Positions 1 through 40,031 of a DNA stretch of 40,031 nt are shown one piece after another. The stretch is from positions 1-40,031 of the IMG/VR virus record IMGVR_UViG_3300037493_002347; one strand, written 5' to 3'. The first letter of the stretch is position 1, and each line of letters opens with the position of its first letter. This DNA comes from a virus. The position numbers were made by a program, and so were the translations under genes. Below the pieces are notes generated by a model. It made no database searches and had not been told where the DNA came from. It was given only the letters and a program-made list of their open reading frames with translations.

Positions 1-663
1 TTGCGGGTGTCGCCATCAAAAAAAGATACAATGATTTTGGATCTGGCGGGTAACATCGCACGGCACGGCCCTATCGATACGCTCAACGAGCGCGTTAAGA
101 ACAAGAAGAAGTCTGACAAGGACGGCGTTGCGCCAACCAAGACATGCCCCAAGTGCCAAGAGATCGTCGCAGCCGGTGTTCGACTATGCCCGTGCTGCGA
201 GTTTGAGTTCCCGCCACCGGAGATTGCCAAGCACGACACCGTTGCTGCGTACGACACCCCCCTATCTAACTCTGAAATACGCGAAATCCCGGTAGACGCT
301 ATGACGATTCGCGTGCATTCCTCCAAAGATCCGAGTAAAGCGCCGACGCTGTGCGTCAACTACATGTGTGCATCGACCAAGATCAGCGAGTGGCTATCCG
401 TTGACGATAAGGCGCATACGTGGGCGCGACACAAAGCCAAGCAGTGGTTTCGAGACACCCCCTTGGAAAACGCCGACGGAAAGCAGATCGTGGTACGCGA
501 TGATGGATTGTACGGAATTACCGCAGAAAGCGAGATTCGCATAACGACCGCTATGGCGTGCGTTCAGTTCCTGGCTTGCATTCCGAAACCCACACGCATA
601 CGCTTCCAGACCACACCGGAATCGTCCAAGTATCCCAAGGTGTTGGGCCGGAGCTTCGCGTGA
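1..663 (+). CDS. SF2 DNA helicase, C-terminal fragment (5' end outside window)
   Basis: The reading frame is open from the first base and is the end of a longer gene. Residues 1-3 (LRV) fit the end of helicase motif VI (GRGLR-V). They are followed by a segment ending LDLAGNIARHGPID, which is typical of phage DEAD/DEAH-type SF2 helicases just after motif VI. A CxxC...CxxC zinc ribbon (CPKC at about 49-52, CPCC at about 64-67) and a 150-residue C-terminal domain follow. Such proteins unwind DNA during phage replication or recombination, and the context (primase, polymerase and RusA downstream) agrees. The stop TGA overlaps the GTG start of the primase (GTGA). The ATPase core with Walker A/B lies outside the window, so activity cannot be judged. 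Confidence 0.8.
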   Translation: MRVSPSKKDTMILDLAGNIARHGPIDTLNERVKNKKKSDKDGVAPTKTCPKCQEIVAAGVRLCPCCEFEFPPPEIAKHDTVAAYDTPLSNSEIREIPVDAMTIRVHSSKDPSKAPTLCVNYMCASTKISEWLSVDDKAHTWARHKAKQWFRDTPLENADGKQIVVRDDGLYGITAESEIRITTAMACVQFLACIPKPTRIRFQTTPESSKYPKVLGRSFA

Positions 664-2753
664 CACCAATTGAACTCGCCCAAAAGGGCTGGCACCTCAT
701 CCCGTGGTCAAAGCGCGCTTCCTCAAGCCGCCAGCCGATGGTGAAGGGCTATCTCGGAACACTGCCAACACCGGAAGAAGTCGCTGAGTGGCATCGCAAG
801 TGGCCGTCATGTGACTGGGCGATCAAGCCTACGTTCCACGTCGTACTCGATATCGAGATGAAGAACGGCTTGGATGGCGAAGCGGAACTGATTGAAAAGT
901 TCCAGCCCTTAGAGGGTTTCCCTAGCACCAAGACTTTTAACGGCGGTCGCCACGTATGGATGCGCGTACCTCACGATTGCACCCTCAAGGGCGGCGTGTG
1001 GATCGGTGACGCCCTGGAAGTAAAATTCAAAGCGAGCGTTCACATACCTCCATCGGAAGGGTACGAGTGGATAACTCCGCTACAATCTCTGACCGATGTT
1101 CCGATGGCGCCGGATTGGTTTATGGAAGCATGGGCCAAGGCTGCGCCCGTCAGCATCAAGGCCACGGAAACGGCATCGTTTCCCGAAGGTCAGCGGCACG
1201 CGCTGCTGTGCTCGGCTGCGGGTGCGTTGCGTAACCTTGGGCTTGGTGAAGAGGGCATCTTCCTTGGGTTGCAGGGTGTGCGTGCTGACCGCTGCGAAAA
1301 CCCTGAGACGGTCTCCGATGACGAGCTACGCGGCATTGCGAAGTCGTACGCGGAAAAGGAAGCCAGCGAATCGTTTGATATGCGACTCGCACGAGGCGAA
1401 GAGCGGGCCGTTCAGGTGGCAAACTTTATATCTCGGAACACGGGGCCGGTACCTGTTGCGAAGGAGATAAACCCACTAGCGGTTCCGAAACTGTCAGCGG
1501 AACATCTTCGCCCTACGCCGTTGATTGCGGCTTGGGTGGACTGGTGCTTGTCCTGCGCTCCACGCCCACAACCAGAGCTTTCCTTGCTGGCGGCGTGCGT
1601 TGGCATGGGTGCACTGATTGGGCGCGATCTGACGTGGCGTCGATCACATGCGAACATCTACGGGCTTGGGCTGGCATCGTCGGGTTCGGGTAAGGACGTG
1701 CCGTTGCATTCGATTCGTAAGGTATTTGCTGCTGTCGGTTGTGTGGATCTGCTTGGATCGATGCATTTCGACTCTGATGCGGGTATGTTTGACGAGATCA
1801 ACCAAAGCCCAAGCATCACCTGGGCCGTAGACGAGATCGGACTGTTCCTGCAACAGATCAAGCTACCTACCTGCCCTGGCTACATGAAAAAGGTATGCAC
1901 CAACCTGACGGAGTGGTACTCGTGCCAACCGATTAAGGGGAAGGCGCTTAAGGGGCAAACGGCTACGGAAATACATTCGCCATTTCCATCGGTGTTGACG
2001 TTCTGCCAGCCTAAGATCTTCTCCCGCGTGTACGATGACGCGTTGTCGGAGCAAGGCATGATTAACCGCTTTGTTCCCTTTATGGGGGAGCATCTACCCG
2101 AGATGCGTTTCGATTTTGAGGATACGCCGCCACCGGAAGATATGGTTGCGGCGCTTACCAAAATGAACACGGAGATCAAACGCTCTCCCGTGGAGAACGC
2201 GGGGGCGACACGTAAAACGCAAGAGATCACATGCGATCCTGACGTGCTGGCGCACTACTACACGAAGGCCCGTGAAGTGGAAGCGACTGTGCAGTCCACA
2301 AAGCTTACCGATGAAAAGCGTTCGACCCTGATGAGCCGTTGCGTTGAAACTTCAAAGCGGTTTAGCCTGATTCACGCCTACACAATGAACGTCGATCAGC
2401 CGCACATGACCAAGGAAAGCATTGATTGGGGCTTTGCTATCGCGGCCTATACCACCGATGTTTTACTGCACATTACCAATAATGCGGCAACTACTCCTCA
2501 TGCGCTTAACATTGACCGCATCTACGCGGCGGTAAGGACATCGGGCGAAAAGGGCATGTCGCCTAGCGTGTTGATTCAGCGCACTATGCGCGACGTGGAA
2601 GCGCAAAAACGGGAAGCCGTTCTATCTGATCTTGTAAAAGCTGATAGGATACGCATCTACGAGATAAAAGCAAAAACGGGACAGAAAACTAAACGCTACT
2701 TTGCCGATCATTTTTTCGCAGCATGCGAAAGGAATATAAATGAACACTACTAA
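660..2753 (+). CDS. Primase-polymerase / DUF3987 helicase-like replication protein
   Basis: 697 aa. Residues about 1-155 look like a bifunctional primase-polymerase (PrimPol) domain: VVLDIE at 61-66 (metal-binding acidic pair), NGGRHVW at 94-100 and a PPSEGYEW motif at 130-137. Residues about 290-600 match the DUF3987 helicase-like domain, with a P-loop variant SGSGKD near 340-345 and a Walker B-like VDEIG. A small basic winged-helix-like tail ends the protein. It probably makes primers and unwinds the fork for the downstream polymerase. I chose GTG at 660 because it overlaps the helicase stop as GTGA, like other junctions here. The ATG at 558 would run 103 nt back into the helicase gene and add unrelated residues. 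Confidence 0.85.
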   Translation: MTPIELAQKGWHLIPWSKRASSSRQPMVKGYLGTLPTPEEVAEWHRKWPSCDWAIKPTFHVVLDIEMKNGLDGEAELIEKFQPLEGFPSTKTFNGGRHVWMRVPHDCTLKGGVWIGDALEVKFKASVHIPPSEGYEWITPLQSLTDVPMAPDWFMEAWAKAAPVSIKATETASFPEGQRHALLCSAAGALRNLGLGEEGIFLGLQGVRADRCENPETVSDDELRGIAKSYAEKEASESFDMRLARGEERAVQVANFISRNTGPVPVAKEINPLAVPKLSAEHLRPTPLIAAWVDWCLSCAPRPQPELSLLAACVGMGALIGRDLTWRRSHANIYGLGLASSGSGKDVPLHSIRKVFAAVGCVDLLGSMHFDSDAGMFDEINQSPSITWAVDEIGLFLQQIKLPTCPGYMKKVCTNLTEWYSCQPIKGKALKGQTATEIHSPFPSVLTFCQPKIFSRVYDDALSEQGMINRFVPFMGEHLPEMRFDFEDTPPPEDMVAALTKMNTEIKRSPVENAGATRKTQEITCDPDVLAHYYTKAREVEATVQSTKLTDEKRSTLMSRCVETSKRFSLIHAYTMNVDQPHMTKESIDWGFAIAAYTTDVLLHITNNAATTPHALNIDRIYAAVRTSGEKGMSPSVLIQRTMRDVEAQKREAVLSDLVKADRIRIYEIKAKTGQKTKRYFADHFFAACERNINEHY

Positions 2754-3039
2754 AACTAACAAGACGCGACTAGCGAATATGGCAGAAGAGGCTGATCGGG
2801 GTAATCGGGGGCTGTATCGGGAGGTTAATTTGTGGCGGTGTGAGCCGGGGGACACTCTACTTTTGGAAAATGGCCGTGAAATAAAGTATAGGGGGTTTAC
2901 TTTTACCTTTGATGCACCGCATCACGTCGGTGGATTAGGTGAAGTTTTGTTTTTTAGATCAAATGGGCATCTCGGGAGTAAAAAAGGGAACAACCTTAGG
3001 ATCGTCGCCATCCTCACCGGTCGCGGGAGGACGCGATGA
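2740..3039 (+). CDS. Hypothetical protein
   Basis: 99 aa, basic, not recognised. The ATG overlaps the primase gene by 14 nt and is preceded by AAAGGA, a reasonable ribosome-binding site. The stop overlaps the next start as ATGA, so the gene sits inside the replication operon. The DNA is G-rich near its 5' end and AT-richer afterwards than the flanking genes, which may mark a small accessory gene. The middle (residues about 40-75, GREIKYRGFTFTFDAPHH) looks like a small beta fold with no diagnostic motif. Confidence 0.65.
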   Translation: MNTTKTNKTRLANMAEEADRGNRGLYREVNLWRCEPGDTLLLENGREIKYRGFTFTFDAPHHVGGLGEVLFFRSNGHLGSKKGNNLRIVAILTGRGRTR

Positions 3040-3248
3040 GCCTGACCTTTAACACACTAAACCGAGTTAAGTATCCTTTTGTGACCATCTACAAGGGAGA
3101 GTACATGATCGGTAAAGTCGAATGCAGCCTTGCGTCGCCCTACGTTGCCACCTTCCTGAGTCCAGCAGGATTGACATCTGAAGATGTGCGTGCGGTAGCC
3201 GATGTGATTGATAGGATGAACGAACAAGCCTCTGAAAGACAAGGGTAA
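3036..3248 (+). CDS. Hypothetical protein
   Basis: 70 aa, not recognised. It starts ATGA over the stop of the previous gene and ends 5 nt before the next start. The C-terminal half (TSEDVRAVADVIDRMNEQ) is predicted helical. An internal ATG at 3105 is preceded by AAGGGAGAG, a better Shine-Dalgarno than the one at 3036, so a 47-aa product is an alternative. Its place suggests a minor role in replication. Confidence 0.55.
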   Translation: MSLTFNTLNRVKYPFVTIYKGEYMIGKVECSLASPYVATFLSPAGLTSEDVRAVADVIDRMNEQASERQG

Positions 3249-3253
3249 AAGAC

Positions 3254-3703
3254 ATGAACACTGAACAATCCATTATCTGGTTTACCGCTATGGTAGACCG
3301 CACTCACGAAGCCCCGCCTGAGATTGTGGCTAAGCTACTGCCACACGTCAGCACATTGAAGAAGTTTGCCGAAGCGATTGCCGAACGCGCTAACGAGCTG
3401 GCACGTTCTGACGAATTGCCGGGCTATACCAAGGGCGAAGGTCGAGCCAAGGCATTAGCTTGGGTAGACGATGCGGATCTGCCCGCTTTCCTATATGAGA
3501 GCAAGCCGATGTCGCCAGCTCAGGCGATTAAGAACAAGCTCGTGTCTGAGGAAACGATCACCAAGCAGGGATGGGCCGTGCGAAGTGCGAGCGAAGTGGT
3601 TGCTGTGAGGCTAGAAGAGGTGAAGACGGTTGCGGAACCGCGTAAGGTTGCGCCACCACGTAAGGTTGTGGAGCCTGTTATTCCTGATGAATGTCCATTC
3701 TGA
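3254..3703 (+). CDS. DUF2800 C-terminus-like protein with SSB-like tip
   Basis: 149 aa. Residues about 54-110 (LPGYTKGEGR, then an acidic stretch, then FLYESKPMSPAQAIK) resemble the end of DUF2800 proteins. Those are phage RecB-type nucleases often coded beside family A polymerases. The nuclease core is absent: there is only a helical N-terminal segment of about 50 residues. The protein ends in a Pro/Lys/Val-rich linker and DECPF, which resembles the acidic Pro-Phe tip by which SSB proteins recruit partners. It may bind ssDNA or dock replication proteins; that is inference. The start ATG follows AAAGAC, with no strong ribosome-binding site. Confidence 0.6.
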   Translation: MNTEQSIIWFTAMVDRTHEAPPEIVAKLLPHVSTLKKFAEAIAERANELARSDELPGYTKGEGRAKALAWVDDADLPAFLYESKPMSPAQAIKNKLVSEETITKQGWAVRSASEVVAVRLEEVKTVAEPRKVAPPRKVVEPVIPDECPF

Positions 3704-3705
3704 TC

Positions 3706-4080
3706 ATGAACCACACTACCGATTATTTAGAAATCATCGGACCGGAGCCCGACATATCCGACTACCGGGATTTGCACCGCTGGGATAAGTGGGGCGTGTG
3801 GTTCAGACGATTCTCAAAGCTAGCTCCGTTTTCCAATGGAACAATTGACGAAGATGGATGGGTACGCACCGCGCCCTTGCTACGGTCACAACGCACACGG
3901 ATTTTTAGAGAGAATAAATGGAAATCAGTATCGACCTGGAAACGCGTAGCCTTGCCGACCTGTCCGAAGTCGGTGCCTGGAACTATTCGCTGCATGAAAG
4001 TACGGTCGTGCTTATGTGCGCCATCTCGGCTGACGGAGGTAAGGCTACGTGCTTTGATTGCCGCCAGCCGGATGCGCTAA
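3706..4080 (+). CDS. Hypothetical protein, 3' part overlapping polymerase
   Basis: 124 aa if started at the ATG 2 nt after the previous stop. The first 70 residues are Trp/acid-rich and protein-like (DLHRWDKWGVWF, DEDGWVRTAP). The last 54 residues lie inside the polymerase gene in another frame and look like shadow translation (Arg/Cys/Ser-rich). An in-frame gene of this size overlapping the polymerase by 163 nt is unusual. The gene may really be short, with a natural or sequencing frameshift before 3908, where another frame stops just upstream of the polymerase. No family recognised. Confidence 0.45.
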   Translation: MNHTTDYLEIIGPEPDISDYRDLHRWDKWGVWFRRFSKLAPFSNGTIDEDGWVRTAPLLRSQRTRIFRENKWKSVSTWKRVALPTCPKSVPGTIRCMKVRSCLCAPSRLTEVRLRALIAASRMR

Positions 4081-5912
4081 ACGTCGTCAAGCGCATGCTG
4101 CAAGACGCAGACGAGATTCACGCTTGGAATGTCGGCTTTGAGTACGCCTTAATTACAAACGTACTTAAGCTGGAAATTCCGCCGCTGCGCTTCTTTGACA
4201 CGATGGCAAAAGCGTGTGCGTTCTCAGTGCCCGCGTCTCTTGGCAAGTGCGGTGCGGCATTGAACCTACCGATACAGAAGGACAAAGAAGGAGACCGGCT
4301 CATGAAGCTGTTCAGCATGCCCGCTACGGCGGGAAAACTGAAGGGGCAGTTGCGTGAGATGACGCCGGAACTCGAATCTGAGTACGTCCGCTATATGGAC
4401 TACTGCCGCCAGGATGTGGAAGCCGAGATGGCGATTGATGCCGCGTTGCCTGATCTGACGGGTGGCGATCTGGCGTTCTGGCGCACAACGTGGATCACGA
4501 ACCTGCGCGGGATTCCTATCGATATGGAGCTGGTTACGTCGCTGCAAAAGATGGTCGAGCGCGGTGAGAAGGTCATCGGTTCTGCCGTCAGCGAGCGTAC
4601 TGACGGAGCCCTTGATGGGTACGTGCTCAAGAACAACCATAGCAAAGTGTCAAAGTATCTTGACTTGCCAAGCGTAGCTAAGGCGTACGTCAAAGAAGTT
4701 CTAGCGCGTGCCGACGTTGATCCAAAGACACGCGAGCTGTTAGAAGCACGGCAAGCACTAGGCCGTACCGCTGTGGCGAAGCTGCCCAAGTTCAAGAACT
4801 ACGCATCTGTCGTGGATCACCGCGTACGGGATGCGCATCGGTTTAACGGCGCACAGTCGGGCCGCGATACGAGTCTCGGCATTAACCTGATGAACTTGCC
4901 ACGCGGTGCGAAGTTCGATGTTCCGAAGCTGATTGCGTGTGCTAAGGCGGATGATTGGGAAGGCTTCTTTGAGACGGCAAAGTACCACCTCGGGAAAAGC
5001 GGACCGGTCCCGGTGCTGTTCGATCCGCTTGGTGCCGTTGTTGCGTGCTTGCGCGGTTGCATTGCACCTAAGCAAGGCGTCTTGTATCAATGTGACTATG
5101 CCAGCATCGAGCCGCGTGTGCTAGCTTGGTACTCAGGCCAGGAGTGGGAGCTAGAGGCGTGGCGTAAGTACGATGCAAAGCAGGGGCCAGATCTGTACAA
5201 AGTGTTTGCCGGTACGGCGTGGGGCATAGGGCCGGACGATGTAAACGGCGATCAGCGCCAGATGGGCAAGGTCGGTAAGCTGCTGTCACAGTATCGCGGT
5301 GGGCACGTAACGCTCCGCACGCAAGCAAAAGATCAGTACGCGCTCGTCCTATCTGAACCGGAAGCGCAGTTTTTGACCGACGCATACCGCGCAACACACC
5401 GTGAAAACGTGGCGTTCTGGTACAATACCGAGAAGGCCGCAGAGAAGGCCGTTGACAACCCCGGTTCCGTATACAGCATAGGCAAAGCAGCGTACCGATT
5501 CGACGGCTTGCATCTGCAATGCCGTCTCGCTTCTGGTCGCAAGATCACCTACCCGTACGCCACCATGGAAACCGTTGTGCATCCTGAGTACGGCCCTAAG
5601 CGTCAGTTGCACTACATGTGCGAAGTTGGGCAAGGTAAGGTGTGGACCAAGATCAGCACTCATGGCGGCGTGCTTACTAACCACATTGTGCAGGGTACTA
5701 GCGGGTGTTTACTGCGCCACGCCTGCAACAACTTGGAAGCGGCGGGGTTCAAGGTGATCCTGCGTATCTACGACGAGATCGTAGCTGAGATGCCCGACGC
5801 TTCACGTTTTGACGAGTTTCAACGCATCATTCTCCAGCTTCCGGAATGGGCAGAAGGTCTGCCTGTCAGTGGCGCTGGCTGGATTGCTGAACGATATAAA
5901 AAGGACGGTTAA
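3918..5912 (+). CDS. Family A DNA polymerase with 3'-5' exonuclease
   Basis: 664 aa. The N-terminus is a DnaQ-like 3'-5' exonuclease: DLETRS at 6-11 (exo I), AWNVGFEYAL near 73-82 (exo II) and YCRQDVEAE near 157-165 (exo III). The polymerase domain follows. Motif A is DYASIEPR near residue 392, motif B is RQMGKVGKLLSQYRGG near 452-467, and motif C is IYDEIVAE near 617-624, with Tyr in place of the usual His of HDE. There is no 5'-3' exonuclease, as usual for phage enzymes. This is the replicative polymerase, acting with the upstream PrimPol/DUF3987 protein. The start ATG at 3918 follows an AGAGAG purine run. Confidence 0.95.
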   Translation: MEISIDLETRSLADLSEVGAWNYSLHESTVVLMCAISADGGKATCFDCRQPDALNVVKRMLQDADEIHAWNVGFEYALITNVLKLEIPPLRFFDTMAKACAFSVPASLGKCGAALNLPIQKDKEGDRLMKLFSMPATAGKLKGQLREMTPELESEYVRYMDYCRQDVEAEMAIDAALPDLTGGDLAFWRTTWITNLRGIPIDMELVTSLQKMVERGEKVIGSAVSERTDGALDGYVLKNNHSKVSKYLDLPSVAKAYVKEVLARADVDPKTRELLEARQALGRTAVAKLPKFKNYASVVDHRVRDAHRFNGAQSGRDTSLGINLMNLPRGAKFDVPKLIACAKADDWEGFFETAKYHLGKSGPVPVLFDPLGAVVACLRGCIAPKQGVLYQCDYASIEPRVLAWYSGQEWELEAWRKYDAKQGPDLYKVFAGTAWGIGPDDVNGDQRQMGKVGKLLSQYRGGHVTLRTQAKDQYALVLSEPEAQFLTDAYRATHRENVAFWYNTEKAAEKAVDNPGSVYSIGKAAYRFDGLHLQCRLASGRKITYPYATMETVVHPEYGPKRQLHYMCEVGQGKVWTKISTHGGVLTNHIVQGTSGCLLRHACNNLEAAGFKVILRIYDEIVAEMPDASRFDEFQRIILQLPEWAEGLPVSGAGWIAERYKKDG

Positions 5913-5913
5913 A

Positions 5914-6177
5914 ATGAGTGAAAACACTATGCCTCCATGGATCACGGAAGAAGCGGAGTGCAGCGACCTACACGATGCCGTCAACCACCCGCCGCACTAC
6001 ACGTCACACCCAAGCGGCATTGAGTGCATCCAAATTACGGAGCACATGGGCTTTAACCTTGGTAACGCTATTAAATACACGTGGCGTGCTGATCTAAAGA
6101 ACGATGCGATTGAAGACTTAAAGAAGGCTGTGTGGTACATTCAACGAGAGATCGCTAAACGCGAGAAGAAAGATTAA
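5914..6177 (+). CDS. DUF3310 family protein
   Basis: 87 aa. Residues 22-87 match the DUF3310 pattern seen in many phages: VNHPPHYTSHPSGIECIQ, then HMGFNLGNAIKYTWRAD, then LEDLKKAVWYI-type ending. The biochemical role is not established; these proteins are usually coded with nucleotide metabolism and replication genes, as here. ATG 5914 is preferred because it lies 1 nt after the polymerase stop and follows AAAAGGAC. An upstream in-frame ATG would lie deep in the polymerase gene. Confidence 0.88.
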   Translation: MSENTMPPWITEEAECSDLHDAVNHPPHYTSHPSGIECIQITEHMGFNLGNAIKYTWRADLKNDAIEDLKKAVWYIQREIAKREKKD

Positions 6178-6179
6178 AC

Positions 6180-6722
6180 ATGACCGAAACCCCAAAAGAC
6201 GGCGATAAAAAGCCTAATAAAATGCAATACGTCATCAAACTAGTTGACGACGCTTATGCGCTACCTAGTGACGCAATAGAGGAAGACCACAAAGATTTTG
6301 TTGCTATGCACGATGAGCTTGTCAAAAAAGCAACGTGGTTTGACGAATTAAAAGAGATCCCTGCGTTTTTAAAACCGCCTGTAGAGTCTACCTACGAACG
6401 CCCAGTAGATCACATTTTAACCCGTGAAAAACATTACGCAGAAACACTACTTTCTGACGGGTCGTGCATACGCACCGCTGTCTTTATGGACTACTTTGAT
6501 AGTATAAAGCTGTTAAATTACGTGGGGTTCCCCATAAAGCGCATGCTTCCGAGCGTTCTTTTGCACGCTGTTGGTCGCAGTGACGTGCTTCGAGATAAAT
6601 ACTGGTATACCGAAAGGACTGTAGTTGTTGCGACGTGGACCGCTTCGGAAATGGCAGAACGGATCAAGCAGCACAAAGAGGCAGAAGAAGGCGAAGAGTG
6701 GAAAAAAGGAGAAAAACCGTGA
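6180..6722 (+). CDS. Hypothetical protein
   Basis: 180 aa, not recognised. The N-terminus is charged, the middle is mixed helix/strand (SVLLHAVGRSDVLRDKYWY), and the last 30 residues are a highly charged helix rich in Glu and Lys. The DNA is AT-richer than the polymerase gene, suggesting an accessory gene. The ATG starts 2 nt after the DUF3310 stop, and the stop overlaps the next GTG as GTGA, so translation is likely coupled. Confidence 0.65.
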   Translation: MTETPKDGDKKPNKMQYVIKLVDDAYALPSDAIEEDHKDFVAMHDELVKKATWFDELKEIPAFLKPPVESTYERPVDHILTREKHYAETLLSDGSCIRTAVFMDYFDSIKLLNYVGFPIKRMLPSVLLHAVGRSDVLRDKYWYTERTVVVATWTASEMAERIKQHKEAEEGEEWKKGEKP

Positions 6723-6952
6723 GCTTAAACACAGACGAGATGTACGATTATCTTACGGGAGAAGGGTACATAACCGAGGATGAGGCGCGTGAACTTATTG
6801 AAGAAGCCGTTGTAGAATTAGAAGAAACTAATGACTTACAGTGGTGTAAAATAGAACACCTAGAAAAAGAAAACGAGCTTTTGCAAGAACAACTGCATGC
6901 GCTGTGTGCCCGAATAATCACACTAGAGAAAACAGATGGGCGCGTACATTAA
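6719..6952 (+). CDS. Small acidic coiled-coil protein
   Basis: 77 aa from a GTG start that overlaps the previous stop (GTGA) and follows AAAAGGAG at good spacing. Residues 17-71 are almost wholly predicted helix, with a heptad pattern (EEAVVELEETND, then IEHLEKENELLQEQL), so it probably forms a coiled coil. No family recognised. The stop lies 17 nt inside the next gene. Confidence 0.65.
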   Translation: MSLNTDEMYDYLTGEGYITEDEARELIEEAVVELEETNDLQWCKIEHLEKENELLQEQLHALCARIITLEKTDGRVH

Positions 6953-7421
6953 AGTTCGTGGAATATGGAACCCCTGCGCAACGGGGGTTCTGTACGATTT
7001 TACCGATGAAGTACTATGTGCGTCAGGAAGATATGAAGAGCGTCAAGAACAGTGGCGCAAAGAGATGGCCGACGCGCAACAGCTACACGATAGCTGGCTA
7101 AAGCATAAGCAAGAGGAGGAGCGTTGTGCAGAAGCTAAACGGCTAGAGGACGAGCGAAGGGCGCTAATAAAAAAGACACGGCTAAAGAAGCCAGTCCCCC
7201 CGCCAGCGCCTGCGGTAGTTGCTGTTGATCCGCATGCCGCGTATATTGAAAACGCACGTAAGAAGCTATCAGGCATGTCAAAAGACGATTGCGCGTTTTG
7301 TGGTGTGCCGTTAGTAGAAGAAGACAGGATACGCACCCGCATGGACGTTTCTTTCTGCACTTCCGAATGCGCGTACAGCTTTGCGAAATCCTACTATGAG
7401 AAGAATCCGCCTCCGACATGA
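6936..7421 (+). CDS. Hypothetical protein with C-terminal CxxC zinc finger
   Basis: 161 aa. The N-terminal 25 residues look globular. Residues about 30-85 form a long charged helix with a basic end, followed by a proline-rich hinge (PVPPPAPAVV). Residues about 120-150 hold a C4 zinc-finger-like unit: CAFC, then FCTSEC about 20 residues later, as in small treble-clef/MYM-like fingers. It could bind DNA or a replication partner next to RusA; this is inference. The last codons overlap the rusA start as ATGA. Confidence 0.65.
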   Translation: MGAYIKVRGIWNPCATGVLYDFTDEVLCASGRYEERQEQWRKEMADAQQLHDSWLKHKQEEERCAEAKRLEDERRALIKKTRLKKPVPPPAPAVVAVDPHAAYIENARKKLSGMSKDDCAFCGVPLVEEDRIRTRMDVSFCTSECAYSFAKSYYEKNPPPT

Positions 7422-7765
7422 AAATCCAACTACCCAACCTTGAACCCTGTGCCAAAGCCCGCCCCCGTGTTACGGCACGGGGGACGTACATGCCCAAGCG
7501 ATACCAGGACTGGCGCAAGAAGTTCGTGGCGATGTGGCGCGCTACTGTTCCACATTACCAATGGAACGAACCCGTGTGCATTAGCGTGCGGTGGACTACG
7601 CCGACCGGTAAATGCAAGCCGGACCTGGACAACGCGATTGCTGCCGTCTTTGATGCGTTGCAAGACGCAGGCGCGTTGTCGAACGACTCGCTTGTCCGGT
7701 CAGGAAGTTTCCGTATCGACGTAGGCCCGTTGGCGACCTACGTTGAGATTACGCCCCATCAATGA
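7418..7765 (+). CDS. rusA: RusA-like Holliday-junction resolvase
   Basis: 115 aa, close to the 120 aa of E. coli RusA. The N-terminal KARPRVTARGTYMPKRY segment and the catalytic region KPDLDN...FDALQD, then ND, match the family. Asp69, Asp71 and Asp90 correspond to the RusA metal-binding aspartates (D70, D72, D91). It cuts four-way junctions in recombining or replicating phage DNA before packaging. It is the last gene of the rightward operon. Its 3' end overlaps the end of the leftward 1321-aa gene by 17 nt, and no terminator separates the two. Confidence 0.92.
   Translation: MKIQLPNLEPCAKARPRVTARGTYMPKRYQDWRKKFVAMWRATVPHYQWNEPVCISVRWTTPTGKCKPDLDNAIAAVFDALQDAGALSNDSLVRSGSFRIDVGPLATYVEITPHQ
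7462..7483 (+). other. Strong hairpin inside rusA coding region
   Basis: A perfect 8-bp GC-rich stem (CCCCCGTG with CACGGGGG) closes a 6-nt loop in codons 15-22 of rusA. Neither strand has a U-run behind it. It lies about 270 nt past the end of the leftward operon and could slow polymerase or ribosomes; function is unknown. Confidence 0.4.
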
Positions 7766-10700
7766 ACTTCTTGATGGTGGCGTCGTGCGCCTGGATCTTG
7801 CGGAATGCCTCTTCGCCAATCTCGTTGTAGTACTTACGCAGCTTTACTGGATCAGAGGGAAGCAAGATAGACCGCTTCAAGAAGGTTTGAAAGTCGTCAG
7901 GTGACTGCGCTTTGCGTGCAGCGGAAAGGGCTTCACGAATATTGTCACGATTGCCCGACAACACCGCATCGCGTAGCGCCCTACGATACGCGTTTGCGGT
8001 GAAACCTGAGCCGGTGCTGCTTTCAACTTTGGCCTGAGCACTGCGGAATGCGCGATACGCCAGCTTGCCGGCACGGTCGTCGTTACTGACGGCGCCCATG
8101 ATGCGAGACACACCAGGAACAAGGTTCTGAGGCTTGCCGCTTTCTAGGCTGTTTATAGTGGATGCCGCATAGCCAAAAGGCCAGAACAGCATGCTTGCAA
8201 GGTCGGTGACGGCAAGGTTTCCAGGCTGCTGTGTCTGCTGTAGGACGGAACCCGCAACACCGCCGCCAAGTACGTTGACTAAGAGAGGAATGGTTCCCTG
8301 ACCGCTGCCGAAGTACATCGGCAACGCTTCTAGGCCGTAGACCAAAGCACCGCCCACCGCCGTAGCGGCTGCACTGCTAAAGCCGGTAGCGGTAAGGGAC
8401 TGCCCCAGCATACGAGACGCAATAGCTGCTCGCTTGGCTAGTGGCTGATCCTTTTTGGCCATGATAGCCGCAGCACCGTCAACGGCACGGATCAGGTTAC
8501 GCACCCGATTTTCGCCGTAGCGACGATACAGCGGGCCGACCATTGCTACCAAAGCGTTACGGCTGAGACGTCCCGACTGCGCAACGTTACGCTTCTGGCC
8601 CGTGATGTTCTCCGCCACCATAGTGGCGAGCACCTTAACGTCTTGATCAGTAGCCTTCTTGTCACGGAAGCGTTGTGCCATCTGATCGGACACGCGGTTC
8701 ATGGTCAAGAAGCCTTCATCAACGAGAGCAACACCGTTCTTTTGCAGTGACGACGCCCAGCTACGACCAGCCTCGTATCCAGCGGCCTGCACGGCACGGT
8801 TGACAACATTACGACCGAATCCGCGCTGAAGAGCGCCACGGATATTGCCGCTAATCTCAGTGCCTTTACCGCGAAGATCCACGCGATTCTTCACATCGGC
8901 TTCCATGCCGCCTTCTTGAACAGCCCGTCCCGGCTTGCGTACGCTGTTCACGACACCCGTGAAAGCGTGGGTGATAGGGACATGCGCGGCAATATTCAGC
9001 GTCTCAGTCAAGTCCATCGGAGCCGCGCCGGAAGTCTGCATAGCGCTGATAATCTGCTTAGCGTTGCGAAGTCCCGCAATAACATTGCCGCTACTCATGT
9101 CGAGCGAGGTTTCGTGTTCCCCGTTGAAGGCGTTGATCGCACGAGCGACGGTCTCACGCACGGACTTGGGCGCTAGCTCTAAACCGGGAAGAATGTTTCC
9201 AAGATCCGCACTGGAAGACACGCCGCCGAATCCTTTATGGAATCCGACGCGACGAGACATAGCGTCAAACGTAGTGTTTACGTAGCGCGTAGGATCTGTT
9301 TCCAGAAGGCGAATCCAACCATCGCCTTTTTCATTACGGATATACTGCGGGAAGTTTTTGAATTTACGCGCCTGCTCAATGGCGTCCATGCGAACGCTGG
9401 CCGATATTCCGCGACCTTCCTTCGTATCGGGATACAGCAGCTCCTGTACTTTTTTAGGGTCCATGTTGTTCATGTCCGCTAAGGAGCGAATAAGCCGCTG
9501 CCCAAACCAACTAGCCGCACCATCGTCTAAACGGTTATAGAAATCCTGTGTTTTGTGACGAACGAAAACGTTGTTCCCGTCGCCCTTGACAACATCAAGA
9601 CCCTGATCGGTAGCTTCCGTACGTGTGCTCTGGTTAGTAAGCTGTACGCCGTCAACCACATCTCTCAGAATTTCAGGAACGTCCGTACGGCCTTCGTACA
9701 TGTTCCGCAACCGACCGCTTGTATACTCCTGTTCGGGGTCCATCGGCTTAATCGGCTCGTCTGCTTTACGCAGAGCTGCGGCCTTATCTGCACTAGCGGA
9801 AACAAGTTCAAGCGCCTTGGTGCGATCTACATGCATACGCCCTTGCGATGCGTGCTGATTCTCAATGGAGCGACCGATGCGCTCACCTGCATTGCGAGCA
9901 TAGGGGTTGCTGCTCTTCTTAAGGCGGTCCTGCATGTCCGCGCCAAGCCATTCCTGCGCCCCGCGAATAGACCGCGCCAGAGGGGTAGCATCGCCAACAC
10001 CGCCTTGGATGGTTTCGGCAAGGGTGTCGGCCTTGTCTCGAACGACTTTAGCCCCCTTGCCTAGGGCTTGCATTCCTTCAACAAGCGGAATCGCCGGATT
10101 GATAGCTGCGCCTGAGCGCGTCACGTCACGACCTGCAACCCGGCGTGACAGGTTTTTGGCAGCTACATCAACACGATTCTTCTGCTCTGGCGTCAGATCG
10201 GAATACGCGACCGTCTCCTTAGGATCTACGGTCATGCGATCAGTGACAAGGCGAGCTTTGCCAGTGGCGGGCTCTACGAGATAGCGTGGCTCAGGAGCTG
10301 GCGCCGTAAGCGGCGGCGCCTGTGTTGGCGACTCCATGCCTGTATCTAAAGATTGAATAGGCGCTACCTCTTGCGCCGGCGGCATGTCGGATAGCGAACG
10401 GGAAGGCGCTACGTCAGTTGTTGCCTCTGCGGGAGGGATTGCTTCCGCAAGCGGCTGCGCTTCAGCATCGCGCTGCGCCATTTCGGCATCCTGCTGCGCT
10501 TGCTCGCGAGCATACTGCTCTTGATCAGCAGCGTTGAATGCTTCTCGATCTGCTGCCATACGCTCACGCAATATGCGATCAGCTACGGTCGCATTATCAA
10601 CCGCACCTGCAACGCCTTCATACTGCGCTTGACGAATATCAGCATCTATTCTTGCGCGTTCGGAAGCTACTTCTGGCGTAGCTGAAAGCGCTTCTTGTGC

Positions 10701-11714
10701 TTTTGCCGCAGCTTGCTGCTGCGCATCTTCAAGGCCAATACGCTTACTCACCGCAGCGTCGTTCGCAGCAGCGCCCGCCAATGCCGCATCGCCCTGCTTA
10801 GCGGCAAGGAGCTGATCCATGTTGACTTGGCGTCTGCCTTCTGCTGCACGTAATGCGCCAGCAACGCCCGTCCGCGCCATAGCCATAGCCGGAACTGCGG
10901 CATTCATGCCCGCGTTCACCAAGTAATCTTCCGCCCCAGGGGCGAACTGCTCGTTGCCTGTGGCGTAGTCGAGACCTGCCTGTGCGCCAGTGGCCGCCAA
11001 TCCAGCCGCCGCGCCCGTGCCTGTGAGTGCCGCTTGTCCGGCAACGCCACGTAAGCCGAAGGCCGTTCCTCCCGCTACTGTGCCAAGACGTGCCGCCCCC
11101 GCGCCAACGCCTGCTCCTGCCGCAGTCAAGCCGGTCTGAAGTGCTGCCGTCCCGCCGAGATTGAGTCGATTCGCCAAATCAGTGGGGTTCTGCCCCTGAT
11201 CTTGCATCTGTGCGCCTTTTTGCGCAACTCCTCCTAGTATAGCAGCAGGAGCAAGAGGCCCCGCCATCATTGCGCCAGCCGCTGAGTTTAGGCCGCCCGC
11301 ACGTTCTTGGGCAACGCCTAGATCGCTGGCTTGCTGACGTACCGTATCGGACCAGCGCGCGCCCGTCTCATCGCTAACGAACGGAAGAGCGACGCCGCCA
11401 ACTGCCGCCGTTGAGCCAAGGGAGATTGTTTTACCTGCGACATTAAGCGCATCCGCAACACCGCTGCCGTACTCGCCAGCGACTTCTTTAACGCGCTCCC
11501 ACGAGCCCGGAGCGGTACCGTTCTGCGTAGGTGCAGCTAAGCGACGACGCGCCGCATCGCTGAGGCCCGCCATGTGATTGGCGTCCATCTTGACGCCGAT
11601 ACTGGATAGCGCCTGCGCTGCTACCTGCATGGCCTCGCGAGGGTCAGGAGTCACGCCGTCGATACGTGCTTCGTCTAAGAGATCGGAAATGACGCCATCG
11701 TAATCTATAGGCAT
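7749..11714 (-). CDS. Large internal virion (ejection) protein candidate
   Basis: 1321 aa, the largest gene. After a 90-residue head, residues about 95-300 are very rich in Gly and Ala with hydrophobic stretches. Residues about 320-430 are Gln/Ala/Glu-rich coiled coil, then a Pro-rich linker, a long mixed domain and a second hydrophobic Gly/Ala patch near 1110-1180. Giant proteins with membrane-active stretches at the end of podovirus late operons are usually DNA-ejection (inner core) proteins. I see no transglycosylase or peptidase motif. It starts 9 nt after the preceding gene; no strong ribosome-binding site is visible. The 3' end overlaps rusA on the other strand by 17 nt. Confidence 0.7.
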   Translation of the reverse strand: MPIDYDGVISDLLDEARIDGVTPDPREAMQVAAQALSSIGVKMDANHMAGLSDAARRRLAAPTQNGTAPGSWERVKEVAGEYGSGVADALNVAGKTISLGSTAAVGGVALPFVSDETGARWSDTVRQQASDLGVAQERAGGLNSAAGAMMAGPLAPAAILGGVAQKGAQMQDQGQNPTDLANRLNLGGTAALQTGLTAAGAGVGAGAARLGTVAGGTAFGLRGVAGQAALTGTGAAAGLAATGAQAGLDYATGNEQFAPGAEDYLVNAGMNAAVPAMAMARTGVAGALRAAEGRRQVNMDQLLAAKQGDAALAGAAANDAAVSKRIGLEDAQQQAAAKAQEALSATPEVASERARIDADIRQAQYEGVAGAVDNATVADRILRERMAADREAFNAADQEQYAREQAQQDAEMAQRDAEAQPLAEAIPPAEATTDVAPSRSLSDMPPAQEVAPIQSLDTGMESPTQAPPLTAPAPEPRYLVEPATGKARLVTDRMTVDPKETVAYSDLTPEQKNRVDVAAKNLSRRVAGRDVTRSGAAINPAIPLVEGMQALGKGAKVVRDKADTLAETIQGGVGDATPLARSIRGAQEWLGADMQDRLKKSSNPYARNAGERIGRSIENQHASQGRMHVDRTKALELVSASADKAAALRKADEPIKPMDPEQEYTSGRLRNMYEGRTDVPEILRDVVDGVQLTNQSTRTEATDQGLDVVKGDGNNVFVRHKTQDFYNRLDDGAASWFGQRLIRSLADMNNMDPKKVQELLYPDTKEGRGISASVRMDAIEQARKFKNFPQYIRNEKGDGWIRLLETDPTRYVNTTFDAMSRRVGFHKGFGGVSSSADLGNILPGLELAPKSVRETVARAINAFNGEHETSLDMSSGNVIAGLRNAKQIISAMQTSGAAPMDLTETLNIAAHVPITHAFTGVVNSVRKPGRAVQEGGMEADVKNRVDLRGKGTEISGNIRGALQRGFGRNVVNRAVQAAGYEAGRSWASSLQKNGVALVDEGFLTMNRVSDQMAQRFRDKKATDQDVKVLATMVAENITGQKRNVAQSGRLSRNALVAMVGPLYRRYGENRVRNLIRAVDGAAAIMAKKDQPLAKRAAIASRMLGQSLTATGFSSAAATAVGGALVYGLEALPMYFGSGQGTIPLLVNVLGGGVAGSVLQQTQQPGNLAVTDLASMLFWPFGYAASTINSLESGKPQNLVPGVSRIMGAVSNDDRAGKLAYRAFRSAQAKVESSTGSGFTANAYRRALRDAVLSGNRDNIREALSAARKAQSPDDFQTFLKRSILLPSDPVKLRKYYNEIGEEAFRKIQAHDATIKKFIDGA

Positions 11715-11723
11715 GGAATGACT

Positions 11724-12653
11724 CTACGGCTGTACGTCAGGAGTCACGCGGCTTTTGAGTTTATCCACAAAGCGCGACTTATAATCCCCCTTTGGAGGTT
11801 GTGGTTGGGCGTTCCCACCGAGTGCGCTAGCCGCTCCGCTTTGTAGCGAGCGTAACTCTACGTTTAAATCATCTATCTGCCCCTGTAGGGCTTTACGCGC
11901 GGCTCCCCCAGGTAGTGCGTCAATCTGCGCCTGCGTATAGTCTCCCGTCCCCCAGAACGGCCTGTCTGCACCGACTTCAGGGACCATTTGCGCAGCCTGC
12001 GCCGTTTTTAATTTGTCGATCTGCTTGTTAATACGTTCGATTTGATTCTGCCGATCCTTTTCAGCTACGCTAGCGGCATCGCGCTCCGTTTGAAACCGGC
12101 GTGCAGCTTCAGCAGCTGCAATACGCTGCTCTTCCGTACGCCCGTAGAACGGCTTCGGTTCCATTTTCTGCGTCAAAGCCTGCTGCGCATTGGCAGCAAT
12201 CTTCCCTTCGGAGGTGTACTCTCGTGCGCCTTCGCCCCATCCAGGAGGCGGATCGTTAGGCCCAAACCTACCGAAAGCCTCTTGAGGATTTGGGTCTTTA
12301 AATTCAGCAACGCCCTCTGGAACAACACCCCTGTCTAAGAAGCCCATGTTTCTGCGATACTTAGCTTCTTCCTGTGCGCGCTGCCGATCTTCAAGAGCCA
12401 ACTGATCCATGCGACCAAGTCGTGCCTGCTGTTCGCCATACCGACGATCCTCAAGCGCCATCCGTGCATCGGCACGTTCCTGCGCCTGCTGCCGCAGGGC
12501 CATTTCGGCAGTGTAGCGGTCGTCGGCCATGCGGTCTCGCTGGCCCTGATAGCGTAACTCTTCACGACGAGCGAACGACTGGCCAAGACCAGAGAGGCCG
12601 CGAGTGAGCTGGTCAGCAATGCCGCCAGGGGTCATAATGGCTTCAGGATTCAT
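11724..12653 (-). CDS. Coiled-coil internal virion protein candidate
   Basis: 309 aa, rich in Arg, Gln, Ala and Glu. Residues about 28-110 form a long charged helix with repeated EDRRYGEQQARL-like units. A Pro/Gly-containing middle (FGPNDPPPGWGEG) and a second coiled coil near 170-220 follow. No enzyme motif is seen. It overlaps the preceding gene as ATGA, and lies in a run of four similar low-complexity proteins at the end of the late operon, so an ejected or inner-core virion protein is likely. Confidence 0.6.
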   Translation of the reverse strand: MNPEAIMTPGGIADQLTRGLSGLGQSFARREELRYQGQRDRMADDRYTAEMALRQQAQERADARMALEDRRYGEQQARLGRMDQLALEDRQRAQEEAKYRRNMGFLDRGVVPEGVAEFKDPNPQEAFGRFGPNDPPPGWGEGAREYTSEGKIAANAQQALTQKMEPKPFYGRTEEQRIAAAEAARRFQTERDAASVAEKDRQNQIERINKQIDKLKTAQAAQMVPEVGADRPFWGTGDYTQAQIDALPGGAARKALQGQIDDLNVELRSLQSGAASALGGNAQPQPPKGDYKSRFVDKLKSRVTPDVQP

Positions 12654-13507
12654 GCAGACCTCATATCATAGCCCGACATGTCGGAGTTACGGTACTGTTG
12701 ATTAGGAGTCAAAGCCGGATTGCCATACGCCTCTTTGCGCAAGTTTGCTTGACGCTGCGCACTACCGTAGGCATTGGCAAGCTGCAAGGCGCTATTGGCA
12801 AATCCGCCGTACATCATCTGCTCGCTGCCGACGTTTTGAGCACGAGCGCGCTCGTTGCCGTAGTTCGCTTCCGCGATAGCGCGATCGCGATTGCTCAGCG
12901 CAGATCCGACACCGGCCTGCTGCTCGAACAGATTACGCTCACGGCTCAAGGCGCTGTCCGCCATCTCGTAGTTGCGATTGTTCGCATCACCTGCGAAGTC
13001 TTGCTGACCAGCCGAGTAGTTCAACGCCATTGCGTTAACGCTACCGCCTACGCGCTGATTCATTTCTTGCTGGTACTGCCCTGCAAGAGGTCCCGCAAGC
13101 GCCGGTGTAGGCGCCTGTGCTGCGTACAGCGCTGACGATTGATTAGCGGCATCCTGCTGCAAAGCGGCGGTCTGATCACCGGGCTTCTGACCCATGTAGG
13201 TCTGAAAGTTATTGTGCGCTTGTTGGCTCTGCTGGATGAGCATCGCTTCGCGTTGCGCGTTACGAGCAAGCTCCCTTTGCTGATACTGTGCAAGGGCGGC
13301 TTGGTATTCGCTACGCGCTTTTTCTTGCGCTTTACGGCGTTTCTTTGCGCCCAGTCCGCCAAGGTATCCCGATGCACCGCCAACAAGAGCGCCAACGCCA
13401 GCGCCTATAGCTGTGCCAACCCCCGGCGCGATCATTGTGCCTGCTACGGCTCCTGACGCTGCTCCACTGGCAGCACCTGCGCCCGCTGCACCGTATTCAT
13501 CAGCCAT
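12650..13507 (-). CDS. Glycine-zipper internal virion protein candidate
   Basis: 285 aa. Residues about 6-52 are a Gly/Ala-rich hydrophobic stretch with GxxxG spacing (GAGVGALVGGASGYLGGL), typical of glycine-zipper membrane segments. A Lys/Arg cluster (AKKRRKAQEKAR) and a Gln/Asn-rich remainder follow. Phage proteins like this can enter the host envelope during DNA ejection. The start overlaps the previous stop as TAATG and the stop overlaps the next start as ATGA. Confidence 0.6.
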   Translation of the reverse strand: MADEYGAAGAGAASGAASGAVAGTMIAPGVGTAIGAGVGALVGGASGYLGGLGAKKRRKAQEKARSEYQAALAQYQQRELARNAQREAMLIQQSQQAHNNFQTYMGQKPGDQTAALQQDAANQSSALYAAQAPTPALAGPLAGQYQQEMNQRVGGSVNAMALNYSAGQQDFAGDANNRNYEMADSALSRERNLFEQQAGVGSALSNRDRAIAEANYGNERARAQNVGSEQMMYGGFANSALQLANAYGSAQRQANLRKEAYGNPALTPNQQYRNSDMSGYDMRSA

Positions 13508-14157
13508 TAGCCACCTCCGTAGTAGTTAGCAACCGCGCCAACGCCAGTACCGATAGCCTGCCCGTAGAGCTGGCTCATGCTGTTCTGGTAGTTCTGCTGG
13601 TCTTGCATACGCGATTGCTCAAGAGCCGCATTGTTAGCGTACCCGCCGCCCTGGATGTTGGCGCTATTGGCCATGTTCTGAGCGAGAGCATTCGTGTAGG
13701 GGTTGCTGTTCTGCTGCATGCGCAATGACTGCGCCTGCGACTGATCATTACGACGGATACCCTGCACGTAATCTTGATTCTGCTGCGCGGCCTGCGAGTC
13801 ACGAAGCGCCTTTTCTGCACCGAGAGTAGCGGTGTTGTACTGCTCTTGCGAGCCTCCGCGAGTTCCGCGCCCGGCGTGTTGAAGCTGCATGCGCTTAGCC
13901 GCGTCGGCATACGCCTGCTGATTGCTGGCCTGTGCGGCTTGGTTCTTTTGCTGATACAAAGAAGCGTAGTACGGATTTCGGGATTGCTCCCATTGATTAA
14001 TCTGACCAATACGCTCCGTGCGTTGTAGCTGGTCTTTGTACTGTGCTTGAGCTAGCTTGTACCGAGGATCTTCTTTTTTAGAAGCATCCACGTTGGCCGC
14101 CCTGTAAAGGTCGCCCATTGCGTTGTTCTCAAACCAGTCGGCTTCGCTTATAGGCAT
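13507..14157 (-). CDS. Gln/Asn-rich virion protein candidate
   Basis: 216 aa with extreme Gln, Asn and Ala content in residues 60-200. It ends in a Gly-rich hydrophobic tail (YGQAIGTGVGAVANYYGGG). The composition resembles the neighbouring 285-aa protein and fits the small ejection proteins of podoviruses. Its stop forms TAATG with the next start. No family recognised by sequence alone. Confidence 0.55.
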   Translation of the reverse strand: MPISEADWFENNAMGDLYRAANVDASKKEDPRYKLAQAQYKDQLQRTERIGQINQWEQSRNPYYASLYQQKNQAAQASNQQAYADAAKRMQLQHAGRGTRGGSQEQYNTATLGAEKALRDSQAAQQNQDYVQGIRRNDQSQAQSLRMQQNSNPYTNALAQNMANSANIQGGGYANNAALEQSRMQDQQNYQNSMSQLYGQAIGTGVGAVANYYGGG

Positions 14158-14168
14158 GGCTTTAGATA

Positions 14169-15566
14169 CTAGGTTTTAACGATGTAGGAGACAACTACAA
14201 ACGACGGAGTTACGTTAAATGCGGTTCCTAATCCAGCGCTTGCGGTATTTATAGCAGAAACCGAGTTTCCACTAAACTGCACCCCTGACGATCCTGCGCC
14301 GGTAGCTCCAGGAGTCGGAGCTGCATCAATCCATCCGTGTTTATGTGGCGCTATTTCTGCAACGGTTTGAATATGATCTTCTTCTCCGCCGAACTGTCCT
14401 ACCGTGCGAGCCGTAAGCGCAGTTCCGCCCGTAAGCACACCGGAACCGCTGACGTTTTTCTGCGCGCCGTTACCGGAACCGATAGGGAAGCGCCCTTGTA
14501 GATTAGGAACATTAAACGTAGTTGTGCCGTCGCCAGCACCGTACGTAGTCCCGATAGCCGTGAACAGGGGGGTGTTTACGCCCAGCACCTGACGGACCTG
14601 GGTTTGCCCATTACACAACAGCCATCCGGTAGGGGCTACGGTTCCTCCAAAAGCTACAATGGTACCTGTTGGTGCTGCACTACCCAACTGAGCATCAACA
14701 TACGTCTTGTTCGTCGCATCCGTCCCCGTGGTCGGAGCCGCAACGTTACTGACACGGAAGTTGCCAGCATTAAAGACGCCAGTCATCGTGGTCGTTCCAT
14801 CCTTACGGACGAACGTATTGCCAAGATTACTGATGGTCGAATTGAGGGCCGAGACCTGACCGACAGTAGCCGAATCCGTAGCCGCCGAACCGTCTACCAA
14901 GCCGGTAAACTTGAATCCGCCCATCGGGATGTTCGCCGAGGCCGCGTTGGTGCCGTCACGCTTCCACAGGTTGCTGATCGTGCCAAGATTTGACAGCAGG
15001 GTGTTGAGGCTGGTGACAACTTCTGTCAGTGCGCCTTCTACCGTGGTAGCTGCAATCAGCGCACCCGTGTCTTGGATGCCGATCATGTTCGCGCCATCTG
15101 CGCCGGAGCCGGTGTTCGCCAACCGAGTCAGCAAGCCAGCGCCGGACTCAAATGCAGCGACAAAAATAACATGCCCGGCATTCTGAACTGGAATCGTTAC
15201 TTGCAGGAACCCAGCGTTGTTGGCTACGGTAACGAGATTCGAATCGATCTTGGTGCCACGGTCGAACACTTCAACGTTTGTTGAGGTAAAGCTGGCCGAG
15301 TAGACGATGGTCGTGACGAAGACCGTCTGGCTCGCAGTCGCGACAAAACGCTGAGCGCCCGCAAGAGCCTGTGCTGTGGCTGCTGACTGATTACGAAGCT
15401 GACCCGTGCTGGTCGTGATGCCACGCACGAAGGTGTTGAGCTGGTCGATCTGCTCAACGAAGTCGTTATGCTCCGCATCCAACATGGATGGCGAAGGCGT
15501 AGTGGTACCGGCATTGGCTGCCTGCTGGAAGCTCGTCCGGCGTGAGGGGCGGGGAGGGTATGGCAT
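14169..15566 (-). CDS. Tail fibre with phage collar domain
   Basis: 465 aa. The N-terminus is basic and is followed by a helical segment near 30-55. Repeats near 200-290 (AASANIPMGGFKFTGLVDG; TMTGVFNAGNFRVSNVAAP) are typical trimeric fibre shaft units. Residues about 300-370 are a tail collar domain (PTGWLLCNGQTQVR, then LFTAIGTTYGAGDGTTTFNV, then GRFPIG). A Gly/Ser-rich head ends in NVTPSFVVVSYIVKT, the usual fibre C-terminus. It probably contacts the host receptor. A 35-nt gap separates it from the upstream gene, with no clear Shine-Dalgarno. Confidence 0.85.
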   Translation of the reverse strand: MPYPPRPSRRTSFQQAANAGTTTPSPSMLDAEHNDFVEQIDQLNTFVRGITTSTGQLRNQSAATAQALAGAQRFVATASQTVFVTTIVYSASFTSTNVEVFDRGTKIDSNLVTVANNAGFLQVTIPVQNAGHVIFVAAFESGAGLLTRLANTGSGADGANMIGIQDTGALIAATTVEGALTEVVTSLNTLLSNLGTISNLWKRDGTNAASANIPMGGFKFTGLVDGSAATDSATVGQVSALNSTISNLGNTFVRKDGTTTMTGVFNAGNFRVSNVAAPTTGTDATNKTYVDAQLGSAAPTGTIVAFGGTVAPTGWLLCNGQTQVRQVLGVNTPLFTAIGTTYGAGDGTTTFNVPNLQGRFPIGSGNGAQKNVSGSGVLTGGTALTARTVGQFGGEEDHIQTVAEIAPHKHGWIDAAPTPGATGAGSSGVQFSGNSVSAINTASAGLGTAFNVTPSFVVVSYIVKT

Positions 15567-15601
15567 GGCGTTTCGTTAGTGTGCGTTCACTTACTTGGAA
15601 A

Positions 15602-16288
15602 TCAAGCAGACGCGCTCAAAAGTACTGTTCCACCTGTTCCGTAGGTGTCGTCGCCACTTACTGGATCATTATCTAGCCCAATAGCCGTATTGCTGTTCGC
15701 CTTTGCTATTCCAGCAACAACGTTGGATGCATGAAAATAGCGCCAGTTAGAATCGTCCCCAATCGACATGCGAAACTCGTATGTCCCGTTACCGTTATCG
15801 GTAACCGAATACCTGAGTGCACGCCCAGTTAGTGTCGTTAACCAAGAGCCGCAAGTTGCGCCGAACTGCTGCATCTGAGTCCCTATCGTACCCGAACCCC
15901 CCGTAACAGGAACGGAGGTTCCTGGGAGTGTGAACAACGCTGAAGCCACGGATGCAAAAACGCCACCCTCTATAACCTGCTGCGTGGCATGCGGAAATGC
16001 GTTGGACAAACACACATTGTCCGCCCAAAACGTTGGCGATGTAGGGAATGTAATAATTAGCATGGGCAGGGTACTCCCTGGGGTGTACACCCCTGGACTA
16101 GCTCCACTGCCAGAAAACACTAGTTGCCCAGGCCTGCCGCCAAGAGCTATTTCGCTTGATACAACGGCATCATTAAACACCGACAGCCGATTCCGCCCAC
16201 GCATAGCCGACCACCAGCGCGTACCCGTGTCGCCTTCTCTTGACAAGTAGCGAGCGTCTAAGATACGGTCGTCTCGTTTGATAATCAC
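15602..16288 (-). CDS. Receptor-binding/virion surface protein, paralogous N-terminus
   Basis: 228 aa. The first about 62 residues repeat the layout of the 275-aa protein coded at 16911-17738: IxRDxR, YxxREGDTG, W, then GGRPGQLVFS. The rest differs, being beta-rich with Gly/Ser/Thr. It starts GTG over the previous stop (GTGA). I read the shared N-terminus as a virion docking module and the rest as a variable surface domain; this is inference. Confidence 0.6.
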   Translation of the reverse strand: MIIKRDDRILDARYLSREGDTGTRWWSAMRGRNRLSVFNDAVVSSEIALGGRPGQLVFSGSGASPGVYTPGSTLPMLIITFPTSPTFWADNVCLSNAFPHATQQVIEGGVFASVASALFTLPGTSVPVTGGSGTIGTQMQQFGATCGSWLTTLTGRALRYSVTDNGNGTYEFRMSIGDDSNWRYFHASNVVAGIAKANSNTAIGLDNDPVSGDDTYGTGGTVLLSASA

Positions 16289-16911
16289 GGAACGCTCACG
16301 ATAGCGCCATCTGCGAGGTAGTACTTGGACGCGCCGACTACGATGCCGCCGAACAAGGGCAGCGTCACATCTCCGCCAAGCGCTGTCGCGTTGTTGTCAA
16401 GTCTCGTTACCGTGGTTGCGTCAACGACGCTTGTCAGTGTGTCCGCTTCATACCGTACTGCTGAGACGAACACCGGCACATCGGGGTCGGTTAGGCTAAA
16501 AGTGGCAAGATAGTCACGGTTTTCACATGCGATATACAGACTCGATCCGGATATGATGGCGTTGAGCGGATCTACAACGGCTGGCGCATTGAATCGCTCA
16601 CCTACCGTAATGCGTCCGTTTGTAGCCACCGTAACGACACGGCCTTCGCCCTTGCCGTCAAAGCAGTAAACACGTCCAGAAGCGCCGCCAATGGCCCATT
16701 CTACGCGATCCATGACCCAACGCCTGGACTTTTCCACGCCGTTTCCGTCCAGTACAACGATGCTGCCCGACGGGCCAGGGGCCACCATCAGCAGGTTCGT
16801 TGCCGTCAGCCACGGCTCCGATGCCCTGATGTCAACCGTCGTGCTGATGGTTGAACCATCCGTCTTGTAGAGTTTGCCGTCATCACAGACAGTCCAGGCG
16901 AAAATGGGCAT
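16285..16911 (-). CDS. Beta-propeller-like virion protein
   Basis: 208 aa, nearly all beta by composition. There are recurring short units (GKLYKTDG, SGSIVVLDGNGVEKS, SGRVYCFDGKGEG, SSLYIACENRDYL) spaced like blades of a beta propeller. It sits between the two paralogous surface proteins and overlaps both neighbours (TAATG upstream, GTGA downstream), so it may be part of the same tail appendage. No family assigned. Confidence 0.5.
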   Translation of the reverse strand: MPIFAWTVCDDGKLYKTDGSTISTTVDIRASEPWLTATNLLMVAPGPSGSIVVLDGNGVEKSRRWVMDRVEWAIGGASGRVYCFDGKGEGRVVTVATNGRITVGERFNAPAVVDPLNAIISGSSLYIACENRDYLATFSLTDPDVPVFVSAVRYEADTLTSVVDATTVTRLDNNATALGGDVTLPLFGGIVVGASKYYLADGAIVSVP

Positions 16912-17738
16912 TATGCTAGATCCTCTGCGGCAATGGCCGCAATCTCGGCTTCGGACAGCGCCTTACTATAGACTCGCATGTTTCTATACCCATTCACACC
17001 CGCATTTATCTGGAATGCGGGTCCGACACGAGTTCGACATGCTGCGGCGATGGTCTTTGTATCTACTACAACACCATTTATGTACAGCTTGGCAGTTGTA
17101 GCGCCAAATGATACCGCGTAATGGGTCCATTGGCCTGCAACATCAGCGCGAGACACGCTGTAATCTTGAGCGTCAGCACCCCAAGTAACGACACCACCAC
17201 CATTTGCAAAAATAGGCGTGCTGGAATAAAGTTGTGCTTGCTGGGTGGCACCGCCAGTCTGATAGAAACCGAATGAAAACGTGAATCCAGTCGAACGATA
17301 CGAGTACGAATACGCCGTCTGCATGTTGGCGTAGCCGGACGTGCAGAGTAGGCAGAGTTTGCCTCCAAGGGTGCCAAAGCCGATAATCCCCGTTCCAGGG
17401 CTTGGATTGAATATCGCTTCAGCAGCATACCCTTCTGACGGTGAAAACGACGACTGGAGTGGCCACTTGGCAAGGTACCGTCCAGCATAGATTGACGCAG
17501 GTGTTCCGTCTCCTGAGCAAATATACGCCACGTCTTGTGGGTACCGCGATTCGCCCGCTCCAAAAACGCTCGTCCCATCACTAAAAACCAGTTGGCCGGG
17601 TCTACCTCCGACCGACATCCGAGCCGCACCCTTGGACACCGCCAACGCATCACGGCTGGAAGCCCACACAACGCTACCCGTGTCGCCCTCGCGTGCGATG
17701 TACCCGCGCCCGACTCGGCTATCGCGGGAGATCGTCAC
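16911..17738 (-). CDS. LamG/concanavalin-like tail appendage protein
   Basis: 275 aa. Residues 1-55 share the REGDTG/GGRPGQLVFS module with the 228-aa neighbour. Residues about 75-275 look like a LamG (concanavalin-type jelly-roll) domain: WTHYAVSFGATTAKLYINGV, then VGPAFQINAGVNGYRNMRVY and the closing SKALSEAEIAAI helix. Such domains bind glycans, so a role in host-surface recognition is likely. The GTG start overlaps the upstream stop. Confidence 0.75.
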   Translation of the reverse strand: MTISRDSRVGRGYIAREGDTGSVVWASSRDALAVSKGAARMSVGGRPGQLVFSDGTSVFGAGESRYPQDVAYICSGDGTPASIYAGRYLAKWPLQSSFSPSEGYAAEAIFNPSPGTGIIGFGTLGGKLCLLCTSGYANMQTAYSYSYRSTGFTFSFGFYQTGGATQQAQLYSSTPIFANGGGVVTWGADAQDYSVSRADVAGQWTHYAVSFGATTAKLYINGVVVDTKTIAAACRTRVGPAFQINAGVNGYRNMRVYSKALSEAEIAAIAAEDLA

Positions 17739-19183
17739 GAGTTACCCACTTGCAACCGGAACGTGAATCCGTCCATCTGCCAGGGAAGCGTGCCGGTCAT
17801 CTTCGGACTGATGGCGTCGGCAACTATGGTCAGCGGGATGTGGTTAATCCCGATGGTGCTTCCCGTCACGGTAGGACCGGGATGGATTATCGCTTCGTTA
17901 CGGACGTTCGGGTAGATGGTGAGGTTCTGTGTTCCCGATTGCTGCGTCTCATAGGCAATCCATTGCTTCTTACGCCCTGGTTCCCCCGCGTAGAGATATG
18001 GGAATCGTGCCGTCCAAGCATAGCCGCTTTCTCCTGAATAAGTGCTATCAAACACGTAGACCGTATTGCCGCTGCGTACGTAGACCTTACCACGGAACTC
18101 AACCATGTGGGTAATCGTGAACGGCAGCGTGTACTTGGTCCAACCCTTCACGTCTGCTTGCCGCGAGTTGGTCATGACGTACATAATCGAGCCGACAGCA
18201 CACATGTACTGAGCACGAGAAGACGACCACAATGACACGAGTTGCACCGTGGACGGATCAATAAGTACCGTCTCTGCTTGGATGTTGGCCCCAATGTCGC
18301 CGTCTTCAGCTTGGCCAGATGACACCGCCACGCTTAAGCTACGGAATCCACCTTGTGCAAAGTAGATCGAATCGCCCATCATGTTGGCAACAGATCCGCT
18401 TTGATCCGTACCCGCACCGCCGATAATGTCGGAAATCTCGTTATCGGCGGGATCGGTAAAGAAGCCCCAAAGCTGTACGTTATCGCGGAAGAATACCGCT
18501 AGCTTGTTGCCAAAATACGAGAAGCCGCGCACCTCGGGGTCGCCGTTCACGTGCTGCGTAACTGGCAGATATCCGGCATCGCCGCTGGAACTCCAGTCAG
18601 TCGGGCCGTTGATCGATGACGAATACCACACGTCGTTCGTCGATTGATCGTGCGAGATCAGCTTGCGCGACATGGCGAACAGGAACGGTCCCGGCGTGAA
18701 CGGGGTCGTGACCGCCGTCTTGCCAATCACCGCAATGCTGTAGGTCGATACTTCGGGGATGTAGTGATGCTCGTACTGGAAGCCCAGGCCCGGGTTTGCC
18801 GGATCAAGGTACTTCTCAATTACCACGTACGGAACCCGGTCCCACACCTGCGATGCCGTCAGCCGTAGTGCCGTACCGAGATCGCCACCGGTTGCCCGGT
18901 TGCTGAACCAATCGTAGCGCATGCCCGGAGGTGGATTTGTAAAAACCCCTGATGCTGGCACAGGAAGCGCCGTACGCAAAAACCCATTAGCGACGTACAG
19001 GCCAAGACTCGTTGAATCCAGCACGGCAAAGGGCCGTAACTGCGCACGCGACCGCAATCCACCGCCCGTGGTCAAGTCCAGATTCGTCGCTTCGCGCAAC
19101 GAGTTGGGTGCGCTGGCATCGACACCGCGACGAAGATCGAGGCCGACAAAGTCGCCTACCGTTACGACAGGTGGTTCACCCAT
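17735..19183 (-). CDS. Tail nozzle/stopper-like beta-propeller protein
   Basis: 482 aa. The N-terminal FVGLDLRRGVDASAP, then REATNLDLTTGGGLRSRAQLRPF, is the usual opening of podovirus neck/nozzle proteins that form a propeller around the tail channel. The rest is beta-rich (GSIMYVMTNSR, GKVYVRSGNTVYVFDS). I start at ATG 19183, which forms TAATG with the upstream stop; an upstream TTG at 19198 would overlap 16 nt. It follows the connector gene, as expected for a nozzle protein. Confidence 0.65.
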   Translation of the reverse strand: MGEPPVVTVGDFVGLDLRRGVDASAPNSLREATNLDLTTGGGLRSRAQLRPFAVLDSTSLGLYVANGFLRTALPVPASGVFTNPPPGMRYDWFSNRATGGDLGTALRLTASQVWDRVPYVVIEKYLDPANPGLGFQYEHHYIPEVSTYSIAVIGKTAVTTPFTPGPFLFAMSRKLISHDQSTNDVWYSSSINGPTDWSSSGDAGYLPVTQHVNGDPEVRGFSYFGNKLAVFFRDNVQLWGFFTDPADNEISDIIGGAGTDQSGSVANMMGDSIYFAQGGFRSLSVAVSSGQAEDGDIGANIQAETVLIDPSTVQLVSLWSSSRAQYMCAVGSIMYVMTNSRQADVKGWTKYTLPFTITHMVEFRGKVYVRSGNTVYVFDSTYSGESGYAWTARFPYLYAGEPGRKKQWIAYETQQSGTQNLTIYPNVRNEAIIHPGPTVTGSTIGINHIPLTIVADAISPKMTGTLPWQMDGFTFRLQVGNS

Positions 19184-19884
19184 TACCAAGGATTCCAATC
19201 AGTACGCCAGTAGCGCGAGCCACGAAGGCGCAAGTTATCGTACACTAGCGGAACATACCCACGCATGCTGATAGCGCGAATCTCGCCCTGCTCTTGCGAC
19301 GTGCGTTGCAGGTAGCGCATGTGGTCGGCCATGTCGGCCTTGTAGTCCCCGCCGAGGCCCGTGTGGCGCTTCAACAGATATGCAGCGCGTTGGATCAATG
19401 CTTCAGGATCAACGTTGGTGCGATCCGTCTCGGACAGCAAACTAGCCGGATTCTGGTAGTACTCAATAACCAGCGTCACCCACGTAGATGTCGGAGCCGG
19501 GTACAGGCGCAAGGCCCGATCCACAATCTCATAAGCATACGGCATGCCACTTGTCTTGGTAATGTTTCGCAGCTGTGCGCCGTGATAGGCGGTAAGATCG
19601 AACTCATTACCTGAGTCATTGATGACGGCAATACGCCCAAGCCGAGACATCAATGCATCGTCTGGCGTGTCGTAGACTGCTTGATCCGTAATCAGGTTGT
19701 ACGTTGCCCGCGTGCGCTGCGTCAACCACGGCGCTTCAAGGTGCAATTCGCGTTGTGCTTTTCGCAGCAACTCGTCAACGAGCGGATATGCATCAGCCGC
19801 CTGCCCGCCCGAGACTGAGTAGCCACCTCGCACCAACACAGAGTTGCGTAGTTCAACAAGCGTAGGTGCGAGGGCTTCGGGCAT
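19183..19884 (-). CDS. Head-tail connector / tail tubular A-like protein
   Basis: 233 aa. It resembles podovirus adaptor proteins: an N-terminal helix bundle (VDELLRKAQRELHLEAPWL), then YNLITDQAVYDTPDDA, a short beta region (LYPAPTSTWVTLVIEYYQNP) and a C-terminal helical part with EALIQRAAYLLKRH. Such proteins form the ring between portal and nozzle. It lies 2 nt after the previous gene and overlaps the nozzle-like gene as TAATG. Confidence 0.7.
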   Translation of the reverse strand: MPEALAPTLVELRNSVLVRGGYSVSGGQAADAYPLVDELLRKAQRELHLEAPWLTQRTRATYNLITDQAVYDTPDDALMSRLGRIAVINDSGNEFDLTAYHGAQLRNITKTSGMPYAYEIVDRALRLYPAPTSTWVTLVIEYYQNPASLLSETDRTNVDPEALIQRAAYLLKRHTGLGGDYKADMADHMRYLQRTSQEQGEIRAISMRGYVPLVYDNLRLRGSRYWRTDWNPW

Positions 19885-19886
19885 GA

Positions 19887-20447
19887 TTACTTCTTGGCTT
19901 CGACCTTGACTTCAGCCGCTGACAAGCGACCGGCAACGTCAATAGTGATGGTAGGCACACTAGCGAGATCCACAAGACTCTGACCGACGCAGGAAGCGCG
20001 ATCCACGAATCCGGCAGCTTGCAAAGCGCGGGCTTGATCTTCGGTAAGACCGAATGCAAGGAAGGTCGGATTAGCCGCCACCTGAGCGCGAGGCTTAGCC
20101 ATTTGACGCAAGCGGTCGTGTTCCGCCACCAGCAAACGTTCAAATTCTTTCTTCAGGCTCTCAGGATTCCACACGGCGTCGACATGGTACATGCCGTTCT
20201 CGCCCTTGTAGACCTTGCGAAGCCATCCGATTTCTTGCTCAACGCTGCTGACATCGCGGTAGCGCATAGTCGGCTCGCCGTCTTCCGGATACGGCTGTAC
20301 GTCGACGCCGTTACCCGGGGCGGTTGGTTCCAGGCGACCACTGAATACACGGCGCAATACGTTAGAAACGTACGACGGGTAGATCAACGGGCCGTAGCCC
20401 ACGCCACTGTGGCATCGGACGGTGATAAGGGAATTAGGGATATCCAT
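19887..20447 (-). CDS. Structural module protein with HhH-like C-terminus
   Basis: 186 aa, not firmly recognised. The N-terminal part is mixed beta. A helix at about 110-130 carries EFERLLVAEHDRLRQMAK. Residues about 135-180 (LTEDQARALQAAGFVDRAS, then LVDLASVPTITIDVAGRL) read like a helix-hairpin-helix or similar subunit-binding motif. It sits between major capsid and connector, where head-completion proteins usually lie. Its GGAG ribosome-binding site can be sequestered in the stem described at 20454-20525. Confidence 0.55.
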   Translation of the reverse strand: MDIPNSLITVRCHSGVGYGPLIYPSYVSNVLRRVFSGRLEPTAPGNGVDVQPYPEDGEPTMRYRDVSSVEQEIGWLRKVYKGENGMYHVDAVWNPESLKKEFERLLVAEHDRLRQMAKPRAQVAANPTFLAFGLTEDQARALQAAGFVDRASCVGQSLVDLASVPTITIDVAGRLSAAEVKVEAKK

Positions 20448-20453
20448 AAAGGG

Positions 20454-20525
20454 GTTGCTCCGCGTATCACGCTACAAACAAACTCCCCCGTGGCAAGCCA
20501 CGAGGGAGAACCTGTCGGGAGCAAC
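20454..20525 (-). promoter_or_regulatory. Outer stem sequestering the Shine-Dalgarno
   Basis: On the leftward transcript GTTGCTCC (20525-20518) can pair over 8 bp with GGAGCAAC (20461-20454). The second arm contains the GGAG ribosome-binding site of the gene starting at 20447. The stem encloses the terminator-like hairpin, so read-through and translation of the downstream gene could be linked. This is seen as sequence complementarity only. Confidence 0.4.
20483..20508 (-). terminator. Rho-independent terminator after major capsid gene
   Basis: The leftward transcript forms a 12-bp stem with one mismatch (CTCCCTCGTGGC with GCCACGGGGGAG), followed by TTTGTTTGT. It lies 37 nt past the capsid stop. 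Like partial terminators after capsid genes in other phages, it probably sets the high capsid level against the downstream tail genes. Confidence 0.75.
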
Positions 20526-20544
20526 GACGTACGGTTTTTAGCGA

Positions 20545-21681
20545 TTAAGAGGCCAAAAGAATAACGGCGTTCGCGTTCGGAGCCTTCGGCAGCAAGACGG
20601 CCTTGCTATCGAGCGAGATACGGGTGACGCGAACGTCGCCAGCATCAGGCGGGAAGCTCATAACCTTCTTCTTGGCCGGGGCGTACGAAAGCTGCCACGT
20701 CTTGGTGTTCAGCATGTACATGCGGCGAGTCCACGCAGCGGCTGGGGCGAGCAGGGTATCCAGAACCTCAAAGGTCGGGTTGTGGATAATCGGGGTGCCT
20801 TCAAAGCTGACGCCGGTATCGGGGAAGCCGATGTCGGCCATACGCTTCTTATCAGCCAGCGTGGTCGTGAACTGGATGTTGTTCGTGGTGCAGTAGTTGA
20901 CGTAACGGTCGATAGCGCCCGCACCGGCCATGATGAAGTCCACGCCATCGGTACCCATTTCCATACCGCGGAGCGACAGGTTAGCCTGACGACGAGCACG
21001 GGTCAGACCAGCACGCAGGGTGCCAGCAGCGCCGTAGGTCAAGCCGATCTCAGCGTAGTGCTGGAGAACCGAGCTGGACGCGCGGAGCTTGGTACCGATA
21101 GAGCCGGTGGTGACGAGGCCGGTAGCAGCCGGGAACGGCAGGTACGCATCCAAGCCCTGGGCGAGCTTAGGATTGGCCGAGTTGTCGGACAGGAGCATCT
21201 GATCAAAAGCAATATCGAACTTGTCGTCCATCGCTTCGAGCTTGGCCATCCAGTAATCAACGAGAACCTGCGCTTGAGACTCAGAATCGACTTTGCCAAT
21301 CCGGGTGCTGCGGGACTGATTGGGGACGATGGTCAGACCGCAAGCGGCTTCGATGTCCTCATGGACGAACTCTTGGCCCATGTGCAGATTGGCCCACTGG
21401 AACTGAGTTTCGAGTTCAATCGGCGACTCAGTGAAGCCGAGAACGTCACGACGCTCAAAGCCTTGCAGGTCAAACTCAGCGGTGAGCTGGTACTTGAGGA
21501 TAGGGCCGTTGATGCCGGCAGCCGAGACACCGGCAACAGGGGCCGAGCCTTCCAGCTTTTCCAGCAGGTTAAACCAAGGCATCGCTTTGCGATCAGCCTT
21601 GATCTGTTTCTTACGGTTGAGCACGCCAGGGTAGGCGGCGTAGGCGATGGATTGAAGAGCTTCGGGAGTGAAGGTAGTCAC
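20545..21681 (-). CDS. Major capsid protein
   Basis: 378 aa. It follows portal and scaffold genes and has a terminator after it, the classic place and regulation of a major capsid gene. The sequence opens MTTFTPEALQSIAYAAYPG and has a mixed fold with a helical region around residues 130-170 (SQAQVLVDYWMAKLEAMDDKF), consistent with an HK97-type coat. I chose GTG 21681 because AAGGA lies 8 nt upstream; the in-frame ATG at 21732 has no such site and adds an unlikely leader. The body of the call rests on context more than on a named family. Confidence 0.75.
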   Translation of the reverse strand: MTTFTPEALQSIAYAAYPGVLNRKKQIKADRKAMPWFNLLEKLEGSAPVAGVSAAGINGPILKYQLTAEFDLQGFERRDVLGFTESPIELETQFQWANLHMGQEFVHEDIEAACGLTIVPNQSRSTRIGKVDSESQAQVLVDYWMAKLEAMDDKFDIAFDQMLLSDNSANPKLAQGLDAYLPFPAATGLVTTGSIGTKLRASSSVLQHYAEIGLTYGAAGTLRAGLTRARRQANLSLRGMEMGTDGVDFIMAGAGAIDRYVNYCTTNNIQFTTTLADKKRMADIGFPDTGVSFEGTPIIHNPTFEVLDTLLAPAAAWTRRMYMLNTKTWQLSYAPAKKKVMSFPPDAGDVRVTRISLDSKAVLLPKAPNANAVILLAS

Positions 21682-21702
21682 GAGACGATCCTTACCGCAT
21701 AG

Positions 21703-21722
21703 CGGCGGGTTTGACCCCGCCG
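21703..21722 (-). other. GC-rich intergenic hairpin before capsid gene
   Basis: Perfect 7-bp stem (CGGCGGG with CCCGCCG) and 6-nt loop between the scaffold stop and the capsid ribosome-binding site. There is no U-run on the leftward strand, so it is more likely an mRNA stabiliser or processing site than a terminator. Confidence 0.55.
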
Positions 21723-21741
21723 ATATGGGCAAGGGTCGGGT

Positions 21742-22827
21742 TTAGCGAACGAACTTTCCAGCCGCGATGTCCCGAATGAGCTGTGCTCGGGAATCAATCT
21801 CGACTGGCTTAGGAGCGGGTGCGGAGCTAGAACGGACCTGAGTCCCAGCTACCGGCTTGATTGGTTTTCTCTCGGTCACGGGCGACGCCTTACGGACTTC
21901 ATCGCGCACAATGTCCTGATAAACCGCAGTCCACATGAGAGGATTACTAGTGCGACTGGCTTGGCTAAGACGTTCGTTGACCGCTGATGCGATCTTGGCG
22001 AAATTGGGGATCTTCGCTTCGTACTCTTTTTCCAAACGCACTACCTCCGCAATAGCAGCTTCCCGGATAGGGTCGTGCCGTTGCTGGTCTTGTGGTGCGC
22101 GAGGCTGGATTTTTTCGGGTTCGGGAGCGGGTCTATCGGCCTTGATTTGCAATTCCGCCAACCGGCGTGCTTGCTTTCTGGCGACCTGCTCACCGATCTG
22201 AAGGTCGTCTACTTCGGAAGCGAACTCCGCGTCGTAGATTTCCTTCGCAACATCGTCTACTGATTTGACCTTGGGGGCTTCTACCGGGGCCGACTCTTTC
22301 CAGCCGAACGCCTTAGCAGTTGCAATCAAGGTGCCGATAGCCTCTTTGTCACCATTCTTGACCTGCGCCGCGAGAGCCGTCCAATTGGCGAACTCTTCCG
22401 GGCTGATCTTGTTCTTGGTGAGCATCTGCGTAATCACGTCGCCAAAGGCGGCAGCTTTTCGCAGCTCGTCAATCGTCTTCTTGGTACGTTCGCCAAGCCG
22501 CTTATCAGCAGCAAGGTCTGCACCAACGAGCGATTTAGGCTCATCGTCGTCCGACTTCTTCGAGACCGGTGTCGAGTCGCCTTCCGGCTCTTCGTCATCG
22601 TCGTCTTCGGAAACCTCTTCGGAAACTTCTTCTTCAGCCTTTTCTTCAACAGGCTTCTGAATTAGCGACTGGATGAGGGATTCCCGCGAATGTTCGGCGG
22701 TATCAATAGCGTCGTTGCCGATTTCCGGCTTCGTGCTTTCCTCACCCTGGGACGTAGGGGCGGCTTGATCGTTAACGTCCACTTCCCCGTCAGGGGTGAT
22801 CTGTTCTGTATTCATAGCGGCTTGCAT
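21742..22827 (-). CDS. Scaffold-like acidic protein
   Basis: 361 aa and strongly acidic in the first third, with a Glu/Asp run near residues 60-90. It is helical in the middle and basic/Pro-rich at the C-terminus (SSSAPAPKPVEIDSRAQLIRDI). Size, charge pattern and position between portal and major capsid fit an internal scaffolding protein that guides procapsid assembly and then leaves. AGGAG lies only 2 nt before ATG 22827; a second ATG at 22815 has a poorly spaced site. Confidence 0.7.
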   Translation of the reverse strand: MQAAMNTEQITPDGEVDVNDQAAPTSQGEESTKPEIGNDAIDTAEHSRESLIQSLIQKPVEEKAEEEVSEEVSEDDDDEEPEGDSTPVSKKSDDDEPKSLVGADLAADKRLGERTKKTIDELRKAAAFGDVITQMLTKNKISPEEFANWTALAAQVKNGDKEAIGTLIATAKAFGWKESAPVEAPKVKSVDDVAKEIYDAEFASEVDDLQIGEQVARKQARRLAELQIKADRPAPEPEKIQPRAPQDQQRHDPIREAAIAEVVRLEKEYEAKIPNFAKIASAVNERLSQASRTSNPLMWTAVYQDIVRDEVRKASPVTERKPIKPVAGTQVRSSSAPAPKPVEIDSRAQLIRDIAAGKFVR

Positions 22828-22842
22828 TGCTCCTGCAAGGGT

Positions 22843-24978
22843 TTATTGACCGAGGCGATTGCCCGGGTTGTTGGGAAGATTTTCAGGTGAAGGAACGCCT
22901 TCCATAGGGGGCGCTCCGCCCTCTTGGCCACGCGGTCCTTGCGCATTGGGATCGCCGCCAGGGGCTGGCGCATTAGGCATTCCCCCTGGTTGCGCCATCA
23001 TCGGATTCCAGAAATTACGGATATCTTCGGAGATGCCGCCAAGGGCCATGACCTTAGCCATCACGTTACCGACATTGATGCCGGGGACGCTTTGCAGCTT
23101 CATGATGATGTCGGGAAAAGCCGTCCAAAACTGCATTTTTCCAGCAAAATCCGGCGGTCCCGAAACGGCGCCTTGTATTTCAATTTGGAAGTTGACCGAC
23201 AGCTGCTCCGCCGATAGGGCGAGCCACACCGACTGCATGCCGCACATCGCCTTGATGTTATCAGCGGGGAACACCTTAACGGCAACTTGCCCCATCCACT
23301 CCAGCAAGTCGGAGAACGTACGATTAAGCTGTGCCTGACGCCGTGAATTGGCCTTCTGCATGCCTTGGTTCGCCAAGGTCAGATCCGTAGCAACTTTGCC
23401 TTCGCCCTGCACGCCCATGCCCGTCAATGGCACGTTGGCCACCATCTGCATGTCAGCAACTACCTTGGAGGTATCGTAGAGACCCTGGTTATAGGGCGCT
23501 CCGTTCATCTCCTTCATGTACTTGTTAACGTCGTCCGCCTTCTTAAGCATGACGGCTTGGAACGGTGCACGGCCTTCAATGGCGTCAATGTCGGCTTGAT
23601 CCGCAGCGCCTGCCGCAAGGGCAACCCACGGATAGCTAGCGCGTCGGCCCTGGCGGTCGTGCGTGCGAAGCAGGTTGTACTCGTTCTGAAGATCACGCTG
23701 CAGCCGCACGTCCGAGATCGGCAAAGCCCGACCGGATACGCGATTGAAGTACACCGGGAACAGACTGAACGGATTTGATCCAACGGCCTGGAACACTTCG
23801 CTAGCGAGGAAACGGCTGACGCCGTCCACCCACACGTAGCGACGCCCCATAACACGGTGTTCCAACGTCCAGACGGCACAGCGATCATTGATCTGCTGCG
23901 CTTCAATGTCCGTACGTTCATCCGGTCCGAGAATGCCCCAGCGGCGTTCCGTCTTCTTGCCATCCGTCGTGTAAACCGTGATCGACTTGTACTCGTCCTG
24001 CTCTAGGGCGAACTTAGCGGCGATGTCTTCCTTCGACAGGTAGACGCGATACGCCATCCAAGCTCCGCGACGAAGCTCTTCGGGGCGCTTAATCGACCAG
24101 TCCCAGCGAACGTCTTCCGGTAGCAACTGATCGACGCTAAAGCCGAGATACCGCTCAAGCTCGGGGCACCCCAGCAAATCTAGCTCTTCGCCATCGATGA
24201 TCGCGGTCTTGCGCACGGTACGCGGGTCCGTCGGATCTGGCACCATCTGCTCAGTAGGCATGCCGGTCATGGGGTCCATGACGGTCTGCGGAATCATGGG
24301 TGGCTGCGCGATAATGCGATCCGCCATCCACACCTTAAGGGTGTGGTCCAAGTCCTTCAGCTTCTGTGCATCGGCGCTGTCATCGTTAAAGTCGCCCGCT
24401 GCCTTGGCTTCCTGGAGGCGCAAGTACTCAGCGACGTTTTCCTGCTGATCATTGAAACGGTTCTGGCCGACGGGATCTTTCAGGAAGTCTTCCTGTACGG
24501 ATACCTTCAACCACGCAATGCCGTTAGTCTGCGCGTCTTGTGCAGCGCCTTCCATCAATTCAGGAAGCCGCGTCTGCGTGATCATCCGATTGAGGAACAG
24601 CTCCATGGTCTCGGACATCGCCGTCATCGACGGATCGACAAGACCGCCCGCCTGAGGCAGCACTTTGCACGAGGCTTTAGGATCATCTAAGCCGAGGTTG
24701 GCGACTACCGTCTGCTGATTCTTGAGAACCTGATTGACAATAACCGTGTCTTGGTCCTTAGACCCGATCAACTCTTCGGCAACGTAGGCGCGATCTTCCT
24801 GCATCTGCTCGAAAGCATCACGCAGAAACTGCGGGGTTTTAACAAGTTCGTTGAACTCCGTGATAAGCGCCCGCTCTGAGGCCGATGCCTCGGGGGTCTT
24901 CTCAGCAACAAGTTCAACTACTTCCGCAACTTCGGGAATAGCAGGATCCATCTGTGCGGCTTCAATAGATGGATTCAT
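22843..24978 (-). CDS. Portal protein
   Basis: 711 aa, in the range of large podovirus portals. Typical features are an N-terminal helical segment, a wing-like region with PMIPQTVMDPMTGMPTEQMV, a long middle containing NEYNLLRTHDRQGRRA, and the PLTGMGVQGEGKVATDLTLA to QKANSRRQAQLNRTFSDLL helical section seen in portals. The tail is Pro/Gly-rich and disordered. The portal forms the 12-subunit ring for DNA entry and docks the terminase. It overlaps the upstream 88-aa gene as ATGA and is followed by scaffold. Confidence 0.85.
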   Translation of the reverse strand: MNPSIEAAQMDPAIPEVAEVVELVAEKTPEASASERALITEFNELVKTPQFLRDAFEQMQEDRAYVAEELIGSKDQDTVIVNQVLKNQQTVVANLGLDDPKASCKVLPQAGGLVDPSMTAMSETMELFLNRMITQTRLPELMEGAAQDAQTNGIAWLKVSVQEDFLKDPVGQNRFNDQQENVAEYLRLQEAKAAGDFNDDSADAQKLKDLDHTLKVWMADRIIAQPPMIPQTVMDPMTGMPTEQMVPDPTDPRTVRKTAIIDGEELDLLGCPELERYLGFSVDQLLPEDVRWDWSIKRPEELRRGAWMAYRVYLSKEDIAAKFALEQDEYKSITVYTTDGKKTERRWGILGPDERTDIEAQQINDRCAVWTLEHRVMGRRYVWVDGVSRFLASEVFQAVGSNPFSLFPVYFNRVSGRALPISDVRLQRDLQNEYNLLRTHDRQGRRASYPWVALAAGAADQADIDAIEGRAPFQAVMLKKADDVNKYMKEMNGAPYNQGLYDTSKVVADMQMVANVPLTGMGVQGEGKVATDLTLANQGMQKANSRRQAQLNRTFSDLLEWMGQVAVKVFPADNIKAMCGMQSVWLALSAEQLSVNFQIEIQGAVSGPPDFAGKMQFWTAFPDIIMKLQSVPGINVGNVMAKVMALGGISEDIRNFWNPMMAQPGGMPNAPAPGGDPNAQGPRGQEGGAPPMEGVPSPENLPNNPGNRLGQ

Positions 24979-25241
24979 GGTAGTCTTTCTACACCAATGT
25001 AAACGATCGTCAACGTGCCAGATCCCTTGACCCAGACGTATTGCTCAATCTGCTGCACGGGGATGAACTCTACCGTACTTAGCGGGACATCCCAATACGC
25101 GGACTGGCTGTTGTCGGTTATCTGCCACGCGGCGGAACCCTGCATGCGCGCTTCGACGACGAACATGCCCGAATCTGGTAGCCGTGTGGGGGTAGCTGAC
25201 AGCGCGAGGGTGCTGACTTTGATTTTAGTTGTCGTGCTCAT
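24975..25241 (-). CDS. Hypothetical small beta protein
   Basis: 88 aa, beta-rich (LPDSGMFVVEARMQGSAAW; YVWVKGSGTLTIVYIGVE), resembling small virion proteins that decorate fibres or heads. Start ATG 25241 is fixed by an ATGA overlap with the 48-aa gene upstream and by AGGTGG 8 nt before it; a GTG at 25253 is less likely. The stop overlaps the portal start. Confidence 0.6.
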   Translation of the reverse strand: MSTTTKIKVSTLALSATPTRLPDSGMFVVEARMQGSAAWQITDNSQSAYWDVPLSTVEFIPVQQIEQYVWVKGSGTLTIVYIGVERLP

Positions 25242-25384
25242 GCGCGTGGCCACCTATGACGGAAGAATCCAAGCCCGCTACGGATGCGAGGCAAATACCC
25301 CGAACCGCCTGCTATGGGGTTGTAATTGGCGTTTCCCAGCCAGTTAGCAACCCAGTTGCTATTCCAATTAGCCGACCAGCTCAC
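25238..25384 (-). CDS. Trp/Asn-repeat small protein
   Basis: 48 aa. The GTG start overlaps the stop of the 1122-aa gene (GTGA), and the stop overlaps the next ATG (ATGA), so it is locked between neighbours by the junction pattern of this genome. The N-terminus has a WxANWxxNWxxNWxG pattern (SWSANWNSNWVANWLGNANY), followed by a basic tail. Similar Trp/Asn-rich short proteins often follow tail-fibre genes in phages; function unknown, perhaps a fibre-tip or assembly part. Confidence 0.6.
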   Translation of the reverse strand: MSWSANWNSNWVANWLGNANYNPIAGGSGYLPRIRSGLGFFRHRWPRA

Positions 25385-28300
25385 GGCGTTACCGTTACCG
25401 CAGTTCTATTTCCGTTGGCATCGACGGTTCCAACCACTCGATTAACCGTGTCGTTCAGATCACGGAACACCGGCGCCGTCGGTTGTCCGCTTGTTTTACC
25501 GGCAGAGACCGCTGCATTGATCCGCATAATGTCGGCAGCGGAGAAAGACCCTTCAAGCAGGGACGCCCATACCGCAGTTGCTGAATCGGCAGGAAGATTT
25601 GCGGCGTTAGCAAGGTACGCCCGTCCACTATTGAAATAGATCGCTCCAACCGTACTGGTTGCAACCAGACCTTGGGAGCCGCCCAGCTTTTGCACAAATC
25701 CGCCGTCAATGGTAAGCAATGCGCTCTTGCGATTATCAAACGCCAGATCAACGATGCTTCCGTCGATAAGGTAGTTGGCAGAGTCCGTTGCGCTCATTGC
25801 TCCAAAAAAGTTGATTATGCCGCTTGACGTAGATTCTTGATAGCACAGCCAAGCGTAGATACGCGCAAGAGACGTTGTGTTATCGGTATCGTTGATATCT
25901 ACTTGGATATTCGGGTAGTCGGCAGTAAACTCGCCACCGCTGGAGCTGTCGCACGATGCGCCATCCACACCGTTGGCGACATACGCTGAATCGTCTGCCT
26001 GCGTATCTAGGAACGTCAGCCCCGACGAGGTTAGAACGCCAATCGAGGTGGTTCTAGCCTTTGCCGACACGCCGCTGACGTAGCGAGTGGTCATGCGAAC
26101 GGTTTTATCTGCCGTCCAGATCACGCGACTGACGTACCCGCTTGCTCCGGCAGTAGCGTTTGCCAGCTGCACCGAGTCGGTGACGTTGTAGATACGCACA
26201 CGAGTGCCGTTAATCAAGTTTGGCGCAAGAATCGGGGCGCTTACGCCGCTGACATCTTGATACACCAACGACGGCGCAGGGGCGGCTCCGTTAACAAAGC
26301 TGATTGTTCCAGTCGTAACGATCCTAGTGCCCGTCAAGGTAGTTGCCTTAATGGTCACATTGCTGCCAGATACGACTAGCACACTAGCAGCGGTTGCGTC
26401 TACAATGAGGTTTTTCGATCCGAGGTCTAGTGTTCCGCCTGCTTGGCTAAAAAAGATTGCAGAGGCTGGATTATCGCAACCCCAAAGAGCAAGCCGGTCG
26501 TAGAGCTTAGCTTGCGTCTCAAGAGTGGTGTACGCCGCTACGGTCGCCTCATTCGTCACGGCGATTTGCGAATCAACCGATTGAGTCGCGATTCCGACAA
26601 CGGGTACGAACCCATAGTGACGCGACGATGACACCCAGGGGCTGGTACAAACACCCGACAGCCACACGTTGGCCGTTGCGCTGGTGCTTACTGCGTTAGT
26701 AACGAGCGTGACGGTTCCGTTTGCCGCTGGCGTTACCGTCAGGTCAAAATTTTCCCACGCATTCGCCGCGCCTGTTTGGGTGTAGGTAGCCGGCGTCGAT
26801 CCGGCTCCACTCAGCGTGACCGATGGCAGGGTTGCCCCGGTGAGATTGCTGTCATAGCGGAGGTAGCCGATCACGCGAAGCGCAGCTCCCGCTACCGCCG
26901 TGATGTTTACGGTGTTCGTCAATGCGACGCTAGCCGTAGTCGGCCTGAGTTGAACCGCCGAAGGGCTGCGATACGCGGTCGAATTATCGCGATTCGTTAT
27001 ACCGTTAAATTTCGTCAGCGTATGTTGCGTGATGTCCGCCTGCCGGTTAGTCACCAAGCAGTAGTCAGACGTCTGCATCAGTGTCGGCGAAGATAAATCA
27101 TCTGACGCGGTGTAGGCCGAGCCAAAAAGACAATCAATGGCTTCTACCGGGGCATACGACAGCGTGCTGAGTTTGGTCACTAGGCGCGATCCGGCAGTAG
27201 CGCCGTACGCCATGCCGAATGAACAGCGAGAATATACCGTTGCAGATCCGCTTCTGCCCGTTTCAATACTGCCGCAGTTGTCAAAAACGGTGTCGTTTAC
27301 AAAGCGACCAACATTTACAATCGGGTCGTAGACCAACCCTGAATGCGAGTAATGCTTGCAAAAGTTCTCTGTAAAACCCTGACATCCCTGAGAGGATGCG
27401 ATGCTCGCCCACAGACCGCCGCCGATGGAAACGCAGTTTTCCATGAGGACGATTGGCGCCTGCCGGACGTTGCAAGATATCAACGTAGTTGACTTAGTAG
27501 ACCATACGCAATTAGAAATAGGAACCGATTGCATGTAGATAAAGGTCGGGCTAAACCCTGCGCCAACCGTTTGCGCATTTCTGAGCGTCGTGAACGAACA
27601 CCCGGAAATTCCGGTAATTATCGTATTAACCGAACCAACCGGCCCCGCGATACTAAAGCCGCTTAGGCTCGTTGCACTTCCGGCATTAGTCCCATACGCA
27701 AATTCAGCGTTACGGATTTCAATTGAGTTTGCCGCACCGACCCCGTCTAGGTTAAGGGCAACGTTAAAAAACGCCGACGACGTAGCATTAATAGGTTCAT
27801 CCGGCCGAACATTACGACTTGAGTTAACGACGGGGCACCCGCTCGCGTGGGCGAACGTCGATGTTCCGGTCATGCCGACATCGTAGATCGTACCCGAGAC
27901 GAGCGTCAGCGATGCAATAACGAAAGAATCTGTATTGGCGGGTGTGTTCGTAGTCGTCGAAGCGCATAGCACATAGTCGCCGACAACCCATCCGGTGGCG
28001 TCAGCTACGCGGACGGTTGGGTTAACGGCAGAGGCCGCAATTGATGTTGTCGTTGTCGTAGCCCCGGTTTTTTCCGCCCCGAATATGGTGATTTTCGACG
28101 TAGTTAGATTTCCGGCAGAGCTGGCAAGTCCGTATTTTCCGTTCGTTGGGGTTGCGGAATCGTATTTCAAAATTGCCGTGTAGGCGGCGGGTATAGGCGA
28201 TGCCGCCGTCCCCATATCCAATTCCGCATCGGCGAGATTAAGGTTAAGGTTTGATCTCAGCGTAAGGGTTGAATTTGCAATTCTTGACCATTGCAATTTG

Positions 28301-28749
28301 CCCGCAAGCAAAGCTCCACCCGCAGCAACCACGTCGCCACCGCCCACGCATGACGTGTTGTCTACGGTCATCACAGAGCCGGCGGTACCGCCATAAACAC
28401 GGATAGCAGAGCCTGCGGTGACGGCGGTACGTAGTGGAGGCGAAAAGGTTAGCGTATTTCCGGGGGCGCTAATGCCGCCACCGCGAACCATATACATGCC
28501 GGTCGTACCAGTAATAAAAACAACCGCGCCGTTCGGAATAATTCCAGTACCCGCCGCAACAACAAAAGTGGACGCGCCGATAGCTGCCGCGTTGGCCGTG
28601 TAGCCAATTGCGGTCACCGTTCGGGACGAAGGAATAGCAATTTCATCGGCCAACGTAGGGGCCGCGCCGGACACAACGCCCGTATTCGCGATCGTCCAAT
28701 TGCCTGCGGTTGACCAGTTACCTGAAGTTGTCGATACAAGAGTGGCCAT
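25381..28749 (-). CDS. Large tail spike/fibre protein, beta-solenoid type
   Basis: 1122 aa, rich in Thr, Ser, Ala, Val and Gly. The N-terminus has the SGNWSTAGNWT, then APTLADEIAIPSS motif found at the head of many phage tail proteins. Residues about 330-560 contain repeated short strands with Asn/Ser turns (NCVWSTKSTTLISCNVRQ) like a right-handed beta-helix. Later parts look like beta-sandwich units. No catalytic triad is obvious. Probably a receptor-binding spike. The start lies 17 nt after the previous stop. Confidence 0.7.
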   Translation of the reverse strand: MATLVSTTSGNWSTAGNWTIANTGVVSGAAPTLADEIAIPSSRTVTAIGYTANAAAIGASTFVVAAGTGIIPNGAVVFITGTTGMYMVRGGGISAPGNTLTFSPPLRTAVTAGSAIRVYGGTAGSVMTVDNTSCVGGGDVVAAGGALLAGKLQWSRIANSTLTLRSNLNLNLADAELDMGTAASPIPAAYTAILKYDSATPTNGKYGLASSAGNLTTSKITIFGAEKTGATTTTTSIAASAVNPTVRVADATGWVVGDYVLCASTTTNTPANTDSFVIASLTLVSGTIYDVGMTGTSTFAHASGCPVVNSSRNVRPDEPINATSSAFFNVALNLDGVGAANSIEIRNAEFAYGTNAGSATSLSGFSIAGPVGSVNTIITGISGCSFTTLRNAQTVGAGFSPTFIYMQSVPISNCVWSTKSTTLISCNVRQAPIVLMENCVSIGGGLWASIASSQGCQGFTENFCKHYSHSGLVYDPIVNVGRFVNDTVFDNCGSIETGRSGSATVYSRCSFGMAYGATAGSRLVTKLSTLSYAPVEAIDCLFGSAYTASDDLSSPTLMQTSDYCLVTNRQADITQHTLTKFNGITNRDNSTAYRSPSAVQLRPTTASVALTNTVNITAVAGAALRVIGYLRYDSNLTGATLPSVTLSGAGSTPATYTQTGAANAWENFDLTVTPAANGTVTLVTNAVSTSATANVWLSGVCTSPWVSSSRHYGFVPVVGIATQSVDSQIAVTNEATVAAYTTLETQAKLYDRLALWGCDNPASAIFFSQAGGTLDLGSKNLIVDATAASVLVVSGSNVTIKATTLTGTRIVTTGTISFVNGAAPAPSLVYQDVSGVSAPILAPNLINGTRVRIYNVTDSVQLANATAGASGYVSRVIWTADKTVRMTTRYVSGVSAKARTTSIGVLTSSGLTFLDTQADDSAYVANGVDGASCDSSSGGEFTADYPNIQVDINDTDNTTSLARIYAWLCYQESTSSGIINFFGAMSATDSANYLIDGSIVDLAFDNRKSALLTIDGGFVQKLGGSQGLVATSTVGAIYFNSGRAYLANAANLPADSATAVWASLLEGSFSAADIMRINAAVSAGKTSGQPTAPVFRDLNDTVNRVVGTVDANGNRTAVTVTP

Positions 28750-28766
28750 GCATTAGCCTACGGCCT

Positions 28767-29243
28767 TTAACGGCCCGCGATGGCAGCAATAGCCGCATTG
28801 ATGTCTGATAGCTTCTTATCAGCTACAGCAACGGCCTCTTCCTTTTCCTTCAGCAGCTTTTCGGCAGTCGCCGTTTTGTTTTCGTACGCCTTAACTGCCG
28901 AATCAGTGGCTTCCTTAATATCAGCCAGCTTGTCCTTAGCCTTTTTCAAAGCCTCAGCGCCGTCGGCTTTAATCTTGGCCAATTCGTCCTTAGCCGCCTC
29001 TTCCGCATTGAAGGCGTTCTTCTGCAAGTCCGCGTAGTGCTTGGCAAAAGCGGCTTCGTCCACTTCGTGCTGAGCTTGCGCCTTGGCAATCTTCTTGTTA
29101 AGCTCGGCAAGCTGCTTTTCAACCAGCGTTACAGCGGTTTCTGCCTGCAAAGCGGCGTCAATAGCCGAGCCTAGTTCAGCCAGACCTGCAAAAGCCTTGC
29201 TGATTTTACGAATTTCAGATGCGGCAGCGGTAAGGTTACTCAT
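28767..29243 (-). CDS. Long coiled-coil protein
   Basis: 158 aa, almost wholly helical with Ala, Lys and Glu in heptads (VEKQLAELNKKIAKAQAQHE; KLLKEKEEAVAVADKKL). It has no enzyme motif. It lies 3 nt after the previous gene, between small beta proteins and the 1122-aa spike. It may act as a fibre chaperone, connector or structural rod; this is inference. Confidence 0.6.
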   Translation of the reverse strand: MSNLTAAASEIRKISKAFAGLAELGSAIDAALQAETAVTLVEKQLAELNKKIAKAQAQHEVDEAAFAKHYADLQKNAFNAEEAAKDELAKIKADGAEALKKAKDKLADIKEATDSAVKAYENKTATAEKLLKEKEEAVAVADKKLSDINAAIAAIAGR

Positions 29244-29246
29244 GGC

Positions 29247-29543
29247 TCAGTACGTGTAGATGGTGGCTTCGATAGCCGCGTTTTCCGCAGCGTCTTTGAA
29301 CTCGATCCGGTACCAGCAAAAGTCATCTTCGGGAGTATACAAGCCCGGAGCAACAAAGGTGTCTACCGTGTAGAACCGAGCGCCGTTATTCGACGCTTCC
29401 AGCACTACGGCGCCACCGCCCAAATCGCCGTCGATCTGAATCGACCAGCCTTTTGTGCCGCCGAGATCGACAGCTTTGCCAGCTACGCCAGCAGGCAGCT
29501 TCCAGACAAGAGTACGGCCACCGATAGAAGAGGCTTCAAGCAT
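29247..29543 (-). CDS. Small beta-sandwich-like protein
   Basis: 98 aa. The repeats of strands (TKGWSIQIDGDLGGGAVVLE, then ASNNGARFYTV, then FCWYRIEFKDAAENAAIEATI) look like a compact beta sandwich, common in minor virion or decoration proteins. It is separated from the lysis cluster by a 37-nt gap. Family not recognised. Confidence 0.55.
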   Translation of the reverse strand: MLEASSIGGRTLVWKLPAGVAGKAVDLGGTKGWSIQIDGDLGGGAVVLEASNNGARFYTVDTFVAPGLYTPEDDFCWYRIEFKDAAENAAIEATIYTY

Positions 29544-29580
29544 AGCCCGCAGCCTAATAAGTGAACGTTCGCTTGCAAGC

Positions 29581-30051
29581 TTAAGATGGCGGTAGCTTCA
29601 AGGCCCGTTCATCCGCCTTGCGCCAGCCCTCGTCCGCGTCGACGCGGTGATACTCGACTTGATCTTTGAGGCTCTTGACGGTCCCTTGGCGCGCAGCCCA
29701 TCCGGCGGCAGTGGTCGCAGCAAGGGCCGCGAGGCCTCCTAATACCTGCCCAAGCCCCATGCTTCCGCCTGTGGCGCCAATGGTAGCGGATGCAGCAATC
29801 GCCGAAACAACCGGAACAATCTGCTTCATGTCCGGACCAGCGGTCTCTTCGTGTACGCTCTGCTCATCTTCCCACGACTCATGAATCTCAGTTACTGGCT
29901 GCACAATAGCGGGCGTTTCGGCAGTTGCAGGGATAACCACAAACGTCTGCACTTTTTCGACTTTATGCACCGCCTTTTGCGCATTGCCCCGAGACGCACA
30001 TCCTGACAAGAATGGCATAAATAATGCGAACGCGAAAAGTGCCGTTTTCAT
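29581..30051 (-). CDS. Lipoprotein, spanin candidate
   Basis: 156 aa. A signal peptide ends in the lipobox LSGC (Cys18), so the mature protein should be a lipid-anchored envelope protein; Ala at +2 fits outer-membrane sorting. Residues about 75-118 are a Gly/Ala-rich hydrophobic stretch (SAIAASATIGATGG; LGGLAALAATTAAGWAA), followed by a charged tail. It overlaps the upstream single-TM protein as ATGA, a Rz/Rz1-like layout. It could be the outer spanin of a pair or a unimolecular spanin; both are inferences. Confidence 0.6.
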   Translation of the reverse strand: MKTALFAFALFMPFLSGCASRGNAQKAVHKVEKVQTFVVIPATAETPAIVQPVTEIHESWEDEQSVHEETAGPDMKQIVPVVSAIAASATIGATGGSMGLGQVLGGLAALAATTAAGWAARQGTVKSLKDQVEYHRVDADEGWRKADERALKLPPS

Positions 30052-30401
30052 TGCATTTTTCTCATTTGACCCGATATAGATCCGCGATTGCGCCGTTCTG
30101 GCATCTCAACAACCACCGGGACCAGATCCGATTCAGTCTCGTTATGAACGGCGTCAGACGGATCTAAGTCGCGAACTTCGTATTTAAGCCGGCGAAGAGC
30201 CTTGGTGTTTTCCTGTAACGCTTCGAGCATCTTGGACTGCGTCCAATCGCGAAGGCTTCCGAGTTCGCGATGCAGCATATTGCTACGCTCTTCGCAGCGC
30301 GTGTTGCCTGCGTCCCACTTATGGGCCAGCCACACGATAGCGCCACCAAGTGCAACAAATCCGGCAATGACAACTTCTGTTGAAATGATCGTGTCAGCCA
30401 T
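30048..30401 (-). CDS. Single-TM membrane protein (holin or inner spanin candidate)
   Basis: 117 aa from ATG 30401, which has an AAGAAGA-type site and overlaps the 49-aa gene; a TTG at 30431 would add ten basic residues. One TM segment (VVIAGFVALGGAIVWLA, about 8-25) is followed by a charged helical domain with CEERSNMLHRELGSLRDW and an acidic/basic tail. The topology fits an inner spanin or a small phage holin. It directly precedes the lipoprotein gene. Confidence 0.6.
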   Translation of the reverse strand: MADTIISTEVVIAGFVALGGAIVWLAHKWDAGNTRCEERSNMLHRELGSLRDWTQSKMLEALQENTKALRRLKYEVRDLDPSDAVHNETESDLVPVVVEMPERRNRGSISGQMRKMQ

Positions 30402-30543
30402 GGCCGTCTTCTTCTTTCTTGTTTTCGACAATAAACCGTCTGAGCTCTTCCACGGCCTGCTGGATAGTTAAGTGATCACGCCTGGTACCAGGAGCCATGC
30501 TTGCAGCTTGGTCTAAAATGCCCAGGGCTTCATACGTCGTCAT
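30394..30543 (-). CDS. Small helical protein
   Basis: 49 aa, MTTYEALGILDQAASMAPG then a basic helix and a Lys/Glu end. It overlaps the upstream gene by 14 nt and the downstream membrane protein start by 8 nt, so it belongs to the same coupled cluster. Small proteins of this kind (helix ending in LRRFIVE) are common near phage lysis genes; function unknown. Confidence 0.6.
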   Translation of the reverse strand: MTTYEALGILDQAASMAPGTRRDHLTIQQAVEELRRFIVENKKEEDGHG

Positions 30544-30769
30544 GGTGACTATACTCATAGAGGTAATCTACCGCGTCTACAGCGTCCTGCACGTACGAAT
30601 TTTTGCAATGATTACGTCCTAGTACCGCATCAATAGGGCGACGAATCCACCATTGCCGACGATAACTCCTCCCGCTAATGGACTCATTTGGAGCTCCGCC
30701 AAGGAAAATGACGTTTGCAAGCTGGCTTGAAGCAGAGCCAACGCGAGTCAAATACGCTAATATTTTCAC
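30530..30769 (-). CDS. Conserved-type small phage protein near lysis cluster
   Basis: 79 aa, GTG start overlapping the previous stop (GTGA). The pattern LANVIFLGGAPNESISGRSY, then RRPIDAVLGRNHCKNSY recalls a short protein seen beside lysis genes in many phages and prophages, with Ser/Arg-Tyr and His-Cys in the same places. The N-terminal 25 residues are moderately hydrophobic. I cannot assign a function. Confidence 0.6.
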   Translation of the reverse strand: MKILAYLTRVGSASSQLANVIFLGGAPNESISGRSYRRQWWIRRPIDAVLGRNHCKNSYVQDAVDAVDYLYEYSHHDDV

Positions 30770-31149
30770 GATTCCACCGCAGTAGGAATGATTTCGCCTT
30801 TTTCAAGCGCAACGAAATACGCGCCAAGAATCGCCTGCGCTAGGATCACGGGGATGCGTACGTCGTTAATAACGACGCTCTGCGTGTAGACCTGCTCTAG
30901 TTGATTGACATGGCTCGACATGCCCTGGCTTATCTTGTCGCCGTTTGGCAGCGACCACAGTTTCGTCCGGGGGATCTGAATCCGCCAGGAATCGCTAGCT
31001 TGCGTCTCTCCGGGGTCGGCAATTGGCGCACGCATACGGACAATCTCGATTGCCTCGGCTTGACGTTTTGCGCCGTCCTCGTTGTAGTAATCGGGAACCG
31101 ATTGCGCTAACGCAATGGCGTCTTGTAGGCTGATGAGGTCAGTAATCAT
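30766..31149 (-). CDS. Hypothetical protein
   Basis: 127 aa, not recognised. It is helical at both ends with a Pro/Arg-rich centre (WRIQIPRTKLWSLPNG). It starts right after the fibre-like gene (TAAATG) and overlaps the next gene as GTGA. No lysozyme, amidase or transglycosylase motif is visible, so I do not call it the endolysin. Confidence 0.55.
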   Translation of the reverse strand: MITDLISLQDAIALAQSVPDYYNEDGAKRQAEAIEIVRMRAPIADPGETQASDSWRIQIPRTKLWSLPNGDKISQGMSSHVNQLEQVYTQSVVINDVRIPVILAQAILGAYFVALEKGEIIPTAVES

Positions 31150-32694
31150 TTATGCGTTCCAAACACACCAATCGGTGCCGTTAGCAATGAGGATCTTGGC
31201 TGTTCCGGTAGCTACCGCGATAGTGGTCAATCCATCAATGGTGTCCGCCCCGGCGCGATTCACGGTCAGCGCAAGACTCGAACGGTTCTTGATGAACAGA
31301 CGACGTCCGTTAGACGCCGCAGGGAGCGTGAATGTGTGGATTGCCGCACCGGTTAGGATTGCCGTGGCATCGGTCGCATCGAGTGTAGTCGTTCCGGCTG
31401 AGGCTGCGACCGAGCGAACCTTTACGTAGTTTGCGGCTGCGGTGGTTACGCCTTGTGCGGTGTCCATGCTGATGCACTGGGCGCCGTTCGTACGCAGCCA
31501 AAACGGGGTATTTGAAGACGTTCCCGCCACACAAACGCCGCTGCCAGCCTGTACATTAAGCGTCTCACCCGTGCTTCTTTGTACCGTATAAATGATGTCG
31601 GTTGCCGCTGGGCCGCTTTGGAAAATTTGACCCGATGCCGCTCTAAATTGATACGTGTCACCGTGCGCCACGCCATTCGCCTTGGTCGTCCCGCTGGCGA
31701 GCTGGACGAGGCCGTTTCCTGCGGTGGGGGCAATGCCGATGCCGAGGCTGGCGTTTTGTAGGCGCATCCATTCGGCTGGTATCGTGCCACCATTCGGAAT
31801 ACCAAAAAACGCAATAAGTCCTCCTCGGTTCGACGCAGACCAGAGGCCGTCAGCCTGCATCCGGACGGCGGTGCTATCACCATGCGCCGACACGCCATCA
31901 TATCCAGTGCCTACCAGATTGACAAAAACTTGCGCGTCTTGGCTTGCCGTTGGCGCAGCTCGTGTTCCGCCGATACTGCGTCCACGCAGGTTTATTCCAG
32001 TAGTGCCATAGCCGAATGATTCGATATTTGATGGCGTCGCATCGATATTCGACAATGTCAGACATTGTGCAGCGGCATTGATCGGAGCGGGAAGTGCTCC
32101 TGTTCCCCTGTCGATGCTCTGCAAAACCGTGAACCCGTTATTTACCGAATCCAAGCACAGGTTACCGCTGGCGTCGCGGGCGGTTTGGGTGCGAGCCGTA
32201 GTCCCCGTCTTGGAAAGAGTCAAGTTTCCAGTGATTCCCGACGTTTGCAGTCCAGGAATACCGAGCAACGTGAGCGACGCGGTAGCTGACAACGCAAACG
32301 GGAGATTACTCACCCCGCTGTTGTTACCCATCAGGGTACCGGTAGCGACCTGACCTTGCGAAACAGGGATAGCGGTAGAAGAAGCCAGATCGACGCTTAA
32401 ACCAGAACCAATAGTAGCTTTTCCGGCAGGAAATCCGTTAATAAACACCGTTACCGTGGTCGGAACCGTGTCTAAGTTGGTTACAAATAGGCTCTTGATG
32501 ACGCGGCGAAAGCCTGCGGAGGGAGCGGAAAGCACCGTTACGGGAGTTGTACCGGTAGCCGTGACTTCGTTAGTGTCTTCGGTGACCTGTATCGCGTTCA
32601 CTTCAGCGTAAGCGACAACAAAGGTTGGCTGCGTGGTTGCGGGTGCAGCAGCTAACGATGCGGTCAGGGTCTTAGTGCCCGAAAGAATCATCAT
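31150..32694 (-). CDS. Fibre-like virion protein
   Basis: 514 aa, Thr/Ala/Gly/Asn-rich and beta in character. Shaft-like repeats occur near 135-250. A segment NRGGLIAFFGIPNGGTIPAEW then MRLQNASLGIG near 290-320 is a form found in many phage and prophage fibre tips. The C-terminal 80 residues resemble a small beta domain (HTFTLPAASNGRRLFIKN, NGTDWCVWNA). It is probably part of a fibre or head appendage. It overlaps its upstream neighbour as ATGA. Confidence 0.65.
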   Translation of the reverse strand: MMILSGTKTLTASLAAAPATTQPTFVVAYAEVNAIQVTEDTNEVTATGTTPVTVLSAPSAGFRRVIKSLFVTNLDTVPTTVTVFINGFPAGKATIGSGLSVDLASSTAIPVSQGQVATGTLMGNNSGVSNLPFALSATASLTLLGIPGLQTSGITGNLTLSKTGTTARTQTARDASGNLCLDSVNNGFTVLQSIDRGTGALPAPINAAAQCLTLSNIDATPSNIESFGYGTTGINLRGRSIGGTRAAPTASQDAQVFVNLVGTGYDGVSAHGDSTAVRMQADGLWSASNRGGLIAFFGIPNGGTIPAEWMRLQNASLGIGIAPTAGNGLVQLASGTTKANGVAHGDTYQFRAASGQIFQSGPAATDIIYTVQRSTGETLNVQAGSGVCVAGTSSNTPFWLRTNGAQCISMDTAQGVTTAAANYVKVRSVAASAGTTTLDATDATAILTGAAIHTFTLPAASNGRRLFIKNRSSLALTVNRAGADTIDGLTTIAVATGTAKILIANGTDWCVWNA

Positions 32695-33233
32695 GAAGCC
32701 ACACTCCAGGCGTACTGACGAGCCTGTGCAGAGGACACAGCTCCGATAGACGAGGCCGTTATAGTCGCGGTAGTGACCTCCGTCAACCTACCTTTAGCGT
32801 CATACGTAATGATCGGTACCGTGTTCGACGAACCGGTAGGTCCGCCAGCAACGATGACCGTTTGCGCTATGGCGGCTTGCAGAGCAGCGATTGCCGCATT
32901 GATAGCCGACAAATCGGAAGCGTTTGAGGAGGTTGCGACACTGAGGTCGACAAGGATTGCGGTACTGCGAACTACGCGAGCAACGGTAGGAGAAAGCCCT
33001 ACTTGGAGATCACCGTTAGTACCGACGCCATAGGTCGCACCTGCGGTCAGAGCGTCGAGTCCGTCAAGTTCGCCATTGGTAACAATAGAAAACGTGTCGA
33101 GACCCATGACACGAGCAACGATTGCGTGAGGGGCTTCCCCCGCCACGCAACGTCGCCATGCGCCCGCTTCCGAGCGTACCGCCGTGAGCTTCGTAAAGCC
33201 GTGGGCCGTTTGCTGGAAACGAGCGTCGTTCAC
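32691..33233 (-). CDS. Fibre-associated virion protein
   Basis: 180 aa. Residues about 45-90 form a beta unit (GELDGLDALTAGATYGVGTN) found in phage fibre and baseplate proteins; a helical linker follows, then a PIITYDAKGRLTEVTTATI unit typical of fibre shafts. It starts with GTG and overlaps the following fibre-like gene (ATGA), so the two likely form one appendage. Confidence 0.6.
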   Translation of the reverse strand: MNDARFQQTAHGFTKLTAVRSEAGAWRRCVAGEAPHAIVARVMGLDTFSIVTNGELDGLDALTAGATYGVGTNGDLQVGLSPTVARVVRSTAILVDLSVATSSNASDLSAINAAIAALQAAIAQTVIVAGGPTGSSNTVPIITYDAKGRLTEVTTATITASSIGAVSSAQARQYAWSVAS

Positions 33234-33236
33234 GGA

Positions 33237-33827
33237 TTACCGCGAGCCAGCAGTGCTCAGGACCACAGCGGCAACGCCAGCGGTGCTAAAGTCACGTGGG
33301 GTGATGAGCGTCTGCGTGTTAGCCGTCAGCGCAGCGCCAGGGAGCTGGGAGATGGTAGCCGTATCAGGGATCAGAATCTCAACGGTCTGCCCAGCGACGG
33401 GAGCGGTACCAAAGGTAACGGTCGTGCCGTTGATCTTCCACTGCGTACCAGTTGGGGTAGCATCCGAACCCATGCGCTGACGAACGACAGCGTTAAGCGC
33501 GTACTGAGGAGCGAAGGTTAGGGCAATCGCTTCGAGGTAGTTGATCACGGTCAACGACGCAGCAGCGGTAGTCGGATAGGTAACGCCGGTAGCGGCGGTA
33601 GGCAGGGTGAACGCAACGGTGCTGCCGTCGCCAACGAAGCGGAACACACGCGCGGCATTCTGCGTACCCGGGTGCCAAACGCCGTACAAAGCGGCGGCAC
33701 CGGTTGAGTTAGCGGCGGTCGGCTGACCGGCGACGATACCGTTGATACGGCGCGACCAGACAGGAGCCGCTGCGGAGAACAGTGGAACCGTGGTTACGAG
33801 ATTAGGGACAGGAGCAGTAAGGGCCAT
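33237..33827 (-). CDS. Virion surface protein
   Basis: 196 aa, Ala/Thr/Val-rich with two beta units: FRFVGDGSTVAFTLPTAATG, and WKINGTTVTFGTAPVAGQTV then EILIP near 125-150, a form common in phage fibre N-domains. It is first in the subcluster of three appendage genes after the terminase. A 90-nt gap upstream may hold a terminator or promoter. Confidence 0.6.
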   Translation of the reverse strand: MALTAPVPNLVTTVPLFSAAAPVWSRRINGIVAGQPTAANSTGAAALYGVWHPGTQNAARVFRFVGDGSTVAFTLPTAATGVTYPTTAAASLTVINYLEAIALTFAPQYALNAVVRQRMGSDATPTGTQWKINGTTVTFGTAPVAGQTVEILIPDTATISQLPGAALTANTQTLITPRDFSTAGVAAVVLSTAGSR

Positions 33828-33839
33828 GGTGTAAACCTA

Positions 33840-33905
33840 GGGTTAGGGGGTAACGTGACTATAAGGCAGAAAAAAATCCGCTACTACAGCTTAGTGGGTG
33901 TCTAC
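33840..33905 (-). terminator. Possible weak terminator downstream of terminase
   Basis: In the 91-nt gap after the terminase stop the leftward strand reads CCACTA...TAGCGG (6 bp with one mismatch), followed by a run of seven T. The stem is short, so termination would be partial at best. A TATAGT about 15 nt further could be a promoter -10, but no good -35 is seen. Confidence 0.35.
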
Positions 33906-33918
33906 GTTACCGTATCAC

Positions 33919-36288
33919 TCACCATTTATTACTCCGTAATCCGGGGATGGTGGCAGATCCGCCCTTTTTCTTTTTAAAGATATCGGCCCCATAGACCGCG
34001 CCTGGATCTACGCGCCACTTTGGGGGTGGTGGTACTGGTGGTAGGGGGCGTCCGATGGATTCAATAAGTAAACATCCGTTTACGCAGTTATGAACCAGCA
34101 GCGGGCCGTTGTTCGTCAACACAAAAAACTCGTGCTGCTCGTTCACGTTCAAGTCGTAAACGGGCACGTTTTTCACGTCCGCATTTTGCGGATTGCCTGT
34201 TTCGTTCTTTACGGCTACAGGCGGAGCATCGCGTAGCGGTAATCCACATGACCACGGATACTCCACAATCGACGCAATTGCGCACGGCTTTGCAGTTTTT
34301 TTCAGCGTGAGCGCGGTGCCACTCCCGCCCTTTTTCAGATGCGTGCCATGCTTTTGTAAGTCCGCGAATATCGGCAAGGTGTTCCAGGTGTTTGGGAGTA
34401 CTACAGCGTTTGCTAATTGCGGTGGCGTGCTCGCGGAAATGCTGGGCTGCGGAGATGCAGCAGAGATTAGCAAGCTCGTTGTTGCGGGTATTTTCGTCAA
34501 GGTGGTGAATGTGGTGTCCTGGCGGAATAGGTCCGTGCGCGTGCTCCCATATGTCTCGGTGTAGCAGTCGCGGGGTTTCGCTCCAACCGGAGGAGCTGAA
34601 ATATCTTCGGTGGCTAAGCTGCTTTGCGTTGGGGTATCGACGATACTCGCGACCGTTGAAAAAGACGGCTTCGACTTTTGTAGCATTTCGCATCCCACAA
34701 CGGTATCGCCGTTAGCTAGTGCGTCAATAGGCACCCACCCCTTGTTGACGGTGTAGCAAAGGTGCTCCGGTGTAGCGCGAACCCCCGCGTATTCCTTAGT
34801 GTTTCTGTAGCCTTTACACCACGCCTTAGTGACATCGCGCAACCCTATACTAGTCATTACCCGATCACCCTTCATGATGTGGTCGATGCGGGTCCATCCG
34901 TGCTCAGTTAAAACAAGCGTTTCTCCAGAAAAACACGCATCCAAAAAATCGTCTCCGCCACGGTCAACCTTTGGATCGAACGCTAGCAACTCGGGTATGA
35001 TTTCGTTACGCATGCGTGGCGTGTCGGGGAAATGGAGCTTCCCGTTGAACATCAGCGCCTTCATGCCGAGAGACGCCACGGCTTTGGAAGATCGACGTAC
35101 GTTCTTGGAGACGGTCACGTACCAATGCTGCTCCTCTTGCACACGGGAGAAGATCGGTCCCATGGTGTTCTGAATGGGTCCTGATTCGCCCGCAAGGTCG
35201 CGTGCTTCGTACTGCTTGGCAAGTGCAATAGTGCGAACTACCGCGTCCCAAGGATCGACGTTGTCGTAGAAGAAGTCCTCCCCTATGTAAACGTTGCCTT
35301 CGTAATCAACACCCATTGGTACAATGGCGCTCTTGTCTGACTTCTTAGAAGCCGACGTTGCGTAGTCGACGCCAATCAGCCATGTCAGCTCTGCGGGCTT
35401 GTCTTTGTAGTACCGTACCGTGTCTTGCGAGAAGAAATTACCACCCTCTACGTAGGGTTTTCCGCAATAGAGCGAGGCCCAATCGCGTGGTTGAATGGAT
35501 GCCTTTAAACGCAGGTAGGCATCACGGTCGTATCGTTCGGGGTGTAGGGCTTCACCTTTTTTGCGAAAATCTTCGTCTTGTTCAGCGAGGGCAGGGAAGT
35601 TAATTATCTTCCATTGGTCTGCATCTGGATCGCGGTTGGCTTGGTCAATGAGTCGTCCCGCTAGGTCATCAGTCGCCCAGCGCGTCATCACAATAATAAT
35701 GCCTCCACCGGGTAACATACGCGTACGCGCCGTTGACGAATACCACTCCCACAGCTTTTCCGATTCAACGGGAGAGTCCGCCGCTTCACGATCTTTAACA
35801 GGATCGTCAATAATCATAACGTCTGCACCGCGTCCGGTGAGCGAACCGCCAGCGCCAACGGCGTAGTAGCTGCCGCCTTTACTCAAGCGAACGTAGCTAA
35901 CGGACTGCGCTTGCGTATCGAGTTCAACGTTAAACAAATCCAGGTACTGCGGGTTCTGTAGAATGTCGCGCACCTTACGCCCAAAGCTATTAGCGAGATC
36001 CTGGTTGTAGGTAGCGGCTACGATTTCCGCCTTTGGATTCTTGCCAAGGATATACGTCGGCAAGTACTCGGACACGGCGGTTGACTTACCTACGCGAGGC
36101 GCAACGGATAGGATAATGCGTGGCGATCCTTTACGGTTGACCGCCTCCACAAAAGCATCCATGATTTCAGATAGCTGCTTATGAAACCAACCGACTTTGT
36201 AATCGGGCTTCATATAGCAGATGTACGGCAAGAGTTCGCGTCGCGCCAGCTCCCGCCGTGCAAGTTCGGACTTAATGTGTTTACTCAT
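33919..36288 (-). CDS. Terminase large subunit with in-frame intein
   Basis: 789 aa as coded; 506 aa after loss of a 283-aa intein. ATPase domain: Walker A APRVGKST (63-70), Walker B VMIIDDP (157-163) and the TRWATDDLAGRL motif (202-213). Nuclease domain: LIGVDYATS with Asp308, and the last acidic motif GGDDFLDA (444-451). The intein starts at Cys452 directly after this motif, and the C-extein resumes at Cys735 (CVNGCLLIES). Terminase cuts and pumps DNA into the portal, so active packaging needs splicing to restore the nuclease core. The ATG overlaps the upstream 34-aa gene as ATGA. Confidence 0.93.
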   Translation of the reverse strand: MSKHIKSELARRELARRELLPYICYMKPDYKVGWFHKQLSEIMDAFVEAVNRKGSPRIILSVAPRVGKSTAVSEYLPTYILGKNPKAEIVAATYNQDLANSFGRKVRDILQNPQYLDLFNVELDTQAQSVSYVRLSKGGSYYAVGAGGSLTGRGADVMIIDDPVKDREAADSPVESEKLWEWYSSTARTRMLPGGGIIIVMTRWATDDLAGRLIDQANRDPDADQWKIINFPALAEQDEDFRKKGEALHPERYDRDAYLRLKASIQPRDWASLYCGKPYVEGGNFFSQDTVRYYKDKPAELTWLIGVDYATSASKKSDKSAIVPMGVDYEGNVYIGEDFFYDNVDPWDAVVRTIALAKQYEARDLAGESGPIQNTMGPIFSRVQEEQHWYVTVSKNVRRSSKAVASLGMKALMFNGKLHFPDTPRMRNEIIPELLAFDPKVDRGGDDFLDACFSGETLVLTEHGWTRIDHIMKGDRVMTSIGLRDVTKAWCKGYRNTKEYAGVRATPEHLCYTVNKGWVPIDALANGDTVVGCEMLQKSKPSFSTVASIVDTPTQSSLATEDISAPPVGAKPRDCYTETYGSTRTDLFRQDTTFTTLTKIPATTSLLISAASPQPSISASTPPQLANAVVLPNTWNTLPIFADLQKHGTHLKKGGSGTALTLKKTAKPCAIASIVEYPWSCGLPLRDAPPVAVKNETGNPQNADVKNVPVYDLNVNEQHEFFVLTNNGPLLVHNCVNGCLLIESIGRPLPPVPPPPKWRVDPGAVYGADIFKKKKGGSATIPGLRSNKW
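34087..34935 (-). mobile_element. Intein in terminase large subunit
   Basis: 283 codons in the terminase frame. Block A is CFSGETLVLTEHGW (Cys1) with a following KGDRVMT. Block B is TPEH (Thr506, His509 of the precursor), then GWVPIDALANGDTV. Block F is VPVYDLNVNEQHEFFV. Block G is GPLLVHN followed by Cys+1. All residues needed for standard class 1 splicing are present. The middle (about precursor residues 541-705) has no in-frame endonuclease; it is Thr/Ser/Pro/Leu-rich and is the shadow of the HNH gene read in another frame. Confidence 0.93.
34088..34693 (-). CDS. HNH homing-type endonuclease nested out of frame in intein
   Basis: 201 aa, entirely inside the intein, with codons beginning 1 nt 5' of the intein codons. 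Residues 44-91 form a clear HNH core of the phage type: LHRDIWEHAHGPIPPGHHIH, HLDENTRNNELANL, then SAAQHFREH. Residues 140-159 hold a CxxC...CxxC finger (CVDC, CSAC), followed by a basic tail. ATG 34693 is the first start after an in-frame stop at 34712-34714; only a weak site precedes it. The stop TAA (34090-34088) falls in the His-Asn codons that end the intein. The likely role is to cut intein-free terminase alleles so the element spreads. Confidence 0.9.
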   Translation of the reverse strand: MRNATKVEAVFFNGREYRRYPNAKQLSHRRYFSSSGWSETPRLLHRDIWEHAHGPIPPGHHIHHLDENTRNNELANLCCISAAQHFREHATAISKRCSTPKHLEHLADIRGLTKAWHASEKGREWHRAHAEKNCKAVRNCVDCGVSVVMWITATRCSACSRKERNRQSAKCGREKRARLRLERERAARVFCVDEQRPAAGS

Positions 36289-36389
36289 TTAAACAACTTA
36301 AGCGCACACATGGCGCAAACGGGAGTGTTGAATACGTGCATGATCGAAAGTGATCCGCAGTAATAGCATGTCTTTATTTTAAGTTCCAC
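36285..36389 (-). CDS. 34-aa zinc-ribbon protein
   Basis: A tiny gene: GTG start with GGAAG 4-5 nt upstream, and a stop overlapping the terminase ATG (ATGA). It encodes CYYC and CAMC 14 residues apart, a minimal zinc ribbon, with a Lys-rich end. It overlaps the previous gene by 16 nt. The spacing of the cysteines and the junctions make a real gene likely; the role is unknown, perhaps tied to packaging or terminase expression. Confidence 0.6.
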   Translation of the reverse strand: MELKIKTCYYCGSLSIMHVFNTPVCAMCALKLFK

Positions 36390-36553
36390 GGTGCTTCCAA
36401 TAGGTGTGCTGGTTTGCGTTCACGAAGCCAACGAAAACACCGTGACGTGTGTTCCGACACAGGGAACTTCACATACACGGCGGGATAGGAGCACTGCACC
36501 TTAAAGGCGTAAGGGTTCTTATCCCGCCATTGGCATTCTTCGGTAAAACTCAC
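36374..36553 (-). CDS. Small hypothetical protein
   Basis: 59 aa from a GTG that overlaps the upstream stop (GTGA), with AAGGAA just before it. The sequence is Trp/Cys/Pro-containing and compact (CQWRDKNPYAFKVQCSYPAV, then TSRCFRWLRERKPAHLL), unlike random translation. It resembles small phage proteins with a conserved W-x-R core, but I cannot name a family. It is coupled to the zinc-ribbon gene by a 16-nt overlap. Confidence 0.6.
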   Translation of the reverse strand: MSFTEECQWRDKNPYAFKVQCSYPAVYVKFPVSEHTSRCFRWLRERKPAHLLEAPWNLK

Positions 36554-36861
36554 TTCCTTGCTAAGTCGAAGATGCGGCTTTCAAGTCGTTTGATGCGCAT
36601 ATGGTTTTTATCCTCAGCTGACATACTAAGATCATAATGCGCACGAAGATTTTGAAGCGCGGCTTGTACCTTGGCTTCTACTGAGAGGCAGAAAGAGGCG
36701 TATCGATCTACAGAGTACTGACTAGTGTTCTTTAAATCAGATTCAAGTGAGTTGATGCGGTCTTCGAGTAGTTGGATTCGTAGAGAAGTCTTCGCATACG
36801 CATCTGCGTGTGCGCGACTTAACGCATTAATATCTTCTTTAGTAGCAAAGTTAAAAAACAT
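36550..36861 (-). CDS. Coiled-coil hypothetical protein
   Basis: 103 aa, mostly helical. Residues about 24-45 (SLRIQLLEDRINSLESDLKN) and 85-103 (NHMRIKRLESRIFDLARK) are heptad-rich. It lies between the candidate small terminase (3-nt gap) and the tiny genes preceding the large terminase. It could help terminase assembly, but nothing in the sequence proves that. Confidence 0.6.
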   Translation of the reverse strand: MFFNFATKEDINALSRAHADAYAKTSLRIQLLEDRINSLESDLKNTSQYSVDRYASFCLSVEAKVQAALQNLRAHYDLSMSAEDKNHMRIKRLESRIFDLARK

Positions 36862-36864
36862 AGT

Positions 36865-37452
36865 TTATTCCAGAAGGTCAAGGAGTTCTTGACGTGTTAG
36901 TGTTTTAAGATCTTCAGAAGAGAACTCAGATGCCTTGCGGCGGCCTCGGTCAACGCGCTGTACGACTTCGGCCATATCTTGGCTCTTGGCTTCGGGTACG
37001 ACGCGAGAACCGAGCCACTTGATCAGGTCGATCTTCTCCTTGGCACATAACGGGGTGCCGGTTAGGTCGCCCGTTGCAATCGCCGTAGCAGCAAGTTGAA
37101 ACAGTGCGTGTGCGTCAATTGAAGCGCGTGCTACCTCGACCTTGTTGGATTGCTCCGCCAGTGAAGTCAGCCGCTCCGGAGTCAGGATCAAGTCCTGCGT
37201 CTCCCCGTTGTCATAAGACCGACCTTCCGCAAAGGCCCGTACCGCTTGTTGCAGTGAAGGTGTCAGCTTATCAAACAGGTTCAGCTCACACAGCTCCGCA
37301 CACGCCTTCGAGTCCACCTGCCTCAGCTTCGAGACCGGCAGATCCCAGTCATACACATCCCGCCACCGTGGCCACGCATCCACGAAATTGCTCTCGGGAT
37401 TGTGGGGCCATTTTTGCATGTCAGGCGGCGTACGTGCAGCAGCCTTAGCCAT
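36865..37452 (-). CDS. Candidate small terminase subunit
   Basis: 195 aa, helical and charged. It lies upstream of the large terminase on the same strand, where the small subunit normally lies. The N-terminus is Trp/Pro-rich (MQKWPHNPESNFVDAWPRWR), the centre is helical (SLQQAVRAFAEG, LTSLAEQSNKVEVARASIDA), and the C-terminus ends LTRQELLDLLE. I see no clear helix-turn-helix DNA-binding motif, so the assignment rests on position and size. The start forms TAATG with the upstream small gene. Confidence 0.45.
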   Translation of the reverse strand: MAKAAARTPPDMQKWPHNPESNFVDAWPRWRDVYDWDLPVSKLRQVDSKACAELCELNLFDKLTPSLQQAVRAFAEGRSYDNGETQDLILTPERLTSLAEQSNKVEVARASIDAHALFQLAATAIATGDLTGTPLCAKEKIDLIKWLGSRVVPEAKSQDMAEVVQRVDRGRRKASEFSSEDLKTLTRQELLDLLE

Positions 37453-37571
37453 TACTTCACGTATGCCTGGATGATCTTGGCAAACTCAGCCTTGATCTTG
37501 TCGTACTGATCGGCAGGTACGCGAATGGTGAGTACCCGAGATGGCGTGTTGAATTTAAATGGATGGGGCAT
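37452..37571 (-). CDS. 39-aa ribbon-helix-helix-like protein
   Basis: It reads MPHPFKFNTPSRVLTIRVPA, then DQYDKIKAEFAKIIQAYVK. A strand SRVLTIRVP followed by a helix is the signature of Arc/MetJ-type ribbon-helix-helix proteins, though it is short for the fold. The stop overlaps the next start as TAATG. The ATG is preceded by the TACGCTAC motif, not by a Shine-Dalgarno. It may be a small DNA-binding regulator. Confidence 0.55.
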   Translation of the reverse strand: MPHPFKFNTPSRVLTIRVPADQYDKIKAEFAKIIQAYVK

Positions 37572-37576
37572 GTCGT

Positions 37577-37592
37577 GTAGCGTATTCGTTTA
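37577..37592 (-). promoter_or_regulatory. TACGCTAC motif before 39-aa gene
   Basis: Reads TAAACGAATACGCTAC on the leftward strand, with 15 of 16 bases identical to the copy at 38204-38219. It also ends 5 nt before an ATG. It overlaps the stop codon of the RNA ligase gene. Confidence 0.5.
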
Positions 37593-38198
37593 TTTTTTAT
37601 TAGCAAGCCAAGATTTGTGTAACTTGTCATTTTCGCACAAACGCTTGAACTTGGCACTGTGCATGTTTTTGAAAGTGATGACAGCGCCTTCCGGTTTCAT
37701 AAAACCTGCGTAAAGAACCGACCCTTTATTTTTCAGGTTATTAACGCAGTAGTCCCACACTGAAATTGGTTGATCGTAAGCATCGGTCCATGTCCCATCA
37801 ATTGGGCCTTCGTACAGTACCGGCACAACGCATAGGCCGGGAATCTCAATATCCGTACGTCCGTACTCAAATGATGCGAATCGCCTATCCGTTAGGTCGT
37901 ACTTGCGTTGAATGCCCGCGCCGTGGAATTCTCCGTAATGAAGTCCGGGTCCGAGCCTTCGGAGCTCTTCACGACGTTCATGCACCCAAACTCCAAACCC
38001 AAAATTATCTTCGGCTTTAGTAGGCGGTTCTCCGTTTTCGTGCGTCAGCCAACGCTCACGCGACCCCGCCAATACCGGCATACCCGTATCTTCAGGAACG
38101 TAAATGACTCCATTGGTCCCGTCAATTTTCTCGGTCACGTAAACGGTTTCTGAAGATAGCCGCTGAATAGACGGCCATTTTTTAAAGTCAGTAGTCAT
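37590..38198 (-). CDS. ATP-dependent RNA ligase (Rnl2-like)
   Basis: 202 aa. Covalent nucleotidyltransferase motifs are present in order: EKIDGTNG at 23-30 with Lys24 as the AMP-accepting lysine, HYGEFHG at 87-93, EGAVITFK at 170-177 and AKFK at 182-185. It lacks an N-terminal extension and a C-terminal OB domain, as in small phage Rnl2-type ligases. These enzymes seal 3'-OH/5'-phosphate RNA ends, often repairing RNA cut by host defence. No partner kinase is visible here. The start is preceded by the TACGCTAC motif 5 nt upstream instead of a clear Shine-Dalgarno. Confidence 0.9.
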   Translation of the reverse strand: MTTDFKKWPSIQRLSSETVYVTEKIDGTNGVIYVPEDTGMPVLAGSRERWLTHENGEPPTKAEDNFGFGVWVHERREELRRLGPGLHYGEFHGAGIQRKYDLTDRRFASFEYGRTDIEIPGLCVVPVLYEGPIDGTWTDAYDQPISVWDYCVNNLKNKGSVLYAGFMKPEGAVITFKNMHSAKFKRLCENDKLHKSWLANKK

Positions 38199-38203
38199 GT
38201 TAG

Positions 38204-38219
38204 GTAGCGTATTCGCTTA
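38204..38219 (-). promoter_or_regulatory. TACGCTAC motif before RNA ligase
   Basis: Reads TAAGCGAATACGCTAC on the leftward strand and ends 5 nt before the ATG. TTGACC lies 16 nt before TACGCT, which could make it a promoter with a start very close to the ATG. The same motif at the same spacing precedes the 39-aa gene at 37571. Confidence 0.5.
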
Positions 38220-38237
38220 GGCCGTGCGGTCAATCGC

Positions 38238-38441
38238 TTATTCGTCATAATCCATCTCTCCGGTGTCGTGTTTACGTGAGCGTCGTTCGTGCTTTACCGT
38301 ACGTGTTATAGCCGTGGGCGTAGCCAAGTGCCAGTGCTGACAGATCGTGCAGCGATACGGCATCCGTGACGAGGTAGCACGACGACAGATTGCCATGGCT
38401 TGCGATGCCGTGAGGGCGTCTTTGTTACAGGGGCATTGCAT
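38238..38441 (-). CDS. Small zinc-ribbon protein
   Basis: 67 aa. The N-terminal MQCPCNKDALTASQAMAICR and central YRCTICQHWHLAT fit the short phage zinc-ribbon proteins that carry a CxxC followed by WHL. The tail is basic, then acidic. It is the first leftward gene next to the regulatory region. Start ATG 38441 is reached directly from the divergent intergenic region; no strong ribosome-binding site is evident. Confidence 0.65.
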   Translation of the reverse strand: MQCPCNKDALTASQAMAICRRATSSRMPYRCTICQHWHLATPTAITRTVKHERRSRKHDTGEMDYDE

Positions 38442-38477
38442 GTGTGTGTTGTATACGGTTATGTGGGGATGTCAAGT

Positions 38478-38488
38478 GTATACGCTAC
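38478..38488 (+). promoter_or_regulatory. GTATACGCTAC motif, copy 1
   Basis: GTATACGCTAC, identical to the copy at 39322-39332. Another GTATAC lies at 38451-38456, and ACTTTTCAAAAGT follows. A TTGACA on the leftward strand (38475-38470) lies between the two GTATAC sites, so these may be operator sites around a leftward promoter. Confidence 0.4.
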
Positions 38489-38529
38489 TTTTCAAAAGTT
38501 CCTGCGTTTTTTACAAGCCCCTTGTAAAA
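38487..38529. repeat. Two tandem palindromes
   Basis: ACTTTTCAAAAGT (38487-38499, 6-bp arms) and a perfect 9-bp inverted repeat TTTTACAAG/CTTGTAAAA around CCC (38509-38529). Neither strand has a U-tail after the stem, so operator or replication-protein sites are more likely than terminators. Confidence 0.5.
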
Positions 38530-38553
38530 TCGTAAAAGTAAAATCCAAACCAA

Positions 38554-38579
38554 CCCCCCATGCCACCCCTCCCCACCCC
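38554..38579 (-). other. G-quadruplex motif
   Basis: The leftward strand has four G-runs (4, 4, 4 and 6 Gs) separated by loops of 1, 1 and 6 nt, a canonical G-quadruplex pattern. It lies about 115 nt upstream of the first leftward gene and near the origin-like repeats. Confidence 0.6.
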
Positions 38580-38615
38580 TCCACACGCCATCTAAGCCAC
38601 GATCGCCATCGATGC

Positions 38616-38640
38616 CACACCTTATATAGGCACAGGTGTG
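38616..38640. repeat. 7-bp inverted repeat around TATATA
   Basis: CACACCT/AGGTGTG arms flank an 11-nt spacer containing TATATA. On the leftward strand TATATA could be a -10 with TTACAG 19 nt upstream; the wide spacing keeps this weak. Confidence 0.3.
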
Positions 38641-38730
38641 AGCGTGTCTGTAATGGGCTAGGATCGCAAGGAAGGGTAGCGGACAGGCTGTGACCGACGG
38701 GAAGAATCAATCCTGTGTGCCGACATAGGG

Positions 38731-38777
38731 GACCGTTAGCCTTTTAGCGACCGTTAGTAAAGCGTTGCTAAGGGTTG
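38731..38777. repeat. Long inverted repeat, left arm
   Basis: Pairs with 39114-39171. Perfect blocks: GACCGTTAGCCTTTT with 39157-39171 (15 bp), GCCTTTTAGCGACCGTTA with 39136-39153 (18 bp), and TTGCTAAGGGTTG with 39114-39126 (13 bp). The right arm has 11 extra nt where part of the unit is duplicated. Confidence 0.85.
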
Positions 38778-38786
38778 ATCGCGCAT

Positions 38787-38818
38787 GTAAGTGTTTGTCA
38801 TTAGCTAACTTATGATGT
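38787..38818 (+). repeat. 32-nt direct repeat, copy A
   Basis: GTAAGTGTTTGT, nine variable bases, then ACTTATGATGT. Same length and layout as copy B at 38964-38995; 22 of the 23 fixed positions match. Confidence 0.75.
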
Positions 38819-38850
38819 TCTATTAGTATCGTTTTATCCTTTAGTAAGCG

Positions 38851-38859
38851 TTATCCAGA
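38851..38859 (+). promoter_or_regulatory. DnaA-box-like site 1
   Basis: TTATCCAGA differs from the consensus DnaA box TTATCCACA at one base. It lies inside the inverted-repeat loop next to the AT-rich tract. Confidence 0.4.
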
Positions 38860-38963
38860 AATAAATACAGCTATGACCGTAGTTGCTAAGAGAGAGTTAG
38901 AGATATACATATAATAAATGAGTAGTAATAATTCAGATGATATATATATTATATATTATAAGT

Positions 38964-38995
38964 GTAAGTGTCTGTATTATAATGACTTATGATGT
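38964..38995 (+). repeat. 32-nt direct repeat, copy B
   Basis: GTAAGTGTCTGT, nine variable bases, then ACTTATGATGT. A half copy GTAAGTGT occurs at 39004-39011. Related ACAACGACTTA occurs at 39094-39104 and inverted at 39277-39287, which gives an iteron-like family. Confidence 0.75.
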
Positions 38996-39029
38996 ATGTA
39001 TGGGTAAGTGTCAATATGTCTCCATCTCT

Positions 39030-39038
39030 TTATCCAGG
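39030..39038 (+). promoter_or_regulatory. DnaA-box-like site 2
   Basis: TTATCCAGG, two mismatches to TTATCCACA, in the same orientation as site 1. The core TTATCCAG is shared by both. Confidence 0.35.
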
Positions 39039-39113
39039 GGAGTCTTACTAACGCATAACCGTATCCCCCCAGTACATCACAACGCCATAAGCTACAACGA
39101 CTTACAAACCCCC

Positions 39114-39171
39114 CAACCCTTAGCAAAGCTCAAAATAACGGTCGCTAAAAGGCGATAAAAGGCTAACGGTC
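39114..39171. repeat. Long inverted repeat, right arm
   Basis: Reverse complement of the left arm at 38731-38777, interrupted by a short partial duplication (AAAAGGCGATAAAAGGC). The arms are separated by 336 nt of AT-rich sequence. Confidence 0.85.
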
Positions 39172-39319
39172 TACCGTCATTTTCATCGTTTTACACTCAA
39201 CGCACGCCATAATACATTAGTCCATACAGACCCATACCGCACATGTGCCTGCGATCAGCTAAGACTCGATCGTCATAAGTCGTTGTAAATAGAGCGCGCT
39301 AATCGCCTAAAGAATTTAA

Positions 39320-39347
39320 TTGTATACGCTACTTGGTTGCATATAAT
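39320..39347 (+). promoter_or_regulatory. Rightward early promoter with embedded GTATACGCTAC
   Basis: TTGTAT (39320-39325), a 16-nt spacer, then a perfect TATAAT (39342-39347), 50 nt before the first rightward gene. GTATACGCTAC (39322-39332) covers the -35/spacer, a position where a repressor would block transcription. Confidence 0.6.
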
Positions 39348-39397
39348 AAGCGAGTCATCAGTAATGAACGCTGAACGCCAAACACAAGGAACACACC

Positions 39398-39622
39398 ATG
39401 AGCAATCCCATCAACCCCCTAACCAGGAAACGATACGCACTGTTCTCCGGAGAGCACTACTACCCGTTAGGCGGATTTGATGATTATGGAGCGAGTTTTG
39501 ACAGCTTAGAGGAGGCTATACAAGTAGCTAAAGCACTAAAGGGTGGTTGTTGGTGGCATATTGTAGACCTTAATGAGTTGGTTGTTGTCGCAGACCACTG
39601 TCACAAAAAGGAAACACCATGA
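39398..39622 (+). CDS. Early small hypothetical protein
   Basis: 74 aa with a good AAGGA site 7 nt before ATG. The pattern MSNPINPLTRKRYALFSGEH, then FDSLEEAIQVAKAL and WWHIVDLNELVVV resembles short phage proteins that display DLxTxxIV ends, but I cannot assign a function. It is the first gene behind the rightward promoter and probably early-expressed. Its stop overlaps the next ATG (ATGA). Confidence 0.7.
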   Translation: MSNPINPLTRKRYALFSGEHYYPLGGFDDYGASFDSLEEAIQVAKALKGGCWWHIVDLNELVVVADHCHKKETP

Positions 39623-39942
39623 AGTACCCATCACACGAATGCCTACTGACTGCGGAACTGTGCCGCATCGATCACACCCTGACCAAGCCACCCGGATGCG
39701 CGCCCGTAGTCGCAACTCGCGTTTGCGCGCTTGCCCGGTCCTATCGCCGGCTCAATGAAGCCAGATGCAACCGTGAGCTAAGAGTTGCGGAACAACGCAA
39801 GATGCAATCCCTCCAAGAGCGGGCAGATGCGCTTTTGCTGCCGTACGGCCTGTGTATGGGCCACCCGGGGGGGCTGTGCATGTATGCGCTGCCTACACCG
39901 CCGTGCGCGGTGTCGTCATCCTCGGCTATGGTGATCGCATGA
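39619..39942 (+). CDS. Early hypothetical protein
   Basis: 107 aa. AAAGGA precedes the ATG, which overlaps the previous stop. The N-terminal half is Cys-containing and helical (VCALARSYRRLNEARCNREL), and the C-terminal 30 residues are Gly/Pro/Cys-rich. It overlaps the next gene as ATGA, so the early operon continues past the window. Function unknown. Confidence 0.6.
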   Translation: MKYPSHECLLTAELCRIDHTLTKPPGCAPVVATRVCALARSYRRLNEARCNRELRVAEQRKMQSLQERADALLLPYGLCMGHPGGLCMYALPTPPCAVSSSSAMVIA

Positions 39943-40031
39943 ATAACGACTGCTTCCCCTACACCCTAGAAGACGCTGATGGCAACAAGCTGCACGTTTA
40001 CCCACTCAAGGGCAAATACTGGCACGCTTGG
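39939..40031 (+). CDS. Early hypothetical protein, 3' end outside window
   Basis: The first 31 codons (MNNDCFPYTLEDADGNKLHV, then YPLKGKYWHAW) are in the window. The ATGA overlap with the upstream gene supports the start. It does not join in frame or in sequence type to the helicase fragment at position 1, so the window is not a closed circle. Confidence 0.6.
   Translation, partial: MNNDCFPYTLEDADGNKLHVYPLKGKYWHAW

Follow-up and report, generated by a model that had tools for sequence, protein, structure and literature searches.

The terminase large subunit (TerL) gene of the window, by which we mean the whole 40,031-nucleotide stretch of the IMG/VR virus record IMGVR_UViG_3300037493_002347, is interrupted by an intein within which a complete HNH endonuclease gene is encoded in another reading frame. 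We consider it very likely, judging from sequence comparisons, that the insertion represents a mobile composite in which two genes are overprinted on the same strand, one a TerL-restoring intein and the other a separately translated HNH homing endonuclease. The case is computational. It is built on the anatomy of the locus and its conservation in a family, on selection that differs between the frames, on predicted folds, and on the polymorphic presence of the element and its precise transfer. An earlier note on this DNA had described the locus singly; its observation is confirmed, and can be extended to more than 140 loci. The overprinted intein/HNH layout is thus a large family and not a single curiosity.

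The intein-interrupted TerL ORF (33919–36288; minus strand, as are all features below) encodes 789 amino acids and matches phrog_38 (6.1e-85) and Pfam Terminase_6N (1.3e-12). Its frame is open across the whole intein, and one TerL ORF spans both Hint halves. The N-extein (34936–36288, 451 aa) has at its end FLDA, a nuclease-domain motif, while the C-extein (33919–34086) begins at Cys+1 (CVNGCLLIES). Between them, the intein extends from Cys1 to Asn283 (34087–34935; 283 aa, 849 bp; TerL residues 452–734), with the sequence CFSGETL...LLVHN, then C (+1). All class 1 intein residues are present, namely Cys1, TPEH of block B (intein residues 55–58, in the Hint N half), the terminal His-Asn, and Cys+1; the earlier note had placed these splicing blocks in the TerL frame and had the coordinates right. 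The Hint N half (34672–34935, residues 1–88) scores 81 bits with our Hint-N HMM, and the Hint C half (34087–34185, residues 251–283, with LLVHN at its end) 29 bits with our Hint-C HMM. The latter also matches TIGR01443 (intein C-term), which was above cutoff when the full TerL ORF was scanned. Pfam Intein_splicing (5.8e-7) and Hint_2 (1.9e-5) were sub-gathering for the window intein alone, and were matched by 54 and 53 of 60 family members, respectively. The insertion is clean and occupies a conserved host site for which three intein-free alleles exist. Together with the predicted Hint fold, these features support the identification of the segment as a class 1 intein, and splicing is predicted.

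The nested HNH gene (34088–34693) starts with ATG, encodes 201 amino acids and is in the −1 frame relative to TerL, so the endonuclease is not fused in frame between the Hint halves. Its product matches Pfam HNH_3 (8.8e-15) and, over residues 29–175, phrog_15471 (9.4e-18), which disposes of the concern that this frame might have no profile match. The HNH_3 catalytic domain (34439–34567) covers HNH residues 43–85 and retains the family-invariant H63, H64, N72, and H85. An alignment shows a Cys4 zinc-finger-like motif (34205–34276, residues 140–163; CxxC..CxxC from C140), the cysteines of which are also among the family-invariant residues. The earlier description of an HNH plus zinc-finger protein hence holds for the HNH domain and for one Cys4 motif, while the second zinc finger, common in relatives, has been lost. 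The HNH stop TAA (34088–34090) is embedded in the last codons of the intein, CAT-AAC (His-Asn), and falls in the last 4 nt of the intein; in relatives, the stops are located ∼31–79 nt earlier.

Both frames are open through the overlap, as had been claimed, and they evolve in different ways. To compare them, we pooled eight close pairs, one of them identical, and counted differences at intein codon positions 1, 2, and 3. The counts were 51/48/142 in Hint-N, 120/290/126 in the overlap, and 3/5/23 in Hint-C. As intein position 2 is the wobble position of the HNH codons, the coding signal changes frame at the HNH start and reverts at the HNH end. The crude omega in the overlap, uncorrected for multiple hits, was 0.34 when calculated for the HNH codons and 1.73 for the intein codons, which points to the HNH frame as the one under purifying selection. 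For the window itself, only distant relatives could be compared; the identity was 40–48% in the HNH frame and 17–27% in the shadow frame, that is, the intein-frame reading of the HNH gene, the latter being close to what the third, unused frame gives.

At the same time, the shadow frame has no stops. Synonymous permutation of 95 genes yielded an expectation of 218.7 stops in the nested loci against 0 observed, although this count is partly circular, as the nested class is partly defined by openness. The weight rests, for that reason, on the un-nested controls and on the gap in stop counts: in the corresponding frame of nine un-nested relatives, 58 stops were observed against 61.2 expected, and the counts were 0 in the 144 nested loci and 4–35 in fractured loci. 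In synonymous-codon permutations of the window HNH gene, the intein frame stays open in only ∼1%. Being stop-free yet freely evolving, the intein frame is held open and otherwise unconstrained; in the overlap, by these sequence measures, changes of amino acid are tolerated and stops excluded.

The predicted folds agree with this picture. In the AlphaFold model of the in-frame intein, pLDDT was ∼96 for residues 1–80 and 86–97 for residues 251–283, while residues 81–250 had mean values of ∼42–69 per block and almost no secondary structure. The best PDB match of the model was the gp41-1 intein (3.9e-5, probability 1.00), which was also the best among solved inteins for the family profile of 60+ members (9.3e-19). 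The in-frame linker (34186–34671, residues 89–250) is predicted to be a disordered loop, and it evolves as a shadow of the HNH codons; the suggestion that it is mere filler is borne out to this extent. The HNH product was modelled with a mean pLDDT of 89.6. Its nearest solved structure, although weakly matched, is I-HmuI (profile E-value 0.0046; fold E-value 0.05, probability 0.87).

To find related elements, we searched with the HNH protein. A tblastn search against annotated phages produced matches under the TerL genes of Acinetobacter phage Highwayman, Tetrasphaera phage TJE1, and Rhodobacteraceae phage LS06, and in all three the HNH is inside an intein in the same −1 phase. Further loci were gathered by HNH similarity in profile scans of IMG/VR and GTDB, with the best 80 loci per scan retained, a sample that is biased toward nested relatives; 215 loci were classed with the Hint-N and Hint-C HMMs. 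Among these best 80 loci per scan, a nested HNH between intact intein halves was found in 144 of 215, always in one phase, with none nested in the other phase and none carrying an in-frame HNH between the Hint halves. The Hint halves were in different ORFs in 27 of the 215, and 32 were without Hint, two of these at contig ends; the remainder were incomplete. HNH_3 was found in all 60 family members examined, and extein searches identified the exteins as terminases of several Pfam families. One case is archaeal, on a plasmid record of Halobacterium sp. GSL-19, where a phage portal gene adjoins. Hint relatives in genes other than TerL (B22, phiD12, Nyseid, 587AP2, Thermus phiLo, and Brocalys) yielded no nested HNH with our HNH HMM.

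A first subset of 109 elements formed 85 clusters at 90% identity. The insertion sites in these clusters were |CxDA (32), |CDA (36), DA|C (11), and other (6), so that the family occupies three neighbouring positions within the nuclease motif of TerL. The splicing residues are conserved: Cys1 is present in 84 of the 85 clusters and TxxH in 98%, and the +1 residue is Cys or Ser throughout.

How the HNH is translated was assessed from its start signals. Most family HNH genes have their own ATG or GTG, and often there is a stop in the HNH frame directly upstream. The anti-Shine-Dalgarno pairing of HNH starts averaged −4.7, compared to −2.46 for control ATGs elsewhere within these genes (n = 81 vs 3104, p = 1.7e-10). 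The claim of independent translation is thus supported by enrichment in the family, but not by the window's own site: the region upstream of its ATG (34694–34713) has a weak Shine-Dalgarno-like GTGGG, and the duplex energy of −2.1 is not above that of internal-ATG controls. The single phase may reflect common descent or a stop constraint, since the expected number of stops per gene is ∼2.3 at the used offset and ∼17.7 at the other. Judging by these signals, frameshifting is probably unnecessary to account for HNH expression.

The earlier suggestion of a composite mobile element is strengthened by empty alleles and sharp transfer boundaries. Three contigs (L140, L141, and L142) carry a TerL that is 99% identical in amino acids and ∼92% in DNA to that of the window and is without the element; the junction reads FIDG|IVNG in the empty alleles and FLDA|intein|CVNG in the window. 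Moreover, near-identical elements occur in diverged terminases. The elements of L009 and L011 differ at 3 of 960 nt, while the flanks fall to ∼81% and 38%, the terminases being ∼81% identical in the sequence immediately upstream and no longer alignable a short way downstream, with the first mismatches 7 nt to the left and 6 nt to the right of the element. In L041 and L044, the elements are identical, as are ∼100 nt of the left flank, beyond which the flanks are diverged; L088 and L089 do not differ throughout the element and are ∼85% identical over 900 nt upstream. The pattern of flanks supports recent, precise transfer of the whole composite, and together with the empty alleles it indicates that the HNH probably moves with the element into empty alleles. 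Across the family, the pairwise similarities, a weak test of co-inheritance, correlated only weakly between Hint and HNH (Spearman 0.20) and better between HNH and TerL (0.41), so that the two parts of the element need not have been transmitted together over the long term.

Related layouts offer hints about the origin of the element. Free-standing relatives of the HNH are encoded beside terminase genes (BP10, PAE1, and L070), and in vir335 a mini-intein that lacks the HNH interrupts the terminase at a comparable site. At ∼22 loci, each Hint half has an ORF of its own and the HNH is encoded between the two; in several of these split forms (L163, L174, L177, and L188), the C half is preceded by a strong start signal. 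In a tree of 154 HNH sequences, the three layouts cluster, yet at least 20 changes are needed, and well-supported branches force 3–4 changes per layout label. The simplest account of these sequences would be that a mini-intein captured a whole free-standing HNH gene located next to a terminase, and that the element has since been switching between overprinted and split forms.

The proposed mechanism is as follows. The TerL frame would encode a cis-splicing intein whose Hint halves (residues 1–88 and 251–283) fold together, excise the whole 283-aa segment and rejoin TerL at its nuclease-domain motif as FLDA|CVNG, and the linker peptide would be discarded as a disordered loop along with the intein. 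The −1 frame between the Hint halves would provide a complete HNH/zinc-finger endonuclease of the HNH_3 kind, presumably translated by internal initiation. The most likely targets of this enzyme are terminase alleles that have no intein, which it would cut at this motif or close to it; cleavage of the empty alleles would result in copying of the whole element, that is, in homing.

Several other explanations have to be weighed against this one. The nested HNH could assist the terminase as a cofactor in packaging and not be a homing enzyme, the intein only sheltering its gene. HNH proteins are encoded beside terminases in many phages, where they reportedly have a role in packaging, and the free-standing relatives mentioned above fit such a role. 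However, terminases with 92% identical DNA have neither the element nor an HNH at the site, the HNH and the intein travel as one precise block, and the majority of relatives are intein-borne, in every case at the nuclease motif of the terminase; a packaging role in place of homing is improbable in our view. A different doubt concerns the window alone. Its weak Shine-Dalgarno site, lost second zinc finger, and displaced stop suggest that this copy could be decaying, and that, in a family that is itself real, the window would hold an inactive remnant with a dead or poorly made nuclease. Against this, the catalytic residues and one full zinc finger are intact, identity to relatives is far higher in the HNH frame than in the shadow frame, and the HNH ORF has no lesion and yields a confident model. 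Decay of the window copy is therefore unlikely, though worth keeping in mind.

The remaining alternatives deal with how the two frames are read. Programmed −1 ribosomal frameshifting from the TerL frame would produce a TerL/Hint-N/HNH fusion, and the occurrence of all nested cases in one relative phase, namely −1, is what it would predict. Still, the stop constraint is a simpler cause of the shared phase, and most HNH genes have their own starts, often preceded by stops, with significant Shine-Dalgarno pairing, which makes frameshifting very improbable. Group I introns of phages frequently encode HNH enzymes, and the insertion might for this reason be taken for a self-splicing intron with an intronic HNH; but no Rfam match was found in 33800–36400 up to E = 1, the TerL frame is open throughout, and the Hint fold and its catalytic residues are in place, leaving this reading hardly credible. 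Equally little can be said for a sequencing or assembly frameshift that displaced an ordinary in-frame endonuclease, a possibility the earlier note had itself raised. It would require two compensating errors, while the HNH gene is delimited by start and stop codons of its own, here as in many unrelated contigs, and the shadow evolves like non-coding sequence. In addition, a second, independent contig encodes proteins identical to those of the window (L007) and has DNA 100% identical to it over 3,300 nt (L139, a locus of that contig), and >140 loci share the layout; we rejected this explanation.

If the mobile composite is the correct reading, the two jobs of a mobile intein would be separated at translation, with splicing protecting the host protein and the nuclease made from its own start. 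The natural series of forms around one gene (intein, HNH-only, mini-intein, nested, and split) would make the acquisition of homing endonucleases and the emergence of split inteins directly testable. The family also is a large and clean case of overprinting, where selection acts on the protein in one frame and, in the other, solely against stops. A further consequence is that a nuclease gene has gone unannotated beneath many annotated TerL genes. We lean, with some reservation, toward the wider proposal of a widespread new class of mobile elements with overprinted intein and endonuclease genes, which arose when a complete free-standing HNH gene was captured into a TerL mini-intein and has since spread among the tailed viruses of bacteria and archaea, at three neighbouring nuclease-motif positions and with repeated interconversion with split forms.

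Among known systems, fractured genes are naturally split inteins whose two halves are separated by an endonuclease gene that stands on its own. Like these, the window has Hint halves that flank an endonuclease predicted to be translated separately, and gp41-1 is its nearest solved intein; moreover, the relatives L157, L163, L177, and L188 have the fractured layout with the same HNH family. Unlike in fractured genes, the Hint halves of the window are in one ORF that runs through the HNH gene. I-HmuI, the intron HNH homing endonuclease of phage SPO1 (PDB 1u3e), resembles the window HNH as its nearest solved structure, but is intron-encoded, and the similarity is weak outside the catalytic domain.

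Canonical inteins with in-frame endonucleases, such as those of the PI-SceI type and the mycobacteriophage TerL inteins, share with the window the Hint domain and the position of the endonuclease between the Hint halves, and in the mycobacteriophage case also the terminase host gene. The mycobacteriophage TerL inteins splice, and two of them cut the intein-free allele (Kelley 2016, PMC5050341). All published ones are in the ATPase domain (Kelley 2016, PMC5050341), whereas the window family is in the nuclease domain. The endonuclease of the window differs from that of canonical large inteins in being out of frame, in having its own start and stop, and in its HNH_3 type. In the literature searched, we found no paper on an intein with an overprinted endonuclease and none on TJE1 together with an intein; a Gosselin 2025 preprint (bioRxiv 2025.01.02.630785) was outside this search. 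Provisionally, the layout is apparently previously undescribed.

Pacc40 was considered as a further instance of the same architecture and set aside, as its second hidden HNH is outside the Hint intein that the gene in question also carries.

Of the published cases, the closest is an insertion in a mycobacteriophage DNA methylase, the ShiLan element (Arsenault, Gosselin and Gogarten 2025, PMC11855218). It comprises an out-of-frame HNH with zinc fingers in a host ORF that remains open, the HNH start being at insertion position 18 and the insertion end TAAC, and its disjunct distribution has been read as homing (PMC11855218). The window is similar in its out-of-frame HNH in an open host ORF, in the relative phase, and in the TAAC end. 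On the other hand, neither Hint motifs nor splicing were found for the ShiLan domain, and the insertion is thought to be retained in the methylase (PMC11855218), while the window has a Hint intein around the HNH and its host gene is a terminase and not a methylase. As an intact intein surrounds the HNH, restoration of the host protein would be expected in the window, unlike in ShiLan.

At the insertion site of the terminase intein, the flanking residues (window 34084-34089) read FLDA/C in the occupied window and FIDG/I in the three contigs carrying the same terminase without the element (L140-L142). This difference possibly reflects co-conversion, in which case Cys+1 would have been supplied in that way.

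In a group of terminase loci (L155-L166, L168, L170, L174, L177, L178, L184, L185, L188, L209, L221, L100, and L101), the N- and C-terminal halves of the intein are encoded by different ORFs. A related HNH gene separates the two halves, and in several of these loci the C half is preceded by a strong ribosome-binding site. We consider these loci candidate natural split (fractured) inteins. At a locus in a Candidatus Methanimicrococcus MAG (L094), the frames of the nested HNH and of the intein are each interrupted by one TAG, at 2984-2986 and 2991-2993, seven bases apart; both frames would be open if TAG encoded pyrrolysine.

The related Acinetobacter phages BP10 (L005) and Highwayman (L002) are 88% identical over the portal region, and their terminases are unrelated to each other. 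One of the two carries a free-standing HNH gene upstream of the small terminase and the other a nested HNH, the two being about 50% identical.

Two inteins occur within a single terminase ORF (starting at 239) of L008, one at the P-loop (GGRSSSK/CLALGT...VTHN/SWDAAG) and the other, with a nested HNH, at the nuclease motif. The terminase of vir335, a virus of Methanomassiliicoccales (L146, BK063680), contains a mini-intein of ~133 aa (2501-2899) without any endonuclease. The methylase gene of phage Pacc40 (gp60, L143) also contains a Hint intein (2501-3496), separate from the hidden HNH ORF of the same gene (472-948).

Elsewhere in the window, the ORF at 37590-38198 (-) contains a motif, EKIDGTNG, that is similar to nucleotidyltransferase motif I in RNA/DNA ligases.
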